Assembly (NCBI RefSeq): GCF_000518245.1
Contig: NZ_KI912402.1
Coordinates: 116,544 to 180,543, forward strand
DNA from: Brachyspira alvinipulli ATCC 51933
GTDB taxonomy: Bacteria; Spirochaetota; Brachyspiria; Brachyspirales; Brachyspiraceae
Direction of reading: 5' to 3'
DNA: 64,000 nt
Shown here: positions 1 to 64,000 of the stretch, one piece after another
How the letters are laid out: each line of letters starts with the position of its first letter
Numbering within the stretch: the first letter of the stretch is position 1
The notes under the pieces: generated by a model
Database searches by the model: none
Seen by the model: the letters and a program-made list of their open reading frames with translations, nothing else
Told to the model about the DNA's origin: nothing
Translations under genes and position numbers: made by a program

Positions 1-1730
1 TTTATAATATCAGGTATTTCCTTCTTTATATATTTAATTTCTGCTTTTATACTTTCTTCTAAATTCTTAGGAGTAGTTTTTAATTCTTTATTATTTTTTA
101 TATCAAATACTTTTACAGAATAATCACTATTCAAAATCAATTTATAATCATCGTTAATAATTTTTTCACCTCTTGAATCAAATCCAAAATTTGAACTAAA
201 CTTCAATTCTAAATCATCAATATCAAGACCTATTTCTTTTGATATTTTATTATTTATTAAATAAAAAGCCTCTTCTTTCAATTCTGATTTTTTAGTTTTT
301 GAATATATATCATATAATAATTTAATACTGTATTGTGTTGTTTTTACTGATGATAAAATTATTAAGAGAAAATTAGAGTCTTTCTCTTTTTTATATATTT
401 CTCTTAAAGCTTCATCGCCTCCATACAAACTATAAACAATGGCAGAAGTTTCTTTATGAGTTTCTATATAAATATTTTTAGCAAAACTTAAAAAACTTTC
501 TTTGTCAAGTAAATCTATTATAGAATTAATCTCAAGCAAATAATAAATATCTCTTTTTAACTCTAAATATTTTAAGTATATATATTTTATAACTTTTATA
601 TCAACTATTCTTGATTTATCTTTTATTAACACATTACAATTTTCTATATAGGAAACTTTCTTCTCATCTTTTTTACTTAATTTAATAGTTTCTTCATATT
701 TTTCAATACTGTCAAATATTTCATAATCAACAACTTCTTTCAAATCATCATAATAAATATTTTCTAATTTTCTTTTAGCGAATTGAACTTTTTTATTTTT
801 TATTTCTGAAGATATTTTATGAATATCTTTTATATTTTCTTCTATTTTTTTAATTATAATTTTATTATCATTATAAAAAGCATATAAATATAAAATCCAT
901 TTCAAACTTAATTTATCTATATTTTTAGAAATAACATCAGACCAATCATCTAAATACTCAAGAGATTCAATATTCCAATCCTCTAAAGAATCATAATACT
1001 GAAAACCGCTTTTTGAAAACATTTCACTCATATCTACAACTTTATTAACTTTCCAATTATTCAAAGGCTGATTAAAATTTTTGGCATCATAAAACATACC
1101 ATGCATATTCTCAACATTAGAAGTATTCCAACTATTTAAATCTTGATTAAAATTTATGCATCCATTAAACATTAACTGCATAGTTTTTACATTTGAAGTA
1201 TTCCATTTATCAAGAGGCTGATTAAAATTCCTTGCTTGCGAAAACATACCATTCATATTTTCAACATTAGAAGTGTCCCAATTATTTAAATCCTGATTGA
1301 AATTTAAAGCCATATTAAACATTGCTCTCATATCAAAAACATTACAAGTATTCCATTTATTAAGAGGCATATTAAAACTTTCAGCTCCAGCAAACATAGC
1401 ACCCATATCCTTTACATTGGAAACATTCCAATCATTAATAGGCTGATTAAAATCAAGGCATCTTAAAAACATACCTCCCATATTTTCAACTTTAGATACA
1501 TTCCACTTTTCTATATTATGATTAAAATATACAGCATCGCTAAACATATTATGCATATCTTTAACATTTGAAGTATTCCATTTCTCAATACCTTTAAAAT
1601 CTTTCCTCAAACTTTCATGAAAAATATTGCTCATATCAGTGATTAAACTTGTATCAATGTCGCTTAAATATATATTTTCATCTTTCAATAATTCTTTTAA
1701 TTCATCTTTAGTTTGAGGTTTATATTTCAT
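1..1730 (-). CDS. BspA-like repeat protein with DUF4132-like C-terminus (partial)
   Basis: The frame is open from an ATG at 1728-1730 to the left edge, about 576 codons, and continues outside the window. After about 30 residues it has roughly nine copies of a 25-residue repeat of the type W(N/D)TSNV.(N/D)M..MF....FNQ.L, the BspA-like/DUF285 leucine-rich repeat, ending near residue 250. A long Lys/Glu-rich helical region follows. Near the visible end, the stretch around ISKEIGLDIDDLELK, then NFGFDSRGEK and a beta-like segment, resembles the core of DUF4132 proteins. DUF285 repeats are known from surface and lipoproteins, but no signal peptide is visible here, so a cytoplasmic location is more likely. 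An AGGAGC ribosome site precedes the ATG. It starts 20 bases after recF and may be cotranscribed with it. The repeat call is firm; the DUF4132 call is tentative. Confidence 0.8.
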   Translation of the reverse strand, partial: MKYKPQTKDELKELLKDENIYLSDIDTSLITDMSNIFHESLRKDFKGIEKWNTSNVKDMHNMFSDAVYFNHNIEKWNVSKVENMGGMFLRCLDFNQPINDWNVSNVKDMGAMFAGAESFNMPLNKWNTCNVFDMRAMFNMALNFNQDLNNWDTSNVENMNGMFSQARNFNQPLDKWNTSNVKTMQLMFNGCINFNQDLNSWNTSNVENMHGMFYDAKNFNQPLNNWKVNKVVDMSEMFSKSGFQYYDSLEDWNIESLEYLDDWSDVISKNIDKLSLKWILYLYAFYNDNKIIIKKIEENIKDIHKISSEIKNKKVQFAKRKLENIYYDDLKEVVDYEIFDSIEKYEETIKLSKKDEKKVSYIENCNVLIKDKSRIVDIKVIKYIYLKYLELKRDIYYLLEINSIIDLLDKESFLSFAKNIYIETHKETSAIVYSLYGGDEALREIYKKEKDSNFLLIILSSVKTTQYSIKLLYDIYSKTKKSELKEEAFYLINNKISKEIGLDIDDLELKFSSNFGFDSRGEKIINDDYKLILNSDYSVKVFDIKNNKELKTTPKNLEESIKAEIKYIKKEIPDII

Positions 1731-1750
1731 TTTTAGCTCCTCTATAATTT

Positions 1751-2818
1751 TTATATCTTTATATTTGGTATATCAAATACTTTTCCGTTTTCAAAGTTTT
1801 TTACTTTTTCTTTTTCTGTAACAGTTATAAATACCTGTCCTAATGTTTTTATATATTCAAGTATATTATCGCGTCTTATATTATCAAGTTCAAGCATAGC
1901 ATCATCAATCAATAGAATAGGGGATTTTTTTCTGTATTCTGATAATATTTTTTCGCTTGCCAATTTCATTATAAGAGTAAACATTCTCTTTTCGCCTTGA
2001 GATGAGAATTTTTTTGATAATGAATCTTTATAAAAGAATTGATACTCTGCTCTATGTATTCCGAAATATGTTGTACGCATTCTGATTTGTTCTTGCAATG
2101 TAGTTTCAAGTTTTTTAATATATTCATTTTCATTTAAAATATCTTCTATACTAGATTGATATTTTATTGCATAAGGGTTTTCATTGTTAAAAATATTTTT
2201 ATAAATTTCATTCATCTTTTCTTCTAAAAGCTGAGAATATTTTTTATTTTCATTAGCTATATAAAGAGAAAGTTTTGCTATGTCGCTATTATAAATATAA
2301 GCTTCATTAGGTTTTGTATTAAGGCAAATATTTCTCATTTTAAGAAGTTTATTATATTTTATCAAGGCAATTAAATATTCTGATGATATTGTTGATATCA
2401 GCATATTAAAATAATCGCGTCTTAATTTAGGCTCATCAGTTACCAACTCCGTATCATTTGGAAGAAATATAACATAAAGTATTCTTCCTATTAAATCTTT
2501 TCTTGAAGATACTTCTTTTTTATCAATGAATACTTTTTTGACTTTTTTTTGATAGGCTATTTCTATATTAGTATCATAATTAAGTTCATCTTCTCTGAAA
2601 ACACCTCTCAAAAAATAATTATCATTTCCATTTTTTACAAGTTCTCTATCAAGTCTAGTTCTGAATGATATACCGTTTCCAAGCATATATATTGCTTCTA
2701 GTATATTAGTTTTACCGCATCCGTTATGTCCATAGAGAACATTTATTTTATCAGAAAATTCAAATATATTTTCATTATAATTTCTGAAAGAACGCAATGT
2801 AAGTTCTTTGAGTATCAT
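1751..2818 (-). CDS. recF: DNA replication and repair protein RecF
   Basis: RecF is an ABC-type ATPase that helps load RecA at single-strand gaps. The 355-residue length is typical. The N-terminus has the RecF-type opening LTLRSFRNY and a Walker A motif GHNGCGKT at residues 30-37. The C-terminal half has the ABC signature region FSSQGEKR and a Walker B LLIDDAMLELD, where RecF usually has D(D/E)..SELD. In many bacteria recF sits beside dnaN and gyrB; here the visible neighbours are a BspA-like gene downstream and a zinc-finger gene upstream, so it is not in the classic dnaA-dnaN cluster. The start ATG at 2816-2818 gives the canonical RecF N-terminus. Confidence 0.95.
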   Translation of the reverse strand: MILKELTLRSFRNYNENIFEFSDKINVLYGHNGCGKTNILEAIYMLGNGISFRTRLDRELVKNGNDNYFLRGVFREDELNYDTNIEIAYQKKVKKVFIDKKEVSSRKDLIGRILYVIFLPNDTELVTDEPKLRRDYFNMLISTISSEYLIALIKYNKLLKMRNICLNTKPNEAYIYNSDIAKLSLYIANENKKYSQLLEEKMNEIYKNIFNNENPYAIKYQSSIEDILNENEYIKKLETTLQEQIRMRTTYFGIHRAEYQFFYKDSLSKKFSSQGEKRMFTLIMKLASEKILSEYRKKSPILLIDDAMLELDNIRRDNILEYIKTLGQVFITVTEKEKVKNFENGKVFDIPNIKI

Positions 2819-3161
2819 TTATCAGCCTTTAAAATATAGTGAAAAGTATTATATATTAAAAATATTAAAAATAGAAGTTTTTTGATATTAAAATTATATG
2901 TCTATTGTTTTATTTATAGGTGATAACGATATTAAAAAATTATTTATAAGATTGTTTTAATAAATATAAAAAGTGCCTGATTAAAATCTTTAACCAAGCA
3001 CTTTAATTTCAATTAATGTTATTTATTAAATTCATCAGATGTGGCATTAATTATATCTATTATTTTTGCTGTCATATTTTCAGGAGTTTTTTATTTAATC
3101 GATAAATAAAGCATGTGCATAATAAAATCAATTACTATGCACAAAATAAAAACTGTTTGCT
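2819..3161. other. Intergenic region, possible gene remnant
   Basis: No complete gene is visible in these 343 bases. On the minus strand, 3019-3090 reads as 23 sense codons (KTPENMTAKIIDIINATSDE..) bounded by stops. It looks like the C-terminus of a lost gene and is followed by a terminator-like hairpin. I cannot identify the parent gene. Confidence 0.35.
2970..3004 (-). terminator. Rho-independent terminator (minus strand)
   Basis: Imperfect inverted repeat with arms AAAGTGC and GCACTTT extended inward with two mismatches. Read on the minus strand, the hairpin is followed by a short T-run. It would end transcription coming from the zinc-finger gene at 3162-3416. Confidence 0.6.
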
Positions 3162-3416
3162 TTATAAAGCAGGTAAATGTCTTCCTTTGTTAGGACCATT
3201 TGGATGTCTGATACAATTATTGTTTGTTAAAGCTGATATTGAATTAGCTTTTGTTCCGCAATATTTACAAAAATATTCTGATTTTTCATCTCCTTCATAA
3301 AGTTTGTGTCTCCCTTTATTAGGACCATTTGGGTGTCTGATACAATTATTGTTTGTTAAAGCTGATATTGAATTTGCTTTTGTTCCGCAGTATTCACAGT
3401 AAAAATTTTGAGCCAT
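3162..3416 (-). CDS. Small tandem zinc-finger-like protein
   Basis: 84 residues made of two nearly identical units of about 43 residues. Each has CxxCGTKANSISALT then NNNCIRHPNGPNKGRH, giving Cys2, one Cys and two His as possible zinc ligands. Similar short bacterial proteins with a C..C...S.SALT...C..HP.G..KG.H.LYEG pattern are known to me; their function is unsettled. The first unit ends in HKLYEG, but the second ends abruptly as HLPAL, so the C-terminus is probably truncated. An AGGAGG-like site (complement of cctcct at 3423-3428) precedes the ATG. The gene stands alone, with a possible promoter at 3451-3478 and a terminator-like hairpin downstream. Confidence 0.75.
   Translation of the reverse strand: MAQNFYCEYCGTKANSISALTNNNCIRHPNGPNKGRHKLYEGDEKSEYFCKYCGTKANSISALTNNNCIRHPNGPNKGRHLPAL
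3184..3398 (-). repeat. In-gene tandem duplication, 129-base period
   Basis: Two copies of about 86 bases, starting near 3184 and 3313, differ at only a few positions and are offset by 129 bases (43 codons). They encode the two zinc-finger units. The nucleotide-level similarity suggests a recent duplication or ongoing conversion. Confidence 0.8.
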
Positions 3417-3450
3417 ATAAAGCCTCCTGTATTTAATATTTATTTTATGA

Positions 3451-3478
3451 TTATTAACATAGCATATTACTATGACAA
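3451..3478 (-). promoter_or_regulatory. Possible promoter for the zinc-finger gene
   Basis: On the minus strand TTGTCA (complement of 3473-3478) is separated by 16 bases from TAATAA (complement of 3451-3456). The -35 overlaps a 13-base inverted repeat GACAAAAATTGTC at 3474-3486 that could be an operator. The -10 match is weak. Confidence 0.4.
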
Positions 3479-3623
3479 AAATTGTCGCATAATTTTATTA
3501 AAATAAAAAAGTTATAAAAAATTAAAAAAAATTCTATTTTTTTATTTATATACAAAAAAGTGTCAAAATTTGTCATGTCCATAAATTATAATTAAATTAA
3601 AAATTTAAAAAGGATATAATCTT

Positions 3624-4787
3624 ATGGAAGAATTAAACAGACAAAATAAAAAATATATTATACAAGATAAAAACGATTACTATTATAGCAAACATTCATT
3701 AAATTATTTTTTAGAAGAACTTGATAAACTTATAAAGAAAAATAATATAGAAATAGAAGAAGCAGATAAACTCATAATAAATGATCATCATAATTGTTCA
3801 GTATATACTTTTATAAGAGTATTAGAAAAATATTTAATAAGAATTAACTTTGAACAGTTTGTGCATCCAGACCCGGAAATACAAAAAGACTTATTGGGCT
3901 GGGATTATAAATGTTTATTAGAAAAGGATAAATTTCCAGAGATTTATGAAGAGTATCATAATGATAAATTTCCTATACTAGATGATGAGTTTTCAGAATT
4001 GCATGTGTATGTAGAAGATGATGGAATGTATGAACTATTAATTCCTTCTTGGCATTATGAATATGATGACGGCGAGTGCAGAGATTTTATAGAAAAAGAA
4101 GATGAAGAAGATTATAAAGAAAATAAAAAAGATAAAAAAGAAATGATTTCTGAAAAGTATAGAAAGAATGGATCAATATATTTTGAAACTAAAGAATTAG
4201 TTGATGAGTTTTTTGAAAGCGGGGAAGTTGATTCAAGAACTTGGTTTATGGAATGGGAAAGTGAAAATGAGAATGAAGCAATGAATTATTTTGAAGAAAG
4301 ATATGACAAACATTGGGAAGAAGAATACCAAAGAAAATTAGATAAATACAATATCACAGATGATGATGACCATATGAAAAGTTATATTATATACGACAAA
4401 GAAGATATTGATTATTATTTTGAAAATAGAGATTTATTTTCATTTCCATTTTTTATAACAGGATACAATGAATTATTTGAGCATTTTTATAAAAAGCTTA
4501 TGAAAGACAGGGAAGAAGTTAATAATTCTATAAATGATGATATAAAAGAGAAATGCGACAAACTATTATATGATTATATTTTGGGTTATAGTCCTAATCA
4601 TAGATTTGCTCCTAATAAAGCCCTTTATGTATTAAAAGAATATATAAAAGAAAATTACAAAGATAATTCCAAAGAGTATATTGATTTAGCTTTAAGATAC
4701 ATTATGAATTATACAAGACATTTAGACAGGGATAAACTTATAGAAAGATATTTCAAAGGTGATAAGAGATTTTTATATAAGCTGTAA
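3624..4787 (+). CDS. Acidic hypothetical protein
   Basis: 387 residues, not recognised. The protein is rich in Asp, Glu, Lys and Tyr with no signal peptide or membrane segment, so it is probably cytoplasmic. Very acidic and charged stretches lie around residues 150-200 (DGECRDFIEKEDEEDYKENK). The ATG at 3624 follows an AAAAGGAT ribosome site. It is on the same strand as the TPR gene at 4883, 95 bases upstream of it, so the two may be cotranscribed. No family assignment is offered. Confidence 0.7.
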   Translation: MEELNRQNKKYIIQDKNDYYYSKHSLNYFLEELDKLIKKNNIEIEEADKLIINDHHNCSVYTFIRVLEKYLIRINFEQFVHPDPEIQKDLLGWDYKCLLEKDKFPEIYEEYHNDKFPILDDEFSELHVYVEDDGMYELLIPSWHYEYDDGECRDFIEKEDEEDYKENKKDKKEMISEKYRKNGSIYFETKELVDEFFESGEVDSRTWFMEWESENENEAMNYFEERYDKHWEEEYQRKLDKYNITDDDDHMKSYIIYDKEDIDYYFENRDLFSFPFFITGYNELFEHFYKKLMKDREEVNNSINDDIKEKCDKLLYDYILGYSPNHRFAPNKALYVLKEYIKENYKDNSKEYIDLALRYIMNYTRHLDRDKLIERYFKGDKRFLYKL

Positions 4788-4882
4788 TTATTTATACTGA
4801 TTTATTATTAAAAAACCTCCCGTGAAGCCGTTTTTTGTACCTCTATATAATTAAAAAATAATAAAAATATAGGAGCTACACT

Positions 4883-7030
4883 ATGAAAAAATCATACACT
4901 TTAGAAGAAATTGAAAATATAATAAACAAAGAGTTTTCTTATGAACTTGATGAAACTGATTCAACTGAAGCAGATAACAAGTTAGATAATAATGGAAATG
5001 ATGAAGATTATCAAAACAATAATGATAATAATAATGAAAATATAATTGATCAAGTTATAGAAGTATTAAAAGAGTATATTAAAAAAGATAAAAATAATAC
5101 AAAAGCTTTAACTCTATTAGGAAGGGCATATTATTCTAATAGAAATAATAAAAAAGCAGAAAAGCAGTTTAGAAAAGTTTTGTTAATAAATCCTAATGAT
5201 GATAAAGCATTATACTATAAGGCAGCCAATTATATATATGATTTTAGAAGAAATGAAAACTATAATGAAGCATTAAAACTTATTAAAAAAGCTGTAGAAT
5301 TAAATGAAAATGATTCAGCATATTGGTATATTTTTGGATATATTAATTATAAAAATGAAAATTATTATGCGGCAATAGAGTATGCTGAAAAAGCAGTTAA
5401 GTTAAATAAAAGTTATGTTTTTGATTATGATAATTATTTAGAATATTATCTTACTGTGATAGGAGAATCATATTTTAAATTGGGTAAATATGATGAAGCA
5501 ATAGAAGTGTTTAAAGAAATAATAAAACTTCCTCGTCATGATCAAAGCGATTTTATGTATTTAGGATTATCATATTTTGCGAAAAAAGAATATGATAAGG
5601 CAATAGAAAATTATGAGAAGGTATTAGAAATTGATCCTTCTTGTGATTATATCGAAAATACTAGTGCAATAAATGCATTAGCTAAATCTTATATGGCTTT
5701 AGGAGAATATCAGAAAGGTATTGATGCATACAAAGAATATATTAAAAAATATGAGTGGCGTTCGATAAGAGATCTATATAATAAAGATATTGAAGACTAT
5801 AAATATTTGATAGAAGCATTTAATCAGCTTATAGAGGAAGAGCCTAATAATTTTAAATATTATGATGGATTAGAAACTATATATTCTTTTGATTTGCATA
5901 TATGTGATAAAGCAGCTAATGTACTTGAAAAATATTTACTGAATAATACTGATAAAATTAATGATAGTATTTATAGAACTCTAGCTTCTTTATATAATAG
6001 TATTTATAAATATGATAAAGCTATTGAAATGTGTAATAAATTTATGGATATTAATGATTTTGATAGTTATTATTATTCTCTTTTAGGACATATTTATCAA
6101 GAAATTAAAAATTATGATAAGGCTTTGGAGATGTACGAAAAATATGTGAATTATATGTTTGAAAACAAAGATAAAGGCAATGCAAATATTTATAGTAATA
6201 TAATAAAATTATTAGATTTGTATGATAAACTTTTAAAACATGATAAAAAATATTTGCTTATTGATAAAGCTGTTAATTATTATATTAATAAGAATGATTA
6301 TAAAGGATTATATAATTTATATTTGCATATAGGCGAAAAATATAAGGCTATTGAATATTATCAAAAATACATAAATTTAGATGATAATAAAAAATATGGG
6401 TATGATTTTACAGCTATTGCAGAGATTTATGAAAGTTTGGGAGAAAAGGAAAATGCAGAAGAATATTATAAAAAAGCAATAGAGATTTATGAAAATGAAA
6501 AAGATAAAAATTCTTGGGATTTAGAGAGTATAGGAGATTTATATAATTCTATAGGCAATAAAAACAAAGCTATTGAAACATATAAAAAAGCTATAAAAGT
6601 TGAAATAAAAAGTGCTAGTTGTATGTTCAGAAGAGAAAACAGATGGGAGAGAAAGGAATTTAAAGGTTATTATTCAAAGGAAATAGGCGATTTATATATG
6701 AAAATAGATAATAAAAATAAGGCATTAAAGTGCTATAAACATGCTGTTTCATTAGAACCTAATCGCGAAGAGTATTATATATCAATTGCAGAAGTTTATA
6801 ATGATTTTAATGAAAAAGAGTTAGCAAAAAAATATTATAAAAAGGCTATTGATATTCATAAAAAATATCTTGAAACGCATTCATACAGATGTGATATTAT
6901 AAAACGTATTGCTGAATTATATTTAAAAATTGATGATAAAGAAAATGCCAAAGAATGTTACAAAAAAGTTTTGGAAATTAATATTTATGATGATGAAGCT
7001 AAAGAGTATTTAGAAAAATTGAATATATAA
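4883..7030 (+). CDS. Large TPR-repeat protein
   Basis: 715 residues. After an acidic, Asn-rich linker at about residues 20-55, almost the whole chain is tetratricopeptide repeats of the form A..YY..G....A...Y.KA(I/L)E..P. About fifteen units can be picked out. There is no signal peptide, so it is probably a cytoplasmic scaffold. An AGGAGC ribosome site precedes the ATG. TPR proteins mediate protein-protein contacts; the partner cannot be read from the sequence. A similar protein is encoded at 34873-36864. Confidence 0.85.
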   Translation: MKKSYTLEEIENIINKEFSYELDETDSTEADNKLDNNGNDEDYQNNNDNNNENIIDQVIEVLKEYIKKDKNNTKALTLLGRAYYSNRNNKKAEKQFRKVLLINPNDDKALYYKAANYIYDFRRNENYNEALKLIKKAVELNENDSAYWYIFGYINYKNENYYAAIEYAEKAVKLNKSYVFDYDNYLEYYLTVIGESYFKLGKYDEAIEVFKEIIKLPRHDQSDFMYLGLSYFAKKEYDKAIENYEKVLEIDPSCDYIENTSAINALAKSYMALGEYQKGIDAYKEYIKKYEWRSIRDLYNKDIEDYKYLIEAFNQLIEEEPNNFKYYDGLETIYSFDLHICDKAANVLEKYLLNNTDKINDSIYRTLASLYNSIYKYDKAIEMCNKFMDINDFDSYYYSLLGHIYQEIKNYDKALEMYEKYVNYMFENKDKGNANIYSNIIKLLDLYDKLLKHDKKYLLIDKAVNYYINKNDYKGLYNLYLHIGEKYKAIEYYQKYINLDDNKKYGYDFTAIAEIYESLGEKENAEEYYKKAIEIYENEKDKNSWDLESIGDLYNSIGNKNKAIETYKKAIKVEIKSASCMFRRENRWERKEFKGYYSKEIGDLYMKIDNKNKALKCYKHAVSLEPNREEYYISIAEVYNDFNEKELAKKYYKKAIDIHKKYLETHSYRCDIIKRIAELYLKIDDKENAKECYKKVLEINIYDDEAKEYLEKLNI

Positions 7031-7422
7031 AATTTTTGATAATTATTGACGACGAAGTCCGCCTCTGGTATCGGCAGGCGATAACCTATATCCTAGACAA
7101 ACTCTGATACGCTTCGCGAAAGGCTACATTTTGGCTTAAATTTCATAAATTATCTTACATGCAAGATAATTTTAGTATGGTTTAGTACTAATTCTATAAT
7201 TGCACTTTTTGCAACTTTTTGCGGCGGGAAAAAGTTGAATAAAAAACGACAAACTTAAGAATTTTTAGTATATACAAAAAGTTAATAATTAAATTCTTAT
7301 TAATATTTATAAGATAGTTCATACTAAAATAATTTTTTAAGTTTTAATCAAACATTATTAAAAAATATTTTGACAAAATCTAATCCTTTAATTATACTTA
7401 ACTAAGTAAATAAAATAAAGTA
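7031..7422. repeat. Intergenic mosaic repeat island 1
   Basis: No gene here. About 7050-7125 holds a relatively GC-rich module (gacgaagtccgcctc, then cctatatcctagacaaac, then gatacgcttcgcgaa) that matches, inverted, the island at 53240-53310. About 7201-7250 holds a second module (gcactttttgcaacttt, then gcgggaaaaagttga) shared in direct orientation with 32470-32518. The island ends with AACTTAAGAATTTTTAGTATATAC at its right side, the inverse of the edge motif seen in the other two islands. The extra GC against the AT-rich background makes these modules stand out. Confidence 0.75.
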
Positions 7423-7434
7423 TTGGATTTTATT

Positions 7435-9054
7435 ATGGATTTTTATGATAATAGTTATCTCTCTAAAAGAAATGTAGTTTTTGGAAAAAATATAGTTTCT
7501 ACAAGTAATATACTAGCCTCTCAGGCTGGACTTGAAATATTAAAGAAAGGCGGAAATGCTATTGATGCGGCAATTGCAACTGCAGCTGCACTTACTGTTG
7601 TTGAGCCTACTTCAAACGGTTTGGGAGGCGATGCTTTTGCTATAATAAATTTTGAAAATAATTTATACGCTATCAATGGAAGCGGATTTTCTCCAAAGAA
7701 TTTGTATGTTGATAAAATATTATCGCTTAATCTTGATAAAATACCTACTTACGGACTTTTGCCTGTAACAGTTGGAGGAATACCAGCTGCTTGGGCAGCA
7801 CTTGTAAAAAAGTTCGGAAAATTAAAACTTATAGATGTGCTTGAACCTGCTATTAGATATGCCAAAGAAGGTTATGCCGTTCAGCCTCAAGTAGCACTCG
7901 ATTGGAAAGAATCTTATAATGTTTATTTGAATGAATCTGATAATTTAAAAAGAGAAGAGTTTAAATATTGGTTTAATACTTTTACTTTTAACGGCAGAAC
8001 TCCGGAACTTGGTGAAATAGTTACACTTCCATATCATGCTAAAACTTTGGAGGATATAGGAAACACAAATTCAGAATGTATTTATAGGGGAGAGTATGCT
8101 GAAAAGATAGATGCATTTATGAAAAAATATGGAGGATATTTATCTAAAGAAGATTTAAATGAATATTGTCCTGAATTTGTTACGCCTATAACAACTAATT
8201 ACAGAGGTTATGATATTTATGAAATTCCGCCTAACGGACATGGCATTACAGTGTTAATGGCTTTAAATATTTTATCTAATTTTGATTTGAAAAGTTTAAC
8301 TCCATTAGAAAGTACTCATTATAAAATAGAAGCATTAAAATTGGCATTCATAGATACAAAAAAATATGTTGCTGATATTTATCACATGAAAACTTCCATT
8401 GAAGAAATGCTTTCAAAAGAATATGCTAGAGAAAGAGCTTCTCTTATAAACAAAAATAAAGCATTAGAACCTATAAATCATATATTTTCATCAGGAGACA
8501 CTGTATATTTAGCAACAGCAGATAGTTATGGAAATATGGTTTCTTATATACAAAGTAATTACTGTGCATTCGGTTCTGGTATAGTAATTCCAGAAACAGG
8601 TATAGCATTGCAAAATAGAGGAGCTAATTTTTCATTGGATCCTAATTCAGATAATTTTATAGCCCCACATAAAAAGCCTTATCATACAATAATACCAGCA
8701 TTTATATGTAAAGACTCAAAACCTTATGCAGCTTTAGGTGTTATGGGGGCTTTTATGCAGCCTCAGGGACATTTACAGGTTATGAGTAATTTAATAGATC
8801 ATAATTTAAATCCGCAGGCCGCATTGGATAAACCTAGATGGCAATGGATAGGGGAGAAGAACATAGAATTGGAATACAATTTTGATGATGCATTATTTTC
8901 AGAGCTTTCATCTTTAGGTCATAATATAACCAAGAAAAATCATATAACTAATTTCGGATATTTCGGACGCGGACAAGTTATACTAAAGAATGATAATAAT
9001 GTTTACTTTGCAGGCTGTGATGGAAGAACTGATTCAGGTATTGCTGTTTATTAA
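7435..9054 (+). CDS. ggt: Gamma-glutamyltransferase family protein
   Basis: About 539 residues, the normal length for this Ntn-hydrolase family, which cleaves or transfers the gamma-glutamyl group of glutathione and related peptides. The N-terminal part has the GGNAIDAA and TSNGLGGDAF motifs. The likely self-cleavage and nucleophile threonine lies in SGDTVYLATAD, followed by NRGANFSLDP and PYHTIIPA. The C-terminal small subunit has the usual GVMGAFMQPQGHLQV. No signal peptide is visible, so it may act in the cytoplasm, unlike periplasmic E. coli Ggt. I chose the ATG at 7435, with a weak GGA upstream, over a TTG at 7423. The gene stands alone between a repeat island and thpR on the other strand. 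Substrate is not determined. Confidence 0.88.
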   Translation: MDFYDNSYLSKRNVVFGKNIVSTSNILASQAGLEILKKGGNAIDAAIATAAALTVVEPTSNGLGGDAFAIINFENNLYAINGSGFSPKNLYVDKILSLNLDKIPTYGLLPVTVGGIPAAWAALVKKFGKLKLIDVLEPAIRYAKEGYAVQPQVALDWKESYNVYLNESDNLKREEFKYWFNTFTFNGRTPELGEIVTLPYHAKTLEDIGNTNSECIYRGEYAEKIDAFMKKYGGYLSKEDLNEYCPEFVTPITTNYRGYDIYEIPPNGHGITVLMALNILSNFDLKSLTPLESTHYKIEALKLAFIDTKKYVADIYHMKTSIEEMLSKEYARERASLINKNKALEPINHIFSSGDTVYLATADSYGNMVSYIQSNYCAFGSGIVIPETGIALQNRGANFSLDPNSDNFIAPHKKPYHTIIPAFICKDSKPYAALGVMGAFMQPQGHLQVMSNLIDHNLNPQAALDKPRWQWIGEKNIELEYNFDDALFSELSSLGHNITKKNHITNFGYFGRGQVILKNDNNVYFAGCDGRTDSGIAVY

Positions 9055-9060
9055 CAAATA

Positions 9061-9594
9061 TTATGTTAATTTAATAGTGAAAATTTCTGTATAATTATAA
9101 AAATCGCTTGAATATAAAGTAATAGAACCAGCTGTAAAAGATAATGGAGTAAAATCTATTTTTTCGATATTTTCTTTTAATTTGTTATTATCATAAACTT
9201 TTTTTACCCTTGCTAATGTTAGATGCGATTTAAAATCTTTTTTGTCGTATTTAAGATTTTCTATATTATCTAAATTGCTTCTTAAAGTTTTAACATATTT
9301 TTCTAATTCTTCACTTACGGCTTTTACGAATATAACATTTATATCTTTGAATTTATTTGTGAAGTAGGAAATATTTTCAAAGTTTATATTAAATGGTGTA
9401 GGGGAGGAGTTTATCACTTCTCTTTTTATAAGCTCTATTTGTTCTTCTTTTATATTATCAAAAAATACTAATGTTATATGCATTTTATCTTTTGATACTT
9501 TTTTTAATTCTGCTATTTTTTCATTTACTCTAAGCATGTTAGAATACTTGTTTTTAATTTCTTCGTTTAAGTTTAATGCTAAAAATGCTCTCAT
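9061..9594 (-). CDS. thpR: RNA 2',3'-cyclic phosphodiesterase (2H family)
   Basis: 177 residues, typical of the ThpR/LigT 2H phosphoesterase family, which opens 2',3'-cyclic phosphates on RNA. It starts MRAFLALNL, the usual opening. The two catalytic HxT motifs are visible as HITLVFF near residue 40 and HLTLARV near residue 125. The start is five bases after the stop of the broken paralogue at 9599-10149, so it may be read with that tandem family. Cytoplasmic. Confidence 0.88.
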   Translation of the reverse strand: MRAFLALNLNEEIKNKYSNMLRVNEKIAELKKVSKDKMHITLVFFDNIKEEQIELIKREVINSSPTPFNINFENISYFTNKFKDINVIFVKAVSEELEKYVKTLRSNLDNIENLKYDKKDFKSHLTLARVKKVYDNNKLKENIEKIDFTPLSFTAGSITLYSSDFYNYTEIFTIKLT

Positions 9595-9598
9595 ATTA

Positions 9599-10149
9599 TT
9601 ACAGCTCTATGTTTAATGATTTTGATATTATATCTTTATTAACATCTTTGTATAAAATTTTATTTGGTGTTATATTGCCATTATATTGATTTGTACTTGT
9701 ATCGTTTACTTCTAGCATGCTGACTTTATCTAAATATATTTTTTATCATCATTGTATTTAAATGTTATATATAGTTTGCGGTTATTCATTATATGATGTT
9801 CAAGAGTAAAATAATTATTTTTATAAACGACATTTGCTGTAAGTCCGTTTATATTAAATATTGCAGTATTTAATGGGATGCTGCCGATATATTTATATTG
9901 ATTATTTTTTTCTATTTGAAATAGAGTATAATAATACCAATATTTATTTTTTAATATTATCATTTCATAGGCACTATTATCTTTGAATCTCATTTTTCTT
10001 ATGGCATTAATTTTTAAATCTCAATTTTCTTTTAAATTGCCGTCATCAGTGAAATAACTTTCATTTATTTTTATAGGCTTATCATCAATATCTTGAGAAT
10101 AAAGATTAAAAGAAAACAATATAATAAATATTAATATAATTTTTTTCAT
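9599..10149 (-). pseudogene. Broken copy of the tandem exported-protein family
   Basis: A third copy of the genes at 10173 and 10780. Translation from the ATG at 10147-10149 gives a signal peptide and YFTDDGNLKEN, then an in-frame TGA where the paralogues have KK. The frame reopens and matches the paralogues through KYNDDKK, where one A is missing from an A-run near 9738-9745; the paralogues read DDKKIYLDK. The rest (DKVSMLEV... to a TAA at 9599-9601) is in the shifted frame. The total of 551 bases fits exactly one deleted base. With two lesions this copy is dead unless the lesions are sequence errors. Confidence 0.85.
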
Positions 10150-10172
10150 AATTAATTATTTACAAAATATAA

Positions 10173-10760
10173 TTATATATCAAGGCTCAATAATTTTGAT
10201 ATCATATCCATTGTAACATCTTTGTATAAGATTTTGTTTGGAACAACATTACCATTAACTTGTTTAGAAGTTGTTTTTGCCTCATTAATATTTACTGCAG
10301 AACTACCGTCAATAATTTCTATAATCATATTTGCTTTATCTAAATATATTTTCTTATCATCATTATATTTAAATGTTATGTACATTTTTAAAGTTGACAT
10401 AACACTATGTTCTATAGTGAAATAATTATCTTTATAAACTATATTTCCAATAAGCCCTTCTATATTATCATTAAAACTTTTTAAAGCTATAGTTCCCATA
10501 TAATTGTATTTATTGTTTTGTTCTATTTGAAATAAAGTATAATAATACCAATTATTATTTTTTAGTATTATCATCTCATAAGATGATTTATCTGTAAATC
10601 TAATTTTTCTAATGGCATAAACGGATAAGTCTTTTTTATTTTTTAAATTACCATCATCAGTGAAGTAATTTTTATTTATTTTCATAGGCTTATCATTAAT
10701 ATTTTGTGGGTAAAGATTAAAAGAAAATAAAGCTAAAAGTATCAATACAATTTTTTTCAT
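10173..10760 (-). CDS. Exported hypothetical protein, tandem paralogue
   Basis: 195 residues, not recognised. Residues 1-18 form a Sec signal peptide (MKKIVLILLALFSFNLYPQ). The mature part is predicted beta-rich with many Tyr and Lys and repeated WYYYTLFQIEQNN-like segments. It is about 70% alike by eye to the next copy at 10780-11406, with strongest identity over YFTDDGNLKNKKDLSVYAIR. The two copies plus the broken one at 9599 form a tandem array that arose by duplication. Probably periplasmic or outer-surface. No function is proposed. Confidence 0.75.
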   Translation of the reverse strand: MKKIVLILLALFSFNLYPQNINDKPMKINKNYFTDDGNLKNKKDLSVYAIRKIRFTDKSSYEMIILKNNNWYYYTLFQIEQNNKYNYMGTIALKSFNDNIEGLIGNIVYKDNYFTIEHSVMSTLKMYITFKYNDDKKIYLDKANMIIEIIDGSSAVNINEAKTTSKQVNGNVVPNKILYKDVTMDMISKLLSLDI

Positions 10761-10779
10761 AAGTTATAATCTCCATAAA

Positions 10780-11406
10780 TTATATATTTTGGTTCATTAA
10801 TTCTACTTCTGTCATAATTTTTATTTTTTTATCAAGATTTAATAATTTTGATATTTTATCCATTGTAACATCTTTATATAAAGTTTTATTAGCTTCTACA
10901 TTTCCGTCAATCTGTTTAGTAGTTGTTTTTTCTTCTCCAGAATTTTCATCATTATCAATAAATTCTGATATCATACTAACTTTATCCAAATATATTTTTT
11001 TATTATCATTATATTTAAATGTTATATATGTTTTTATAGATAATAAAAGGCTATGTTCTATAGTAAAATAATTATCTTTATAAACTATATTATGTATAAG
11101 CCCTTCAGTATTTTTCTCAAAACTTTTTAAAGCTATGGTTCCAATATAATTGTATTTACTATTTTGTTCTATTTGAAACAGACTATAATAATACCAATAA
11201 TTATTTTTTAATATTATCATTTCATAAGATGATTTATCTGTGAATCTAATTTTTCTAATAGCATAAACGGATAAGTCTTTTTTATTTTTCAAATTACCGT
11301 CATCAGTGAAGTAATTTTTATTTATTTTCATAGGTTTATCATTAACATTTTGTGAGTAAAGATTAAAAGAAAATAAAATTATAAATATTACTGCTATTCT
11401 CAGCAT
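10780..11406 (-). CDS. Exported hypothetical protein, tandem paralogue
   Basis: 208 residues. Signal peptide MLRIAVIFIILFSFNLYSQ, then the same fold-like sequence as the copy at 10173. The C-terminus is longer by about ten residues (KIKIMTEVELMNQNI). A clear AGGAGG ribosome site lies upstream of the ATG. It is the first of the array on the minus strand, 19 bases before the next copy, so they are probably cotranscribed. Not recognised as a named family. Confidence 0.75.
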   Translation of the reverse strand: MLRIAVIFIILFSFNLYSQNVNDKPMKINKNYFTDDGNLKNKKDLSVYAIRKIRFTDKSSYEMIILKNNYWYYYSLFQIEQNSKYNYIGTIALKSFEKNTEGLIHNIVYKDNYFTIEHSLLLSIKTYITFKYNDNKKIYLDKVSMISEFIDNDENSGEEKTTTKQIDGNVEANKTLYKDVTMDKISKLLNLDKKIKIMTEVELMNQNI

Positions 11407-11483
11407 AAATAAAAAACCTCCTATTGAATAATGAAGTTATACCCTATAAGCCTTTATTTGTCAATATTGATATTTTAGTTAAA

Positions 11484-11517
11484 ATAAAAAAGCCTCTCTT
11501 AAATATTTAAGAAAGGC
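11484..11517 (-). terminator. Rho-independent terminator for the flbB-like gene
   Basis: Stem GCCTCTCTTAAA / TTTAAGAAAGGC with one mismatch, at 11492-11517. On the minus strand it is followed by a T-run (complement of aaaataaaaaa). It sits directly downstream of the stop at 11539. Confidence 0.85.
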
Positions 11518-11538
11518 CATTGTATTTATAAAATATAT

Positions 11539-12261
11539 TTATGCTCCCATATCCATTATAGCATCATTTAACATAGCATCATTGTTATTATCAGGTAAAT
11601 AATCAGGGAAGTCATTAGGAGAAGAAGGTACTGTATTATTACCAGGATTTGATCTAGCTTCATATTTTTCTAATATTCTAGCAGCTACAGTAGGATCCAT
11701 TAAGCTCAAAAGATATGAAGTTGTACTGTTTCTTCCTTCAGCAGCAGCTATAGAATCCATTTCTAATAATACATCTATAACTAAATCATCGGAACCATTA
11801 GCGGCTAATTGATTAAGCAATGCAACAGAATTTTGAGGAGGCATACTATTAACTTTATTAGCCAAATCTGCAAGTACTAATTGATACTGTGATGACTCAT
11901 CCATAGTTGCCTGATAATTAGACCATGCATTTAATAGGTTTTGTCTGTCTTGTTCTATTAATTCAGATTGAGTATTTAATTCTATAGCTTTGCTTGCTAT
12001 TAATGATTCCTGAGCCTGTATATCTTTTTCTCTTAAATTAAAAGATTCTCTCATTTTATTTAAATCATCTCTAGCTAAAAGAGACATATCTTCAACTCTA
12101 GGCTTTTGGGTAAATCTATTAAGAAATCCAGGAACATTCGGAGCTATTTTAGTACGCATTAATGTATAATAATTGACAACTCCAAATATATCAAACATAT
12201 AGAGCAATGCTATAAATGCTATTAAATTTACTATAGTTAAAATTGCTATTTTTAATCTCAT
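11539..12261 (-). CDS. FlbB-like / MotE-like flagellar collar protein
   Basis: 240 residues. One N-terminal membrane segment (about residues 5-24) is followed by a coiled-coil region (about 65-120, LNKMRESFNLREKDIQAQES) and a small helical domain containing LSLMDPTVAARILEKY, as in MgtE-N/MotE-type proteins. The C-terminus is Asn/Pro-rich. This architecture matches FlbB, the spirochaete periplasmic flagellar collar protein that organises stator units around the motor. No other flagellar genes are in view, so context does not help. A strong terminator follows. The MotE-like architecture is clear; the FlbB name is an inference. Confidence 0.65.
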   Translation of the reverse strand: MRLKIAILTIVNLIAFIALLYMFDIFGVVNYYTLMRTKIAPNVPGFLNRFTQKPRVEDMSLLARDDLNKMRESFNLREKDIQAQESLIASKAIELNTQSELIEQDRQNLLNAWSNYQATMDESSQYQLVLADLANKVNSMPPQNSVALLNQLAANGSDDLVIDVLLEMDSIAAAEGRNSTTSYLLSLMDPTVAARILEKYEARSNPGNNTVPSSPNDFPDYLPDNNNDAMLNDAIMDMGA

Positions 12262-12480
12262 AACTTTTTATCACCTTATAATATTATTATAACATAATAT
12301 AGAAAAAACTGTAATATGTCAACTAAATTTTGTTATCATAATTATTATCGTAATAATCAAATATTTAGTTATCATATTTTTTTATTTATTTTGTATAAAA
12401 AACAGTATTTATATAGAATATATAATTATGATTTTATTAATTATAAGTAATATTACTATTAATAGGATTTTTCTAGTTTA

Positions 12481-13632
12481 TTATTCTGTTCTTCTTAATA
12501 ATATCATACTTATATCATCGGACAATACATTATCAGAAAATGATTTTAATTCTTTTATAATATTGTCTTTTATAACATTAACGTCTTTATGAGAATGTTT
12601 TATGAATGTATTTTTAAGCAGTTCATCTCCGAACATTTTGCCTTCTTTATTAAAAATTTCATAAGCACCATCTGTAAATATAAATAATAAATCATTATGA
12701 TTTAATGTGATTTTTGTTTCTAAATATTCACTTTCTTCCATCATTCCTACTAAAGGTCCGTCAATATCTATTTCTTTTACTTCATCTTTTGATTTATATA
12801 TAGGTTTTGGAGAACCAGCTGAAGAACATATAAATTCTCCTGTTTCATTATTATAAATAGCAAAGAATATAGAAGCAAACAAGTTTTTATCAAAATTTTC
12901 TTCTATAAAGAAAGTATTTAATTCTTTTATAAATTTTGCAGGCGATGTATTTTTATTATTAATCAGAACATGAGTATCAAAAAAAGATTTTATAAGTATA
13001 GTAAGCATACTTGCAGCAACTCCATGTCCTGAAACATCAGCTAAAAGTATTGCATACCATCCGTCAGCAATCGATTTTATACCGCTATAATCTCCAGAAA
13101 CATCATTTGGGGCATAATGGAAAATGGATATATCATTTTTAGGTATAGAAGTATTTCCAAAAGAAAGTATAGTTTTTTGAAGCCTTGAAGCATATTCAAT
13201 ATCTTGTTTTAATATATTCATATACATTATATTAGATTCTATAGCTTTCTTTAATCTTATATATGATTTCATTTTTGATATTAATATATCAGTATCCATA
13301 GATTTTAAAAAGAAACCATCCGCTCCGCATTCATATGCTTTTAAACATTCAGTTTTATTTTCAGTAGCAGTTAAAAATAATATAGCTATATTTTTAAGCA
13401 TATTATCATTTTTTATATGCTGAGAAAGCCTGCAAGCTCCTGAATTAGGAAGCATATAATCTACAAGTATGCAGTCTGGTATTTTATCATAAGACATATT
13501 TACAGCTTCATCATATGAAGTGGCTATATATGATAAATATCCTGAGCCTTTTAAATTATTTTGTATAAATTTTGCATAATCTATATTAGAATCTACTATT
13601 AAGACTTTTTCTGTTAAAATATTATTTTTCAT
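12481..13632 (-). CDS. Response regulator with PP2C-type phosphatase output
   Basis: 383 residues. Residues about 8-125 are a receiver domain: D14 in the acidic pocket, phospho-acceptor Asp58 in CILVDYMLP, Thr in LFLTATE and Lys in FFLKSMD. A short coiled linker (about 128-150) leads to a PPM/SpoIIE-type serine phosphatase domain with VSGDYSG, LADVSGHGVAASM and FTDGAYE metal-binding motifs. Such RsbU-like proteins dephosphorylate anti-sigma-factor antagonists, but no antagonist or anti-sigma gene is nearby. It starts 17 bases after rodA, so it is in the same operon as rodA and mrdA, which may tie it to cell-wall growth. Confidence 0.88.
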   Translation of the reverse strand: MKNNILTEKVLIVDSNIDYAKFIQNNLKGSGYLSYIATSYDEAVNMSYDKIPDCILVDYMLPNSGACRLSQHIKNDNMLKNIAILFLTATENKTECLKAYECGADGFFLKSMDTDILISKMKSYIRLKKAIESNIMYMNILKQDIEYASRLQKTILSFGNTSIPKNDISIFHYAPNDVSGDYSGIKSIADGWYAILLADVSGHGVAASMLTILIKSFFDTHVLINNKNTSPAKFIKELNTFFIEENFDKNLFASIFFAIYNNETGEFICSSAGSPKPIYKSKDEVKEIDIDGPLVGMMEESEYLETKITLNHNDLLFIFTDGAYEIFNKEGKMFGDELLKNTFIKHSHKDVNVIKDNIIKELKSFSDNVLSDDISMILLRRTE

Positions 13633-13649
13633 ATCAACAACTTCTATAT

Positions 13650-14966
13650 TTAATGAACATACCTTCTAGCCTCAACATTGAATATAAGACCTATTGATAT
13701 AGCAAAAGTCCATATAGATGATCCTCCGCTGCTTATAAAAGGCAATGTTAAACCTGTAATAGGCATCATTCCAATAACCATACCAATATTAATTATAACG
13801 TGACATAAAAACATTGCAATAACACCTGATACTATTAAAGCCCCAAGTCTGTCTTTGGCAAAATAAGCTACCATTGTTCCTCTAATAAATATAGTTGTAT
13901 AGGCCAAAACAACTAAAGCACTGCCTATAAATCCCCATTCTTCGCATATATTAGAGAAAATAAAGTCATTAACCTGCTGGGGGATAAAGTTTAACTGTGA
14001 TTGGCTTCCATTTAAGAATCCTTCACCTAATAATCCTCCGCTTCCCACAGCTATAAGTGATTGTATAATGTTATATCCAGAACTCAATCTAGTTAATTGC
14101 GGGTTCATAAATACAAGCAATCTCTGTTTTTGATATTCCTTTAATCCTATATCAAATATTAATGCAGCCCCCATACATAAGAATAATACAAAAAATGAAA
14201 ATGATAATAAACTTACATATTTACTATTCATATAGAAATTTAATGTAAGAAGAAGTGCTGATATAAATAAAAATATTCCAGCCAAATAGCCTATATATAT
14301 CCTTTGAGATAAAAAGTTAAAAAGAATATTATCTATATCATCTGACATTCTTTTGTATTCCAAAAACATTGGTATAGATAAGCCTACAATACCAATACTA
14401 ACTAAAGCTATTATGTATCTAGTAGGTACTCCTCCTACGAAAAGCATTATAAATACTATAAAACAATACACTAATACAGTACCTAAATCAGGCTGTAATA
14501 GTACTAAACCTATAGGTATAGAAATAAAAAAACCAGCTAAAGCAAAATATTTTATTTCTTTTATTTTATCTCCTATTTGATCCAAATAACCAGCAAGGAA
14601 TATTATAACTACTATTTTTCCAAATTCAGAAGGCTGCATACCAAATAACCAGCTGCTGCTTCCGTTAACAGTTGTACCAACACCTGGTATTAAAACTAAT
14701 ACAAGAACAGCAAGCATTGGTATATAAAGAGCCATTCTATGTTCTGCCAATTTTGTATAGTTTATAAACATACTTATAAATACTAATATCAAACCTGTTG
14801 TACAGAAGAATAAAAATTTTAGAAACATCCAGCTTGTTTTTCCAGATTCAGGAGAATATGTGGATGAATAAACGGCTATAGCACCTGCGATCATTAAAAA
14901 GATTATTGCAGCCAATATTTTCCAATCAAATACAAACAATTTTTTTAATTCTTTTTTTTCATTCAT
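13650..14966 (-). CDS. rodA: Rod-shape peptidoglycan polymerase RodA
   Basis: 438 residues, SEDS family, about ten membrane helices. Polymerises lipid II glycan strands during side-wall growth with PBP2. Family landmarks include QPDLGTVLVY, where the catalytic Asp of SEDS glycosyltransferases lies, and LPFISSGGSS near the C-terminus. Its start overlaps the end of the PBP2 gene by eight bases, indicating translational coupling. The pair is the usual elongasome partner set. The loop between helices near residues 200-250 is slightly longer than in short homologues. Confidence 0.92.
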   Translation of the reverse strand: MNEKKELKKLFVFDWKILAAIIFLMIAGAIAVYSSTYSPESGKTSWMFLKFLFFCTTGLILVFISMFINYTKLAEHRMALYIPMLAVLVLVLIPGVGTTVNGSSSWLFGMQPSEFGKIVVIIFLAGYLDQIGDKIKEIKYFALAGFFISIPIGLVLLQPDLGTVLVYCFIVFIMLFVGGVPTRYIIALVSIGIVGLSIPMFLEYKRMSDDIDNILFNFLSQRIYIGYLAGIFLFISALLLTLNFYMNSKYVSLLSFSFFVLFLCMGAALIFDIGLKEYQKQRLLVFMNPQLTRLSSGYNIIQSLIAVGSGGLLGEGFLNGSQSQLNFIPQQVNDFIFSNICEEWGFIGSALVVLAYTTIFIRGTMVAYFAKDRLGALIVSGVIAMFLCHVIINIGMVIGMMPITGLTLPFISSGGSSIWTFAISIGLIFNVEARRYVH

Positions 14967-16953
14967 ATTTTATCCTTTCATCTTCACCTGATTTTTTCTC
15001 TTCTTTTTGTGCTTCATTAGCATCAATATTTGCTTCGCCATTTTCTAAAGCGGCCTGTTCTCTTGCCAACCTTATTTGCTGATAAATATACTGCATTCTA
15101 TTGTATATAGAATTTCTAGCATCCATAGCATTTTCACCGCCAAGTATAGAACGCAGCATTGCTGTAGCAATGGGCCCTGCAGTAGTACCGCCACCGCCAC
15201 CACTATGTTCTAACATAACTGTAACAGCAATCATATCTTCATTCGGTCTAGGATCATAAGGTCCAAATATTGTAACCCAAGTATGGTCTTTACCTTGAGC
15301 GTTTTGAGCTGTACCTGTTTTGGCAGCTAATTTTATGTTAGGAGACCAAGCACCATTTCTAGCTGTACCGCCTGTTACAGTCATTCTCATACCTTCTTTT
15401 ACTACTGTAAATATATTCTTATCTATATCTAACTTTTTAATTATTACCCTATCATTATTATATATAACTTCATCAGTCTGAGAACTTCTTATTTCTTTTA
15501 CAACATGAGGTCTGTACATTACTCCGTCATTTATTATAGCTGAAGTAGCCATATGTACAGCTAGAGGAGTAGCAGACATATATCCTTGACCCATAACGTA
15601 TTGAATAGTATCGCCATCCCACCAATATTCTCCGATTTTTCTCCTTTTCCAATCAGCACTAGGAACAACTCCTACTTTTTCTCCAGGTAAATCTATTCCA
15701 GTAATGTCTCCAAAACCTAACATTTCAGCATATCTTTTTATGAAATTAGGACCTAATTCATAAGCTAAGTTATAGAAATATGTGTTGCATGAGAATTGAA
15801 TTGCTCTGTACATATTTACATATCCATGCTGTCCAGTACATCTGTAGAATCTATTTTCAAGCAACATACCGCCCCCGCAGTATCTTGTTGTATTAACACC
15901 TATTCTTTTTTCAGCTAATGCTCCTACAGCAGTTACCAATTTAAATGTAGATCCAGGAGGGTATCTTCCTCTAATAGCTTTATTCCAGAATGGGTTAGCA
16001 GGGTTATTTATTAGTTCGGCATATTTAGTTCTATCTATTTTTCCTATAAATATATTAGGATCATACCAAGGCGAACTAACCATAGCTAATATCTCACCTG
16101 TTGTAGGTTTTGATATAATTACAGTTCCTACATGACCTTGTATTAAATCTTCAGCGTCCTTTTGTATTTTTGAATCTATACTTAATATAAGTTTTTTTCC
16201 GGGTATTGGCTTTCCTATTGCAGGACTTATAGTTTCTTTTACTCTGTTTCTTGAATCTACAATCCATTGTACATATCCGTCTATACCTCTTAACTCCTTA
16301 TCATAGAACTGTTCAACGCCTTCTTTACCTATCATACTGTTTCTTCTATAACCTTCGGCCTGCTTTCTTTCAAATTCTTCCTGTGAAATATTACCTATAT
16401 ATCCTAATATATGTGTCATTGTTTCGCCAAGCGGGTAATGTCTTATAGATTTACTTCCATAATATACGCCAGGATATTCTTCTGATCTCTCTGCCAAATA
16501 ACTCATTTGAGACATTGTAATACTTTCTGATATTTCAACGGATTCATAACTGTTTTTAGATACTTTTTCTAAACTTGATTTTATATGTCCTAAATCTATG
16601 TTAAATACTTTTGATACTCTGTATAATAATTCCTCTCTTTCAAAATAGTTCTTAGGAAGATAAACAGGGATCATATACATTGTGTAAGTTTTTATGTTTT
16701 CGGCAACTATAATACCATTTCTATCGTAAATTTCACCTCTGTATGCATCTATAGGTATTATTTGTTCCTTGTTATTTCTTGCTAAACTGTCATAATGTTC
16801 ATTTTGTATTATTTGCAAATAGAATAATCTTATCAATAAAAGTACAGATACTAATACAGAAATTATAAAAACTATTATTAATCTTTTTCTATATTTAAAG
16901 TCTTCACTTACAATTTTTTTGTCTTTGTTTAATTCTATTTCCAAAAAATTCAT
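14959..16953 (-). CDS. mrdA: Penicillin-binding protein 2, peptidoglycan transpeptidase
   Basis: 664 residues, class B PBP, partner of RodA. One membrane anchor at about residues 25-47, then the PBP dimerisation domain beginning with RGEIYDRNG. The transpeptidase domain has the three motifs STFK (nucleophile Ser, in PPGSTFKLVTA), SCN (FSCNTYFY) and KTGTAQ. The C-terminus is a charged tail rich in Glu and Lys. It acts in the periplasm, crosslinking peptidoglycan. It is the first gene of the mrdA-rodA-phosphatase operon on the minus strand. Confidence 0.93.
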   Translation of the reverse strand: MNFLEIELNKDKKIVSEDFKYRKRLIIVFIISVLVSVLLLIRLFYLQIIQNEHYDSLARNNKEQIIPIDAYRGEIYDRNGIIVAENIKTYTMYMIPVYLPKNYFEREELLYRVSKVFNIDLGHIKSSLEKVSKNSYESVEISESITMSQMSYLAERSEEYPGVYYGSKSIRHYPLGETMTHILGYIGNISQEEFERKQAEGYRRNSMIGKEGVEQFYDKELRGIDGYVQWIVDSRNRVKETISPAIGKPIPGKKLILSIDSKIQKDAEDLIQGHVGTVIISKPTTGEILAMVSSPWYDPNIFIGKIDRTKYAELINNPANPFWNKAIRGRYPPGSTFKLVTAVGALAEKRIGVNTTRYCGGGMLLENRFYRCTGQHGYVNMYRAIQFSCNTYFYNLAYELGPNFIKRYAEMLGFGDITGIDLPGEKVGVVPSADWKRRKIGEYWWDGDTIQYVMGQGYMSATPLAVHMATSAIINDGVMYRPHVVKEIRSSQTDEVIYNNDRVIIKKLDIDKNIFTVVKEGMRMTVTGGTARNGAWSPNIKLAAKTGTAQNAQGKDHTWVTIFGPYDPRPNEDMIAVTVMLEHSGGGGGTTAGPIATAMLRSILGGENAMDARNSIYNRMQYIYQQIRLAREQAALENGEANIDANEAQKEEKKSGEDERIKYE

Positions 16954-17129
16954 ATATAAACCTTTTACCTTTTAAGAATTATTATTAATATAATAATATT
17001 ATACTAATAAAAAATTTTTATCAATAATATAAATAACGGTATTTTTTCCTATATTATTAACTAATTGATAATATTATGTTAATTTCTATTTAATAAAATA
17101 ATATAATATTTTAAATAAAATTTAAATAC

Positions 17130-17168
17130 AAAAAAGCTGCTTAATTATATAAATTCAGCAGCTTTTTT
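17130..17168 (-). terminator. Bidirectional terminator at the end of the redox cluster
   Basis: Strong hairpin AAAAAAGCTGCT...AGCAGCTTTTTT just beyond the stop of the DUF4405 gene at 17186. It has an A-run on one side and a T-run on the other, so it can work in both directions. It marks the downstream end of the long minus-strand cluster. Confidence 0.9.
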
Positions 17169-17185
17169 TATTTTTTATATATTGT

Positions 17186-17851
17186 TTATATTTTATTTAA
17201 TTTTTTATTTTTTTTATTGCTTAATGTCTGTAAGTAATAACTTATAAATATAAATAATCCCATTATAGATACATAATCCATAAAGAAAAATATTACAGGT
17301 TCTTCATAATTAAAAAAAGCGAACTCTACAAGAAGAAACATTTTATTATATAAACCTCTTTTAATAAATGAAATAACTCCGTATAAGGCTATTAATGAAG
17401 ATATTACTATAGATATATGCTTTTTTATATTTATGAATTTTTTACTCATATTTATAAACATACCCCAATGCATTCCTAGATGTGCAGACATAAATATAAA
17501 TCCCCAAGAGTTTGAGATCATATGTAAGCGTCTTGTAAACATTCCGCTATTATGAATATTAAGAAAACCTAATACTCTCTGAGAAAATAGTATACCGCTT
17601 ATCATTAATCCAGCCATACATATAAAAAGCATAGTATTAATAAATGTATTTAATGCTCTGTTAAAATTGTATTTTCCTTTTGGCAAGTTTTTATACCAAT
17701 TAAAATTTAGTATATGATGAAGTATAAAAAATATAAAAAGTAGGAAGCCTAAATATTCATGTACAGCATCGCCTGTAAAATGATATGCCATTAAAATGAA
17801 AAAAAGCAAAGTCATTATTATATCTACTATTATTTTAATTATTTTCTTCAT
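17186..17851 (-). CDS. DUF4405-type membrane protein
   Basis: 221 residues with about six membrane helices. The conserved stretch HEYLGFLLFIFFILHHILN and the later RRLHMISNSWGFIFMSAH and HLGMHWGM give several intramembrane His residues, as in DUF4405 proteins, which look like cytochrome b-type integral membrane electron carriers. If haem is bound, this could be the membrane electron route for the exported flavodoxins encoded upstream. It is the last gene before the terminator at 17130. The family call is good; haem binding is an inference from the His pattern. Confidence 0.8.
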   Translation of the reverse strand: MKKIIKIIVDIIMTLLFFILMAYHFTGDAVHEYLGFLLFIFFILHHILNFNWYKNLPKGKYNFNRALNTFINTMLFICMAGLMISGILFSQRVLGFLNIHNSGMFTRRLHMISNSWGFIFMSAHLGMHWGMFINMSKKFINIKKHISIVISSLIALYGVISFIKRGLYNKMFLLVEFAFFNYEEPVIFFFMDYVSIMGLFIFISYYLQTLSNKKNKKLNKI

Positions 17852-17897
17852 AAATAAGTTTCTCCTTTTATAATTTTATACTCATCATTTTTATTTT

Positions 17898-18620
17898 TTA
17901 ATAATCTAATTTTCTTACCCAATCTACAACTTTACTTTTTGAATTTTTTACTTCTGGTCTGTATACTCCAATAGGATCTAATACTTTGCAGTTAGCCGGC
18001 AGTAATTTTTTTAAATCTCTTATCGTTCTTGAAAGTCCTCCTGTTCCATGTGTACAAAATGGTATTATAGTTTTTCCTGATAAATCATAGCTTTCAACGA
18101 ATGTAAATACTGCCATAGGACATGTATACCACCAATTTGGAAAGCCTAAAAATATGACATCATAATCATTTATATTATTAATTTTGTCAGTTAGTGCTGG
18201 TCTTTCATTATTATCCCTTTCTTTTCTAGCTTGATTTAAACATTCATCATAATCGCTTGAATATTTATTTTGTGTTTTTATACTGAATAAATCTCCTCCT
18301 ATTTCTTCCTGTATCCAAGTAGCTATTAATTCAGCATTTCCCGGAGAAAGTACGCTTGCAGAAGTTTCAGCATCTGGATTAATTGATGAAGGATTTGATA
18401 CTACTGTGTTATCTGACCAAGTAAAATATGCTATTAATATTTTTGAACCGCTTTGAGTATAATTTATATTTACTGTCTGTTTTTCATCATTTTTTTTAAT
18501 TTCTGAATTTTCAATATTAGAAACTATGTAATCTGTTTTTCTTGTTTTATCAGAATTATTTTTATTACTGCATGATGATAATATAATTATTGATAAAAGT
18601 ATAAAGATTAAATTTTTCAT
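17898..18620 (-). CDS. Flavodoxin-like lipoprotein (exported)
   Basis: 240 residues. Lipoprotein signal with lipobox LSSC at about residues 14-17, an Asn/Lys-rich spacer, then a flavodoxin fold from about residue 58. The phosphate loop region is LIAYFTWSDNT, followed by the middle FLGFPNWWYTCPMAV and FCTHGTGGLSRTI, which resemble the Flavodoxin_4 family. Flavodoxins carry FMN and shuttle electrons. A lipid-anchored version would sit outside the inner membrane. The loop after the first strand is long (SNPSSINPDAETSAS), like the copies at 18638 and 28262. It lies 46 bases upstream of the DUF4405 gene. Confidence 0.87.
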   Translation of the reverse strand: MKNLIFILLSIIILSSCSNKNNSDKTRKTDYIVSNIENSEIKKNDEKQTVNINYTQSGSKILIAYFTWSDNTVVSNPSSINPDAETSASVLSPGNAELIATWIQEEIGGDLFSIKTQNKYSSDYDECLNQARKERDNNERPALTDKINNINDYDVIFLGFPNWWYTCPMAVFTFVESYDLSGKTIIPFCTHGTGGLSRTIRDLKKLLPANCKVLDPIGVYRPEVKNSKSKVVDWVRKLDY

Positions 18621-18637
18621 AAAATCTCCTTATTAGA

Positions 18638-19252
18638 TTATTTTTTTAAATTTAATTTTGAAATCCAATTTATTATTTGATTATTTTTAGACTCTATATT
18701 TGATGAATCTAATGCGAGCCCATCTAATACATTAGCATTTTTTGCCATATTTCTAATAGTGGAATATGATCTTCCAGCTCCGTATCCGTCATGAGTACAA
18801 AATGGAATTATAGTTTTTGATGATAGATTATAATCTCTAATAAAAGTACGCACTGCCATTGGTACATCATTAGCCCATACAGGATAGCCTATAAAAATGG
18901 TGTTATATTTACTTATATCAATATTTAACGGCTTTATTTTTGGAAAATCATTTTTACGCATTTCATCATGATTTTTATCAACCAAATCATCAAAATCCTT
19001 AGAGTATTGATTAACTGTTTCTATTAATCTTATATCAGCATTTAATTGATTTTTTATTACATTGGCAACATATTCTGTAGTTCCCATTTTGTTATTATTT
19101 GCCACAATACTTGCTGCTGTTGAAGCGTCTACATTATTATCAAATTGTGTATTTCCTACTCTTGAAAAATAAACAACCAATATTTTAGAGTTTTGAGCAT
19201 TTAAAATATAAGAAAAAGCTAAACAAAGAATTATAATTATATATTTTTTCAT
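18638..19252 (-). CDS. Exported flavodoxin-like protein
   Basis: 204 residues. Sec signal peptide ending near LNAQ, then a flavodoxin domain with VVYFSRVGNTQ, an insertion (NVDASTAASIVAN), FIGYPVWANDVPMAV and IPFCTHDGYGAGRS. This belongs to the same family as the four other exported copies in the cluster. Spacing to the neighbours is 17 and 18 bases, so it is in an operon. FMN binding is inferred from the family. No catalytic Cys is visible. Confidence 0.87.
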   Translation of the reverse strand: MKKYIIIILCLAFSYILNAQNSKILVVYFSRVGNTQFDNNVDASTAASIVANNNKMGTTEYVANVIKNQLNADIRLIETVNQYSKDFDDLVDKNHDEMRKNDFPKIKPLNIDISKYNTIFIGYPVWANDVPMAVRTFIRDYNLSSKTIIPFCTHDGYGAGRSYSTIRNMAKNANVLDGLALDSSNIESKNNQIINWISKLNLKK

Positions 19253-19270
19253 ATATACTCCTTTATTAAA

Positions 19271-19717
19271 TTAATTTTCTAAACTGAAAGTTATATTAAC
19301 TCTTCTCTGTCCATTGTTATATAAATCATGAAAAACTTTTAAATCTGATGTAATCTTACCAATAGGTATAACTTCCATAGTAAGATTAGGATTATCTGAC
19401 TGAGAATAAAATATTGCTAATGAATTATTTCTAGCACAGTATGTTATATCTCCATTTTGAAAATTGAATTGTCCTTTTGTTATGTTTTTTGGTCTATAGT
19501 CTATTGAACCATAATATTCTCTGTTTGCATAACCTATCATAGAAACTGTAAGCGGAAATATATTCATTATCTCTTTTGATAATTCTGTGCCGTATATAAC
19601 GCCTTCCAATACTTGATTATTTATAGTAATTTTTATTTTTGTATTATTATTGTTTTGAGCATTACATAAACTAAATATAAATAAGAATGTAATTATTATA
19701 AATTTTATTTTATACAT
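19271..19717 (-). CDS. Exported cyclophilin-like protein
   Basis: 148 residues. Signal peptide (MYKIKFIIITFLFIFSLCNAQ), then a beta-rich domain with KIKITINNQVLEGVIY, ELSKEIMNIFPLTVSM and FQNGDITYCARNNSLAIFYSQ. This matches the small cyclophilin-like family (the Cyclophil_like type) often found beside flavodoxin, aldo/keto reductase and carboxymuconolactone decarboxylase genes. Biochemical role unknown. A second, nonsense-interrupted family member is at 27215-27643. Confidence 0.78.
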   Translation of the reverse strand: MYKIKFIIITFLFIFSLCNAQNNNNTKIKITINNQVLEGVIYGTELSKEIMNIFPLTVSMIGYANREYYGSIDYRPKNITKGQFNFQNGDITYCARNNSLAIFYSQSDNPNLTMEVIPIGKITSDLKVFHDLYNNGQRRVNITFSLEN

Positions 19718-19758
19718 ATGAATAAACTCCTTATAAATTTATAGTGTAATAAAAAATT

Positions 19759-20298
19759 TTATACTATATCTTGAATCCAACTTTTTATATTATTTTCTGA
19801 GCTTTTGACACTACTTCCATATATATCTAAATGCTTTAGTATGGTGGAATTAGGGCATAAATTTTTTATATCATTTAAACTTCTTCCCATACCGCCGCCT
19901 CCATGAGTGCATAAAGGAGCTATTTTTTTACCGCTGAAATCATGAGTTAATAATAATTGCTTTACGGCCTGAGGTATAGTTCCTCCCCAGTTAGGATAAC
20001 ATAATATTACAGTATCATAATTTGAAATATTATTAATATTTCTTTCTAATTGAGGAAGCCTATTATCAATTATTTCTTTTTGGGCATAGTTAAGCAATTC
20101 ATTATAATTTTTTGGGTATGGTATTTTTGTTTTTATTTCAAATATATCAGCATCTGTTATGTTCTTTATAATATTAGCAGCTGTTTTTGTATTTCCTCCC
20201 CAAGAGAAATATACTATTAATGTATTGGCATTTAAATTGCAGAAAAACAGTATACTAATAAAAAAACTTATTAATGTTAATTTAATTTTATTTCTCAT
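19759..20298 (-). CDS. Exported flavodoxin-like protein
   Basis: 179 residues. Signal peptide to about residue 24 (ILFFCNLNA), then LIVYFSWGGNTKTAA as FMN phosphate loop, VILCYPNWGGTIPQAV and APLCTHGGGGMGRSLNDI. It is very close to the copy at 23560-24117; the segment KQLLLTHDFSGKKIAPLC is identical, indicating recent duplication. The usual WW of the family is reduced to WG here (NWGGTIP). Operon member, 33 bases after the aldo/keto reductase. Confidence 0.88.
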   Translation of the reverse strand: MRNKIKLTLISFFISILFFCNLNANTLIVYFSWGGNTKTAANIIKNITDADIFEIKTKIPYPKNYNELLNYAQKEIIDNRLPQLERNINNISNYDTVILCYPNWGGTIPQAVKQLLLTHDFSGKKIAPLCTHGGGGMGRSLNDIKNLCPNSTILKHLDIYGSSVKSSENNIKSWIQDIV

Positions 20299-20331
20299 AA
20301 ACTTATAACTCCAATCATTATTTTACTTAGT

Positions 20332-21180
20332 TTATTCAAGAACCCTTTCTGATAAGAGTTTTACCATTTTATGATCCTGATGAGAGAAGAAAGAGCTTTC
20401 ATTCTTGTCAAGAGATGAAATTAATTTTATGTCGCTGTCATCTAATTCAAAATCAAAAATATTGAAATTTTCTTCCATTCTTTCTTTTCTAACAGTTTTA
20501 GGTATTACTACTATGTTTCTTTTTACAAGCCAATTTAAAATTATTTGAGCCGCTGATTTATTATATTTTTTAGCTATACTTAATAATATTTCATTATTAA
20601 ACATATTGTTTCTTCCTTCAGCAAAAGGAGCCCAAGACTGCATTTGTACATTATATTCCTGCATAATAGTTTGATAATCATTTTTTTGATAAAATGGATT
20701 TACTTCTACTTGATTTACAGCAGGTACTATTTTATTATGCATTATTAAATCAACTAATCTGTCAGCGAAGAAATTGCATACCCCAATAGCTTTAATTTTT
20801 CCATTCTTGCATAATTCTTCCATACAACGCCATTCTCCGTAATAATCACCGAAAGGCTGATGTATTAAATACAAATCCAAATAATCTAATTGAAGTTTTT
20901 CAAGAGAATTATTAAATGCTTTTTTAGTATCTTCATAACCGTTTTTTTGTATCCATAATTTTGTTGTTATAAATAATTCTTTTCTATTTATACCGCTTTC
21001 TTTTATGGCATCCCCAACAGCTTTTTCATTTTTATATGAAGCTGCTGTGTCTATTAGTCTGTATCCTGTTTCAATAGCATTTAGCACTGCTTTTTTACAT
21101 TCATTATAATCCTGAATTTGATAAACTCCAAAACCTAAAATAGGCATTTCCAAACCATTGTTTAATTTTACGTATTTCAT
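20332..21180 (-). CDS. Aldo/keto reductase
   Basis: 282 residues, usual AKR length, no signal peptide, cytoplasmic. NADPH-dependent reduction of aldehydes or ketones. The catalytic tetrad is visible: Asp in LIDTAASYKNE, Tyr48-like Y in the same segment, Lys in TTKLWI and His in YLIHQPFGDY. The cofactor region IPKTVRKERMEEN is near the C-terminus. It is paralogous to the reductase at 26342-27187. Part of the minus-strand redox operon; carbonyl detoxification fits the neighbours but the substrate is not known. Confidence 0.92.
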   Translation of the reverse strand: MKYVKLNNGLEMPILGFGVYQIQDYNECKKAVLNAIETGYRLIDTAASYKNEKAVGDAIKESGINRKELFITTKLWIQKNGYEDTKKAFNNSLEKLQLDYLDLYLIHQPFGDYYGEWRCMEELCKNGKIKAIGVCNFFADRLVDLIMHNKIVPAVNQVEVNPFYQKNDYQTIMQEYNVQMQSWAPFAEGRNNMFNNEILLSIAKKYNKSAAQIILNWLVKRNIVVIPKTVRKERMEENFNIFDFELDDSDIKLISSLDKNESSFFSHQDHKMVKLLSERVLE

Positions 21181-21192
21181 TTATAGCTCCTT

Positions 21193-22266
21193 TTACTCTA
21201 AATTTTTTTCTTTTAAATATTTTTCAAGCAAGTCTGCTATTTCTAAGTTGTTTAAATCTGAAAAAGGAAAATGAGTATTTCCATATATTCCAATTTCTGG
21301 AAGAATTACAACATTTACATCGGCATTATAAGATTTTAAAGTTTCTTCCCATTTTTTTATTAATTCTACTCTTAATCTCCACTCTTCCAAATAAGGATTA
21401 TCAGATTTTTCTTTTGGTATATTATCTCCATAATAAATTACTATGGGTATGCTTGCTAATTTTTTGAAATCATTTTCAGGAATTTCTTTTATAGGAAAAT
21501 ATGCAGGCATAGTAATATTAGTAGGTGAACTATTTTCAGGAAAAGGCAAACTGCATCCTCCAGGCTCATATAAAACTAATGCCTTAACATTTTGATTTTT
21601 TATTGCTGTAAAAAATGCAGGACCAGCTCCTTGTGAATGTGCTAGTAAAATTCCTTCTCCTATTCTATCAAATAATGCAGATAAACTATCAGATACTACT
21701 TCCTCGTCAAAACTGCCAGTATTAGGAGTAACTTGCTGAAAGTATTGAGTTAAAGTTTCTTCATCATTTTTGAATTGTACATTTTCAAAAAAATCAGGCC
21801 AAGAACCTATTCTAAACCAATTAAATAAAGACTGCTCGTCAGGAGTAGGGTTAATAGTTATAGGTACAGAACTTCTTCCAGCTCTTCCTCTCCTTGGCTG
21901 ATCTACCAAATATACACTATATCCTTTTTTTAAGAAAATATTTTGAAAACCTTCTCTTCCATCTGGAGTAGTTTCAAAGCTTTTAGCAGATTGTCCGCCG
22001 CCATGCAAAAATACTATAGGGTATTTTTTAGCATTAACAGGTATTTGATAAAATGTATATCCATGGTCGCTATGATATGTTTGTCCGTTTGAACTTGGAA
22101 ATAAAGTATCTTTTTCAAATTTCCCATTTGCAGATGATACTTTACCGCCAAATGTGAAACTTCCTTGTTTATCTATAATAATTTTGTTTTGTGTATTATT
22201 AGATGTATTGTTATTGCATGATATGCTTAATAATATTGTTATAAACACTAATAATAATTTTTTCAT
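21193..22266 (-). CDS. Lipoprotein alpha/beta hydrolase
   Basis: 357 residues. Lipobox LSISC at about residues 13-17, an Asn/Thr linker, then an alpha/beta hydrolase fold. The oxyanion region is FLHGGGQSAKSFE and the nucleophile elbow is LLAHSQGAGPAF with the catalytic Ser. A likely acid lies in the segment YYGDNIP, and the catalytic His is probably the one in YGNTHFPFSD. Probably anchored in the periplasm or on the surface. Substrate unknown. It lies 12 bases upstream of the aldo/keto reductase at 20332 and belongs to the same cluster. Confidence 0.85.
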   Translation of the reverse strand: MKKLLLVFITILLSISCNNNTSNNTQNKIIIDKQGSFTFGGKVSSANGKFEKDTLFPSSNGQTYHSDHGYTFYQIPVNAKKYPIVFLHGGGQSAKSFETTPDGREGFQNIFLKKGYSVYLVDQPRRGRAGRSSVPITINPTPDEQSLFNWFRIGSWPDFFENVQFKNDEETLTQYFQQVTPNTGSFDEEVVSDSLSALFDRIGEGILLAHSQGAGPAFFTAIKNQNVKALVLYEPGGCSLPFPENSSPTNITMPAYFPIKEIPENDFKKLASIPIVIYYGDNIPKEKSDNPYLEEWRLRVELIKKWEETLKSYNADVNVVILPEIGIYGNTHFPFSDLNNLEIADLLEKYLKEKNLE

Positions 22267-22292
22267 TATACAATCCTTAAAATATTTTTTAT

Positions 22293-22328
22293 TTCCTGTT
22301 GCCTATTAATTATAATAAGCATCAGGAA
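22293..22328. other. Intercistronic hairpin
   Basis: Arms TTCCTGTTGC and GCATCAGGAA pair with one mismatch between two hydrolase genes. No U-run follows in either direction, so it looks more like an mRNA processing or stability element than a terminator. Confidence 0.45.
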
Positions 22329-22365
22329 AATAGGAGAATAAAAGTTTTATATTTTATAAACCATA

Positions 22366-23493
22366 TTATTGTAAATTATTCTTGTAAAATTCATCTAATT
22401 TACTAACAGCTTCATTTACAGTATCCTGTTTAAAATATGTTTGTATATGTGTGGCATCTTTAAGTTCATAAAGTTCTTTATTTTTTGTTCCAGAAGCATT
22501 CTCAAAAATTCTTCTGCTCATATATGCTGTATCTGCCTTATCTCCGACTAACATTAAAAGCGGCTGATTTAGAAGTTCTATATTATTTATTACATCAAAA
22601 CTCATAAGATCTAATAATGAACTTGTTGTATAGGCAAAGCTTGAATGAGGATGGGCGTGAGTATCACCATAATATATTGCACCTTCTCTGTATAAATCTG
22701 TAGGTATTTTTGCCAATTCTTCATCACTCAATTTTACAGGTGCTGAACTTGTATATGTTACTTCTCCAGTTAATGCTTCTTTTTGTCTAGCTAGACTGGC
22801 TTCTTCTAAACGTTCTTCTATAGAATCAATTTGAGAATCTAAAAATCCATTCCTTCTTACAAGTCCGCTGTCAAACATACTTAGAGTTGCCACAGCTTTA
22901 AATCTTTTATCTGTTTGTACAGCTTTTATAGTATATCCGCCGCCTCCGCATATTCCTAATACTCCTAAGCGATTTATATCAGCACCTTTAAAAGTTGATA
23001 TAAAATCAACTGCAGCTCTTATATCATTTACACGGTTATTTGGAGTATCAATATTTCTTGGAAAACCTTCGCTTCCTCCTTGATATAAAGCATCAAAAGC
23101 TATTGTAATATATCCAAGTTCTGCTAGTCTTTGAGCATAAAGACCAGATACTTGTTCTTTAACTCCTCCGTTAGGGTGAGCTACTACTATAGTAGGATAT
23201 TTTTTATTAGAATCAAAATTTGCAGGTGTATATACATTGGCAACAGCTTTATTTCCTCCTATATTATATGAAACGGTTTGTATATTTACTTTACCTTGTT
23301 CATTTTTTTCTATAGCTCCATCATAAACTAGACCAAACGGATTTTTTTCTGCATTTCTTTTTGCTTCTTCACTTGGATTTACTATATATTTTTCTTCTGC
23401 ATTCATTTTATTCTCCTTTTCTGTTTGATTTACATTGCATGAATTTAATAGGCCAATAATAGCTAATATACATAATAGTTTAATTTTATTCAT
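22366..23493 (-). CDS. Lipoprotein alpha/beta hydrolase, dienelactone hydrolase-like
   Basis: About 375 residues. I place the start at the ATG 23491-23493, eight bases after GGAGA, rather than the GTG two codons earlier. Lipobox LLNSC near residue 20. The hydrolase domain has VVAHPNGGVKEQ as oxyanion loop, LGICGGGGYT as a nucleophile elbow in which Cys replaces Ser, as in dienelactone hydrolases, LVGDKADTAY for the acid and a His near ATHIQTY. Exported and lipid-anchored. Substrate unknown. A perfect hairpin lies just upstream. Confidence 0.83.
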   Translation of the reverse strand: MNKIKLLCILAIIGLLNSCNVNQTEKENKMNAEEKYIVNPSEEAKRNAEKNPFGLVYDGAIEKNEQGKVNIQTVSYNIGGNKAVANVYTPANFDSNKKYPTIVVAHPNGGVKEQVSGLYAQRLAELGYITIAFDALYQGGSEGFPRNIDTPNNRVNDIRAAVDFISTFKGADINRLGVLGICGGGGYTIKAVQTDKRFKAVATLSMFDSGLVRRNGFLDSQIDSIEERLEEASLARQKEALTGEVTYTSSAPVKLSDEELAKIPTDLYREGAIYYGDTHAHPHSSFAYTTSSLLDLMSFDVINNIELLNQPLLMLVGDKADTAYMSRRIFENASGTKNKELYELKDATHIQTYFKQDTVNEAVSKLDEFYKNNLQ

Positions 23494-23515
23494 ATACACT
23501 TCTCCTTTTTATTTA

Positions 23516-23546
23516 TCTGCCATTAATTAAAATAATTAATGGCAGA
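23516..23546. other. Perfect intercistronic hairpin
   Basis: Perfect inverted repeat CTGCCATTAATTA / TAATTAATGGCAG with a three-base loop, between the flavodoxin at 23560 and the hydrolase at 22366. No U-run follows, so it is not a standard terminator. It could tune expression within the cluster. Confidence 0.6.
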
Positions 23547-23559
23547 TAATAATAAAATT

Positions 23560-24117
23560 TTATAATATGTTTATATTTTGAAGCCAGTTTTTTATACTAT
23601 TTTCTGAACTATTAACGCTTCCTCCAGATATACTCAAACCTTCTAGTATAGTTGAATTAGGACATAATGAAGTTATATCAGTAACGCTTCTTCCCATTCT
23701 GCTTCCGCCATGAGTACATAAAGGAGCTATTTTTTTACCGCTGAAATCATGAGTTAATAATAATTGTTTTACTGCTTGTGGAATAGTACCCCACCAATTA
23801 GGGTAACATAATATTATAGTGTCATAGTTAGCTAAATTATTTATATTAGCACTCAATTTTGGTAAAAAATTATCATTTTGTTCTTTTCTTGCCTGATTTA
23901 CAGTGTCATTATAAGAACTTGGATATGCTTCAACAGTTTTTACTTCAAATATATCTGCTTTAGTAAGATTTTTTATCATATTTGCAGCTGTTCTAGTATT
24001 TCCTCCCCAAGAGAAATATACTATTAATGTTTTAGAAGTTTGAGCATTTAAACCTCCGATTAATAATGTGCTTGAAATAAGTAATGACATTAATATTGTT
24101 TTTATGATTTTTTTCAT
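23560..24117 (-). CDS. Exported flavodoxin-like protein
   Basis: 185 residues. Signal peptide to about residue 25 (LIGGLNAQ), then LIVYFSWGGNTRTAANMI, LCYPNWWGTIPQAV and APLCTHGGSRMGRSV. Near-duplicate of the copy at 19759-20298, but keeps the family WW. A ribosome site (complement of tcctcct at about 24125) precedes the ATG. It is separated from the gene at 24234 by 116 bases that could hold a second promoter. Confidence 0.88.
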   Translation of the reverse strand: MKKIIKTILMSLLISSTLLIGGLNAQTSKTLIVYFSWGGNTRTAANMIKNLTKADIFEVKTVEAYPSSYNDTVNQARKEQNDNFLPKLSANINNLANYDTIILCYPNWWGTIPQAVKQLLLTHDFSGKKIAPLCTHGGSRMGRSVTDITSLCPNSTILEGLSISGGSVNSSENSIKNWLQNINIL

Positions 24118-24233
24118 TTTTGATCCTCCTATTTTATTATTCTTAAAGTTTTATTTTGAAAAATCTTGCATTTTTAATTTTCATTATATTTTTATTATGA
24201 TAGAGTATAATTAATGTAAATTTTTAATCTTAA

Positions 24234-25070
24234 TTATTTTAGATTGTTAATTATAGCTATAGCATTCAATGTTCTTGGATAACCTATGTAAGGTATGCAT
24301 TGAGTTACAGCTTCTATTAACATATCTTTACTGTTTCCTATAGATATATTAGCACTTGCATGAGAAGTTGCCTGAGGCTCAGCTCCTCCTAAAGATACTA
24401 TCATTATGAAAGTTAATAACTCTCTCTCTTTCATATTAAGTCCCTTTCTTGTATAAAAATCTCCAAAACAATTAGCTGATAAGAAATTTTGAATATGTTT
24501 TTGATTTGCTGGAGCATTATTATGAGCATCTAATATTCTTGTACCAAATGTATTAGTTTGTATTTCAAGTCCTTTATCGAATCTAGTTTCTTCTGTAACT
24601 GTTGATTGAGATTCTATAGGAAGTGAAATATTTTTTTCTTTAAACACTTCATTTGCTTTTTCTAATGCAGCAAATACTCTAGGAAATCCTACATAAGGTG
24701 AACATTGATATAATGCTTCTTTTATCTCTATAGGACTAACTCCAATATTTAAAGCTGTTTCTACATGAGGTTTTATCATGTCAGTACCTTGTGATGCAGT
24801 TAAAGAAACTAATACTACAAGTTCTCTTAATTTAGGTTCCAATGTTCCATGATTATAAACTTCTCCATATAAGAAATTATTAAATATGCTTTCTAAATCT
24901 GGATCATTAGGTTTAGTTAGGCTTGCATCTCTTTTGAGTAATTCGTTATATTTGTTTTTTGCTTTTTCTGTCATAGTTAAATTTCCTCCTTTACTTTGTG
25001 AATTTGCTATGCATGAAAATACTATAACTAAGATAGATAAAGATAAAATAGTTTTTAAAGTTTTTTTCAT
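24234..25070 (-). CDS. Exported carboxymuconolactone decarboxylase-like protein
   Basis: 278 residues with two AhpD/CMD-like domains (about 55-125 and 190-275). Each has the KLREL or KERELLT start, the helical HVETALNIG or HASANISIG core and QC.PY.G.PR. The CxxC redox pair of true AhpD is absent, so peroxidase activity by that route is unlikely. The N-terminus MKKTLKTILSLSILVIVFSC looks like a lipoprotein signal, although the lipobox VFSC is not ideal. Family members are often linked to quinone or aldehyde stress genes. It follows the alcohol dehydrogenase by 28 bases. Confidence 0.85.
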   Translation of the reverse strand: MKKTLKTILSLSILVIVFSCIANSQSKGGNLTMTEKAKNKYNELLKRDASLTKPNDPDLESIFNNFLYGEVYNHGTLEPKLRELVVLVSLTASQGTDMIKPHVETALNIGVSPIEIKEALYQCSPYVGFPRVFAALEKANEVFKEKNISLPIESQSTVTEETRFDKGLEIQTNTFGTRILDAHNNAPANQKHIQNFLSANCFGDFYTRKGLNMKERELLTFIMIVSLGGAEPQATSHASANISIGNSKDMLIEAVTQCIPYIGYPRTLNAIAIINNLK

Positions 25071-25098
25071 TTCTTAATAACCTCGCTTTTTTAGTTTT

Positions 25099-26322
25099 TT
25101 ATTGATTATCTATAGTTTTCATATCTATTACATATCTGAATTTTACTTCACCGTTAATTACTTTATTGTATGCTTCTGTAATAGCCTGAGCATCAGCATT
25201 GATTATTTCAACATCTGGATATATGTTATTGGCTATAGAATAATCTAAAGCTTCTTGAGTTTCCTTCATTCCTCCTATTAAAGAACCAAATAATTTTCTG
25301 CTTCCATTTCCTAGTACTAAAGTCCCTACATTTACACTAGGCATATTTTCTATTGCAGGTATTCCTAAAATAGCCATTTCTCCGCCTCTTTTTAGCATAT
25401 TCATATACATTGAAATATCATAGTTTGCCGGTATTGTACTTATTATATAATCTAATGTATTATTTAAATTTGTAAGTTCATTAGCATTATTAACATTTAC
25501 ATATTTAACAGCTCCCATTTTCAAAGCGTCTTCTCTTTTTTCTTCTGTGATATCAAATACAGTAACTTCTGCTCCTAAATTAACAGCATATTTTACAGCT
25601 AAATGTCCTAATCCTCCGAAACCTGCTATTCCAATTTTATCGCCTTTAGATACATTCATAACTTTTATAGGAGAATATGTTGTTACTCCGGCACATAATA
25701 ATGGAGCAACTTTTTTAATATCTGCATTATCTGGTATTTTTACAGCAAATTTATCATATACTACTATATTATCAGAATATCCTCCTCTTGTTATTTCATT
25801 ATCATGGAATCTATCTGGGTTATCATAAGTTCCTACAAAAGAGGTTAAACAATATTGCTCCTGATTGTTCAGACAATTTTCACATTCTCCGCAGGAATTA
25901 ACCATACAGCCAACGCCTGCATAATCTCCTACTTTGAATTTAGTAACATTTTCTCCTACTTGAGTTACAATGCCTACTATTTCATGTCCTGGTACTATAG
26001 GATAATTTGGAGTTCCCCAATCACTTTTTGCTGAATGTATATCGCTATGGCATATTCCAGAGTATAATATATCTATTAATATATCGTTGCTTCCTACTGC
26101 ATGCCTTGTAAACTCATAAGGTTCAAACACTCCATTTGCTGAAAATGCAGCAAAACCTTTTGATGGTATTCTGCCTTCATAATTATTTGTAACATATACT
26201 TTATTATTTTGAATGTTTGTGTTTGAAGTATTACTTTCTTGTGTATTATTACTTTGATTATTGCAAGACAATATTAATACAAAAGAAATGATTAAAATAA
26301 AATTTTTTATATATTTTTTCAT
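25099..26322 (-). CDS. Zinc alcohol dehydrogenase with lipoprotein signal
   Basis: 407 residues. Residues 1-20 are a signal with lipobox LILSC, then an Asn/Ser/Thr linker to about residue 45. The rest is a full medium-chain dehydrogenase of the cinnamyl-alcohol/YahK type: catalytic zinc ligands in SGICHSD, GHEIVG and the later Cys, structural zinc CMVNSCGECENC, and the Rossmann motif GFGGLGHLAVKYA. An exported NAD(P)-dependent enzyme is odd because the cofactor is not expected in the periplasm. The signal is in frame and preceded by an AGGAG-type ribosome site, so it is probably real. It lies between the CMD gene and an aldo/keto reductase. Confidence 0.9.
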   Translation of the reverse strand: MKKYIKNFILIISFVLILSCNNQSNNTQESNTSNTNIQNNKVYVTNNYEGRIPSKGFAAFSANGVFEPYEFTRHAVGSNDILIDILYSGICHSDIHSAKSDWGTPNYPIVPGHEIVGIVTQVGENVTKFKVGDYAGVGCMVNSCGECENCLNNQEQYCLTSFVGTYDNPDRFHDNEITRGGYSDNIVVYDKFAVKIPDNADIKKVAPLLCAGVTTYSPIKVMNVSKGDKIGIAGFGGLGHLAVKYAVNLGAEVTVFDITEEKREDALKMGAVKYVNVNNANELTNLNNTLDYIISTIPANYDISMYMNMLKRGGEMAILGIPAIENMPSVNVGTLVLGNGSRKLFGSLIGGMKETQEALDYSIANNIYPDVEIINADAQAITEAYNKVINGEVKFRYVIDMKTIDNQ

Positions 26323-26341
26323 TTAATAATCTCCTTAATTT

Positions 26342-27187
26342 TTAATATTTCAATTTTAATAATTGCTTTATAAAGTCAGCGTCATCATTAAGAAATATTA
26401 TGTTTTTATTATTATCCAAAGTTTTTATGATATTCATGTCATTATCATCTAATGTGAAATCGAATATTTTAGAGTTTTCTATTATTCTTTCTTTGTTTAC
26501 ACTCTTTGGAATAATAGGTATATTTCTTTGAGTAAGCCACCTTAAAATAACTTGAGCTACAGTTTTATTATATTTTTTGCCTATACTTTTTAATATTTCA
26601 TTATTAAAAATATTATTAGTACCTTCTGCTAAAGGTCCCCAAGATTCTAATGTTATATTATATTCTTTCATTAAATCTTGCTCTTCCCATCTTTGAAAAA
26701 ATGGATGAGTTTCTATTTGATTAATTGCAGGTGTTATTTTACTATGTTCTGCAAAATCTATTAATCTATCTTTATAGAAGTTGCAGCAGCCTATGGCTCT
26801 TATATATCCAGCTTCATATAATTCTTCCATTGCCTTCCAAGCAGCATAATAATTACCAAAAGGCATATGAATCAAGTATAAATCTAAATAATCTAATCCT
26901 AATTTTTCCATAGATATTTGAAATGCTTTCTTTGCCTTATCATAGTCAGCATCCTGTATCCATAATTTAGTGGTAATAAACATTTCTTTTCTATTTATTC
27001 CGCTTTCTTTTATGGCATCTCCGACAGCTTTTTCATTTATATATATTGATGCTGTGTCTATATGTCTGTATCCTGCTTCAATGGCATAAAGACATGCTTT
27101 TTTGCATTCCTCATAATCTTCTACTCTGTATACTCCAAATCCTAGAATAGGCATTTCAACATTATTATTTAATTTTATAGTATTCAT
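26342..27187 (-). CDS. Aldo/keto reductase
   Basis: 281 residues, no signal peptide. Asp/Tyr in HIDTASIYINE, Lys in TTKLWIQ, His in YLIHMPFGNY; NADPH site near IPIIPKSVNKERI. Paralogue of 20332-21180, roughly 60% alike by eye. Expected to reduce carbonyl compounds in the cytoplasm. Nineteen bases separate it from the alcohol dehydrogenase downstream. Confidence 0.92.
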   Translation of the reverse strand: MNTIKLNNNVEMPILGFGVYRVEDYEECKKACLYAIEAGYRHIDTASIYINEKAVGDAIKESGINRKEMFITTKLWIQDADYDKAKKAFQISMEKLGLDYLDLYLIHMPFGNYYAAWKAMEELYEAGYIRAIGCCNFYKDRLIDFAEHSKITPAINQIETHPFFQRWEEQDLMKEYNITLESWGPLAEGTNNIFNNEILKSIGKKYNKTVAQVILRWLTQRNIPIIPKSVNKERIIENSKIFDFTLDDNDMNIIKTLDNNKNIIFLNDDADFIKQLLKLKY

Positions 27188-27214
27188 AATCTCTCCGAAT
27201 CATTAAATAAAATA

Positions 27215-27643
27215 TCAATTGACTTTTTCAATATGTATATCAAAATCTCCTTTCATATTTGAAAGTTTTGATATATCTGATGCATTTTCAAATTTTCCTA
27301 AATAAATTAAATTATTTGAATATCTGAAATTTTTATAAAATATAGCAATGTTTCCCCAAGGAGCATAATAAGTTATATCTCCTGCTTTAGGATTTATTCC
27401 ATCTGGTTCATTTTATATATTTAGTTTTTTGTCTAAATAAAATATTTTTTCTGTGTTATTGAAATCTTCTGCTTTAACACTTAAAGGAAGTAATGATAAA
27501 AAATCATTTCCTGCTTTTGAATCTGTTATTACGGCATAGATTTCATTGCTGCAAAAAGTCAATTTTATTCTTGTGTTTTGAGCAAAAGCATTCATCGTAA
27601 ATAATCCTGTAAATAGTATGAAAGTTATAATAATCTTTTTCAT
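27215..27643 (-). pseudogene. Cyclophilin-like gene with in-frame stop
   Basis: The first 76 codons give a signal peptide (ending NAFAQ) and the start of a cyclophilin-like domain (SLLPLSVKAEDFNNTEKIFY). A TAA at 27413-27415 stops the frame after KKLNI. The same frame then continues for 65 codons with NEPDGINPKAGDITYYAPWG and NIAIFYKNF, the expected rest of this family, to a TGA at 27215-27217. A single nonsense codon therefore separates two good halves. It could be a recent pseudogene or a sequence error. The second half has its own conserved motifs intact, so decay is recent. Confidence 0.85.
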
Positions 27644-27660
27644 AAACTTTAAATCCTTTA

Positions 27661-28179
27661 TTATTGATTTGTATAGCTGTAGTATTCTTCATCAGTAACA
27701 TGTTCCATCCAAGTAACACTGTTTCCATTTGAATCTCCTGTTATAGCAATATGCTTCATAGGTGAATTAGGAGAAGCTCCATGCCAATGCTTTATATTAG
27801 CTGGACAATATAAAGTATCACCAGCTCTGAATTCTTGTACAGTCTTTCCTTCTTCTTGAGTAAGTCCTATTCCTTCAATAACTATTAAATGCTGTCCTGC
27901 TGGGTGGGTATGCCAAGCACTTCTTGCTCCTGGCTGAAATGTAACATAAGCTACAGAAAATTTTGAAGTTTCATTTGGAGAAGTGATATATTCTACTTCA
28001 ACATCACCTGTAAAATAATCTGATGAGCCTTTTGATTTTTGTCCTTCTCCATTTTTCATTAAAATTGTATTTGTTGGTGCTGCAGTATATGCATATGTAT
28101 TAGCAGTATTATTTGTGTTATTTGAATTGCATGATATTGCTGCAATCAAAACAAATAAAATTAATAAAATATTTTTCAT
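27661..28179 (-). CDS. Cupin-domain lipoprotein
   Basis: 172 residues. Lipobox AISC at about residue 17, linker, then a cupin fold with metal ligands in WHTHPAGQHLIVIEG (His-x-His, later His) and KHWHGASP. Similar to small (R)-mandelonitrile lyase-like or carboxymuconolactone-cluster cupins, whose substrates are not settled. It is the first gene after the MerR-type promoter at 28221-28251 and so heads the minus-strand operon. The cyclophilin-like gene follows by 17 bases. Confidence 0.86.
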   Translation of the reverse strand: MKNILLILFVLIAAISCNSNNTNNTANTYAYTAAPTNTILMKNGEGQKSKGSSDYFTGDVEVEYITSPNETSKFSVAYVTFQPGARSAWHTHPAGQHLIVIEGIGLTQEEGKTVQEFRAGDTLYCPANIKHWHGASPNSPMKHIAITGDSNGNSVTWMEHVTDEEYYSYTNQ

Positions 28180-28220
28180 TTTTTCTCCTTTTTTCGTTTA
28201 TACTAACAAATTGTTTTTTG

Positions 28221-28251
28221 ATTGTATCATTGGAGTTGACTCCAATGTCAA
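28221..28251 (-). promoter_or_regulatory. MerR-type promoter with dyad, cupin operon
   Basis: On the minus strand: -35 TTGACA (complement of 28246-28251), spacer 19 bases, -10 TACAAT (complement of 28221-28226). The spacer contains a perfect dyad ATTGGAGTTGACTCCAAT at 28229-28246. A 19-base spacer with a dyad inside it is the hallmark of MerR-activated promoters. The same arrangement is at 29859-29889. Confidence 0.85.
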
Positions 28252-28261
28252 TAGTTAATTA

Positions 28262-28882
28262 TTATAATTTTAAATTTTTTAACCAATTTTCTATAATTTT
28301 TCTTGAATCAAGAATATCATTTCTTGATATTGTCAGACCATCTTCTATGATTTTGGCATTTGGTTCTAATTGCTTTATTTTTTCTATAGTTCCTGAAAAT
28401 CTGCTTCCTCCATGAGTTGAAAAAGGTATAATTATTTTATTGGAAAAATCATACTCCTCAAAAAAACTGTACATAGCCATAGGAAGATCATAATACCATA
28501 TAGGATAGCCTACAAAGACAATATCATACCCATTAAAATTATTTATTTTTTGGGATAGTTTAGGTAATTTTTTATTGGCGATTTCATTTTGTACAATTTC
28601 CAATAATTCCTGATGGGTATTTGGATATTTATTTTCTGTTTCTATTTTAAATAACTCTCCTTTTGTAAAATTTTTTATAGTTCCTGCAAAAAATTCAGTG
28701 TTTCCTATTATTCTGCTGTTATCATTTATTCTGCTTGCCCCTGTAACAGTATCTATTCCATCTCCTTCCGGAATTGAAAAGTAAGCTATCAATATTTTAC
28801 CTTTGTTTTGAATATAACTTTCCTGAGCATTGCATGAGGCACATAGTATTATTATAAAAATTAGATATTTAATTTTTTTCAT
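28262..28882 (-). CDS. Flavodoxin-like lipoprotein (exported)
   Basis: 206 residues. Lipobox LCASC near residue 17, then LIAYFSIPEGDGI, a long insertion after the first strand, FVGYPIWYYDLPMAM and IPFSTHGGSRFSGTI. Fifth exported flavodoxin of the region and the most divergent: Ser replaces the Cys in the usual FCTHG segment. It is the gene nearest the divergent tetR gene, from which it is separated by 218 bases containing two palindromes. The MerR-type promoter for the cupin operon lies just after its stop. Confidence 0.87.
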   Translation of the reverse strand: MKKIKYLIFIIILCASCNAQESYIQNKGKILIAYFSIPEGDGIDTVTGASRINDNSRIIGNTEFFAGTIKNFTKGELFKIETENKYPNTHQELLEIVQNEIANKKLPKLSQKINNFNGYDIVFVGYPIWYYDLPMAMYSFFEEYDFSNKIIIPFSTHGGSRFSGTIEKIKQLEPNAKIIEDGLTISRNDILDSRKIIENWLKNLKL

Positions 28883-28920
28883 TTTATTTCTCCTTTTTTT
28901 ACTTTTTATACTTGTTTTTT

Positions 28921-28932
28921 CTACTATAGTAG
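28921..28932. promoter_or_regulatory. Palindrome in the flavodoxin-tetR intergenic region
   Basis: Perfect 12-base palindrome CTACTATAGTAG, 38 bases upstream of the flavodoxin start. It is a candidate operator for the adjacent TetR-family protein. Confidence 0.45.
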
Positions 28933-29000
28933 ATTATTATATTAATGTATTTTATTACTCTCGTGTTTTTTATTCTTTTTTGTATATATTATACTTTTTA

Positions 29001-29015
29001 GTTGATTAAATCAAC
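29001..29015. promoter_or_regulatory. Palindromic candidate TetR operator
   Basis: Perfect 15-base palindrome GTTGATTAAATCAAC between divergent genes, about 85 bases before the TetR start. Length and symmetry suit a TetR dimer. It could serve both the flavodoxin and autoregulation. Confidence 0.5.
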
Positions 29016-29100
29016 GGTTTTAAAATATGTTAAAGTTGTTTATTACACATATTGCATTTTTGTGTGGTATAAATACTGAAAAAAAGGAGATTTTTTTATT

Positions 29101-29673
29101 ATGAATGGAGAAAAAAAAGAAGATTTAAGAGTTGTTAAAACAAAAGAAATCATAAAAAATACATTTAAAGATATGATTTCTGAAATGGATTATGAAGAAA
29201 TTACTATAAAAGAGCTTACAAATAGGGCTAAAATTAACAGGAAAACTTTTTATTTACATTATAAAAGTTTGGATGATCTGCTTTTAGAGCTGCAAAACAG
29301 TATAGCAGATAATTTTATTGAGAAGCAAGTATCATATACAAAATTGGAAGATATGAAGTATTTGATTAGATTGTTTTTTGAAAGTGCGAGTAAGAATATA
29401 CCTGTTTATGAGAAAATATTATGCAGCGGAAGTTATAGAAATATAAGCGATCAAATAAATAAAAAGATTATGACACATAGAAAAAAAACTAATAAAGGTG
29501 CTTTTTCTAATAATGATGCTTATGAAAATATTATATTTGCTTATTATGGTGCAAATTCAACAGTTATATATAGACAATGGGTTGCAGATGGTAAAAAATT
29601 GTCTTTAGATGAAGTAACAGATTTAGCTGTAAATTTAGTATGTTATGGATTGTCCAGTGTGATGAAAAAATAA
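29101..29673 (+). CDS. TetR-family transcriptional regulator
   Basis: 190 residues. N-terminal helix-turn-helix at about residues 15-60 (TIKELTNRAKINRKTFYLHYKS) and an all-helical ligand domain after it. The pattern resembles regulators with a Firmicutes-type C-terminal domain. A GGAG ribosome site precedes the ATG at 29101. It is divergent from the flavodoxin gene at 28262, so that gene and itself are likely targets. The inducer is unknown. Confidence 0.88.
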   Translation: MNGEKKEDLRVVKTKEIIKNTFKDMISEMDYEEITIKELTNRAKINRKTFYLHYKSLDDLLLELQNSIADNFIEKQVSYTKLEDMKYLIRLFFESASKNIPVYEKILCSGSYRNISDQINKKIMTHRKKTNKGAFSNNDAYENIIFAYYGANSTVIYRQWVADGKKLSLDEVTDLAVNLVCYGLSSVMKK

Positions 29674-29858
29674 TTCTTAATCATTTTACATATAGTTACA
29701 TTTTAGTTAACTTTAATTTAAATTGCTAGTTGTTATAAGTTGTATTAAAAAATATTTTCTGATGATATACCTTATTAACTTTTATTTTTTATTAGTATTT
29801 TATAATATTGATTTTATATAATTTTTTAACATTTTTAGAAAAAACTTTATAAAATCAT

Positions 29859-29889
29859 TTGACATTGGAGTGTACTCTAATGCTATAAT
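29859..29889 (+). promoter_or_regulatory. MerR-type promoter with dyad, flavoprotein-MATE operon
   Basis: -35 TTGACA at 29859-29864, 19-base spacer, -10 TATAAT at 29884-29889. The spacer carries ATTGGAGTGTACTCTAAT at 29864-29881, differing from the site at 28229 only in the centre and one arm base. It lies 42 bases before the flavoprotein gene. Confidence 0.85.
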
Positions 29890-29931
29890 ACACTCTCAAA
29901 ATTAATAAAAATAAATGAGGTGTTATAAAAA

Positions 29932-30471
29932 ATGAGTAAAAAAGTATTGATAATATCATCTAGCCCAAGAAGAGGGGGGAATTCTGATACATTATGTGAT
30001 GAATTTTTAAAAGGTGCAAAGGAAGCAGGACATAATGCTGAAAAAATATTTTTAAAAGATAAGAAAATAGGTTATTGCGAAGACTGCGGAACTTGCTATA
30101 AAGATAATAAACCTTGTGTACAGAAAGATGATATGAAAGATATATTGGATAAAATGCTTGAAGCTGATGTAATAGTAATGGCTACGCCTGTATACTTCTA
30201 TACAATGAATGCTCAGATGAAAACGTTTATAGACAGATGCGTTACTAAATATTTAGAAATTAAGAATAAAGATTTTTATTTTATTGCAACTGCTGCTACA
30301 GAAAATAAAGATGAAATGCTTAGAACTATTGACGGATTCAGAGGATTTTTAGATTGTTTGGAAGATGTGAGAGAGAAAGGTTTTATATTAGCGCATAGCG
30401 TTTGGAATAAAGGAGAAATTAATGATAAAGAATTTATGAAGGAAGCATACAATATGGGATTGAATATTTGA
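29932..30471 (+). CDS. NAD(P)H-dependent FMN reductase / iron-sulfur flavoprotein-like
   Basis: 179 residues, cytoplasmic. The N-terminus LIISSSPRRGGNSD is the FMN phosphate loop. Cys residues in YCEDCGTCYKDNKPC form a compact cluster as in iron-sulfur flavoproteins. ATPVYFYTMNAQMKTFIDR is the conserved core of this family. It could reduce quinones or other electrophiles, or supply electrons to flavins. A ribosome site (GAGGTG) lies upstream. It is 46 bases before the MATE gene and is controlled by the MerR-type promoter at 29859. Confidence 0.9.
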   Translation: MSKKVLIISSSPRRGGNSDTLCDEFLKGAKEAGHNAEKIFLKDKKIGYCEDCGTCYKDNKPCVQKDDMKDILDKMLEADVIVMATPVYFYTMNAQMKTFIDRCVTKYLEIKNKDFYFIATAATENKDEMLRTIDGFRGFLDCLEDVREKGFILAHSVWNKGEINDKEFMKEAYNMGLNI

Positions 30472-30517
30472 TTATTTGATAAAAAAATAATCAAATTAAA
30501 TTTTTGAGGATAGGAAA

Positions 30518-31888
30518 GTGAGCGATATAAGTTATTCGGATGTTAATAAAATAAAAACTAATTACATGTTTTCTAATAAATATCTTATGAAGTTATTTAT
30601 TCCGCTTATTATAGAGGTGTTTTTAGAATATTTAGTTGGGCTTATAGATTCTATAATGGTTGCTAGTGTAGGGGAGTCTGCAGTATCTGCTGTATTTTTA
30701 GTAGATTTTGTAATAGCATTTCTTATAAGTATATTTGCTGCTATTGCTACAGGAGGTGCTGTTGCAAGCGGTCAGCATATAGGTGCTAAAAATATAGAAA
30801 AAGCAGATGACTCTATTAATCAGCTTATAAGATTTTTATTATTGTTTTCTTTAGTGATAACATTAATTATATATTTATTTAAAGATGCTATATTTGGAGC
30901 ATTATTTGGAAGCATTACAGATGAAGTTAGAAATGAAGCAAATATTTATATGCTTATAGTTGCAGCTTCAATACCGTTTTTAGCTGTTTATAATGGCGGA
31001 GCTTCAATGTTTAGAACTATAGGAAATTCAAAAATATCAATGAAGATTATGATATCTATGAATATATTAAATGTTGTAGGAAACGCTATTTTAATTTATA
31101 TATTTAAAATGGGTATAGCAGGAGCAGCAATATCTACATTAGTAAGCAGAATAGGTTCGGCTTTAATAATTATAATTTTGGGACTTAATAAAAAAAATCT
31201 TATATATATCAAAAATAAAATAATGTATAAGATGGATTTAAACACAATAAAAAGAATATTATCAGTAGGTATTCCTTATGGTATAGAAAATGGAATGTTT
31301 TATTTGGGAAGATTATTGATACTTAGTTTAGTATCCACATTTGGAACTGCATCAATAGCGGCAAATTCTGTTTCTACTATTATAGCTAGTTTTGAAGTTT
31401 TACCTGGTATGGCTATAGGTTTGGGACTTACTACAATTATATCTCAATGTGTAGGTGCTAGTGATTATAATCAAACTAAATATTATACAAAAAAAATTAT
31501 AACTATTATTTATGTATCTCAAACTATAACAAGTATTATAATATTGTCTGTTTTGCCTATAATACTTAACATTTATAATTTATCAGCGGAAGCAACATCA
31601 TACACTTATAAACTGTCTTGGTATCATGCTATTATGATGATTATATGGCCTTTGGGATATTCTCTTCCTGTGGTATTCAGAGCTTCAGGAGATGCAAAAT
31701 TTCCTATGGTAGTAGCATCGGCATCAATGGTATTATGCAGGATAGTATTGGCTTATGTATTTGCCTTATATTTTCAAATGGGTATGGTTGGTACTTGGAT
31801 AGCTATGTTTGTTGATTGGATAGTAAAGGCTATAATATTTACATTTAGATATTTAAGCGGTAAATGGATAAAGTTTCAATATAGTTAA
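30518..31888 (+). CDS. MATE-family efflux transporter
   Basis: 456 residues, twelve membrane helices, two related halves as in MATE exporters, which use sodium or proton gradients to expel drugs or metabolites. Starts at GTG 30518 after GAGGATAGGAAA. Motifs include the N-terminal IDSIMVASVGESAVSAV and the symmetric second-half GLGLTTIISQCVGA. In an operon with the flavoprotein, so it may export the compound that is reduced or conjugated by the cluster. Confidence 0.9.
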   Translation: MSDISYSDVNKIKTNYMFSNKYLMKLFIPLIIEVFLEYLVGLIDSIMVASVGESAVSAVFLVDFVIAFLISIFAAIATGGAVASGQHIGAKNIEKADDSINQLIRFLLLFSLVITLIIYLFKDAIFGALFGSITDEVRNEANIYMLIVAASIPFLAVYNGGASMFRTIGNSKISMKIMISMNILNVVGNAILIYIFKMGIAGAAISTLVSRIGSALIIIILGLNKKNLIYIKNKIMYKMDLNTIKRILSVGIPYGIENGMFYLGRLLILSLVSTFGTASIAANSVSTIIASFEVLPGMAIGLGLTTIISQCVGASDYNQTKYYTKKIITIIYVSQTITSIIILSVLPIILNIYNLSAEATSYTYKLSWYHAIMMIIWPLGYSLPVVFRASGDAKFPMVVASASMVLCRIVLAYVFALYFQMGMVGTWIAMFVDWIVKAIIFTFRYLSGKWIKFQYS

Positions 31889-31914
31889 TAATAGTTAATA
31901 AATGATAAAAAAAT

Positions 31915-31960
31915 AAAATTGGTATGACTTAGTAAAATTTTTAATAACATACCAATTTTT
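31915..31960 (+). terminator. Rho-independent terminator after the MATE gene
   Basis: Stem AAAATTGGTATG / CATACCAATTTTT with an AT-rich loop, followed by a T-run. A close copy is at 32566-32606. Confidence 0.85.
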
Positions 31961-32565
31961 CTATTATTAATTAAAGCTAAAACAATAGACTTGTTTCAAA
32001 ACTATTTTTATGATATTTAAATAATTTCAATATAGTTTATAGTGGTATTTGCTCAAGATATGTTGAGTACGAAGTACACATTGGGTGTAGGTAACCAAAC
32101 TTCTAAACATATAGAGTTAAAATACCTGCGTTTTTGCGAAGCTGCCGACGAAGTCCACCTGCGGTGGCGGCAGCAACTTTGACGAAGTCTGCAGAGCGTG
32201 TGTGACAAAAAAGTTGATAACATATATATACAGATATTAGCAAAGTATATTTGTTTCACTATATACTAAAAATTTTTAATTTTGTCAAAATTTAGATTTT
32301 TAATTTTATTGTTTGTGGTGGCTTTGCCCCCACACCCCTAGTTCTTTTGCGACCGAAGGAAGTACCTTTAGGTATGACCAAAAGAACCAAAAAGACTGCA
32401 TTTTTAACCTAAATTTTAGGTATTACCACACATTTAATACTTATTGTAATAATATAAGGTTGTAGCTCTTGCACTTTTTGCAACTTTTTGCAGCGGGAAA
32501 AAGTTGAGTAAAAAACTTATTATATATTTGAAAACTTAAAAATTTTCAGTATAAAATAAAAAAAT

Positions 32566-32606
32566 AAAATTGGTATGCCTTAATAATTTTAAGAACATAC
32601 CAATTT
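32566..32606 (-). terminator. Rho-independent terminator after the MerR gene
   Basis: Same stem (AAATTGGTATG / CATACCAATTT) as at 31915, with a different loop. Read on the minus strand it is followed by a T-run and lies just beyond the MerR stop. Confidence 0.85.
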
Positions 32607-32645
32607 ATTTTTTGTTAAAAATATAAATATTATATTTTGATTGTT

Positions 32646-32996
32646 TTAATTGAAAAAATCTTTTTCCTCTAATTTTTTATTTAATTTTTCTAATTTTATT
32701 TTTATCTCATTAAAATGCTTATGCATTAAATCTCTTTCATTTATTAGTATTGATTTTCTTTCGTTTATGGTATTTTTTCCTTTTTTTGAAAGTTTAATAT
32801 ACTTTATTATGGAGTCTATTGATATGCCTAAATCACGCATTGACTTTGAGAATTCTATGCATTTTAAATTATATTCATTGTAGTTTCTTATTCCGCTTTT
32901 GCTTCTGCCTATTTCAGGTATTACACCTATTTTTTCATAATATCTTAAAGTGTCTTTTGATAAACCTGTTAATTCGCTTACTTCTGCTATAGTCAT
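32646..32996 (-). CDS. MerR-family transcriptional regulator
   Basis: About 116 residues. I place the start at the ATG 32994-32996, six bases after AGGGAGG; an upstream in-frame start would add an unlikely leader. The N-terminus MTIAEVSELTGLSKDTLRYYEKIGVIPE is the MerR helix-turn-helix, followed by the second winged part and a coiled coil (ERDLMHKHFNEIKIKLEKL). It lacks the usual metal-binding Cys residues, so it is probably of the AdhR/NmlR-like small-molecule or electrophile class. The two 19-base-spacer promoters with a TTGGAGT dyad at 28221 and 29859 are the obvious targets. Divergent from the LysR gene. Confidence 0.9.
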   Translation of the reverse strand: MTIAEVSELTGLSKDTLRYYEKIGVIPEIGRSKSGIRNYNEYNLKCIEFSKSMRDLGISIDSIIKYIKLSKKGKNTINERKSILINERDLMHKHFNEIKIKLEKLNKKLEEKDFFN

Positions 32997-33061
32997 AATG
33001 TCCTCCCTTATATTATTTCTTGTTTTATGAGGTAATTTTAAGTTATTATTAAAATATATCA

Positions 33062-33101
33062 AATACTTATATATTATAATTAGTTATAATATATAAGTAT
33101 T
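33062..33101. promoter_or_regulatory. 18-base-arm perfect dyad between MerR and LysR genes
   Basis: AATACTTATATATTATAA and its exact reverse complement are separated by TTAG, in the divergent intergenic region. There is no U-run beyond it, so it is an operator or a hairpin in both leaders. Its position suits binding by the LysR or MerR regulator. Confidence 0.75.
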
Positions 33102-33153
33102 GCTAAATATTGATATTTATGATACTATACAAAAAAATAAAATAGGTATTTCA

Positions 33154-34047
33154 ATGGATATAAAATCTCTAAAATATTTTTTAACTTCTGCAAGAGAAGG
33201 AAGCATTACAAAAGCAGCAAATTCTCTAAACCTTACACAGCCTAATCTTTCAAGACAAATAAATAATTTAGAAAAAGAAATCGGTAAAAAATTATTCATA
33301 AGAAGCAATTATAGTATAAAGCTAACTTCAGACGGTATTTTGCTTAAAAAAAGAGCAGAAGAAATTATTGATATGGTAGAAAAAACAAGAAAAGAATTTC
33401 AATCATCAGAAGATATTATAGCTGGAGATATTTATATAGGGAGTGCAGAAACTTATTATATTAAATTAATTGCTGATATAATAAAAGAGCTTAGAGAGTT
33501 TTATCCTAAAATAATATATCATATTCATAGCGGAGCATATTCAGAAATAACAGAAAAACTTGATAAAGGGCTTGTGGATTTTGGAATTTTAATAGGGAAT
33601 ATTGATTCATCTAAATATGATTATATAGATATTCCTTATAAAGAAGTTTATGGTTTATTAATGAGAAAAGATTCGCATTTGTCTAAAAATAAATTTATAG
33701 AAAAAAATGATTTGTTTGATATACCTATAATATGCCCTAAAATATTTTTTAATAATAAAATTCAAACTTCCAAATTTAATGAATGGATAGAAAATGATTT
33801 TGATAAATTAAATATTATATTAACTTACAATTTAATTTATAATGCTGCTTTAATGGTTGAAAAAGGTATAGGATATGCTTTAACTATAGATAAATTAATT
33901 AATACAACAAATATAAACGATTTACGCTTTATACAATTAAATCCAAAATTAGAAATAGAATTGAGGGTGGTTTGGAAAAAAAATCAAGTATTTTCAGAGG
34001 CTTCAAAGATATTTTTTAATAAGCTGTATGAAAAATTTCCAAGTTAA
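33154..34047 (+). CDS. LysR-family transcriptional regulator
   Basis: About 297 residues. Start taken at ATG 33154, which gives the standard opening MDIKSLKYFL and follows AGG at a good distance; a TTG at 33100 is unlikely because it would lie in the dyad. HTH at about residues 15-40 (GSITKAANSLNLTQPNLSRQI), then a periplasmic-binding-like effector domain from about residue 90. The effector is unknown. It sits beside the electrophile-type MerR gene and downstream of the redox cluster, which suggests a role in its control. Confidence 0.9.
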   Translation: MDIKSLKYFLTSAREGSITKAANSLNLTQPNLSRQINNLEKEIGKKLFIRSNYSIKLTSDGILLKKRAEEIIDMVEKTRKEFQSSEDIIAGDIYIGSAETYYIKLIADIIKELREFYPKIIYHIHSGAYSEITEKLDKGLVDFGILIGNIDSSKYDYIDIPYKEVYGLLMRKDSHLSKNKFIEKNDLFDIPIICPKIFFNNKIQTSKFNEWIENDFDKLNIILTYNLIYNAALMVEKGIGYALTIDKLINTTNINDLRFIQLNPKLEIELRVVWKKNQVFSEASKIFFNKLYEKFPS

Positions 34048-34058
34048 TTAATTTAACA

Positions 34059-34722
34059 TTATAATAATGAATCTCTGCTATAATCTGTTATATCTGTTCC
34101 TATTTTTTGAGCCAATTCTTTTACTGTGATTTTTTTATCATATATGGCATTAAGTTCTGCATCTGTTGCCCCTAAAAGCTCAACAAAAATAACTTTTCCA
34201 TTTGGAGTATTTATTTCCCCCTGCTTTATCTGGTATAGTGATAAATCCTGTTATTTTAGATTTCTGTTCAGCATCTATTCCTTCTTTTTGTTTAGTCCAT
34301 ATATATTCATAAGGATTAAAAACTGCACCGCTTTCAAATACATATCTTGCTAATTGCTGTAAAAATCCTACCGCTGTTTTTATTTCATTATCTGCTGCAT
34401 CATCATCTTTAGTATTATTAGTTTGTTTTTCATTCATTTTTAATTTAAAAGTAAGCTCAAAACCAAATCCGATATACTCTTTATTCTCTGATTCTTTTTC
34501 ATAAAGTTCGCTGAATCCGTAAGTAACAAAATGATAGTATCCGTTTCCTCTGTAAACACTTATTCCGTCAAGAGGGGCTTTTCCTCCAAGTACATAACTT
34601 ATTATAGGTCTGTAATGTAGAGGTTCTTTTTGTTCAGGATATATTTTCTCAAAAGTTTCTGTTATAGCATCAAAACTGGAAGTATTTATTTCTTCATTAT
34701 TATTTAAATCTTCATTACTCAT
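34059..34722 (-). pseudogene. SUFU-family gene with frameshift
   Basis: The first part (from ATG 34722) encodes a Suppressor-of-Fused-type domain, with IISYVLGGKAPLDGISVYRG and HFVTYGFSELYEKESEN, the usual opening of the family. The frame ends at 34180 after ITGFITIPDKAGGNKY. In the next frame the chain continues with KQGEINTPNGKVIFVELLGATD and ends at 34059-34061, giving the expected SUFU C-terminus. The total length is 3n+1, which fits one inserted base in the GATAAAGCAG region near 34230. Bacterial SUFU proteins are known as immunity factors of polymorphic toxins; no toxin gene is nearby. Could be a pseudogene or a sequence error. Confidence 0.85.
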
Positions 34723-34872
34723 TTTTAGTCTCCAAATTATTATGTTAATTCCTGTAAATTAGTATAACAGAAAGAATTTATATATCAATAATATTTTTTT
34801 ATTATTTTTTTACTTGAAAAATTATAAAAATATTTTAATATGAGAATTGTAAATTTTTATTCAGGTAAATAA

Positions 34873-36864
34873 ATGATAAAAGAAGAAATACTTCAATTAT
34901 TTGAATTAGGAAAAAGAGCTTTTCAAGAAAAAAGATATGAAGAAGCTATTTTTAACTTAGAAAAGATAATTGATATTTATAATAAAGATTTAGTTTTTTA
35001 TTCTGATGATGAATTTATTATTTATAGTGATGATAATGATAATGATGATGATACAAATGCTGAAGATATTGATAATATGCATAATATTTTGATAAGTGCT
35101 TATTATAATATAGGTGCTTCTAAATGCAATTTAAAAGAGTATGAAGAGTCTATAAAATATTTTGATAAAACTTTAGAACTTAATGATGAATATTCTGATG
35201 CATACTATAGCAGAGGTATTTCTAAATATAGATTAGAATTATATGAAGAAGCAATAAAAGATTTTAGCAAAGTTTTAGAATTAAATCCTAATTTTAAAAA
35301 CGCCTATTATATTAGAGCTTTATCTTATGCTAAAATAAATAAACATAAAGAAGCTATTGATGATTTTAATACATTATTAATAGAATATGATGAAATTGAT
35401 TATATATATTATTATTATAGAGCTTTATCTAAATTTCATTTAAATTTATTTGAAGAAGCTATAAAAGATTTTACTATTGCTGCAGACAATTTATCTAATG
35501 AGAGTTATATATATTATGATAGGGCTTTAACTTATTCTAGCTTGAATATGTTTGAAAATGCTATTGATGATTATAGTAAAGTTATAGAGCTTAATAAAAA
35601 TGATATTGACGCTTATTATAACAGAGCTTTATCATATTGCAAAATAGAAGAATATAATAAAGCTATAAAAGATTATGATAAAGTTATAGAATTAAATCCT
35701 GATGATAAAGAAGCTGTTTATAATAGAGCTTTATGCAAACAGAATTTAGATTTGTTTGGGGAAGCTATAGAAGATTTTAATTCCATTATTGATTCAGATA
35801 ATGAATTTGTTTATTATAATTTAGGTGTTTGTTATTTAGAATTGGAAAGATATGAAGAAGCTATTAATTATTTTGATATATTTATAAAACTTAATCCTTA
35901 TTATACTGATGCATATTATTATAGAGGAAATGCTAAATCTGATTTAGAACTTTATGAAGAAGCTATTGAAGATTATAATAAAACTTTAGAATTAGATAAT
36001 GATTATATAGAGGCTTATTATGAAATAGCTATAGCAAAGATTAATTTGAATTTATATGATGAGGCAATGAAAGATTTTGATAAAGCTCTATATAATGCAA
36101 AGTCAGATTCTGATAAGGCTTATTTATATAATTTGAAAGGCACTTTAAATGAAAGATCACAAAACTATGATGAAGCTATAAAAAATTATACTAAGGCGAT
36201 AAAATTTGGATATGAATGTTATTATGAAAGAGCTATTTCCAAATATAATGCAGGGTTAATAAAAGAATCTATTGATGATTATGAAAAGGCTATAGAATTA
36301 GAAGCGGATAATTATAAAATATATTATGATAAAGGGATTGCTGAACTCGATTTATTTTTGTATGAAGAGGCTGTAAAAGATTTTGATAAGTCTATAGAAT
36401 TAAATCCTAATTATGATGAAGCATATTATAATAGGGGGGTTGCTAACGGTGTATTGAACAATTATGAAGAAGCTTCTAAAGATTATGAAATGACTATCAA
36501 ATTAAATAATAAACATGATTATGCTTTTAATAATTTGGGAAGCTGTTATGTAAAATTAAAAGAATACGATAAGGCATTAGAAAATTTTTATAAAGCATTA
36601 GAAATAAATTCTGAACTTGCCCTTCCTCCTAATAATATAGGAGAAGTGAAATCAAGATTGGCTTTAAAAGAGAAAAACAATATAGAAGTTTATAATAAAT
36701 TAAATACTGAAGCATTAGAATATTTTAATAAATCATACAAAATGGCTTTAAAAAATAATGATGAATACGAAATAAATGCAATTATAGATAATATGAAAGA
36801 ATTAGCAGCTGAAAATATAGAGCCTGCAATAGAGTTTTTAAAAAATCATAATATTAATAATTAA
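34873..36864 (+). CDS. TPR-repeat protein
   Basis: 663 residues. Almost entirely tetratricopeptide repeats of about 34 residues, with the recurring form AYYNRALSYCKIEEYNKAIKD and about fifteen copies. An Asp-rich acidic loop at about residues 45-70 (SDDNDNDDDTNAED) interrupts the first repeats. No signal peptide. A weak AGG ribosome site precedes the ATG. Its end overlaps the convergent SMI1/KNR4 gene by 11 bases. Scaffold role inferred only. Confidence 0.85.
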   Translation: MIKEEILQLFELGKRAFQEKRYEEAIFNLEKIIDIYNKDLVFYSDDEFIIYSDDNDNDDDTNAEDIDNMHNILISAYYNIGASKCNLKEYEESIKYFDKTLELNDEYSDAYYSRGISKYRLELYEEAIKDFSKVLELNPNFKNAYYIRALSYAKINKHKEAIDDFNTLLIEYDEIDYIYYYYRALSKFHLNLFEEAIKDFTIAADNLSNESYIYYDRALTYSSLNMFENAIDDYSKVIELNKNDIDAYYNRALSYCKIEEYNKAIKDYDKVIELNPDDKEAVYNRALCKQNLDLFGEAIEDFNSIIDSDNEFVYYNLGVCYLELERYEEAINYFDIFIKLNPYYTDAYYYRGNAKSDLELYEEAIEDYNKTLELDNDYIEAYYEIAIAKINLNLYDEAMKDFDKALYNAKSDSDKAYLYNLKGTLNERSQNYDEAIKNYTKAIKFGYECYYERAISKYNAGLIKESIDDYEKAIELEADNYKIYYDKGIAELDLFLYEEAVKDFDKSIELNPNYDEAYYNRGVANGVLNNYEEASKDYEMTIKLNNKHDYAFNNLGSCYVKLKEYDKALENFYKALEINSELALPPNNIGEVKSRLALKEKNNIEVYNKLNTEALEYFNKSYKMALKNNDEYEINAIIDNMKELAAENIEPAIEFLKNHNINN

Positions 36865-38251
36865 ATATTCTTTTTGAAGTGTTATTTATAAAGTGAATTA
36901 TAGATTTATCTTCTGGTTCATTGATTTTATAATATTCTAATAATTTTTGATATTCTCTTTTTATTGTGTTAATAATTTCTTTTTTATAGTTTTTATTATT
37001 TTTTAAAATATTTTCTAAATATGCAATTGTATTTCTTATTTGATGAGTATCTTTATTTGAACAGCTTTCTACAAATTCATTTATATAAATATTGAATATA
37101 TTATCATTTTCTAAAGTATTTAAAGATAAAATATATAATATGGTAGAGTTTCTATTGTTAATAAATATATCAAATTCTTTAAAATCTATTAAATCATTTT
37201 TATAGAGATATAAAGCCATATCAATAAGAAGTCTGTAATTATTTGTTTTATTTTCTTCATTAGTTAATTTTTTATAATATTCCAACGCTGATTTTATTTC
37301 ATCTGTCCAATCAAAAATTTCTTTTTTAAAATTACCTACATACAAATTGGTGTCAGCATGAACTTTTAAATATAACACTTTAACATAAGAATCTATAATA
37401 TCTTTGTTTTGAAATGCATCTTTTATATGTTTTTCTATCTTTTTATAATTGTGATTATCTAATAAATAAACAAGTTTTAATTTATAATTTTCATCTTTTT
37501 CTAAATTGTATAAATTATATAGTTCATTTAAATATTTTTCTTCCAATGATTTGTATTTATGCATTGTTGTTATGATACTTTGTTTATTTATAATATTATC
37601 TTCTTTTTTATTATTATTTAATATATCATAATAGTATTTAATTAAATCATCAATTTCAAATTTTAATCTTATTCCAAAAGAACCCATATTATAATCAAGA
37701 GATGTTTCCAAAGCCCAATTCTCATAATAGTCAACAAAATTATTATAACAAGTGATAAAAGGCTCTTCATAGAACTCATCATCATAATAAACAACTTTTC
37801 CTCTATTTTTTCCTGTTACTATTAAACCTATAGAAGAAGAACAACCTAAAGTTCCAAACCTTAATATTCCATAATATTCGAAATCTGTATTTTCTATATC
37901 ATTAGCATTTCCTTCATTTACCTTTTTTGAATATTCTATCATCAAATCCATTCTGTTATCGTATTTCAAATAATCAAAATACATATCTTCAAATTTATCC
38001 ATACTATAGCCATGACAAGCACCTCCGTTTCCGACTTCCGTTATAAACCAAAAATAATCTTCAGGAAGTTTGAATTGATATTTATTTTCTAATTCTATAA
38101 CTTTATTTTTATTTATAGGAGGATTTAATTTGTATTTATGACTTTCTGATGCAAATTGTTTGAAGTTTTTATCTGTTTCTTTGCATTTATTTAGGAGATT
38201 TAAAATATTTTGTTTACGTTCATTGTTGAGTTCTTTATTTGTATTGATCAT
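36854..38251 (-). CDS. SMI1/KNR4 (SUKH) domain protein
   Basis: 465 residues. Residues about 25-190 form a SMI1/KNR4 domain: NPPINKNKVIELENKYQFKLPEDYFWFITEVGN-like opening, then the conserved GGACHGYS and LRFGTLGCSSSIGLIVTG parts. The C-terminal 250 residues are helical and unrecognised, possibly HEAT-like. SUKH proteins are common immunity proteins in toxin systems, but no toxin is adjacent. No clear ribosome site precedes the ATG, so start confidence is moderate. Divergent from the Abi gene across the control region at 38252-38390. Confidence 0.83.
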   Translation of the reverse strand: MINTNKELNNERKQNILNLLNKCKETDKNFKQFASESHKYKLNPPINKNKVIELENKYQFKLPEDYFWFITEVGNGGACHGYSMDKFEDMYFDYLKYDNRMDLMIEYSKKVNEGNANDIENTDFEYYGILRFGTLGCSSSIGLIVTGKNRGKVVYYDDEFYEEPFITCYNNFVDYYENWALETSLDYNMGSFGIRLKFEIDDLIKYYYDILNNNKKEDNIINKQSIITTMHKYKSLEEKYLNELYNLYNLEKDENYKLKLVYLLDNHNYKKIEKHIKDAFQNKDIIDSYVKVLYLKVHADTNLYVGNFKKEIFDWTDEIKSALEYYKKLTNEENKTNNYRLLIDMALYLYKNDLIDFKEFDIFINNRNSTILYILSLNTLENDNIFNIYINEFVESCSNKDTHQIRNTIAYLENILKNNKNYKKEIINTIKREYQKLLEYYKINEPEDKSIIHFINNTSKRIFNY

Positions 38252-38275
38252 TCATTAATTATACATTTTGAATAC

Positions 38276-38331
38276 ATAAAGTCAAATTATAAAATTAATC
38301 TGTTTGACTTTATCATATATTTTGTTATAAT
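38276..38331 (+). promoter_or_regulatory. Strong promoter with inverted repeat, Abi RNA
   Basis: -35 TTGACT at 38304-38309, 16-base spacer, -10 TATAAT at 38326-38331. The -35 lies in the right arm of an 11-base perfect inverted repeat ATAAAGTCAAA (38276-38286) / TTTGACTTTAT (38303-38313). ATAAAGTCAA repeats a third time at 38330-38339, near the predicted RNA start. The repeat may be an operator or a base-pairing motif. Confidence 0.8.
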
Positions 38332-38337
38332 AAAGTC

Positions 38338-38386
38338 AACTGTACCGCAGGGCTTACCTTTGGTAGCTCACTCTGCGGGCTTTTTT
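38338..38386 (+). ncRNA. Predicted structured small RNA upstream of the Abi gene
   Basis: Starting about seven bases after the -10, a 50-base RNA can form a nested hairpin. The outer stem is CCGCAG (38345-38350) / CTGCGG (38373-38378); the inner stem is GC-UACC / GGUA-GC with one bulged U. The six-U run at 38381-38386 ends five bases before the Abi ATG. This resembles a terminator-ended small RNA, not a leader. Abi_2 HEPN proteins are, as I recall, linked to RNA antitoxins. The exact start is uncertain. Confidence 0.75.
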
Positions 38387-38390
38387 ATTT

Positions 38391-39314
38391 ATGAAGAATT
38401 ATAATAAACCAGCTTTATCAATTAATGATCAAATAAAATTACTTCAATCTAGAGGCTTAATAATAAAAGATATAAATTATGCTACGAAAGTTTTAGAAAA
38501 ATTAAATTATTATAATTTTAGCGGATATATTTATATATTTGAAAATAAATCAACTACAAGAACTCATAATTTTTTAAATAAAACCACTTTTGAAGAAGTC
38601 TTTGAAGTTTTTAAATATGATGTACAATTAAGACAACTTTTATTTTCTTGTATTTCTTATATAGAAATATATATGAGAAATATTATAGCTAGAAATTTTT
38701 TAGATGTATATAATAATGATCCATTTGCTAATTATAATTTATTAAATTATAATAACGTAAATAGTGAAATAAATAAAGAAGTTTTACGATCAAAAGAAAT
38801 ATTTATTAATCACTATAAAAGAGAATATTTAGATTATCCTAAAATTCCAATTTGGATAAGTGTAGAAATAATGAGTTTAGGTACATTATCAAAATTTTAT
38901 TCTTCTTCTGAAAAAAAATTACAAATTTTAATAACTAATAATATGAATTTGTATCATTTAAAATATTTAAAAAGTTGGTTATTTGCTATAACCGAAATAA
39001 GAAATAGATCTGTACATCATTCAAGAATTTTATGTAGGCAATTATTAAATCCTCCAATTATACCTAAAAATATTGTACTGAATAGTAATTATAATTGGAA
39101 TTCAATTTCAAATTCTTATTTATTTAATTTTATAGTAACATTGGAATACATTGTTAAGGTTTCTAGTATTTATACAGAATTTACATTACCAATTATTCAA
39201 AATTTATATGATATGATTAATAATATATCAAATAATAGAATATTAAAGAATAAACCAGTAATAAATGATATAGGTATAATAAATAATTGGAAAGGTGATT
39301 TATTTTTCTGTTAA
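38391..39314 (+). CDS. Abi_2 family HEPN protein (AbiD/AbiF-like)
   Basis: 307 residues. The N-terminus KPALSINDQIKLLQSRGL is typical of the Abi_2 family (abortive infection). The HEPN ribonuclease motif R-x4-H is visible as RNRSVH at residues 204-209. This predicts an RNA-cleaving, growth-stopping toxin or defence effector. The ATG follows the U-run of the predicted small RNA with no ribosome site, so readthrough of the hairpin may be needed for expression. AbiF proteins are, as I recall, proposed relatives of Cas13. It lies between the SMI1/KNR4 gene (divergent) and mtaB (convergent). The family is well supported; function is inferred. Confidence 0.88.
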   Translation: MKNYNKPALSINDQIKLLQSRGLIIKDINYATKVLEKLNYYNFSGYIYIFENKSTTRTHNFLNKTTFEEVFEVFKYDVQLRQLLFSCISYIEIYMRNIIARNFLDVYNNDPFANYNLLNYNNVNSEINKEVLRSKEIFINHYKREYLDYPKIPIWISVEIMSLGTLSKFYSSSEKKLQILITNNMNLYHLKYLKSWLFAITEIRNRSVHHSRILCRQLLNPPIIPKNIVLNSNYNWNSISNSYLFNFIVTLEYIVKVSSIYTEFTLPIIQNLYDMINNISNNRILKNKPVINDIGIINNWKGDLFFC

Positions 39315-39323
39315 TATATTTAT

Positions 39324-40577
39324 TTACTCGCAAATCATAATACCGCCTTCATATTTCAATGCCTTTGATGATACAAGATCCTTTTTGCTTAAAGCATTTT
39401 CTCTATGAAGTTTGCATTTTAAATATTCAGCACTTGTTCCTATATAATTACTTTCGCCCAAATCTTTTTCTATTACTATTTTTAAATTTCTTCCTTCAGC
39501 ATTTTTATAATATGAATCTTTAAGTTTGTTATTTAAATCATTTAATATTTTAGCTCTTTTTAATTTAGTTCTATATCCTACTTGACCGTCCATTTTTGAT
39601 GAAGGAGTATTTTCTCTGTTTGAGTATCTAAATATATGAATCTTTATGAATTTTGATTTTTCGCACAAATCACAAGTATCATTAAAGTCATCATTATCTT
39701 CATGCGGAAATCCTACCATTACATCACTGCTTATAGCCATATTTGAATTAATTTTGTATAATTTTTCAGTTATATTTAAATAATCTTCTCTTGTATATCT
39801 TCTGTTCATAAGTTTTAGTATTTTGTTGCTTCCTGATTGTAAAGGTATATGAGTATGAGGACATAATACATCATCATTTTGAAATAAACTTATAAGCTCA
39901 TCATTAAAATAAAGAGGCTCTACAGATGAAAGTCTTATTCTTATTCCATATTTTGATGAATGTTCTAATATGTTTTGAAGTATTTTTGTGAATTTTATTT
40001 CATTATTATAATTGTATGAACCAAGATTTAAGCCAGTAAGAACGATTTCTTTATAATTGTAATCATTAGCCATTTTTATAGCATCGTAAATTTTTGAAGG
40101 CTCAACACTTTTATGGCTTCCTCGTACTCTTGATACTATACAATAAGTACAAAATACTTCGCATCCGTCCTGTATTTTTAAATATGCTCTGCTTTGCTCT
40201 TGAGGAAAAAATATAGGATTTTTAAACTCAGTAGAGTTGTTATTATGCATAGTATTAAATATTATTTCAGATGCTTCCTCTTTTTTATCATTTGGTATGA
40301 GAACAATATTATCCTTAATAATAGAAGAATCTCTATCTTTTTTTGATACATAACATCCTATTAAGAATATCTTTTTTTGAGATAAGTCGCCAAGTTTTTC
40401 CAAATAAGCCATAAGTTTTTTATCACTGTCATTAGTAACAGTACATGTATTTACAGCTATAGCATCAGCATTATCTAATTCGGTGATATTGGCACCCATA
40501 TTTTTTAATTCATAAGATATTTTTTCACTTTCATATTGATTTAGTCTGCATCCAAAAGTATGTATATGTATGTTCAT
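39324..40577 (-). CDS. mtaB: tRNA t6A37 methylthiotransferase MtaB
   Basis: 417 residues. Radical SAM enzyme adding a methylthio group to t6A at tRNA position 37. N-terminal MTTase domain with HTFGCRLNQYESE and NTCTVTNDSD (cluster Cys), radical SAM motif GCEVFCTYCIV, then the TRAM-like C-terminal part (LKDSYYKNAEGRNLKIVIE). The CRLNQ form is the MtaB rather than MiaB type. Convergent with the Abi gene, ten bases apart. Confidence 0.92.
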   Translation of the reverse strand: MNIHIHTFGCRLNQYESEKISYELKNMGANITELDNADAIAVNTCTVTNDSDKKLMAYLEKLGDLSQKKIFLIGCYVSKKDRDSSIIKDNIVLIPNDKKEEASEIIFNTMHNNNSTEFKNPIFFPQEQSRAYLKIQDGCEVFCTYCIVSRVRGSHKSVEPSKIYDAIKMANDYNYKEIVLTGLNLGSYNYNNEIKFTKILQNILEHSSKYGIRIRLSSVEPLYFNDELISLFQNDDVLCPHTHIPLQSGSNKILKLMNRRYTREDYLNITEKLYKINSNMAISSDVMVGFPHEDNDDFNDTCDLCEKSKFIKIHIFRYSNRENTPSSKMDGQVGYRTKLKRAKILNDLNNKLKDSYYKNAEGRNLKIVIEKDLGESNYIGTSAEYLKCKLHRENALSKKDLVSSKALKYEGGIMICE

Positions 40578-40870
40578 ATTATTCTCTTAAATAAATAGTA
40601 TTAATTCTTTATTAGTATATATTAAAAGTGATAATAACTCAAACATATTTTAAAAAATGATTAATTAACATAATAAATTTGTTATTAAAGTTCTATAAAT
40701 TCCGATTAACATAATAAGATATTTTTTTATTTTTCCTACTTGCGGTATTTTATAATTATGTTAATATAATTATGTTTATTAAAATGCGAGTATAGTATTA
40801 ACATATATTATTAATATTTAAATAATAAAAGAATTTAATTTCTATTATATATAGCAAGGGAGTGTATAGA

Positions 40871-42976
40871 ATGAATCCTAACTATCGAATAGAGTTGGCT
40901 GATAATAATAAAGGGAGAGAAAAAATGACATTTAATAATGCATCTTCATTAGATAACACAGTAATCAAAGTAATAGGTGTAGGTAATGGCGGATGTAATG
41001 CAGTAAATAGAATGATAGAAGAAGGCTTAGAAAATGTTGAATTTATAGCAATGAATACAGATGCACAAGCTCTTTCCCGTTCTAATGCTCCTACTAGAGT
41101 TGTTTTAGGAGACAGAGTAACTCAAGGTTTAGGTGCAGGTACAGACCCAGAAAGAGGTGCTGAGGCTGCTAGAGAAGATATTGCTAGAATAGAAGAACTT
41201 GTAAGCGGTGCTAATTTAGTATTTATTGCGAGCAGTTTCGGAGGCGGTACAGGAACAGGTGCAAGCCCAGTAGTTGCTGAAGCTGCTAAAAAAGCAGGTG
41301 CTTTAACTATTGGTGTAGTTACTAAACCTTTTGATTATGAAGGTAAATTAAAAATGAGCCGTGCTGAATCAGGTATAGATAAAATGCTTACAGTAGTGGA
41401 TTCTCTTATTATAATACCTAATGAAAATCTATATGATATGGTTGATATGGATAATTACAGCTATGAACAGGCTTTATCTGTTGTAGATGATATACTTCGT
41501 CAAGGCGTACAAGGTATTTCTGATATAATCACTCAAACTGGATTTATCAATGTAGATTTTGCCGATGTAAAAACTATGATATCTCTTTCTAATGGAAGAG
41601 CTCATTTAGGTATAGGTGTAGGTAAGGGTGATGAAAGACTTCAAAAAGCTATTACTAATGCATTTGAAAATCCTCTTTTAGATGTTTCTAGTATCAAAAA
41701 TGCTAGAGGTATACTTGCTAATATAGTTTGTCCTAAAGACTTTGCTATGAGAGAATATAGAGAGGCTAGCAAAATCATCAATAATTATGCTAATGAAAAT
41801 GCTAATATAAAAATTGGTGTTTGCCCTAAAGAAGATATAAAAGATGAAATTATAGTTACTATAGTAGCTACAGGTTTTGATGCTAATGCTAAAAACGATT
41901 CTGATAATAAAGATGTTGATGAGAATGCTAATGACAGATTTAATATAAATAGAAGTTTAAATAGTTCATCTAATAATACTTCTAAAATAAATAATAGCAG
42001 TACTTCAAATGAAACAACTAATAAATCAGAAAATATTGTAGTTGATATGGTTGAAACTAAAAAAGTAGAAGAAGTACAGAAAGTTGAAACTCCTAAAGCA
42101 GCATTAAATCCTTTTAATGATAAAAAAGTTACTGAAACTGTAGTGCCATCTAATAATAAAGCAGAAAATATAAGTGAAATAGATGATATTAATACAATAG
42201 TAAAAGAACCTGAAGAAGAAAAAGAAGTGGAACTTGGAGCTGCAAGTGTTAAGACAGAGGAAGTAAAAGCTGTTGAAAAAGTTCAAGTTGCAGAAGAACC
42301 AAAAGCTGCTGCTGAAGTACATAAAACTGAAGAAATAAAAGAGATAAGAGAAGAAAAAGCTGAAGTAAAACCTGTTGTATCAGAAGTTAAAACTGCTGAA
42401 ATTAAGACAGAAAATAGAGTTGTAGAAAATAGACCTATAGATAATAAAACTGTAGAAACAAGAGCTGCAGTAGAAGAAAAAGTAGTATATGAAGAAAGAG
42501 CAGAGGAAGAAGATTATAGTTTTGAAAATAAAATTAAAAATCTTAGAAAGCCTCTTATAACTAAATCAACTAGATTTAATAATAATGAACATTATTCTGC
42601 AGAAGAATTATCAGCTAATGATAACTCTAATGTATATAATGATAATGCTGTAGAGAGATTTAATAGAACTATAGTTAATAATAGTCAAAATTCTGCAGAA
42701 GATAGTTTAAGATACAAAACAAGAAATTCTACTATACATAATAGAGCAGTAGAAAAAATATCAGAAGAAATGCGTTTTGAGGACGAAGAAAAAACTAATC
42801 ATCCTCATTCAGATTATAGAAGACCTTTTGATATAGTTTCCGATGATTATATGGACAAACATAATAAATTAGGTTCCAAAATAGGAATATTTGGGGAATC
42901 ATCTGTGACTGAAACAGATTTAGAGAAACCTGCTTTTTTAAGACGTCAAATACAGGCAAGAAATACTATGAGATAA
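40871..42976 (+). CDS. ftsZ: Cell division GTPase FtsZ, long linker
   Basis: About 701 residues from ATG 40871; other bacterial FtsZ are 350-450. The GTPase core (about residues 30-335) has IKVIGVGNGGCNAVNR, the tubulin signature GGGTGTGASP and NVDFADVKTMI. It ends with IVTIVATGFD. About 330 residues of low-complexity acidic/Asn/Val/Lys-rich linker follow, then a conserved C-terminal peptide EKPAFLRRQIQARN. Two starts are possible: 40871, preceded by AAGGGAG, and 40925, preceded by AAGGGAGAG. FtsZ assembles the division ring. It is followed by an exported TPR gene 15 bases away. Confidence 0.93.
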   Translation: MNPNYRIELADNNKGREKMTFNNASSLDNTVIKVIGVGNGGCNAVNRMIEEGLENVEFIAMNTDAQALSRSNAPTRVVLGDRVTQGLGAGTDPERGAEAAREDIARIEELVSGANLVFIASSFGGGTGTGASPVVAEAAKKAGALTIGVVTKPFDYEGKLKMSRAESGIDKMLTVVDSLIIIPNENLYDMVDMDNYSYEQALSVVDDILRQGVQGISDIITQTGFINVDFADVKTMISLSNGRAHLGIGVGKGDERLQKAITNAFENPLLDVSSIKNARGILANIVCPKDFAMREYREASKIINNYANENANIKIGVCPKEDIKDEIIVTIVATGFDANAKNDSDNKDVDENANDRFNINRSLNSSSNNTSKINNSSTSNETTNKSENIVVDMVETKKVEEVQKVETPKAALNPFNDKKVTETVVPSNNKAENISEIDDINTIVKEPEEEKEVELGAASVKTEEVKAVEKVQVAEEPKAAAEVHKTEEIKEIREEKAEVKPVVSEVKTAEIKTENRVVENRPIDNKTVETRAAVEEKVVYEERAEEEDYSFENKIKNLRKPLITKSTRFNNNEHYSAEELSANDNSNVYNDNAVERFNRTIVNNSQNSAEDSLRYKTRNSTIHNRAVEKISEEMRFEDEEKTNHPHSDYRRPFDIVSDDYMDKHNKLGSKIGIFGESSVTETDLEKPAFLRRQIQARNTMR

Positions 42977-42991
42977 GGTGTTGTTTTTATT

Positions 42992-44929
42992 ATGAAGAAA
43001 AATATCTTTCAAAAAAGATTAATATTAACTCTTTTTATTCTTTATATATTTAGTTTATCAGCATTTGCCCAAAATACCATAGAAAATGCTACTAAACTTT
43101 ATAATGAAAGAAATTATGAAGGTTCCATAGCTATATTGGAGAATCTTAATGTAAGACCAAGTGATTTAGATTCTTATTTGTTATTGATAGACAATTATAT
43201 AAAACTTAATAATTATACAATGGCTGAGACTTTAATTGCTGATGCTGAGCGTTATCATTCTAGGTCTTATAAACTTTTTGAAAGAAAACTGTTAATAGAG
43301 ATCACTAATAATAGGAATTCAGAAGCTAGAACAACAGTTAATACAATAAAGAATTTAGATAGTAAAAACTACTTAGCTAATTATGCTGAGGGCGTTCTTA
43401 GTGAAAGAGCTGGTTATTATAAAACAGCTATAAGTCTTTATGAAAGAGCTAGAGTTATAGATAAAATAAGACCGGAAGCTACTGTTGCTTTGGCATATTT
43501 ATATTTAGCAAATGGGGATAATCAAAGAGCTTTAAATTTATTCAATGAAAATATAGCTAATAACCCTAGAATGGCTGAGTCTTATTATAATTTAGCTAAT
43601 TATTATTATCTAAATAAAAATTATAATTCTGCTTTAAATGAAGTAAATAATGCATTACATTATTATACAAATTACAGCGATGCTAAAGTACTTCAGGCTA
43701 ATATATATATAGCATTAAATAGATTTGATGATGCTATTGGTATATTAGAATATATGCCTGATACAGATTTTAATAATAATTCCAAATATTATTATATAGG
43801 AAGTGTTTATGAGGGAGCCAATAATTATCTTAGAGCTAAGAATGCTTATGTAAATTACCTCAAAGCAAATCCTGAAAATGAGCTTGGAAGACTTGCTTAT
43901 GAGAGAGTGCTTATTAATACTAACCCTACACCTGATTATGAAAGGGACAGAGCAGCCTTATATTATGGTAATTTAGCATCTTATTATACTAGACTTGCAG
44001 ATAATGTAAGAGCCCAGGCATATTTAAAACATATGTTAAGATTAAATCCTGCTAATACTTATGCAAGATTGATGCTTTCTGATGTTTACAGAAGAATGGG
44101 ATTAGAGGAAAAATCTCTTGAAGAACTTGAAATAGCTAGAAATGTTAATCCGGAAGATAAATCTATATCATATAAATATGATAGTTATAAAAGAAAATTA
44201 GATAAGAATATTGTATCAAAGTCTTGGGGAATAAATCAGTATGCTGTAGAAAATTCAGGATTTACTATTGCAATAGCAGATACTATAGTTGCTCAAAAAA
44301 ATAGCCCTATGTATTTAAATACCGCTTTATATCAAACATTATCTTATGTTTTACCTCAGTTTGGAAGATTTAGAGTGTTAGATATGTATACAAACTATTA
44401 TAACACTAGAGATTTGTATAGAGAATTAAATAATAGAAATGTTGATTATTATTTAAAAGGTTCTGCTTTCCAAAATAATGACACTTTTACTGTTATGCTT
44501 GATTTAGTTGATGTAAAAAGTGAAAAAGTTGTTACAAACTTCACTATTATGACTAGAGGAAGAGAAAAAATAGTTGGTGCTGCTGTTATGACTGGAAGGG
44601 TTATAAATAATTCCATTCCATTCTATTCTAAAATAATAAAGATTCATAATGATAATATATATATAAATTCTGGAAGAATGCAAGGTATTACTAACAATAT
44701 GAATTTAATTGTATATAATACTATAACACCTAGAACAGATTTATCTACAAGAGGTTATAATAGTGCCATAGGTATGATAAAAATTATAACTGCTGATGAA
44801 AATGTATCTTTAGGTAAACTTATAGACGGAAGAGTATTAAATAGAATAAATTTAAATCAAATAGTAATGCCTTATATAACAAATACTGCAAGTCAAACTA
44901 CTAATACAAATAATAATATACAGCAGTAA
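42992..44929 (+). CDS. Exported TPR protein
   Basis: 645 residues. Signal peptide to about residue 27 (LSAFAQ). About nine TPR units (NPRMAESYYNLANYYYLNKNYN) occupy residues 30-400. The last 240 residues form a separate domain with SGFTIAIADTIVA, an assembly-factor-like beta region, and GRMQGITNNMNLIVYN, similar in feel to CsgG/FlgT-type domains, not firmly assigned. Periplasmic. Probably in the ftsZ operon; a link to division or the cell envelope is inferred from position only. Confidence 0.82.
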   Translation: MKKNIFQKRLILTLFILYIFSLSAFAQNTIENATKLYNERNYEGSIAILENLNVRPSDLDSYLLLIDNYIKLNNYTMAETLIADAERYHSRSYKLFERKLLIEITNNRNSEARTTVNTIKNLDSKNYLANYAEGVLSERAGYYKTAISLYERARVIDKIRPEATVALAYLYLANGDNQRALNLFNENIANNPRMAESYYNLANYYYLNKNYNSALNEVNNALHYYTNYSDAKVLQANIYIALNRFDDAIGILEYMPDTDFNNNSKYYYIGSVYEGANNYLRAKNAYVNYLKANPENELGRLAYERVLINTNPTPDYERDRAALYYGNLASYYTRLADNVRAQAYLKHMLRLNPANTYARLMLSDVYRRMGLEEKSLEELEIARNVNPEDKSISYKYDSYKRKLDKNIVSKSWGINQYAVENSGFTIAIADTIVAQKNSPMYLNTALYQTLSYVLPQFGRFRVLDMYTNYYNTRDLYRELNNRNVDYYLKGSAFQNNDTFTVMLDLVDVKSEKVVTNFTIMTRGREKIVGAAVMTGRVINNSIPFYSKIIKIHNDNIYINSGRMQGITNNMNLIVYNTITPRTDLSTRGYNSAIGMIKIITADENVSLGKLIDGRVLNRINLNQIVMPYITNTASQTTNTNNNIQQ

Positions 44930-44932
44930 TTT

Positions 44933-45547
44933 ATGAGTAGAAATATTGTAGGTGTATATGGGCTTATATGCTCAGGCAAGAGTTCATTTTCTAAAATGCT
45001 TGCAAGTGAAATGAATGCTTTATACATTGACGCAGATTTAATAGGGCATAGCGCTTTAATAGACAATAAAGAAAATATAGTTAAAGAATTTTCTTCTGAT
45101 ATTTTAGATGAGAATAATAATATAGATAGAAAAAAACTTGGTAAAATAGTTTTTAATAATTCAAAAAAATTAAAAAGGCTTGAAGAGCTTAATTATCCTT
45201 ATATAGAAAAAAAGGTAAAAGAATTAATAGATTCAACAGATAAAGATGTTGTTATAGAAGCTGCTCTTATAATGAGAAGCAATATAAGATTAATGTGTAA
45301 TAGTCTTATATATGTTAATGCCAAAACTTCTGATATAATAAATAGAATGAGAAAAAGCAGAAATATATCAGAACATGAAGCAAGAAAAAGATTAAAAATG
45401 CAAAGAGATGTTAAAAATAACAGGTTCAATGCCGATATTTTAATAAACAATATGAAAGATTATAATCATTTGATTATAATTTCAAAAAAATTAGGAAGGC
45501 ATTATGGATTTAAATCAAAATACAGAAGAAAAAGGCTCTTCTATTAA
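44933..45547 (+). CDS. coaE: Dephospho-CoA kinase
   Basis: 204 residues, usual length. Last step of coenzyme A synthesis. P-loop is GVYGLICSGKSS near residue 6, then DADLIGHS and the conserved EAALIMRS lid region. The ATG is three bases after the stop of the TPR gene, so it is translationally close. The next gene starts inside it, an overlap of 44 bases. Confidence 0.9.
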   Translation: MSRNIVGVYGLICSGKSSFSKMLASEMNALYIDADLIGHSALIDNKENIVKEFSSDILDENNNIDRKKLGKIVFNNSKKLKRLEELNYPYIEKKVKELIDSTDKDVVIEAALIMRSNIRLMCNSLIYVNAKTSDIINRMRKSRNISEHEARKRLKMQRDVKNNRFNADILINNMKDYNHLIIISKKLGRHYGFKSKYRRKRLFY

Positions 45548-46334
45548 TAATAATCAATTTGGCAAAAGAAAAACACTTTATATAGTTAATTTTACACCTA
45601 TAAGATTATTAGTATTTTCTATAAGTGCAGTTGTATTAATACTATTCATTTTTGTATTAGGTTTTCATTTAGGCGGTTCAAAACCAGTACATGCAAGCAA
45701 TAGTTCTGATGATTCTATGGAGGCATTAATGCGTGGTGCTGAAACATCAGATAATATGGATAGTGAAATCAGCAGTGCAGATGTCCCTAATAATGATATA
45801 ATGGCATTAAATGAATATGATAATACTTCTTCTTCAAGTATAATAAGGGAAGGAAATACCTCCGCTGACAGATATAATGAATATACTCAGAATTTGGCTT
45901 CAGAATTAGACGCTATTAATGAAGATATAAAAGAACAAGAAACAAGAGGAATGTCTCCAAATTCTACATATACTCCTCCTCAGCAAATGGCTGTTATTAC
46001 TCCTAGTGCAGTACCATCTTCATCAGCAGCGAATAACAGTACAGCAAATACAAGAGTTCCTTATACAAGATCATCATCAAGCGATTCTATATACTTTATA
46101 CAGGTTGCTGTTGGTTATGATAAGGAAAGCACATATTCTGCAAGAGACACTTTAAAAGCTAGATTCCCTAAAACTTTTATAAAAGAAGAAAAAACAGATG
46201 ATGGTAAAATGATGTATAAATTAAAAGTAGGCAGATATGACAGCAGAGAGGATGCTCAAAAGGCTTTAGCTGAAATAAAAAAGATACCAGCCTATAAAGA
46301 TAGTTACATTTATTCCGATAAGAAAGTAAGTTAA
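45504..46334 (+). CDS. SPOR-domain membrane protein
   Basis: 276 residues. One membrane segment at about residues 32-52 (LLVFSISAVVLILFIFVLGF), a Ser/Asn-rich linker of about 130 residues, then a SPOR domain from about residue 195 (SIYFIQVAVGYDKESTY, KVGRYDSREDAQKAL). SPOR domains bind denuded septal peptidoglycan, so this is a likely division-associated protein, consistent with ftsZ upstream. An AGGAAGG ribosome site lies inside coaE. The downstream convergent terminator is at 46361. Confidence 0.9.
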   Translation: MDLNQNTEEKGSSINNNQFGKRKTLYIVNFTPIRLLVFSISAVVLILFIFVLGFHLGGSKPVHASNSSDDSMEALMRGAETSDNMDSEISSADVPNNDIMALNEYDNTSSSSIIREGNTSADRYNEYTQNLASELDAINEDIKEQETRGMSPNSTYTPPQQMAVITPSAVPSSSAANNSTANTRVPYTRSSSSDSIYFIQVAVGYDKESTYSARDTLKARFPKTFIKEEKTDDGKMMYKLKVGRYDSREDAQKALAEIKKIPAYKDSYIYSDKKVS

Positions 46335-46360
46335 ATAAAAATATCCTAAAAGTTATAGTG

Positions 46361-46393
46361 ATACCCTTTTAAATGAATAATTTGAAAGGGTAT
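46361..46393. terminator. Bidirectional terminator between convergent genes
   Basis: Stem ATACCCTTT / AAAGGGTAT with a 15-base AT-rich loop between the SPOR and PP-loop genes. There is a T-rich stretch on the plus strand and a short one on the minus strand. Confidence 0.7.
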
Positions 46394-46401
46394 TATTATA
46401 T

Positions 46402-47475
46402 TTAAACTATTTGTTCAAATTTGGCATTTTTAGATTCCTTATTGTCTATATCTATATTTCTATTTTTGTATTCATTATTAATGTTATCATCATAATATGA
46501 TGCTGTTATGGTTAATATATCTTTATCCTCTTTTGAAAAATATCCTATTATCATGGCAGAATTATTAATTATATTATCTATATTTTCTATTTCTTTTATA
46601 TTTATAAAAAGTTCTAAATATCCGAAAGGTCCTCTGTTATAATTAGGTTTTAATGTTATACAATTTTTTCTTATTCTTTTTTCTAAAGCATCATTTTCTT
46701 TTTCATTTCTTCCAAGTAAAAGCTTCACATTTTTATCCATTCTAATATGCCTGCCTATAGCTAGATACTGCATTAATTCTATATTAAGTATATCAAATCC
46801 ATTATTAGAAGTTAAATCAGCATATCTTCTTGCATATCCCTTATCAACTATGGCACATCCTGCACCTGCCGGAATAGGATAATCACTTATACCGAATTCT
46901 TCTGCTAATTTCATTTGTACATGTCTGGACCTTCCATATATATCATAAAGATTTTCTCTTTTTATTAAACCTTCTTTTTCAGGTATAGTTACAGGTAAAA
47001 GTTTTGCTGATAATGGTCTTAATAGTCTGCCTTCAAGTCCGCTTTCTTTTATAGCATTTATTAAGTCTTGAGATTTCTGACTCATTGGTCTTTGTCCTTT
47101 AACCTCTCCTGTAGCTACAAAATCAAATCCTTCTTCTTCCATTATTTTCTTGGCAGTTTTAAGCATTAATATATGACAATCCAAACATGGATTAATTGCA
47201 CTTCCATATCCGTATTTAGGATGCAAAAACATATCCAAATAAACATCTTTTAATGAAACAAATCTTATTGGTATATTAAGAAAATCCGCAGCCTTTTTAG
47301 CAGGATCATCATTATATATTTCTAAAAGCTCTTCTTTTATAACAGCATATTCCAAACCAGTTACAAATCTTATAGCAAGAACATCAATATTTTCTCTTTT
47401 TAGTATCGCTCCTACAAGCATACTGTCCAATCCGCCAGATAGTAGTAATATAGCTTTTGCCTTTTTATCGCTCAT
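46402..47475 (-). CDS. PP-loop ATPase, MnmA/ThiI-like tRNA thiolation protein
   Basis: 357 residues, cytoplasmic. The PP-loop is LLLSGGLDSMLV near residue 14; the Cys-bearing INPCLDCHILM and ATGEVKGQRPMSQ follow, as in tRNA 2-thiouridine or 4-thiouridine-type synthases. It ends with a C-terminal NIL/acylphosphatase-like part of uncertain type. The usual name for homologues is tRNA methyltransferase or thiouridylase; I cannot choose between them. It is a single gene on the minus strand, convergent with the division operon. Confidence 0.75.
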   Translation of the reverse strand: MSDKKAKAILLLSGGLDSMLVGAILKRENIDVLAIRFVTGLEYAVIKEELLEIYNDDPAKKAADFLNIPIRFVSLKDVYLDMFLHPKYGYGSAINPCLDCHILMLKTAKKIMEEEGFDFVATGEVKGQRPMSQKSQDLINAIKESGLEGRLLRPLSAKLLPVTIPEKEGLIKRENLYDIYGRSRHVQMKLAEEFGISDYPIPAGAGCAIVDKGYARRYADLTSNNGFDILNIELMQYLAIGRHIRMDKNVKLLLGRNEKENDALEKRIRKNCITLKPNYNRGPFGYLELFINIKEIENIDNIINNSAMIIGYFSKEDKDILTITASYYDDNINNEYKNRNIDIDNKESKNAKFEQIV

Positions 47476-47568
47476 TCAATTTTCCCTTTTTATAAGTTTA
47501 TTTTTTATAATATACTAAAATGATTTTGTTTTGTCAATATTGTTATTTTTACATTAATATTGACATAT

Positions 47569-47596
47569 TTGACAAAGCAAAAAAATTGATTATAAT
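47569..47596 (+). promoter_or_regulatory. Promoter for ankyrin lipoprotein gene
   Basis: -35 TTGACA at 47569-47574, 16-base spacer, -10 TATAAT at 47591-47596. It lies 25 bases before the start codon. Both boxes match the sigma-70 consensus exactly. Confidence 0.85.
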
Positions 47597-47621
47597 TAAA
47601 AATTATGTAATTGGAGGTAGT

Positions 47622-48512
47622 ATGAAGAAATTTGTTATCATAGTTGTTGTACTAATTAACTTAATAAGCTGCAATTCAAATAAAAATGAAAATAATGAAA
47701 CAATTTCTGATACAGAAATAAGTTCTAATATTAATAATATGCCGGAAACATTAGAAACCAATGTTTTTAATACATATGAAATTTATGAAGGATATGCTAC
47801 TAATGAAGATATTGATGATATACTTCAAATGGCAGGAGATGAGAATTTGAAGGCGCTTGAGGAGCTTAATCTTGTAAGAGATGCATCATCTTTAGAGAAA
47901 TGGCAATCAAAATATGCATATATATCTCCAATAGTATTTGCTGCTATGTATTATCCTACAGAAGAAAAGGCTATTGAATTAATAGGATATGGTGCTAGTG
48001 TCAATAAAGTTGATTTTAACGGTCTTACACCTTTAATGAGGGCTTCACTTATGGGGTATATTAAACTTGTCAAAAAACTCATAGAAAATGGTGCTGATAT
48101 AGGAAGAGTCAATGAAAAAGGAGAGCCTTTAATTGTTCATGCTATTAAGCTTGAGCGTTTTGATATAGTAAAATATTTGATTGATAAAGGTATTGATCCA
48201 ACTATGAAATATACAGATTATAGAAATATACCATTTTCTTTATTGGTTGCTACAGTTAATAATCAAAACACAGAAATAGCTGAATATTTGATAGAAAAAG
48301 GTGCTGATGTTAATTCTAAAGATACTATTAATAGTTCAAGCGAAGAAGCTGTAAATTTGATATTTACCGCTATTGAAAATGGTAATACAGCATTAGTAAA
48401 ATTGCTTATAGAAAATGGTGCTGATACTTCAGTTTTTAATAAAGATAGAAAGACAATTTTTAATATAGCAAGAGAAAAAGGATATAATGATATTTTAGAG
48501 TTGGAAAAATAA
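47622..48512 (+). CDS. Ankyrin-repeat lipoprotein
   Basis: About 296 residues from ATG 47622, which follows GGAGG and gives a lipoprotein signal (lipobox LISC at about residue 17); the upstream in-frame codons are not the start. About five ankyrin repeats follow residue 100, for example GLTPLMRASLMGYIKLVKKL and NTALVKLLIENGADTSV. Membrane-anchored outside the inner membrane. Ankyrin repeats mediate protein contacts. No partner is visible. Confidence 0.88.
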   Translation: MKKFVIIVVVLINLISCNSNKNENNETISDTEISSNINNMPETLETNVFNTYEIYEGYATNEDIDDILQMAGDENLKALEELNLVRDASSLEKWQSKYAYISPIVFAAMYYPTEEKAIELIGYGASVNKVDFNGLTPLMRASLMGYIKLVKKLIENGADIGRVNEKGEPLIVHAIKLERFDIVKYLIDKGIDPTMKYTDYRNIPFSLLVATVNNQNTEIAEYLIEKGADVNSKDTINSSSEEAVNLIFTAIENGNTALVKLLIENGADTSVFNKDRKTIFNIAREKGYNDILELEK

Positions 48513-48549
48513 AATATAAAAATTATTGATTTTAAATAAGGTTAATATT

Positions 48550-49683
48550 ATGAGTAAAGTTGCTATAATAAAATGTGAGAATTATGATTTAGAAGAAGTA
48601 AAAAAGTCTATTAATAGAGCTATAGATTTGATTGGCGGAATAGACTTATTTGTAAAAGAAAATGATAAGGTATTATTAAAGCCTAATTTATTAGCAGCAG
48701 AATCCGCAGACAGATCTGTAACAACTCATCCTATAGTATTTGAGGCAGTAGTTTCTATACTTAGAGAAAAAAATATTAATGATATTTCTTATGGAGATTC
48801 ACCAGGCATAGGCAAAGGAAATACCGTAGCTTTGAAGGCTGGTATAGATGAGGCTGCAAACAAATTAAATGTTAAATATGCTGATTTTGAAGAGCCTGTA
48901 GGAGTTTCTTATGAAAATGGAGTGCAGGAGAAAAGTTTTACAATAGCTAAACCTATTCAGGAAGCAGATGTTATAATAAGTTTGCCTAAATTAAAATCAC
49001 ATGCTTTGACAACAATGACCGGAGCTGTAAAAAATCAATTCGGATGTATTCCAGGTTTTAGGAAAGCGGAGTATCATTTGAAACTTCCAGATTTTGAAGA
49101 TTTTTCAACTATGCTTCTTGATTTGAATAAGCTAGTTAATCCTAAACTTTATATAATGGACGGTATACTTGCTATGGAAGGAAACGGTCCAAGAAACGGA
49201 AGTCCTAGAAAAATTAATGCTATAATAGTATCAGATAATGCTGTAGCTTTAGATTATGTAGCTTCTCAAATAATATCATTTGATTATAACACAATACCAA
49301 CTTTAAAAATGGGATTTAAGCATAATTTTTGTAATAAAGATGATATTGAAGTATTGGGAGATGGTATAGAAAGTGTAAAAGTAAATGATTTTAAGAAGCC
49401 TCATAAAGGTGTAGGTATAGGAAGAAGTTTGATGAAATTAAGCAAATTCCCTATAATAAAAAGATTATTTGCTGTTATTATACCTAAACCTGTTATAGAT
49501 AAAAATAAATGTATAAAATGTGGGGTTTGTGTTAAAGTTTGTCCTGTAACCCCATTAGCACTAAATTTTGATAAAAAAGGTAAGGATTATCCTCCTGAAT
49601 ATTATTATAAAAATTGTATATCATGCTACTGCTGTCAGGAGTTATGTCCGCATAAAGCTATAGTATTAAAAAGAAAGTTTTAA
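48550..49683 (+). CDS. DUF362-domain protein with 4Fe-4S ferredoxin motifs
   Basis: About 377 residues from ATG 48550 (AAGG upstream). The DUF362 part covers about 1-300 with KPNLLAAESADRSVTTHP and LPKLKSHALTTMTGAVKN. The C-terminal part has two 4Fe-4S motifs, CIKCGVCVKVCPV and CISCYCCQELCPH. A cytoplasmic electron-transfer protein of unknown substrate. It lies 37 bases after the ankyrin lipoprotein, possibly same transcript. The pyr operon follows after a terminator. Confidence 0.85.
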   Translation: MSKVAIIKCENYDLEEVKKSINRAIDLIGGIDLFVKENDKVLLKPNLLAAESADRSVTTHPIVFEAVVSILREKNINDISYGDSPGIGKGNTVALKAGIDEAANKLNVKYADFEEPVGVSYENGVQEKSFTIAKPIQEADVIISLPKLKSHALTTMTGAVKNQFGCIPGFRKAEYHLKLPDFEDFSTMLLDLNKLVNPKLYIMDGILAMEGNGPRNGSPRKINAIIVSDNAVALDYVASQIISFDYNTIPTLKMGFKHNFCNKDDIEVLGDGIESVKVNDFKKPHKGVGIGRSLMKLSKFPIIKRLFAVIIPKPVIDKNKCIKCGVCVKVCPVTPLALNFDKKGKDYPPEYYYKNCISCYCCQELCPHKAIVLKRKF

Positions 49684-49787
49684 AATCGTAATAAATTTTT
49701 TAAATACTTGAATTTTTGACAAAATATGATATATTAGGACTTTATGAGGAACATATTTTTTATTTATAACTACCTATAAGAATATTC

Positions 49788-49828
49788 AAGAATGCTCTCT
49801 CTTTACTGAGATTGGGCATTCTTTTTTT
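49788..49828 (+). terminator. Terminator or attenuator before pyrK
   Basis: Stem AAGAATGC / GCATTCTT with a 20-base loop containing CTCTCTCTTTACTGAGATTG, followed by seven T. It lies 43 bases before pyrK. It may simply end the DUF362 transcript, but it could also be an attenuator in the pyr leader. I see no PyrR-type antiterminator motif with confidence. Confidence 0.75.
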
Positions 49829-49870
49829 ATATGCAAATATTTAATTTTGATTGAATGAAAGGTTTATAAA

Positions 49871-50641
49871 ATGTTTTTAGAAGATTGTATCATATCAGAT
49901 AATATACAAATATGCAGTGATAAATATATATTAAGAGTAAAATCAAAAGAAAGCTATAAACACTCTAAAGCAGGACAATTTTTTATGCTTAAAAGCAGTA
50001 CTTTTTTAAGACGTCCTATAAGTCTGCATTATATAGATAATGATGTATTAGAATTCTATTATCAAGTAAAAGGTGAAGGAACTAAATATTTATCAACTTT
50101 AAAAAAAGATGATACTATTAATATTCAGGGTCCTTTAGGAAATGGTTTTGATACATCTATTCAAAATAAAAAAGTATTAATTGTAGCTGGCGGAATGGGA
50201 ATAGCTCCTATTAAACTTCTTATAGAAAAATTAAATACTAATAATTCAATAACATTAATAATGGGCGGATCAAATGAAAGTGCTATAAAAATAATGCAAA
50301 GATTCAATACTGATAATATGGAACTATATATAACTACAGATGACGGATCTGTTGGAGATAAATGTAATACTGTAGATAAAACAAAAGAAATATTAAAAGA
50401 AAAAAGTTTTGATATTATATATACTTGCGGCCCTACAATAATGATGAAAGGTTTAATAAAAGTTGCTAGAGAAAATAATATACAATGCTATGCCTCATTA
50501 GAAGAAAGAATGGCTTGCGGAGTTAATGCTTGTTTAGGATGCAATATAGAAATAAAAGATGAAAACTCAGAAAATGGCTATATATTAAAAAAAGTATGTC
50601 ATGACGGCCCTGTATTTGATTCTAAACTATTAAATATATAA
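49871..50641 (+). CDS. pyrK: Dihydroorotate dehydrogenase electron-transfer subunit
   Basis: 256 residues, FAD and 2Fe-2S protein that passes electrons from PyrD to NAD. FAD-binding RRPISLHY, NAD-binding region GGMGIAPIKLL, and the 2Fe-2S Cys set in ERMACGVNACLGCNIEI with the fourth Cys in KKVCHDGPVF. Upstream GAAAGG ribosome site. Head of a three-gene pyrimidine operon. Confidence 0.93.
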   Translation: MFLEDCIISDNIQICSDKYILRVKSKESYKHSKAGQFFMLKSSTFLRRPISLHYIDNDVLEFYYQVKGEGTKYLSTLKKDDTINIQGPLGNGFDTSIQNKKVLIVAGGMGIAPIKLLIEKLNTNNSITLIMGGSNESAIKIMQRFNTDNMELYITTDDGSVGDKCNTVDKTKEILKEKSFDIIYTCGPTIMMKGLIKVARENNIQCYASLEERMACGVNACLGCNIEIKDENSENGYILKKVCHDGPVFDSKLLNI

Positions 50642-50661
50642 TTTTTTACGGATAATTTATT

Positions 50662-51573
50662 ATGGATAAATTAAATATAAACTTTTTAAATAAACAATTA
50701 AAAAATAATGTAATAACTTCTTCAGGCTGTTTTGGTTTCGGTGAAGAATACAGTAATTATTTTGATATTAATAAACTCGGTGCTGTAAATTTAAAAGGAA
50801 TTACTTTAAATAAAAAAGAAGGAAATAAAGGAACACGTACAGCAGAAACACCTTCTGGAATGATAAACTGTATAGGACTTGAAAACCCCGGTATAGAGTA
50901 TTTCAAAGAAAATATAGTAAAAAATATAAAATACACAACACCTATAATTTTGAATATAAACGGGGCTACAATAGATGAATATGTAAAGGTAGCTGAAATT
51001 GCAAATGAGATAGAAAGAGTTGATTTTATAGAGCTTAATATATCATGTCCTAATGTAAAAAATGGAGGTATGGCTTTTGGTGCAAGCTGCGAAAGTGCTG
51101 AATCTACCACAAAAGCTATAAAAAAAGTATTAACTAAAAAACCATTAATAGTGAAGCTTTCTCCTAATGTTACAGATATATCAAGCATAGCAAAGGCTGT
51201 TGAAAATGCAGGAGCTGACAGTGTATCATTAGTTAATACATTTTTGGCTATGAAAATAGATACAAAAACTAGAAAACCGCTTTTAGGAAATACATTTGGA
51301 GGTTTATCAGGTGCTTGTATAAGACCTATTGCTGTTAGAATGGTTTATCAAGTGTATAAAGCTGTAAAAATTCCAATAGTTGGTATGGGTGGGATAAGCA
51401 ATTATAATGATGCTTTAGAGTTTATAATGGCTGGTGCTACTTTGGTTTCTATAGGTGCTGGAATATTTTCCAACCCTACCCTTCCTATTGAAGTTATAGA
51501 TGGTATTAATAATTACCTTAAAGAAAATAATATACAAAACATAAAAGATTTAATAGGTGCAGCTCATTTATAA
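50662..51573 (+). CDS. pyrD: Dihydroorotate dehydrogenase, class 1B catalytic subunit
   Basis: 303 residues. Class 1B enzyme working with PyrK, oxidising dihydroorotate to orotate with FMN. Motifs: SSGCFGFGEEY, the FMN-site NGATIDEYV region, catalytic Cys in IELNISCPNVKNGG, VKLSPNVTD, and GMGGISNYNDALEFIMAGA for FMN phosphate. It starts 20 bases after pyrK. Confidence 0.94.
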   Translation: MDKLNINFLNKQLKNNVITSSGCFGFGEEYSNYFDINKLGAVNLKGITLNKKEGNKGTRTAETPSGMINCIGLENPGIEYFKENIVKNIKYTTPIILNINGATIDEYVKVAEIANEIERVDFIELNISCPNVKNGGMAFGASCESAESTTKAIKKVLTKKPLIVKLSPNVTDISSIAKAVENAGADSVSLVNTFLAMKIDTKTRKPLLGNTFGGLSGACIRPIAVRMVYQVYKAVKIPIVGMGGISNYNDALEFIMAGATLVSIGAGIFSNPTLPIEVIDGINNYLKENNIQNIKDLIGAAHL

Positions 51574-51629
51574 TATATTTAGTAATTTAATTAATTTTAT
51601 ATAACAAATAATAATTAAGGATAAATCTT

Positions 51630-52985
51630 ATGATAAAATTAACTGATAATCCAAAAGAAAGATTAATTATAGCATTGGACTTTAATTCTATGGGAGAAGC
51701 TACAAAGCTAATAGATGAACTTGGCGATGAAGCTGTATTCTATAAAGTAGGACTTGAACTTTTCCTATATACTAAAGGTGAAATAATAGAGTATTTGGCT
51801 AGTAAAAATAAAAAAGTATTTCTTGATTTAAAATTTCATGATATACCTAATACTACTGCTATGGCTTCACTTTTTGCTGCTAAACAAAATATATTTATGT
51901 TTAATGTGCATACAAGCGGCGGTAAAAAGATGATGGAAAAAACAGTTGAAGAGATCAAAAAACTCAATAAAGACAATCTTATAATTGGTGTAACAATACT
52001 TACAAGTTTATCAGAAAATGATGTAAAAAATATGTTCAGCTCTAATTTAGCACTTACAGATTTAGCTGTTAACTGGGCAAAATTAGGAAAAGAGTCTGGA
52101 CTTGATGGTGTTGTATGTTCTCCTAGAGAAGCTGCAATAATAAAAAAAGAGTGCGGAGAGAATTTCAGAACTGTTTGTCCTGGAGTAAGACCTAAATGGG
52201 CTAGCGTTGATGATCAGGAAAGAATAATGACTCCTAAAGAAGCCATAGAAAACGGCTGCGATTACTTGGTCGTTGGAAGACCTATTACAAGAAACGAAGA
52301 CAGAGTAAAAGCATGTAAAATGGTTGTTGAAGAAATTGCGGAAGGAATAGCTAACAATAAAAAATTAAAAGCAAAATTAATAGCCGGTGCTTTATTAGAT
52401 ACTAAAGCTGTAAAATTAAATGTTAAAGAACCATTTACTTTTGTATCCGGCATAAAAAGCCCTATTTATTGCGATAATAGATATGTTATAGGTTTTCCTG
52501 AAGCAAGACAAGTTATAGTAGATGCTTTCGTAAGTATTCTTAAAGATAAAGATTTTGATGTAATAGCTGGTACTGCTACTGCAGGAATACCTTGGGCATC
52601 TTTCATAGCTTATGAACTTAATAAGCCTCTTTGTTATATAAGAGCTGAAAAGAAAGAACATGGCAGAGGTAAACAAATAGAAGGTGCTGAATGTGAAGGT
52701 AAAAAATTGATATTAATAGAAGATTTAATATCTACTGGAGGAAGCTCTATAAAAGCATTTGAAGCTGCTAAAAGTGAAGGAGCTATAGGTCTTGAAATTA
52801 TAGCTATATTCTCTTATGAATTTGAAAAAGCTTATAAAAACTTTGAAGAAGCAGGAATAAAATTCTCATCATTGTCAAATTTCTCATCTCTTATGGAAAT
52901 AGCTAAAGATGAAAATTATATAACGGAAGAAGAATTAAAAAAAGCATTAGAATGGAATAAAAACCCTGACGAATGGGGAAAATAA
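51630..52985 (+). CDS. pyrFE: PyrF-PyrE fusion (OMP decarboxylase / orotate phosphoribosyltransferase)
   Basis: 451 residues. Residues about 1-240 are orotidine-5'-phosphate decarboxylase: LIIALDFNS, the catalytic KxxD-like DLKFHDIPNTTA, and VVGRPITR. Residues about 250-451 are orotate phosphoribosyltransferase: VSGIKSPIYCDNR, TATAGIPWA, the PRPP loop LIEDLISTGGSS. The fusion performs the last two steps of UMP synthesis in one chain, in reverse domain order to the animal UMP synthase. Ends the pyr operon, followed by a terminator at 53016. Confidence 0.93.
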   Translation: MIKLTDNPKERLIIALDFNSMGEATKLIDELGDEAVFYKVGLELFLYTKGEIIEYLASKNKKVFLDLKFHDIPNTTAMASLFAAKQNIFMFNVHTSGGKKMMEKTVEEIKKLNKDNLIIGVTILTSLSENDVKNMFSSNLALTDLAVNWAKLGKESGLDGVVCSPREAAIIKKECGENFRTVCPGVRPKWASVDDQERIMTPKEAIENGCDYLVVGRPITRNEDRVKACKMVVEEIAEGIANNKKLKAKLIAGALLDTKAVKLNVKEPFTFVSGIKSPIYCDNRYVIGFPEARQVIVDAFVSILKDKDFDVIAGTATAGIPWASFIAYELNKPLCYIRAEKKEHGRGKQIEGAECEGKKLILIEDLISTGGSSIKAFEAAKSEGAIGLEIIAIFSYEFEKAYKNFEEAGIKFSSLSNFSSLMEIAKDENYITEEELKKALEWNKNPDEWGK

Positions 52986-53015
52986 TTAATAAATAATAAT
53001 TCAATATTTTTTTAA

Positions 53016-53048
53016 TTGGGATTGTTTTAAGCAGTCCCCATTTTTTTT
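53016..53048 (+). terminator. Rho-independent terminator of the pyr operon
   Basis: Stem GGGATTG / CAGTCCC (with one G-U pair) at 53018-53037, followed by eight or nine T. Ends the pyrKDFE transcript. Confidence 0.8.
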
Positions 53049-53482
53049 GTATATACTGAAAATTTTTAAGTTTGTCAACTGATGCACTTTATATAAATTT
53101 TATCTACTTTTTTGCCGCACACGCCACAGGCGGGCTTCGCCAAAGTAGCTGCCACAGGCACGCTTCGCAAAAACGCAATTACTAGAACTTTATATTTTAA
53201 GAATATCTATTAAATATGGTGTAATACCCTAATTTTAGGTTAAAAATGCAGTTGTTCGCGAAGCGTATCTAAGCTTGTCGAGGATATAGGTCTCGCCGAA
53301 GGCGGGCTGTGCCTTATATCAATACTATACCTAAAGGTACTCCTTTCAGTCGCAGTACTTCCTTCGGTCGTAAAAGAACTGGGGTTCTGGGCAAAGCCCT
53401 GAAAATATTTTAAATTAAAAAAATTATTTTGACAAAATATAATTGTTTAGATATATACTAAAAATTGAATATAAATAAAAAA

Positions 53483-53512
53483 CGGCCTTTAATATAAGAA
53501 TATTAAAAGCCA
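53483..53512 (-). terminator. Rho-independent terminator for the rhodanese-CstR gene
   Basis: Stem GGCTTTTAATAT / ATATTAAAGGCC as read on the minus strand, followed by GTTTTTTATT. It lies about 40 bases beyond the stop of the gene at 53554. Confidence 0.8.
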
Positions 53513-53553
53513 TTTTCAACATAATAACAAAACATAAAATTTCAAACAATAAA

Positions 53554-54159
53554 TTACTTTATAAGTTTTCTCATATATCTAAAGAAATCATCTTTTTCTT
53601 TAGGAGAAATCATACAAGTATTCAAAAAGACTTCCATAATTTCTTGATTAACACTGCCCATAGCTGCCTTAACAGCGAGAGACTGATTGAGTATATCTCC
53701 GCAATACTCACCCTTAGCTAACATTTTCTTCATACCTTTAATTTGACCTTCAATTCTGTTTAATCTGATAATAAGTCTCTTACGTCTTTCCAAAGCCTCC
53801 TCTCTATCAAATTTAGACACCTTGTTGCTATCACCAAAATGTTTATTCCAAGCTTTTAATCCGCCATCTAATACATAAAGAGTATTAAATCCCTCATCTT
53901 TCATATATTCGGCTGCTTTCATACTCAATTTACCAACAGAACAATACAACAAGTAAGGAGTTTCTTTATCTAGCTTGGATATTTCTCTTTTAAACACCCT
54001 TGGCTTAAGGAAATCCATAGAAATGGAATCTTCAATCATACCTTCATAGTTATGCTCCATCTCTGTTCTTACATCAAGTATAACTATATTTTCGATATTT
54101 TTAATAATTTCACCCGCCTCCGAAGGAGACACTATATTTAATCCATTTTCTATAACCAT
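53554..54159 (-). CDS. Rhodanese-CstR fusion transcriptional regulator
   Basis: 201 residues. Residues about 8-110 are a rhodanese domain with active-site Cys73 (LLYCSVGKLSMKA). Residues about 120-200 are a CsoR/FrmR/CstR-family DNA-binding domain (RLNRIEGQIKGMKKML). Cys153 and Cys182 are 29 residues apart, as I recall for CsoR Cys36/Cys65 and CstR Cys31/Cys60. The copper-binding His expected four residues before the second Cys is Phe178, which argues for persulfide sensing rather than copper. The next gene upstream is a CoA-disulfide/polysulfide reductase. A one-chain sulfurtransferase sensor is unusual. Confidence 0.9.
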   Translation of the reverse strand: MVIENGLNIVSPSEAGEIIKNIENIVILDVRTEMEHNYEGMIEDSISMDFLKPRVFKREISKLDKETPYLLYCSVGKLSMKAAEYMKDEGFNTLYVLDGGLKAWNKHFGDSNKVSKFDREEALERRKRLIIRLNRIEGQIKGMKKMLAKGEYCGDILNQSLAVKAAMGSVNQEIMEVFLNTCMISPKEKDDFFRYMRKLIK

Positions 54160-54193
54160 AATTTAAATCCTTAAAAAAATCTATATATTTACT

Positions 54194-54221
54194 ATTATAT
54201 AAAAAAAATAGATTTTTACAA
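54194..54221 (-). promoter_or_regulatory. Promoter for the rhodanese-CstR gene
   Basis: On the minus strand -35 TTGTAA (complement of 54216-54221), 16-base spacer, -10 TATAAT (complement of 54194-54199). An 8-base inverted repeat AAAATCTA / TAGATTTT flanks it. The gene therefore has its own promoter downstream of the upstream gene's terminator. Confidence 0.7.
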
Positions 54222-54268
54222 AATATTTTTTCAAAATAAAATACAAAAATAGTTTGCATTACATAAAA

Positions 54269-54302
54269 AAGGCTATTTTTATAATAAACAAAAATAGCCT
54301 TA
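54269..54302 (-). terminator. Rho-independent terminator after the CoA-disulfide reductase gene
   Basis: Stem AAGGCTATTTTT / AAAAATAGCCTT, with a T-run on the minus strand (TTTTTTATG). It separates the reductase from the regulator transcript. Confidence 0.85.
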
Positions 54303-54328
54303 TATATAAATTTAACTTATAATCAAAA

Positions 54329-56017
54329 TTATTTGAAATATGATGTCAATATTGGTTTTCTTCCTGTAGTTTTATCATTATAATATTCATATTGTGATAA
54401 ACCTATAAATCCTCCTGAAACATTAACAACATTATCAAATCCCATATTTTGAAGTATTTTACAAGCAGTATAGCTGGTTAATCCTGTTTTACAAGTAATA
54501 TATACTGTTCTATCTCTAGGTATTTCATTATATCTGCTTCTTAAGGCTCCTAAAGGTATATTAACAGCCTTTTCTAAATGTCCTAAAGCAAAATCTTCCG
54601 GCATTCTTACATCTAAGAAATAAGAATCTTTTTCAACTAACTCTCTAACCTGACTATAATGTACCTGCTTAAAGTCTCCATTTCTTAAATTAGATGCCAC
54701 ATAACCAGCAAAATTAACTACATCTTTAGCAGTTCCGAATGAAGGAGCATAACATAATTCCAAATCTTTCAAATCATCTATAGTTCCGCCGAATTTTATA
54801 ACTGTAGCTATAACATCTATTCTCTTATCAACATTTCCTCTGCCTATTGCCTGAGCACCTAAAATTTTTCCTGTTGGAACTTCATATATAAGCTTGAAAT
54901 GCACTAATTTTGTAGTAGGCATAATTGATACACCGTCAAAAGGAATTATATCAACTGTATCATAGTCTATGTTCAAATTCATAGCCTTAATAAAGCCCTC
55001 AGAAAGTCCTGTAGAAGCTCCATTATATCCGAATACTTTTATAACTGATGAACCTATGAATCCTCTGTTATCTACTGTTCTTCCGTTAATATGATCTGCA
55101 ACTGCTCTAGCTTGTTTTTGAGCAGGTCCAGCTAATGCCAATTTGAAATAATCATTGAATAATGCTCCATAAACTTCTATAGCATCACCAACAGCATAAA
55201 TATCTTTATCATTAGTTCTATAGTTAGAATCAACTTTAATAGCTTTAGTTTTTCCTAACTCTATGCCTGCTTTAACTGCTATATCAGTTTCTGGTGCTAC
55301 TCCTATAGCAAGTATAACAGCATCAGCCTCTACTTTCTTTCCTGAAGCTAAAACTACTGTATTAGTATCAAAACTATCAACTTTATCATTAACAATTAAT
55401 TCAACACCATTATCAATTAATTCCCTATGTAAAATTTGAACCATATCATAATCGAAGGGCTTCATTATTTGAGGCAATGCTTCTACTATTGTTACATTAT
55501 ATCCAGCATGTTTCAAATTTTCAGCCATTTCAATACCTATAAATCCTCCGCCTATAACAGCTACTTTAGCCTTAGGCTTGCCGTTAAGAAAATGATGTAT
55601 TTTACTTATATCAACAACATTTCTTACAGTAAATACATTAACTTTTTCTATTCCTTTAATAGGAGGAACTATAGGTTTAGCACCCATAGAAAGTATAAGT
55701 TTATCATAACTTTCTTTATATTCTCTACCCTCGCATACAACAGTAACTTCTTTTTTTTCTCTATCTATAGCTATAACTTCACTATTAACTCTGGCATCAA
55801 CATTAAATTGCTTTAAAAATTTCTCAGGCGACATAAGAAGTAAAGTTTCTTCATTAGGAATTAATCCGCCTATATGATAAGGAAGCGAACAATTAGAAAA
55901 TGATACATGAGGCCCTTTTTCAAACATTATTATTTTATCTTGTTCGTTTAATCTTCTAAGTCTTGCAGCAGCTGAAGCTCCTCCTGCAACACCGCCTACT
56001 ATTAATATTTTTTTCAT
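54329..56017 (-). CDS. CoA-disulfide / NADH-polysulfide reductase with rhodanese domain
   Basis: 562 residues. FAD/NAD(P) disulfide oxidoreductase fold (residues 1-450): FAD motif VGGVAGGASAAAR, active-site Cys43 in SNCSLPYHIGG, NAD motif AVIGGGFIGIEMAE, FAD end IYAVGDAIEV. The C-terminal rhodanese domain (about 460-555) carries Cys509 in ITCKTGLTS. Such fused enzymes reduce CoA-persulfides or polysulfide with NADH. It shares a promoter region with a candidate operator at its -10, and it is next to the persulfide-type regulator. Confidence 0.92.
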   Translation of the reverse strand: MKKILIVGGVAGGASAAARLRRLNEQDKIIMFEKGPHVSFSNCSLPYHIGGLIPNEETLLLMSPEKFLKQFNVDARVNSEVIAIDREKKEVTVVCEGREYKESYDKLILSMGAKPIVPPIKGIEKVNVFTVRNVVDISKIHHFLNGKPKAKVAVIGGGFIGIEMAENLKHAGYNVTIVEALPQIMKPFDYDMVQILHRELIDNGVELIVNDKVDSFDTNTVVLASGKKVEADAVILAIGVAPETDIAVKAGIELGKTKAIKVDSNYRTNDKDIYAVGDAIEVYGALFNDYFKLALAGPAQKQARAVADHINGRTVDNRGFIGSSVIKVFGYNGASTGLSEGFIKAMNLNIDYDTVDIIPFDGVSIMPTTKLVHFKLIYEVPTGKILGAQAIGRGNVDKRIDVIATVIKFGGTIDDLKDLELCYAPSFGTAKDVVNFAGYVASNLRNGDFKQVHYSQVRELVEKDSYFLDVRMPEDFALGHLEKAVNIPLGALRSRYNEIPRDRTVYITCKTGLTSYTACKILQNMGFDNVVNVSGGFIGLSQYEYYNDKTTGRKPILTSYFK

Positions 56018-56048
56018 TTTTTCACTCCATAAATATATATTTCTTTAA

Positions 56049-56084
56049 TATACCTAGTATATGTATAATACATAAAGAAGTCAA
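56049..56084 (-). promoter_or_regulatory. Promoter and candidate CstR operator of the reductase gene
   Basis: On the minus strand -35 TTGACT (complement of 56079-56084), 17-base spacer, -10 TATACT (complement of 56056-56061). The -10 is inside the inverted repeat TATACCTAGTATA (56049-56061), well placed for a repressor such as the nearby CstR-type fusion. Confidence 0.7.
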
Positions 56085-56206
56085 TATATTTTAATAATAA
56101 AAAATATAAAAAGTAAAACATTTTATTTGTAATAATTGTATAAAATTTAATAAATATTATATACATTCCGATATTAAATGTATAAATAAGTCTTTGGAGG
56201 TTATAA

Positions 56207-56404
56207 ATGGGAGTTTATTCTATTTATTCATCTGAAATGTTTCCATTGACTAGACATATGACTTCTGCTGGATTAAATGTTTACAATTCTTCAGCTTATG
56301 GTTCTGCTCAATCTGCTGAGAAAGTTGCAAGCATAGTAACTTCTCAGGGATCATCTGCACCTATAAATATTAACATGGGAAAGATGTTGGATGTATATGC
56401 TTAA
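56207..56404 (+). CDS. Small protein of unknown function
   Basis: 65 residues, not recognised. It is preceded by GGAGG at a good distance and followed by a strong terminator, with neither neighbour on the same strand close by. It is therefore a stand-alone gene. The sequence is rich in Ser, Ala and Tyr with no signal or membrane segment (MGVYSIYSSEMFPLTRH at the start). An inverted repeat TATACATT / AATGTATA lies in its leader. The tidy expression signals make it likely real. Confidence 0.72.
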   Translation: MGVYSIYSSEMFPLTRHMTSAGLNVYNSSAYGSAQSAEKVASIVTSQGSSAPININMGKMLDVYA

Positions 56405-56417
56405 TGATTATTTTTTG

Positions 56418-56449
56418 CCCAGCTTTTAATAAAAAAAGCTGGGTTTTTT
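56418..56449 (+). terminator. Rho-independent terminator of the small gene
   Basis: Stem CCCAGCTTTT / AAAAGCTGGG with a short A/T loop, followed by six T. It also faces the end of iolC and may serve both strands. Confidence 0.88.
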
Positions 56450-56459
56450 ATTAAATCAC

Positions 56460-57476
56460 TTATTCTCTGGCAACCATATCACCATATTCTTTTTTACAAT
56501 CACTGATATATTTTTGTATATCTTCTAGTTTAGGCATAAAAGATGAACATCCATGACTTGCTACCAATAGTGAAGCAGATGCACTTCCTAATTCTAATGC
56601 TTCATATATATCTATTCCTTCAAATATTCCATACAAGAATGCAGATGCATATCCGTCTCCGCCACCGAAAGATTTTAGTTTTTGTATAGGGAATGGCTTA
56701 ATAGTATAATTACCCACATTTTTGATATAGGCAGTTGAACCTTCTTTTCCATGTTTTATTAAAACTATTTTTGCCTTTCTGCTGAAATAATAATCAGCTA
56801 TTTCTTTATCTGTAAAACTGTTTCCAAATAATGAAGCAGTAAGTTCATATTCTTCCTTTGAACCTAAAATAATACTGGATTCATTAGCAACTATAGAATA
56901 ATATATAGATATTTCATCTTTATTAGCCCAATTATATTCTCTATAATCTATATCAAATATTATTGGAGTTTTGGTTTTATTTGCCAACATAACAGCTTTA
57001 AGTGCTGCTTCTCTTGATGGAGATTGTGCTAAAGATGTACCAGATATTAGTATGGCTTTACTTTTTCTTATATAATCTTCAGATATATCATCTACGTGTA
57101 ATGTTAAATCAGCTGCACTATTTCTATACATTAAAATGCTGCTTTCTTCTTTGCTTAAAATTTCTGTGAAAGTTAAACCTAATTTTTCACCATTTTCAGC
57201 CTTTTTTATATGAGATACATCCACATTTTCTTTTTTAAAAGTTTCTATACAAAAATCTCCAAAAGCATCGTCTGATACTCTTGAAAAAAAACCGCATTTT
57301 TTTCCAAGTCTTGATAATCCTATAGCTATATTAGCAGGAGATCCACCCAAATATTTTATAAATGTTGAACTTTCTGCCAAGCTTTTATAATAATCCTGTG
57401 GGTTAAAATCAATTGTAACCCTGCCGATAAGAATAAGATCATATTCTCTTTTATTATCAAATTCAATATATTCCAT
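56460..57476 (-). CDS. iolC: 5-dehydro-2-deoxygluconokinase
   Basis: 338 residues, PfkB-type sugar kinase. Phosphorylates 5-dehydro-2-deoxy-D-gluconate in myo-inositol breakdown. N-terminal YLGGSPANIAIGLSRLG, then the C-terminal ATP/catalytic GGGDGYASAFLYG where most PfkB members have GAGDxF; the catalytic Asp remains. Last gene of the iolJ-iolC pair, 15 bases after iolJ. The assignment comes from the aldolase and inositol dehydrogenase neighbours as much as the fold. Confidence 0.85.
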   Translation of the reverse strand: MEYIEFDNKREYDLILIGRVTIDFNPQDYYKSLAESSTFIKYLGGSPANIAIGLSRLGKKCGFFSRVSDDAFGDFCIETFKKENVDVSHIKKAENGEKLGLTFTEILSKEESSILMYRNSAADLTLHVDDISEDYIRKSKAILISGTSLAQSPSREAALKAVMLANKTKTPIIFDIDYREYNWANKDEISIYYSIVANESSIILGSKEEYELTASLFGNSFTDKEIADYYFSRKAKIVLIKHGKEGSTAYIKNVGNYTIKPFPIQKLKSFGGGDGYASAFLYGIFEGIDIYEALELGSASASLLVASHGCSSFMPKLEDIQKYISDCKKEYGDMVARE

Positions 57477-57491
57477 ACTGTATCCTCCTAA

Positions 57492-58325
57492 TTATTTATT
57501 GTTAAATATATTAATATAATTAGCTGTTGTTTTAAATACCTCTTCAATTATATATTCATTAAGAGAAAAATAATCGAAAGATGTATTGTTTTTAAAGTAA
57601 TTTGAAGATGCTCTTACAAAGGCATCAAAGTTAGCAGTGGCTACATTAATTTTTGATATTCCAAAAGATATTGATTTTTTAAAATCATTTTCACTGATTC
57701 CTGTTCCTCCATGCAATACAAGAGGTGTGTCTATAATTTCGTTTAAAGTCTTTAATACTTCAAAATTTAATTTAGGAGTGCCTTTATAGTGGCCATGAGC
57801 ATTTCCTATAGACACTGCCAAAGCATCAAAATGTGCATTCTCATAAAAATATTTTGCTTCATTAACATCTGTACATATTTCTTTCATATTCCCATTACCT
57901 TCATCTCCGGAAAGCACTCCTATTTCTGCTTCTAAATTAATATTTTTATTTTTTAAAAAATTATATAACTCATTAGTATTTTTTATATTTTCTTCTAATG
58001 GAAGATGAGAACCGTCATACATTATTGATGTAGCTCCATAATCAGCTGCTTCTTTTATAATATCCATACTGTAGCCGTGGTCAAGCTGTACTGCTATATC
58101 TACTTTAGACTTTTTAGCTGCATTTATCATCATAGGAAAAACAATATGCAGCGGCGAATATTTTAATCTCTTTTCAGCTGTTTGTATTATTACAGGAGTA
58201 TTTGTTTCTTCTGCTGCTTTTATAACACCAGTGAGAATTTCCATATTTGCTATATTGAAAGCACCTACAGCAGTTTTATTTTTAGATGCTTCATTAACCA
58301 ATTTTTTCATCATAACTAAAGACAT
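57492..58325 (-). CDS. iolJ: Class II aldolase, IolJ-like
   Basis: 277 residues, class II fructose-bisphosphate aldolase family. The expected reaction is splitting 6-phospho-5-dehydro-2-deoxygluconate. Zinc ligands and catalytic residues appear in VQLDHGYSMD, IMYDGSHLPLEENI and LVLHGGTGISEND. A general FBP aldolase cannot be excluded by sequence alone, but iolC next to it and iolG nearby favour IolJ. A weak ribosome site precedes the ATG. Confidence 0.83.
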   Translation of the reverse strand: MSLVMMKKLVNEASKNKTAVGAFNIANMEILTGVIKAAEETNTPVIIQTAEKRLKYSPLHIVFPMMINAAKKSKVDIAVQLDHGYSMDIIKEAADYGATSIMYDGSHLPLEENIKNTNELYNFLKNKNINLEAEIGVLSGDEGNGNMKEICTDVNEAKYFYENAHFDALAVSIGNAHGHYKGTPKLNFEVLKTLNEIIDTPLVLHGGTGISENDFKKSISFGISKINVATANFDAFVRASSNYFKNNTSFDYFSLNEYIIEEVFKTTANYINIFNNK

Positions 58326-58447
58326 ATTGAGTAACTCCTTATTAAGTTTTAAATATATCTTAATTATATTATAGTATAATAATAAATAAAAAACAAGAAT
58401 ATATTAATTATTTTTAATTATTTATATAAAAATATAAAAAATAATAT

Positions 58448-58476
58448 TTGTGTTTTACTAAAAATGATTATATAAT
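58448..58476 (+). promoter_or_regulatory. Promoter for the DeoR-family regulator
   Basis: -35 TTGTGT at 58448-58453, 17-base spacer, -10 TATAAT at 58471-58476. A long AT-rich divergent region to iolJ lies upstream. Confidence 0.65.
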
Positions 58477-58496
58477 CTAAAAAAATGGAGAAAATG

Positions 58497-59270
58497 ATGA
58501 GATACAAAAGAATAGATGATATAATAAAATATATTTATCAAAATAAAAGTGTAACTCTAGACCAAATATGTAATAATTTTAGTATATCTAAAAGCACTAT
58601 AAGAAGAGATTTGAATGAGATATTAAAAGATACGAATATAATGAAGACTTACGGAGGATTGACATTAAATAATGTAAATAATCATAATACAAAATATTTA
58701 ACATCATTTTCTGAAAGAAATATAGAAAATATAGAAGAAAAAATAAAAATATCAGAAAAAGCAGCAAGTATAGTAAAAGAAAACGATATAATTTTTATAG
58801 ATTCAGGTACAACAACGTTTCATATGATTGATTATTTGGATAAAATAAAGAATTTAACAGTATTAACGAACAATTTAGAGGTTATATATAGAGCTGTGGA
58901 CTATAATAATATTAATATAATCTCTTTATCAGGAAGTTTAAATAGAGAAACTCTTTCTTTTGTAGGCTCTACAAGTATATCAACAATTAAAAATTTTAAT
59001 ATAAGTAAAGCTTTTATGGCAACAACAGGATTCTCAATATCTAACGGCGTTACAAATTCTTCTCCTTTAGAGTCGGATATAAAAAGAACGGTCATATCAA
59101 AAAGCAATAAGATAATACTATTAGCAGACAGTACAAAATTTAATGCTGTATCATTAATGACTTACTGCGATTTAAAAGATATAGACATTTTAATAACAGA
59201 TAAGATGCCTGATAAAGAAATTTCTGATTATATCTTAAACAACAATTCAAACATTCTATTGTCTAAATAA
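58497..59270 (+). CDS. DeoR-family regulator, probable inositol repressor
   Basis: About 258 residues. N-terminal winged helix with VTLDQICNNFSISKSTIRRDL, typical DeoR type, then a sugar-phosphate isomerase-like effector domain (IFIDSGTTTFHMIDYL). I chose ATG 58497, six bases after GGAG, over the ATGs at 58485 and 58494. It is divergent from iolJ-iolC and upstream of the binding-protein operon, so it most likely represses both in response to an inositol intermediate (IolR-like role). Confidence 0.85.
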   Translation: MRYKRIDDIIKYIYQNKSVTLDQICNNFSISKSTIRRDLNEILKDTNIMKTYGGLTLNNVNNHNTKYLTSFSERNIENIEEKIKISEKAASIVKENDIIFIDSGTTTFHMIDYLDKIKNLTVLTNNLEVIYRAVDYNNINIISLSGSLNRETLSFVGSTSISTIKNFNISKAFMATTGFSISNGVTNSSPLESDIKRTVISKSNKIILLADSTKFNAVSLMTYCDLKDIDILITDKMPDKEISDYILNNNSNILLSK

Positions 59271-59304
59271 AATAATTAAAAATTAAAAAAATATCAAAAA
59301 TATA

Positions 59305-59332
59305 TTGAAAAGCGTCAAAAAATATCTATACT
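59305..59332 (+). promoter_or_regulatory. Promoter for the inositol uptake operon
   Basis: -35 TTGAAA at 59305-59310, 16-base spacer, -10 TATACT at 59327-59332. Similar segments ATCAAAAATAT and GTCAAAAAATAT flank the -35 as direct repeats, a common layout for DeoR-type operators. Confidence 0.6.
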
Positions 59333-59396
59333 ATTAAAATATAAACCAATATATATTCAAAATATTATTAAAATATATCTAAATATTGGAGATAAA

Positions 59397-60400
59397 ATGA
59401 AAAAATAATAATCTTATTCCTAACTGTTAATATTATTGCCTGTTCAGGAAATACTCAAAATAATGATGATAATCTTAAAATAGCACTTATAAATGGAGTG
59501 AACACAACATTTGTTGAAGCATTGATTAATGATATAGAGAAATATGCTAAAGAAAATTACAAAAATCTAACCATTATAGAAAAGAGCACATCTGAAGACA
59601 GTGTTATGCAGCAGTCTCAAATAGAAAGTTTAATAACTCAGGAAGTAGACGCAATAATACTGCAAGTGGCTAATTCCGGCATAGCATCATCAATAGATAG
59701 TTATGCTAAGGAAAATAACACTCCTTTATTGTATTTCAATGTAAGACCTAACACCTTAAAAGAAGGAAGCTATAGTTATGTTGGTATGGATGAAAGGAGT
59801 GTAGCCTTTCTTCAAATTGAAGAAGTGCTTAAAGTAAGAAGTAATGGAAATGCTGTTATATTATCAGGCAATTATAATAATGAAGCTGTAAAATTGAGAA
59901 CGGAGGGAATTTTTGATAATATTAAAAATACTCAAATAAAAATATTAGCTCAGGAATCAGGAAATTGGTATGAAAATAATGCTGAAAGTATAGTCGATAA
60001 ATGGATAAATTTGGGCTTAGATATAAATATAGTGTTTTCCAATAATGATGATATGGCTGTCGGAGCTATTAGAGCTTTAGAGAAAGCAGGTAAGAAATTC
60101 GGTACAAATGAAGGTGAAATAATGGTGTTGGGTGTAGATGCAACTCCTAACGGAATTCAATCTATCAAAGAAGGAAAAATGTATGCAACTATAAAGCAGG
60201 ATACTAAGGAAGAAGCAAAAATGATAATAGATTCCATAGTTGATATGATTAAAAATAATGGAAAAAATAGAACAGTATTAATATCACCAGAGGTCATAAT
60301 AAATATAAATAATATAAAAACGGAGGACAAATATGAGAAAAATTATAGTATTTTTATTGGCATCTATGATGTTAATAATTTCATGCTCTGGAGGTACTGA
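59397..60400 (+). pseudogene. Sugar-binding lipoprotein gene, frameshifted at its start
   Basis: A periplasmic-binding (sugar ABC) protein. From ATG 59397 the frame reads MKK then TAA. With one more A in the six-A run, it would read MKKIIILFLTV and NIIACSGN, a good lipoprotein signal, and continue in frame to the stop at 60400. The body resembles the next gene: INDIEKYAKENYKN, IVFSNNDDMAVGAIRAL and VLGVDATPNGIQ. The end overlaps the next gene by 68 bases, so the native stop may also be lost. It could be dead or switched by A-tract length. The ribosome site GGAGATAAA is intact. Confidence 0.85.
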
Positions 60401-61265
60401 GCAAAAAAAGAAGAAAATTGTTGGGGCTTTCAATGACTTCAATGATACTTTTTTGACTTATGTAAGACAAGCTATGGAAGAATATGTTAATAGTAATTAT
60501 CCAAATTACGAAATATCTTTTGTAGACGGAAGAGGCGACCATGCTACATTGCAAAGTGCTCTTGAAAATGTAGCTATACAAGAAGTTGATGGGGTTTTAA
60601 TTAATCTTGTAAATCCAGAATCAGCAGGTCCTATAGAAGATATATTCGTTAAAGATAATATACCTCATTTATATTTTAACAGATTGCCATTAAATTTGCC
60701 TGAAGATTCATTTTATTTTGTTGGAATAAATGAAACAAAATGTGGAAGTTTGCAGGCAGAATATGTATCTCAATTTAGAAAAACAGGAAATGCAGTTGTA
60801 CTTATGGGAATATTAGGTAATGACGGGGTAATAAAAAGAACTGCAGGAGTAAAAGAATATTTAGAAGCTAACAATTCAGGAATAAAAATCATCAGAGAAC
60901 AAACTGGAAATTGGCAAAGAGAACAAGGATTAAGAATAGTTGAAACATGGCTTACTGCTAATGTTCCTATAGATATAGTTTTTGCTAATAATGATGAAAT
61001 GGCATTAGGAGCTGCACAGGCTTTACAGCAGGCTGGAAAAAAAATAGGTACTAATGAAGGAGAAGTTATAGTTTGCGGAATTGATGCTACTCCAGACGGA
61101 CAGAATGGAATAAAAGAGGGAAGCTTTTCAATGAGTGTATTGCAGGATAGCGTAATACAAGCTCAAAAATCTGTTGATAATATTATTAGTTTAATAGAAG
61201 GCAAAGAAGTTCTTAAAATGGATTTAATAGAACCTCTTATATTAACTAAAGACAATGCAAAATAA
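60333..61265 (+). CDS. Sugar ABC transporter substrate-binding lipoprotein
   Basis: 310 residues. Lipobox LIISC at about residues 14-18. Periplasmic-binding fold (type I, BP_4-like) with IVGAFNDFNDTF, NLVNPESAGPI, VFANNDEMALGAAQAL and GIDATPDGQNGI. The intact member of the tandem pair with 59397. Strong GGAGG ribosome site. Ligand probably myo-inositol, given iolG and the catabolic genes. A perfect hairpin follows it, separating it from the rest of the operon. Confidence 0.9.
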   Translation: MRKIIVFLLASMMLIISCSGGTEQKKKKIVGAFNDFNDTFLTYVRQAMEEYVNSNYPNYEISFVDGRGDHATLQSALENVAIQEVDGVLINLVNPESAGPIEDIFVKDNIPHLYFNRLPLNLPEDSFYFVGINETKCGSLQAEYVSQFRKTGNAVVLMGILGNDGVIKRTAGVKEYLEANNSGIKIIREQTGNWQREQGLRIVETWLTANVPIDIVFANNDEMALGAAQALQQAGKKIGTNEGEVIVCGIDATPDGQNGIKEGSFSMSVLQDSVIQAQKSVDNIISLIEGKEVLKMDLIEPLILTKDNAK

Positions 61266-61283
61266 ACTGCCATTATACTTGTG

Positions 61284-61316
61284 CCCTAGTTTATTAATTT
61301 ATTTAATAAACTAGGG
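61284..61316 (+). other. Perfect intercistronic hairpin after the binding protein
   Basis: Arms CCCTAGTTTATTAA (61284-61297) / TTAATAAACTAGGG (61303-61316), without a U-run. It lies in an ABC operon between the binding protein and iolG, where such hairpins often raise binding-protein mRNA level over downstream genes. Confidence 0.75.
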
Positions 61317-61343
61317 AGGTATAAACTAGTTTAAGGAGTTTTT

Positions 61344-62360
61344 ATGATTAATATAGCTTTAGTAGGGATTGGCAGAATAGGTTTGGTGCATGCTGAAACT
61401 ATTAATAAAAAATTATCAGGTAAGGTAAATTTATCTTTATTTGTTGATAGCTACAGTAAAGATTTGGAAGATAAGGCTAAACAATATAATGCTAAATATT
61501 CAAGAAGTTTGGATGAATGTTTATCTGACAGTACTATAGATGCTGTAATATTGTGTACGCCTACAAATACACACACAGAAAGTATAATAAAAACATTAAA
61601 TGCGGGAAAACATATATTTTGTGAAAAACCAATAGCAACAAATATCGCAGACCATTTAAAAGTAATAGAAGCATCTAAAAAATCTGATAAAAAACTTATG
61701 GTTGGTTTTAACAGAAGATTTGATCATAATTATAAAGCAATTAAAGACAGAATAGATTTAGGAGAAATAGGCAATATTCAACTAATAAAGCTTACAAATT
61801 ATGATAGTCCTTTTCCTAATATAGAGTTCTTAAAAACTTCAGGCGGTATATTTTTAGATTTGTGTATACATGATTTAGATTTGATATCATTTTTTACAGA
61901 AAGTATTAAAGATGAACCTGATGAATTATTTGCATCTGGAAGTTCATTTTTGATGCCTGAACTTAGAGAATTTGGAGATGTTGATACTGCAGTTATAACA
62001 GTTAAGATGAAAAGCGGTGCAATGGCTGTTATAACCGCTTCAAGATTTGCTAATTACGGATATGATCAAAGAGCAGAAGTTTTAGGTACAAACGGAAGTT
62101 TAATATCTGAAAATGACAGTCCTACTAACGTTATACTGCAAAATCAAAATGGTATTATTAAAGATAAGCCTTTTTATACTTTTTTACCTAGATATATAAA
62201 TGCTTATGCTGATGAAATGTCTCAATTTGTGGAATATGTATCGGATAATAGAGATTCTCCTGTTACTGCTGAAAAATCTTTACCTGCTTTGAAAATGGCA
62301 TTAGCGGCTAATTTATCTTTGAAAGAGAATAGAGCCGTAAAAATTAGTGAAATTGTGTAA
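61344..62360 (+). CDS. iolG: Inositol 2-dehydrogenase family oxidoreductase
   Basis: 338 residues, Gfo/Idh/MocA family. Rossmann start GIGRIGLVHAE, cofactor-site loop CTPTNTHTE, the conserved EKPIATN, and GGIFLDLCIHDLDL with the catalytic His/Asp pattern of inositol dehydrogenases. Oxidises myo-inositol to scyllo-inosose with NAD. Upstream AAGGAG ribosome site. In the uptake operon. Confidence 0.88.
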   Translation: MINIALVGIGRIGLVHAETINKKLSGKVNLSLFVDSYSKDLEDKAKQYNAKYSRSLDECLSDSTIDAVILCTPTNTHTESIIKTLNAGKHIFCEKPIATNIADHLKVIEASKKSDKKLMVGFNRRFDHNYKAIKDRIDLGEIGNIQLIKLTNYDSPFPNIEFLKTSGGIFLDLCIHDLDLISFFTESIKDEPDELFASGSSFLMPELREFGDVDTAVITVKMKSGAMAVITASRFANYGYDQRAEVLGTNGSLISENDSPTNVILQNQNGIIKDKPFYTFLPRYINAYADEMSQFVEYVSDNRDSPVTAEKSLPALKMALAANLSLKENRAVKISEIV

Positions 62361-62380
62361 AAATAATATTTGGATTTTAT

Positions 62381-63901
62381 ATGGAAAATAAACAACAATA
62401 TTTATTAGAAGCTGCTGGAATTAATAAAACTTTTGGCGGTACAAAAGCTCTTGATGGTGTTCAAATACATATAAAACCTGCAAGTGTGCATGGACTCATG
62501 GGAGAAAACGGTGCAGGAAAGTCTACATTAATGAAAGTTATAATGGGAATTATACAGCCTGATAGCGGAACATTAATATTTGACGGCAAGCATTGTCATT
62601 TTACATCGCCAAGACAAGCATTAGAAATGGGTATTGTGATGATACATCAGGAACTGTCATATATACCTTACAGAAGTATTTGTGAAAATTTGTATTTGAA
62701 TAGAGAACCTTTAAATAAGTTCGGGCTTATTAATCATAAAAAAATGTATAATGATGCTTTAAATTTATTAAAGAGTCTGAATTTTGATACTATTATAGGC
62801 GATCCTAAAAAACTTATGGCAGAATTAACTGTTTCACAACAGCAAATGGTGGAAATAGCAAAAGCCGTTTCATATAATGCCAAATTGGTAATAATGGATG
62901 AACCATCATCTGCCATAACTGAAAAAGAAATAGATATATTATTCAATGTTATTAGAGATTTAAAAAGCAGAGGTATTAGCATTATATATACTACTCATAA
63001 AATGGAAGAGACTTATAAAATTGTAGATGACATTACAATATTAAGAGACGGTAAATGGATTGCTACTGGAAGTAAAGATGAGATAGATAATACTAAGCTG
63101 ATAAATTATATGGTTGGAAGAAGTTTAGATGATTTTTACAAGATAGATAATAGTAAAAAAGATATAGGAGAGGAAATAATAAGAGTAGAAAATTTGTCTT
63201 CTGAAAATAAATTTAAAGATGTTTCCTTCTCTATAAGAAAGGGAGAAATATTAGGTTTTGCAGGATTAGTTGGTTCAGGCAGAACTGAAATAGCAGAAGC
63301 TATATTCGGCATTAGAAAACTTTCTTCTGGAAAGATATTTTTTAATGGAAATGAAATAAACATAAAAAAACCAATTGATGCAATAAAAAATAAGATAGCA
63401 TTTATAACAGAGGATAGAAAAGTTACAGGTATATATCCTATACTGTCAGTTGCTAATAATATGACTATAGTTTCTTTAAATAAGTTTTTGAGTAAATTTC
63501 AATTACTTAATTATAAAGTATTGAATAATGAGTGTGAAAATTTAAGAAATAAACTTTCTATTAAAATGTCAAATATCAATATTCCAATATCTTCATTAAG
63601 CGGCGGAAATCAGCAAAAAGTATTGCTTGCTAGATGGATGATTGAAGATGTAAATTTGTTTATATTTGATGAGCCTACAAGAGGAATAGACATTGGTGCT
63701 AAAACGGAAATTTATCAATTAATAAAGGATTTAGCTAATAAAGGATGTGCTGTAATGTTTATTTCTTCTGAAATGCCTGAAATAATAGCTAATTGTGATA
63801 GAGTTGTTGTAATGAATTCTGGGAATTTGATGGGTGTTTTGGATAAGGAAGGGCTTACGCAAGAAAAAATAATGACATTAGCTGCAGGCATGGAAATGTA
63901 A
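62381..63901 (+). CDS. Sugar ABC transporter ATP-binding protein, two-domain
   Basis: 506 residues, two ABC ATPase domains as in MglA/RbsA. First domain: Walker A GENGAGKST, signature VSQQQMVEIAKA, Walker B LVIMDEPSSA. Second domain: Walker A-like GLVGSGRTE, signature LSGGNQQKVLLARW, Walker B LFIFDEPTRG. Energises uptake of the sugar bound by the lipoprotein. Gene end is followed after 31 bases by a permease start. A GGAT-type ribosome site lies upstream. Confidence 0.92.
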   Translation: MENKQQYLLEAAGINKTFGGTKALDGVQIHIKPASVHGLMGENGAGKSTLMKVIMGIIQPDSGTLIFDGKHCHFTSPRQALEMGIVMIHQELSYIPYRSICENLYLNREPLNKFGLINHKKMYNDALNLLKSLNFDTIIGDPKKLMAELTVSQQQMVEIAKAVSYNAKLVIMDEPSSAITEKEIDILFNVIRDLKSRGISIIYTTHKMEETYKIVDDITILRDGKWIATGSKDEIDNTKLINYMVGRSLDDFYKIDNSKKDIGEEIIRVENLSSENKFKDVSFSIRKGEILGFAGLVGSGRTEIAEAIFGIRKLSSGKIFFNGNEINIKKPIDAIKNKIAFITEDRKVTGIYPILSVANNMTIVSLNKFLSKFQLLNYKVLNNECENLRNKLSIKMSNINIPISSLSGGNQQKVLLARWMIEDVNLFIFDEPTRGIDIGAKTEIYQLIKDLANKGCAVMFISSEMPEIIANCDRVVVMNSGNLMGVLDKEGLTQEKIMTLAAGMEM

Positions 63902-63932
63902 AAATAAAAAACTATAATATGGAGTCGACATT

Positions 63933-64000
63933 ATGAAATCTAAATTTTCAATTAAAAAATTTTTAAATAATTATGGTCAGATATTAATATTAATAGCTCT
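63933..64000 (+). CDS. Sugar ABC transporter permease, N-terminal fragment
   Basis: The frame starts at ATG 63933 after GGAG and runs off the right edge. The visible 22 residues, MKSKFSIKKFLNNYGQILIL then IA, are basic followed by hydrophobic, like RbsC/MglC-type permeases. Position after the ABC ATPase supports this. Too short for more. Confidence 0.6.
   Translation, partial: MKSKFSIKKFLNNYGQILILIA

Follow-up and report, generated by a model that had tools for sequence, protein, structure and literature searches.

Gene organization of the locus

The window, i.e., the whole 64-kb stretch of Brachyspira DNA analyzed here, contains two promoter-like sites (hereafter boxes), one ahead of a probable cupin operon on the minus strand and one ahead of an FMN reductase-MATE operon on the plus strand. 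The features of this region were assigned as follows:

23560 to 24117, minus strand: flavodoxin-like protein at the end of the probable cupin operon (open reading frame found in the same place in relatives)
24234 to 25070, minus strand: carboxymuconolactone decarboxylase (CMD)-family protein (PF02627, in two stretches)
25099 to 26322, minus strand: zinc alcohol dehydrogenase, Ahr-like (PF08240/PF00107)
26342 to 27187, minus strand: aldo/keto reductase, DkgA-like (PF00248; NF008598 below cut-off)
27413 to 27643, minus strand: cyclophilin-like gene truncated by an in-frame stop (PF18050)
27661 to 28179, minus strand: cupin protein, encoded first after the minus-strand box (Cupin_2 in Pfam; above cut-off for NCBIfam NF049940, (R)-mandelonitrile lyase)
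28221 to 28251, minus strand: putative NmlR-type box promoter of the cupin operon, dyad ATTGGAGTCAACTCCAAT, TTGACA-19-TACAAT, conserved across 13 genomes
28262 to 28882, minus strand: flavodoxin, upstream of the cupin box (PF12682)
29101 to 29673, plus strand: TetR-family regulator between the two box promoters (PF00440)
29859 to 29889, plus strand: putative NmlR-type box promoter of the FMN reductase-MATE operon, dyad ATTGGAGTGTACTCTAAT, TTGACA-19-TATAAT, conserved across 13 genomes
29932 to 30471, plus strand: NADPH-dependent FMN reductase-type flavoprotein, encoded first after the plus-strand box (PF03358)
30518 to 31888, plus strand: MATE efflux transporter (PF01554; TIGR00797 above cut-off)
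32646 to 32996, minus strand: MerR-A, an NmlR-clade MerR paralogue carrying the replacements W46C and C52S (only PF13411 match in the window)

The cupin gene starts 42 bp from the -10 end of its box. In the window genome, MerR-A is separated from the cupin box by the flavodoxin gene, the TetR gene and the FMN reductase-MATE operon, while in G003, G004, G005, G008, G022, G023 and G024 it directly adjoins that box.

Three further observations were made at this locus. The cyclophilin-like frame remains homologous past its in-frame stop, to about 27215, and the stop therefore represents a recent nonsense change. A G+C-richer, repeat-like non-coding stretch (about 32120-32500) separates the MATE and MerR-A genes. 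Finally, a perfect 18-bp inverted repeat with a 4-bp loop (AATACTTATATATTATAA/TTATAATATATAAGTATT, 33062-33101) was found between the divergent MerR-A and LysR genes, where it is a possible LysR operator.

Architecture and conservation of the two promoters

An earlier note on this DNA had described two matched promoters at 28221-28251 and 29859-29889, each with TTGACA and a TATAAT-like box 19 bp apart and a dyad in the spacer, and both were found exactly so. The cupin-operon box reads TTGACA TTGGAGTCAACTCCAATGA TACAAT on the minus strand (28251 to 28221) and the FMN reductase-MATE box reads TTGACA TTGGAGTGTACTCTAATGC TATAAT on the plus strand (29859 to 29889), with a 19-bp spacer in each. The two 31-bp sites share a common plan, namely TTGACA, a 19-bp spacer, the dyad ATTGGAGT-NN-ACTCYAAT and TA(T/C)AAT, in which the dyad and the -35 box overlap by one base, the outermost A of the former doubling as the final A of the latter. 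MerR-family activators are described as sitting between over-spaced promoter boxes and distorting the DNA when triggered (PMC9909328; PMC8113463). The geometry expected of such promoters, with -35 and -10 boxes 19-20 bp apart and a dyad between them, was present at both window sites, as the earlier note had also recognized.

Within the 64-kb window, TTGACATTGGAGTNNACTCYAAT had two exact matches; allowing up to three mismatches gave three matches, the third being the palindrome read backwards. Across 13 genomes, the 31 bp of the cupin box were 88% identical compared to 52% in the flanks (60 bp before the site), and the corresponding values for the FMN reductase/MATE box were 94% and 59%. We regard this identity between genomes, relative to the flanks, as a phylogenetic footprint of both sites.

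Box promoters in the genome and across the genus

The source genome (3.42 Mb) was searched for the dyad within a 19-base spacer, as proposed earlier, allowing up to three mismatches and employing the reversed pattern as a control. Six box promoters were detected genome-wide and none with the reversed pattern. In addition to the window pair, these are:

C1:256109, about 110 kb from the window pair: box preceding an aldo/keto reductase-flavodoxin-cupin operon
C1:257049, about 110 kb from the window pair: box preceding a second MerR gene, MerR-B
C4:237981: box preceding an MFS transporter gene
C7:174497: box preceding a Zn alcohol dehydrogenase gene

By itself, the dyad was not enriched genome-wide, with 117/107 matches at two mismatches vs. 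140/136 in the control, and for this reason no looser regulon is claimed. The other dyads with zero or one mismatch that were checked lacked both hexamers at 19-bp spacing, and several were located within open reading frames; a dyad without mismatches at C6:15017 was discarded, being inside an open reading frame without promoter boxes. Judged from these sequences, the distinctive feature is the placement of the dyad inside a 19-bp promoter and not the dyad alone.

Across the genus, 132 boxes were found in 24 of 26 Brachyspira genomes, and none with the reversed pattern. The surroundings were read for 122 of these sites, all of which had 19 bp as the best-fitting spacer, having been preselected by similarity to the consensus. 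The first gene 3' of the box was most often MerR-B (22 sites), followed by AKR-B4 (17), cupin (13), two Zn-ADH classes (12 and 12), FMN reductase (11), MATE (5), AKR-W (5) and a few others. Box-to-gene distances were mostly 10-60 bp, ahead of oxidoreductase and pump genes. With two Zn-ADH classes and several aldo/keto reductases (AKRs) behind the boxes, the predicted regulation has the composition of an NmlR/AdhR regulon. A 184-186-amino-acid open reading frame also came first at 10 of the 122 sites, and the two copies scanned are hexapeptide acetyltransferases. Such hexapeptide-repeat acetyltransferases recur behind boxes in relatives (L129 195-749, L114 12551-13108 and others) and follow none of the six boxes of the window genome.

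Whole-genome searches of G017 and G019 detected no box, no MerR-A and no MerR-B. G017 retains an unrelated PF13411 protein, and G019 retains an ADH gene (80% identity), upstream of which the box is gone, the best match there having 13 mismatches. In G002, a third, more distant MerR (L080 4177-4554, 45% identity to MerR-B) adjoins a 1059-amino-acid open reading frame, and variant boxes (TTGACTTTAAAGTATGCTTTAATG and TTGACTTTCGAGTATACTTTAATG, 3986-4016) are located ahead of both. Among the papers listed for Brachyspira and MerR, none dealt with this regulon by title or abstract, and verbatim literature searches with the operator strings returned nothing relevant.

MerR-B as candidate regulator of the boxes

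The MerR gene at 32646-32996, termed MerR-A here, had been described as the only one in the window and as being of a Cys-poor, electrophile-sensing type. It is indeed the sole PF13411 match in the window, but the genome also encodes the paralogue MerR-B (C1:256629-257024), about 110 kb away and outside the window. Of six PF13411 proteins in the genome, only these two are short and NmlR-like, the remaining four being longer with weaker matches. NmlR was the best NCBIfam model for both MerR-B (147.6 bits) and MerR-A (120.1 bits), although neither reached its curated cut-off (NF041849, 175 bits); the next-best MerR subfamily model for MerR-B was CueR, with 70.4 bits. MerR-B is hence treated as an NmlR-clade relative and is not called an NmlR equivalog.

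The two paralogues differ in their association with the boxes. MerR-B carries a box in its own promoter in at least 20 genomes, compared to none of 16 for MerR-A. Further, whole-genome searches of four near-complete genomes (G010, G013, G015 and G016) detected MerR-B and no MerR-A; these genomes nevertheless keep window-type boxes, ahead of cupin and MATE in G015 and of FMN reductase in the other three. They also differ at the cysteine required for the response of AdhR (PMC4776306, PMC8879981). C52 is present in MerR-B of this genome, in 17 of 22 Brachyspira MerR-B copies (Tyr in the other five) and in 75 of 75 relatives outside Brachyspira. In all 16 MerR-A copies, position 52 is Ser and position 46 is Cys rather than Trp. 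Thus, MerR-A does belong to the NmlR clade, in line with the electrophile-sensing type proposed for it, but lacks the residue needed for the electrophile response (PMC4776306).

MerR-B is the better candidate because of the box in its own promoter, the presence of boxes in genomes without MerR-A, its C52, and the joint absence of MerR and boxes from G017 and G019, a co-occurrence that represents few independent losses; it is most likely the main regulator of the boxes. G023 (85% complete) has boxes with MerR-A only. Two aberrant MerR-B copies were noted. In G001 (L076 4492-4884), a premature TGA occupies codon 57, a conserved Gly, with six boxes intact. Either an error in the sequence or recent loss of the gene may account for this TGA; selenocysteine was rejected as an explanation, as the TGA replaces glycine 57 and not the cysteine. 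In G011 (L110 about 4847-5240), MerR-B is a frameshifted pseudogene with a box still in front, and one box is left in the genome.

Divergence of MerR-A and the sensor residues

In the tree, MerR-A was nested with the Brachyspira MerR-B copies, on a branch of 1.22 substitutions per site arising from within them, the exact point of attachment being weakly supported. Among MerR-A copies, dN/dS was about 0.10, as for MerR-B, which indicates purifying selection, and we consider MerR-A a fast-diverged duplicate and not debris. Its fixed changes cluster near the sensing region (positions 43, 45, 46 (W to C), 52 (C to S), 55, 56 and 58). The wing (residues 31-39) is essentially as in MerR-B, and residue 14 of the recognition helix has changed from A/T to K. 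In 11 of the 16 genomes with MerR-A, 17-60 bp separate its stop codon from a box. Given purifying selection, the kept wing and this proximity, MerR-A plausibly participates in the system, be it as a competitor, a partner or an additional sensor.

The MerR-B copies with Tyr52 are those of G006, G008, G014, G022 and G025, in which the boxes are kept and C119 is present, and in the genomes of this clade neither paralogue has the canonical cysteine. Since the boxes persist in these five genomes, C52 cannot be the sole sensor across the genus.

Operator register in NmlR-clade relatives

At NmlR-clade loci outside Brachyspira, 45 GAGT-NN-ACTC dyads were found compared to one in the control, most of them in a 19-bp spacer, and the loci with this enrichment belong to Bacillota, Elusimicrobiota and others. 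The common form in these relatives is TTGACTTGGAGTTAACTCCAAG, the centre of which is located 7 bp behind the -35 box, vs. 8 bp in the Brachyspira boxes. A register test of the non-Brachyspira loci at the Brachyspira offset returned no sites (with other offsets allowed, 8/19 register), and a search of 715 kb of Brachyspira loci detected no box in the 7-bp register. The latter is the fairer test, because choosing the Brachyspira sites for their resemblance to a Brachyspira consensus biases the collection towards one register. These comparisons suggest that the operator register is shifted by 1 bp in Brachyspira relative to other NmlR-clade boxes.

Proposed mechanism and alternative explanations

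From the sites, their conservation, the associated genes, the two paralogues with their residues and the co-occurrence, we infer binding, an inducer, a role for C52, an activation mechanism and a role for MerR-A. Both sites probably serve as operator-promoters in an NmlR/AdhR-clade MerR regulon that spans the genus. MerR-B would drive this regulon, and MerR-A would bind the same boxes, either modifying the response or acting as a second sensor. A MerR dimer would occupy the dyad; the -35 and -10 boxes on either side, 19 bp apart, would be too distant and out of phase for RNA polymerase, and the resting dimer would keep the promoter weakly repressed. Modification of C52 by a reactive carbonyl or electrophile would then twist the dimer and kink the DNA, allowing transcription to start. 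The likeliest signal, judged from the box-linked genes and the clade, is a reactive carbonyl or other electrophile. The output would be a detoxification set of aldo/keto reductases, Zn-alcohol dehydrogenases, flavoproteins, the cupin, the CMD protein and MATE/MFS efflux pumps, and MerR-B would also control its own gene. MerR-A, as a diverged duplicate acting on the same boxes, may be a constitutive repressor or second sensor, a modifier's role being proposed because it has lost C52.

The previous proposal of one regulator and one stress regulon fits these data in part. The regulon is supported by boxes shared genus-wide, by the stress-type detoxification and pump genes behind them, in more than two operons, and by the same box beside NmlR/AdhR-clade MerR genes. 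However, in naming MerR-A that proposal probably picked the wrong paralogue, or just one of two regulators.

A refinement of this explanation, overlapping with it in probability and with somewhat less than an even chance, is that both paralogues share the boxes and the C52-less MerR-A serves as a built-in competitor (brake) or as a heterodimer partner of MerR-B. The origin of MerR-A from MerR-B within Brachyspira, its long branch followed by constancy, and a DNA wing that was kept while the sensor surroundings changed would all suit such a pair. On the other hand, it presupposes binding of MerR-A to the box, the specificity of which K14 could alter, and the Tyr52 clade fits poorly to a simple sensor/brake pair. 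More tentatively, MerR-A may have lost its sensor cysteine and kept its wing to become a dedicated brake or heterodimer partner, in which case the one clade with both cysteines lost would imply new sensing chemistry in the NmlR clade (C46, C119), combined with a dyad displaced by 1 bp from that of other NmlR-clade boxes.

A leading role of MerR-A at both sites, as first proposed, is unlikely. The location of MerR-A in the window genome, 2.8 kb away from the MATE box, its closeness to a box in most MerR-A genomes (11 of 16), its wing and its low dN/dS would be compatible with such a role, but near-complete genomes without MerR-A still carry boxes, its own promoter has none in 16 genomes, and both C52 and the original residue 14 have been replaced. 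It is far less credible still that the boxes are operators of another family, e.g., of the neighbouring LysR or TetR regulators, with an incidental MerR linkage: a LysR gene often accompanies the box loci and the TetR gene lies between the two window sites, but boxes are also present where neither gene occurs (e.g., ADH7, MFS, the MerR-B promoter). In addition, a dyad centred in a 19-bp spacer is the geometry of MerR sites, and NmlR-clade genes of other phyla have this dyad next to them. Finally, a chance or repeat-derived likeness of the two promoters, for which the A+T-rich genome and the chance-level occurrence of sigma-70-like hexamer pairs without the dyad (83 vs. 79) might speak, is refuted by dinucleotide shuffling (0.01 expected for the full pattern in the window), by the genus-wide control (132 vs. 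0) and by conservation relative to the flanks.

With the MerR-B-driven regulon as the preferred explanation, two look-alike promoters become part of a defined, predicted regulon of about six operons, which may govern carbonyl/redox stress and efflux in a genus of anaerobic gut spirochaetes that includes animal pathogens. It would also offer a natural experiment on MerR sensors, in which a sensor gene was duplicated, the sensing cysteine disappeared, boxes were lost together with genes and the operator moved by 1 bp.

Comparison with known systems

AdhR (YraB) of Bacillus subtilis, also of the NmlR clade, is a MerR-family activator with a single conserved Cys52, like Brachyspira MerR-B, and methylglyoxal and formaldehyde induce its regulon, among the members of which are an alcohol dehydrogenase and a protein of the carboxymuconolactone decarboxylase family (PMC4776306). 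In comparison, the predicted Brachyspira set is larger (AKRs, cupin, flavoproteins, MATE/MFS pumps) and spread over the chromosome, and Brachyspira has a second, C52-less paralogue. The Brachyspira system would be an NmlR/AdhR-clade regulon distinguished by a paralogue that arose by duplication and lacks the cysteine, and by the altered register of its operators.

NmlR of Haemophilus influenzae and Neisseria (adhC-estD; structures 5D8C, 5D90 and 5E01) belongs to the same clade as MerR-B, the C52 of which aligns with Cys54 of H. influenzae NmlR. NmlR activation, with a dyad in the spacer and DNA distortion (PMC9909328), resembles what the Brachyspira boxes suggest, but the adhC-estD pair was not seen beside these boxes and the Brachyspira proteins fall below the NmlR equivalog cut-off. 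The closest solved sequence is the Listeria monocytogenes MerR-family protein 3GP4 (139.7 bits), which, compared by sequence and tree, lies near the Brachyspira branch and has Gln where NmlR has Cys.

Lastly, the mer promoter controlled by MerR (Tn501/Tn21) differs in its mercury sensor and its dyad. It nonetheless shares with the Brachyspira boxes a 19-bp spacer and a dyad centre 8 bp from the -35 box, a placement reported for MerR-type rather than CueR-type sites (PMC5045206); the other NmlR-clade boxes are centred at 7 bp.

Follow-up and report, generated by a model that had tools for sequence, protein, structure and literature searches.

When the CstR repressor of Staphylococcus aureus meets persulfides or polysulfides, its Cys31 and Cys60 become joined by di-, tri- and tetrasulfide links (PMC9774590, in which the protein of PDB entry 7mq2 is also named CstR). 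In Enterococcus faecalis, CstR controls CoAPR, the CoA-persulfide reductase, and a cst-like operon encodes RhdA, RhdB, CstR and CoAPR as separate proteins; the donors and acceptors of these rhodaneses in the cell are not known (PMC9405070). Two CstR-like proteins have also been studied. Disulfide-linked TTHA1953 of Thermus thermophilus shows weaker DNA binding, and its consensus site is TACNNTACNNNNGTANNGTA (PMC10318464); thiosulfate elicited no response from YrkD inside cells (PMC9918477). Among other sensors, a rhodanese tunes the sensor response in Rhodobacter, although the acceptor of this SqrR-tuning rhodanese is not known (PMC9995734), and in Hyphomicrobium a YeeE-like protein takes part in signalling to SoxR (PMC11582611). 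What makes a persulfide sensor specific, and whether it receives its signal from sulfurtransferases, are open questions.

Sensing and sulfur delivery may sit in one chain in the gut spirochaete Brachyspira and in some fusobacteria. We consider it probable, at roughly 0.7, that the fusion protein described here is a one-chain repressor that responds to reactive sulfur, in the form of persulfide or polysulfide, and controls the adjacent CoADR-RHD gene.

A rhodanese joined to a CsoR-type domain

The window analysed is a stretch of 64,000 nucleotides from Brachyspira alvinipulli ATCC 51933. A gene on its minus strand (53554-54159) encodes a predicted rhodanese-CsoR fusion repressor of 201 amino acids. 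As a preliminary description had claimed, two domains are joined in this protein, and both exceed the curated Pfam cut-offs: Rhodanese at residues 15-106 (E 9.5e-15) and Trns_repr_metal/CsoR (PF02583) at residues 126-190 (E 6e-20; 71.9 bits against a cut-off of 22.8). The latter match places the protein in the CsoR/DUF156 family, and it is the sole PF02583 match in the genome of the window. A linker at approximately residues 107-118 leads to helices at 119-148, 153-181 and 186-200, which make up a complete three-helix CsoR domain, with pLDDT of ~57-64 beyond residue 181 in the single-chain model. Overall, the predicted structure (mean pLDDT 83.6, pTM 0.71) consists of a rhodanese fold and then three helices arranged as in CsoR. 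Rhodanese folds were the top matches listed when solved structures were searched with this model, and each sequence match to a solved chain was confined to one of the two domains.

The only cysteines are Cys73, Cys153 and Cys182, and residue 178 is Phe, all of which agree with the preliminary description. The closest related fusion is 98% identical. In an alignment of 26 fusions from Brachyspira and Fusobacteriota, with identities down to 46%, C73, G76, C153, F178, N180 and C182 show no variation. The rhodanese active-site loop reads CSVGKLS, and this C-x-x-G loop with its active-site Cys, together with the Pfam match, predicts that the rhodanese domain is catalytically competent.

Other elements lie beside the fusion gene. 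Between it and pyrFE is a dispersed intergenic repeat (53095-53400) with G+C-rich pieces such as GGCGGGCTTCGCC; the genome of the window contains 27 matches to this repeat, full or partial. The pyrFE gene (51630-52985, plus strand) encodes OMP decarboxylase and orotate phosphoribosyltransferase in one chain, in the order PyrF-PyrE, and belongs to a pyrK-pyrD-pyrFE cluster.

Class of the regulator

CstR proteins are recognised by two Cys residues 29 apart, the lack of the copper-ligand His and sulfur-metabolism target genes nearby. The fusion has the first two features through C153, C182 and F178, and the genes near the fusions include those for CoADR-RHD and, in Fusobacteriota, YedE. Copper-sensing CsoRs use Cys-His-Cys ligands; all 26 aligned fusions have Phe178 in place of the His. 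His is present at this position in the fusobacterial CsoRs L089, L124, L125 and L126, and a recognisable P-type ATPase gene adjoins the CsoR gene in L089 and L126. The equivalent residue is Asn in 7mq1 and Ala in 7mq3, so the fusions do not carry the Asn of 7mq1. By sequence, the CsoR domain of the fusion also scores better with CsoR than with CstR structures; its best solved relative is CsoR 4m1p. Because Phe178 replaces both the His of CsoRs and the Asn of 7mq1, the domain is, as judged from its residues, one without the copper site, yet not a strict or textbook CstR. The CstR-type identity proposed earlier agrees with the Cys pair, the missing His and the sulfur-related targets, but not with the residue at position 178 or with the structure scores.

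The neighbouring reductase

The gene at 54329-56017 (minus strand) encodes a CoADR-RHD, or CoA-persulfide reductase, of 562 amino acids. Alignments to 3icr and 8a56 reveal a reductase and a C-terminal rhodanese with both catalytic Cys residues present, namely Cys43 in SFSNCSLPY and Cys509 in YITCKTG. The neighbour had been described as a CoA-disulfide/polysulfide reductase with its own rhodanese, and it is indeed of this kind; its score lies under the NCBIfam equivalog cut-off for plain CoA-disulfide reductase. In a quick tree, Brachyspira reductases cluster with those of Fusobacterium and not with those of marine Fusobacteriaceae (support 81). This hints that the reductase was passed between gut anaerobes, which is tentative because long branches join at the root of the tree.

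An ORF of 65 amino acids (56207-56404, plus strand) is divergent from the reductase gene. Each of the 26 Brachyspira genomes searched contains a match to it, with 84-100% identity in 18 and weaker matches in the others.

A conserved operator over the reductase promoter

The reductase promoter (56056-56084, minus strand) consists of TTGACT (56084-56079), a 17-nucleotide spacer and TATACT (56061-56056). The inverted repeat TATACCTAGTATA at 56049-56061, to which the preliminary description had drawn attention, does cover this -10 hexamer and is more than a chance feature, although conservation extends beyond it. Within 17 distinct Brachyspira reductase promoters aligned on the -10, an uninterrupted 19-mer, 5'-ATACATATACTAGGTATAT-3' (56048-56066, minus strand), is invariant, whereas columns outside the promoter average 55% identity; 13 of its bases fall outside the -10 hexamer. 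We regard this 19-mer, which contains ATAC-N9-GTAT, as the putative operator.

The comparison was extended to 18 fusion-associated reductase promoters, drawn from Brachyspira, B. pilosicoli-like genomes, Fusobacterium and marine Fusobacteriaceae. Every one of them, in both phyla, has TAC-N9-GTA at the -10. When the spacer between TAC and GTA was varied over the same promoters, a spacer of 3 gave 14 hits and any other spacer 0 to 4; the score for a spacer of 3 arises because the operator is built of triplets. With flanks shuffled and the -10 held fixed, ATAC-N9-GTAT (at most one mismatch) was found in 2.3 of the 18 on average and in 8 at most. The inner repeat TATAC-N3-GTATA is kept mainly in Brachyspira, whereas the ATAC-N9-GTAT arms are kept in both phyla, and the exact 13-bp repeat was dropped as a general operator in favour of this shared pair. 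In Brachyspira, the -10 is preceded by the start of the pair at a distance of 5 bases; in Fusobacteriota, the left arm falls within the -10 itself. The Brachyspira operator is without the G/C run that is usual in CsoR operators. By our comparison, the TTHA1953 consensus likewise contains TAC-N9-GTA.

Operators were detected in 27 of 29 reductase upstream regions, and the two exceptions (L041 and L042) are paralogues unlinked to a fusion. The L042 paralogue (L042/L058, in G394) is related to CoADR-RHD and is 851 amino acids long. No genome carries the exact 19-mer more than once, and the simplest interpretation is a regulon with one target. A wider regulon was rejected, since matches with at most two mismatches are few and little above a control pattern; no sulfur genes were found at three such sites that were inspected. 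Autoregulation was likewise rejected, as the operator is upstream of no fusion gene (0 of 20 regions).

Simple co-transcription of the fusion with the reductase was also set aside. In the window, the two genes are separated by a terminator-like hairpin with a T run located 3' of the reductase gene (54269-54301, minus strand; the 71-nucleotide stretch containing it folds at -21.5 kcal/mol, z -5.8) and by a promoter-like site of the fusion gene (54194-54221, minus strand; TTGTAA, 16, TATAAT), at which the operator was not found. Another terminator-like hairpin follows the fusion gene (53478-53517, minus strand).

Distribution and gene context

Full-length fusions were detected in 22 of 26 Brachyspira genomes, with a broken gene in one (G083) and none found in three, and in 12 of 98 Fusobacteriota genomes at 47-59% identity, by a scan of genome contigs whose reach is close relatives only, so that other phyla such as Bacillota may also have fusions. 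No full-length match occurs in the other Spirochaetota genomes sampled, or in the plasmids, phages and viral contigs searched. The broken gene (L055, G083:C290) is in a B. pilosicoli-like genome and is interrupted by several stop codons, although the reductase there is still intact. We found no description of a rhodanese-CsoR/CstR fusion in the open-access papers searched.

In Brachyspira, the reductase gene is followed by the fusion gene. The order in Fusobacterium is reductase, YedE/YeeE sulfur transporter (PF04143), in most cases an amino-acid permease, and then the fusion. Most marine Fusobacteriaceae have the fusion gene in divergent orientation to reductase-YedE. In G448, a run of rhodanese and oxidoreductase genes begins with the fusion. 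No metal genes were observed beside the fusion at any locus examined.

CoADR-RHD is present in 22 of 23 Brachyspira genomes that have the fusion gene (one of them broken) and in none of three that lack it (Fisher p 0.0015, uncorrected for kinship). The exceptions are G098, with a fusion but no reductase, and G083, with a reductase and the broken fusion. The two genes are not adjacent in the B. pilosicoli-like L050-L053, yet the reductase promoters there, where a reductase is present, retain a diverged form of the operator, as expected for regulation in trans.

Proposed mechanism and alternatives

The fusion, its conservation, the operator and the synteny are observations, from which we infer DNA binding, the ligand, the direction of regulation and a sulfur relay. 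The position and conservation of ATAC-N9-GTAT over the -10 suggest that a CsoR-type tetramer of the fusion would block the promoter by binding there. By analogy with the CstR proteins of S. aureus and E. faecalis, the fusion is expected to repress the reductase and to let go when Cys153 and Cys182 are bridged. If characterised relatives are a guide, rising sulfane sulfur would lead to di-, tri- or tetrasulfide bridges between these cysteines of neighbouring chains, the bridged protein would leave the DNA, and the reductase would be made and would convert CoA-persulfide or polysulfide to thiol and H2S. Through Cys73, the rhodanese could be loaded by a sulfane sulfur donor, for example thiosulfate or a low-molecular-weight persulfide, and could then pass the sulfur on to the sensor cysteines within the same tetramer, and the signal would thereby be widened or sharpened.

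The preliminary model of persulfide transfer from rhodanese to sensor, with release of the reductase promoter, is supported in part. The operator, synteny, invariant Cys residues and loss of His favour a sulfur-sensing CsoR-family repressor at this promoter. Weighing against the proposed mechanism are the better scores with CsoR structures, Phe178, the missing G/C run in the Brachyspira operator, the lack of autoregulation, and the genomes in which fusion and reductase genes lie apart or only one of them is intact. That the rhodanese takes sulfur from a donor and passes it to Cys153/182 of its own tetramer is the most likely role for this domain, at about even odds. Sulfur delivery or thiosulfate sensing by the rhodanese is plausible because fusobacterial operons carry sulfur transporters and because of the YeeE-like signalling in Hyphomicrobium. 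We give somewhat less than an even chance to a switch in which the rhodanese loads a donor that the repressor alone cannot sense, such as thiosulfate or CoA-persulfide, and passes the sulfur within the tetramer to Cys153/Cys182, such that the enzyme domain sets ligand specificity.

The main rival to this sulfur relay, and a rather unlikely one, is direct sensing of persulfides by the CsoR domain, as in CstR, with the rhodanese being only a sulfurtransferase that an operon fusion has kept with the regulator and that has no role in signalling. Since the E. faecalis operon encodes rhodaneses and CstR separately (PMC9405070), a fusion could arise between such neighbouring genes. An Ilyobacter plasmid and a related genome (L043 and L088) have a free rhodanese without a CsoR domain in a rhodanese/oxidoreductase cluster, where the related G448 has a fusion; it is 46-47% identical to the N-terminal domain of the fusion, and possibly represents the unfused state. 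However, neither the fusion nor its catalytic Cys varies between the two phyla. Also, the fusion gene is apparently transcribed from a separate promoter, so the enzyme would be made in the amounts of a regulator, which is a poor way to produce a detoxifying enzyme.

Unlikely to a slightly greater degree is a thiosulfate sensor, whose rhodanese would convert imported thiosulfate to a persulfide on the protein and in this way trigger the CsoR domain; the system would then answer thiosulfate, to which bare CstR-type repressors are poorly sensitive. The unresponsiveness of YrkD (PMC9918477), the YeeE-like signalling to SoxR (PMC11582611) and the PF04143 genes, which separate the reductase from the fusion in Fusobacterium and adjoin the reductase in marine Fusobacteriaceae, are consistent with this idea. 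Yet the only PF04143 gene in the genome of the window is located elsewhere (C2), and the signal could equally well be polysulfide, CoA-persulfide or a persulfide derived from cystine.

It is improbable that the protein is a general thiol-oxidant or electrophile switch, in which a Cys153-Cys182 disulfide induces a CoA-disulfide rather than a persulfide reductase. The reductase family does reduce CoA disulfide, and disulfide-linked TTHA1953 binds DNA less well (PMC10318464), but rhodaneses on both regulator and reductase, and the sulfur transporters of the operons, point to sulfane sulfur. Sensing of copper or another metal in the manner of CsoR/RcnR is very improbable and was rejected: despite membership in a metal-sensor family, two Cys residues at CsoR spacing and 4m1p as best solved relative, the fusions have Phe for the His that fusobacterial CsoRs near P-type ATPase genes retain, and no metal gene lies beside any fusion examined.

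Nature has provided here a covalent pairing of rhodanese and putative sensor in which the question of delivery is reducible to one mutation, that of Cys73. Brachyspira also gains a candidate sulfur-stress regulator with a defined predicted operator and target; we found no such regulator for this genus in the open-access literature searched.

Comparison with known systems

CstR proteins (S. aureus, E. faecalis and Streptococcus; PDB 7mq1/7mq2) share with the fusion the CsoR fold, a dithiol pair 29 apart (S. aureus numbering) and sulfur-gene targets, and the E. faecalis target is of the same enzyme family (CoAPR) as the neighbour of the fusion. However, CstR is a free protein, whereas the fusion has an N-terminal rhodanese; Asn in 7mq1 corresponds to Phe, and identity is low. 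Copper CsoRs (4m1p, 2hh7 and the fusobacterial proteins near P-type ATPase genes) resemble the fusion in fold and Cys spacing and score higher in sequence, but the fusion differs in having Phe for the His ligand, no metal genes nearby and, in Brachyspira, an A/T-rich operator. The CstR-like TTHA1953 shares a sulfur regulon and an operator that is made up of TAC/GTA triplets and lacks a long G/C run, although it has no rhodanese, controls Sox genes, and release by sulfide was not seen. The ArsR-type sensors SqrR, BigR and SoxR work alike, as repressors released by sulfane sulfur and partnered with rhodaneses or YeeE-like proteins, but their fold is unrelated and the rhodanese acts in trans. The reductase has the same domains as CoADR-RHD, CoAPR and Npsr enzymes (3icr, 8a56 and 3nta) and keeps both catalytic Cys residues. 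It is an ordinary member of this family, and the unusual part of the locus is the regulator only.

Follow-up and report, generated by a model that had tools for sequence, protein, structure and literature searches.

A frame-broken binding-lipoprotein gene at the head of an inositol operon in Brachyspira alvinipulli, probably a recent loss

Has Brachyspira alvinipulli ATCC 51933 lost the first binding-protein gene of its inositol operon, can the gene still be switched on or read through, or was a single base misread? The question is raised by SBP1, a gene within the window that we analyzed (a stretch of 64,000 nucleotides). Its ATG (59397-59399) has a GGAG at good spacing on the 5' side and is followed by six A (59400-59405) and then T, reading ATG AAA AAA TAA; the sequence after the six A is TAATAATC, and the pattern GGAG-N5-ATGAAAAAATAATA occurs only once in the genome. 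Directly past the tract, the shifted frame is open for 334 codons from stop to stop; at the window's G+C content of 26.8%, a run of 330 random codons without a stop would have a probability of about 2e-13. The translation of this frame starts IILFLTVNIIACSGN, which is a lipoprotein signal, and the lipobox IIAC lies in the same frame. No secretion signal with lipobox is joined to the start codon, as the frame of the lipobox differs from that of the ATG. Upstream of the ATG, as far back as the preceding stop, the open frame holds no ATG, GTG, or TTG, and its next start lies 101 bases downstream of the ATG, past the lipobox. Because there is no other in-frame start 5' of the lipobox, the signal peptide cannot come from an alternative start. 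The frame break is thus correctly observed and far beyond chance. A sequence-only reading of this DNA had described an ATG followed by six A and a gene switched off by one base, which the sequence confirms, with a lipoprotein signal and 330-plus codons restored by one more A. The open frame with its lipobox stands, but only about 305 of those codons are homologous to the relative described below, and a final stretch of roughly 22 overlaps the beginning of SBP2 out of frame.

The surroundings of the gene give the break its interest (Table 1). In a profile search, the SBP1 translation was assigned to PF13407 (Peripla_BP_4) at 143.4 bits (cut-off 35.1); the predicted product is a CUT2-type sugar-binding protein with a lipobox. 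As annotated from sequence, SBP1 heads an inositol (iol) operon in which SBP2, iolG, and the ABC transporter ATPase gene follow, with the gene for a DeoR-family regulator adjoining on the 5' side. The earlier claim that the next gene is an intact paralogue was borne out. An open reading frame of 329 aa from 63933 is taken as a putative permease, judging solely by where it lies and how its sequence begins. We presume, by their position, length, and characteristic sequence features, that the frames past the window edge are this permease, a second iolG, iolB, iolD, iolE, and iolA. Neither SBP1 nor SBP2 reached an NCBIfam equivalog cut-off. By sequence, the best solved relative of both is 4yo7 (2.2e-30 for SBP1 and 8.8e-42 for SBP2), which we take to be a myo-inositol-bound structure; the predicted ligand is probably inositol, or else a related sugar or cyclitol. 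Among the 26 genomes of the genus, iolC scored above its family cut-off in two, B. alvinipulli ATCC 51933 and an uncultured Brachyspira MAG, so the locus is accessory.

Table 1. Features at and around the broken binding-protein gene (positions in the window)
Feature	Position	Strand	Basis or remark
5-dehydro-2-deoxygluconokinase gene iolC, divergent	56460..57476	-	TIGR04382, 363 bits (cut-off 300)
Class II aldolase gene, iolJ-like, divergent	57492..58325	-	PF01116
DeoR-family regulator gene	58485..59270	+	PF00455/PF08220
Promoter-like site TTGAAA-16-TATACT upstream of SBP1	59305..59332	+	Consensus scan, 10/12
RBS, ATG, six-A tract, and immediate TAA (Met-Lys-Lys-stop)	59387..59408	+	Sequence
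Broken binding-protein gene SBP1	59397..60400	+	Frame lost within first codons; other frame open to TGA at 60398-60400
SBP1 3' end, stop codon of the MAG missing (12-nt difference)	60321..60400	+	Alignment with MAG, ORF coordinates
SBP2, intact paralogous binding lipoprotein gene	60333..61265	+	ORF of 310 aa; PF13407, 167 bits; 37% identical to SBP1
Inositol 2-dehydrogenase gene iolG	61344..62360	+	TIGR04380, 364 bits (cut-off 355)
Sugar ABC transporter ATPase gene, two ABC domains	62381..63901	+	PF00005 twice; best NCBIfam MglA-like but below cut-off

The sequence between the genes was also compared. Promoter-like matches in the region number 40 versus 22.8 in shuffles (sd 4.8), and as such are candidates rather than proof. 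The gap between deoR and SBP1 (59271-59396, 126 bases), which holds one such site, is identical to the MAG at 124 of 126 positions. Given that dS in the flanking genes is 0.43-0.55, this gap seems to be strongly conserved regulatory sequence. A search of 58200-61400 against Rfam was empty at E values up to 1. In the interval from SBP2 to iolG, a hairpin with a 14-bp stem was read by eye at 61284-61316. There the MAG has a stem of other sequence, a pattern that resembles compensatory change in a candidate intercistronic hairpin.

Evidence on the state of SBP1 comes mainly from that MAG (G020), which carries the sole orthologue found among the 26 genus and 198 phylum genomes (92% identical). At an E value of 1e-40, SBP1 had matches in 3 of the 198 phylum genomes, all of the same genus, and orthologues in viral contigs were searched for and none found; a 45% identical relative in G019 stands in a different context with its own intact start. 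In the MAG, the start of the orthologue is intact and its A tract is longer; this copy reads MKKIVILFLIVNIIACSGN, and relative to it the frame of SBP1 is broken. The in-frame allele is therefore seen only in another lineage, with one genome per state. Apart from the tract, further indels separate the two genes: a gap of 6 nt close to the N-terminus, an insertion of 3 nt, and, at the 3' end, a gap of 12 nt. Since all are multiples of three, the difference at the start tract alone breaks the frame. The 12-nt difference takes out the stop codon of the MAG, so that the SBP1 frame runs 68 nt into SBP2; this missing stop, an unpolarised difference, fits relaxed constraint.

Selection on the coding sequence remains visible. 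Over 304 aligned codons, SBP1 and its orthologue give a dN of 0.036, a dS of 0.438, and a dN/dS of 0.082 (bootstrap 0.046-0.134), close to the dN/dS of 0.071 for SBP2 (bootstrap 0.036-0.122), which implies that the break is very recent, is bypassed, or is an error. If SBP2 sets the constrained rate, the part of the B. alvinipulli branch of SBP1 that evolved neutrally is estimated at 2% (bootstrap -12% to 16%), so any decay, if real, is young. A dN/dS this low is equally expected of a gene still in use or of a one-base sequencing error. Along the locus, dS against the MAG is 0.09 in iolC, 0.43-0.55 from iolJ to SBP1, 0.25-0.35 from SBP2 to the permease, and 0.04-0.07 from iolB to iolA, with outer genes reaching 1.08. 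The region of shifting dS extends from 49871 to past the end of the window (about 166414-194855 on contig C1), and these changes suggest a patchwork of recombination.

To judge how ordinary the tract and the break are, 478 kb of the 3.42-Mb genome (14%) were surveyed. At 70 sites where a Shine-Dalgarno-preceded (SD) ATG is followed by at least four A and opens a frame of at least 80 codons, the run was A7 in 17 and A8 in 2. The tract of SBP1 is not unusual in length or placement for this genome, and with A7 or A8 at 19 of the 70 starts it can be understood as the ordinary product of Lys-Lys-Ile in an A+T-rich genome. Frame breaks at such tracts are rare in the sampled sequence: among 18 off-frame candidates, an SD was present in 4, and 3 of these had a proper in-frame upstream start, leaving SBP1 alone.

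Other broken genes were sought with a dicodon scan, which gave 70 loose junctions, too numerous to serve as a count of breaks, and which also flagged junctions within the window. Twelve of these were examined, and eight likely breaks were picked by eye, comprising seven of the twelve and C1:305152. Pfam searches on five of the eight pairs placed both halves in one family for three (ankyrin, BPD_transp_2, and Peripla_BP_4) and not for the other two. The last two are genes of a second sugar ABC operon, at 303.5-305.5 kb of C1: a frame-broken permease gene and a binding-protein gene with an internal deletion. Separately, a long gene at 263.3-266.8 kb of contig C2 is apparently broken twice, at an A7 run and by an in-frame stop. 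As read from the assembly, such losses appear ordinary in this genome, and the pattern suggests that gene loss, sugar transport included, is ongoing in B. alvinipulli.

Taking these results together, we think that SBP1 is probably a recent loss-of-function frameshift in the first of two tandem CUT2-type binding lipoprotein genes at the head of the iol operon. This reading is favored by the intact orthologue in the MAG, the selection still visible, the adjoining intact paralogue, and the other broken genes. With an A tract one shorter than in the intact orthologue, ribosomes would stop after Met-Lys-Lys and no secreted SBP1 lipoprotein would be made. Downstream, the genes SBP2, iolG, and that of the ABC ATPase are intact, and uptake could continue with SBP2 as receptor. 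The frame break, the intact orthologue, the intact neighbors, and the low dN/dS are observed, and we infer the real presence of the break in the cells, its fixation, the ligand, and the taking over of the function by SBP2. The main competitor, doubtful in our estimation but deserving of some weight, is that SBP1 is in frame from its start and functional in the cells, the break having arisen in sequencing or assembly. The genome, 99.99% complete, is a draft in 22 contigs; the break is a single base in a homopolymer, and the rest of the frame is open and conserved. Yet a run of six A is short. In addition, a homopolymer of at least six lay in the stretch of frame change at only two of the eight other breaks in the 478 kb (C2:266304 and C1:265824), a weak argument given that these were chosen by eye from 12 of 70 candidates; homopolymer errors thus do not seem to prevail in the assembly. 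Low-level expression of SBP1 through slippage of RNA polymerase or the ribosome on the A tract would account for the visible selection, and a study on transcription errors reports that insertions concentrate in A or T runs, their frequency increasing exponentially as the run lengthens (PMC5574713). Here, however, the run is six A long, the base preceding it is the G of the ATG so that there is no perfect slippery heptamer, and the downstream RNA, at -7.5 kcal/mol against a shuffle mean of -8.5 (z 0.44), lacks a stimulatory structure. A ribosomal frameshift signal at SBP1 was rejected, as no RNA structure exceeded the shuffles. The short run and the lack of structure make expression by slippage very unlikely.

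Of the two options named in the sequence-only reading, phase variation and recent loss, the second is the best fit, and nothing shows reversibility, given a short tract and the commonness of A7 after ATG. Under phase variation, the tract would flip between on and off lengths and yield a population in which some cells make SBP1 and others do not, by analogy with inlA of Listeria monocytogenes. The anatomy is alike, with a 5' poly(A) that is in frame with seven A and frameshifted with six; in addition, SBP1 remains under selection, encodes a lipoprotein, and stands first in an uptake operon. In inlA, A7 is in frame, A6 is truncated after 8 aa, and the change from A6 to A7 occurs at about 5.5e-7 (Orsi et al. 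2010, PMC2831843). Against reversibility, the SBP1 tract is not special among the sampled starts, SBP1 is the only off-frame candidate with an SD and no in-frame upstream start, the missing stop codon is more in line with loss than with switching, and for neither state was a second isolate found, the six-A state having been read in one isolate only. We therefore regard phase variation as unlikely, if less so than slippage. A phase cassette operating through a second copy of SBP1 was rejected, as the genome has no other copy that is nearly identical. Among the titles listed in searches of the Brachyspira literature on phase variation and on pseudogenes with frameshifts, none was on a sugar-uptake contingency locus. 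Least probable of all, in our opinion, is an extension in which the tract acts as a switch for the whole inositol operon, giving subpopulations that use inositol and others that do not. With six A, some 930 bases at the front of the message would go untranslated and translational coupling into SBP2 would be lost; Rho polarity would then lower expression of the downstream transporter and iol genes. Rho is encoded in the B. alvinipulli genome.

If SBP1 is plainly lost, B. alvinipulli has dropped one more redundant binding protein while keeping the transporter; if the tract is reversible, a Brachyspira has a contingency locus for sugar uptake. Known systems offer parallels to both. Like CUT2 sugar and cyclitol binding proteins (PF13407), SBP1 and SBP2 match the domain over nearly their full length, whereas SBP1 differs in being without a usable start. 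The likeness to inlA is that the tract sits in the first codons, that truncation comes within the first few residues, and that the frameshifted allele is A6. The difference is that SBP1 is a sugar-uptake lipoprotein gene with an additional 3' change, known from genomes alone with one per state. A parallel to recent loss lies within the genus, in another species and in a report whose available text neither deals with this locus nor contains the word "inositol": three strains of Brachyspira pilosicoli have 4, 223, and 50 suspected frameshifts or deletions, and there, too, it is common for a gene to be frameshifted or truncated and to have orthologues in other strains (PMC3532143).
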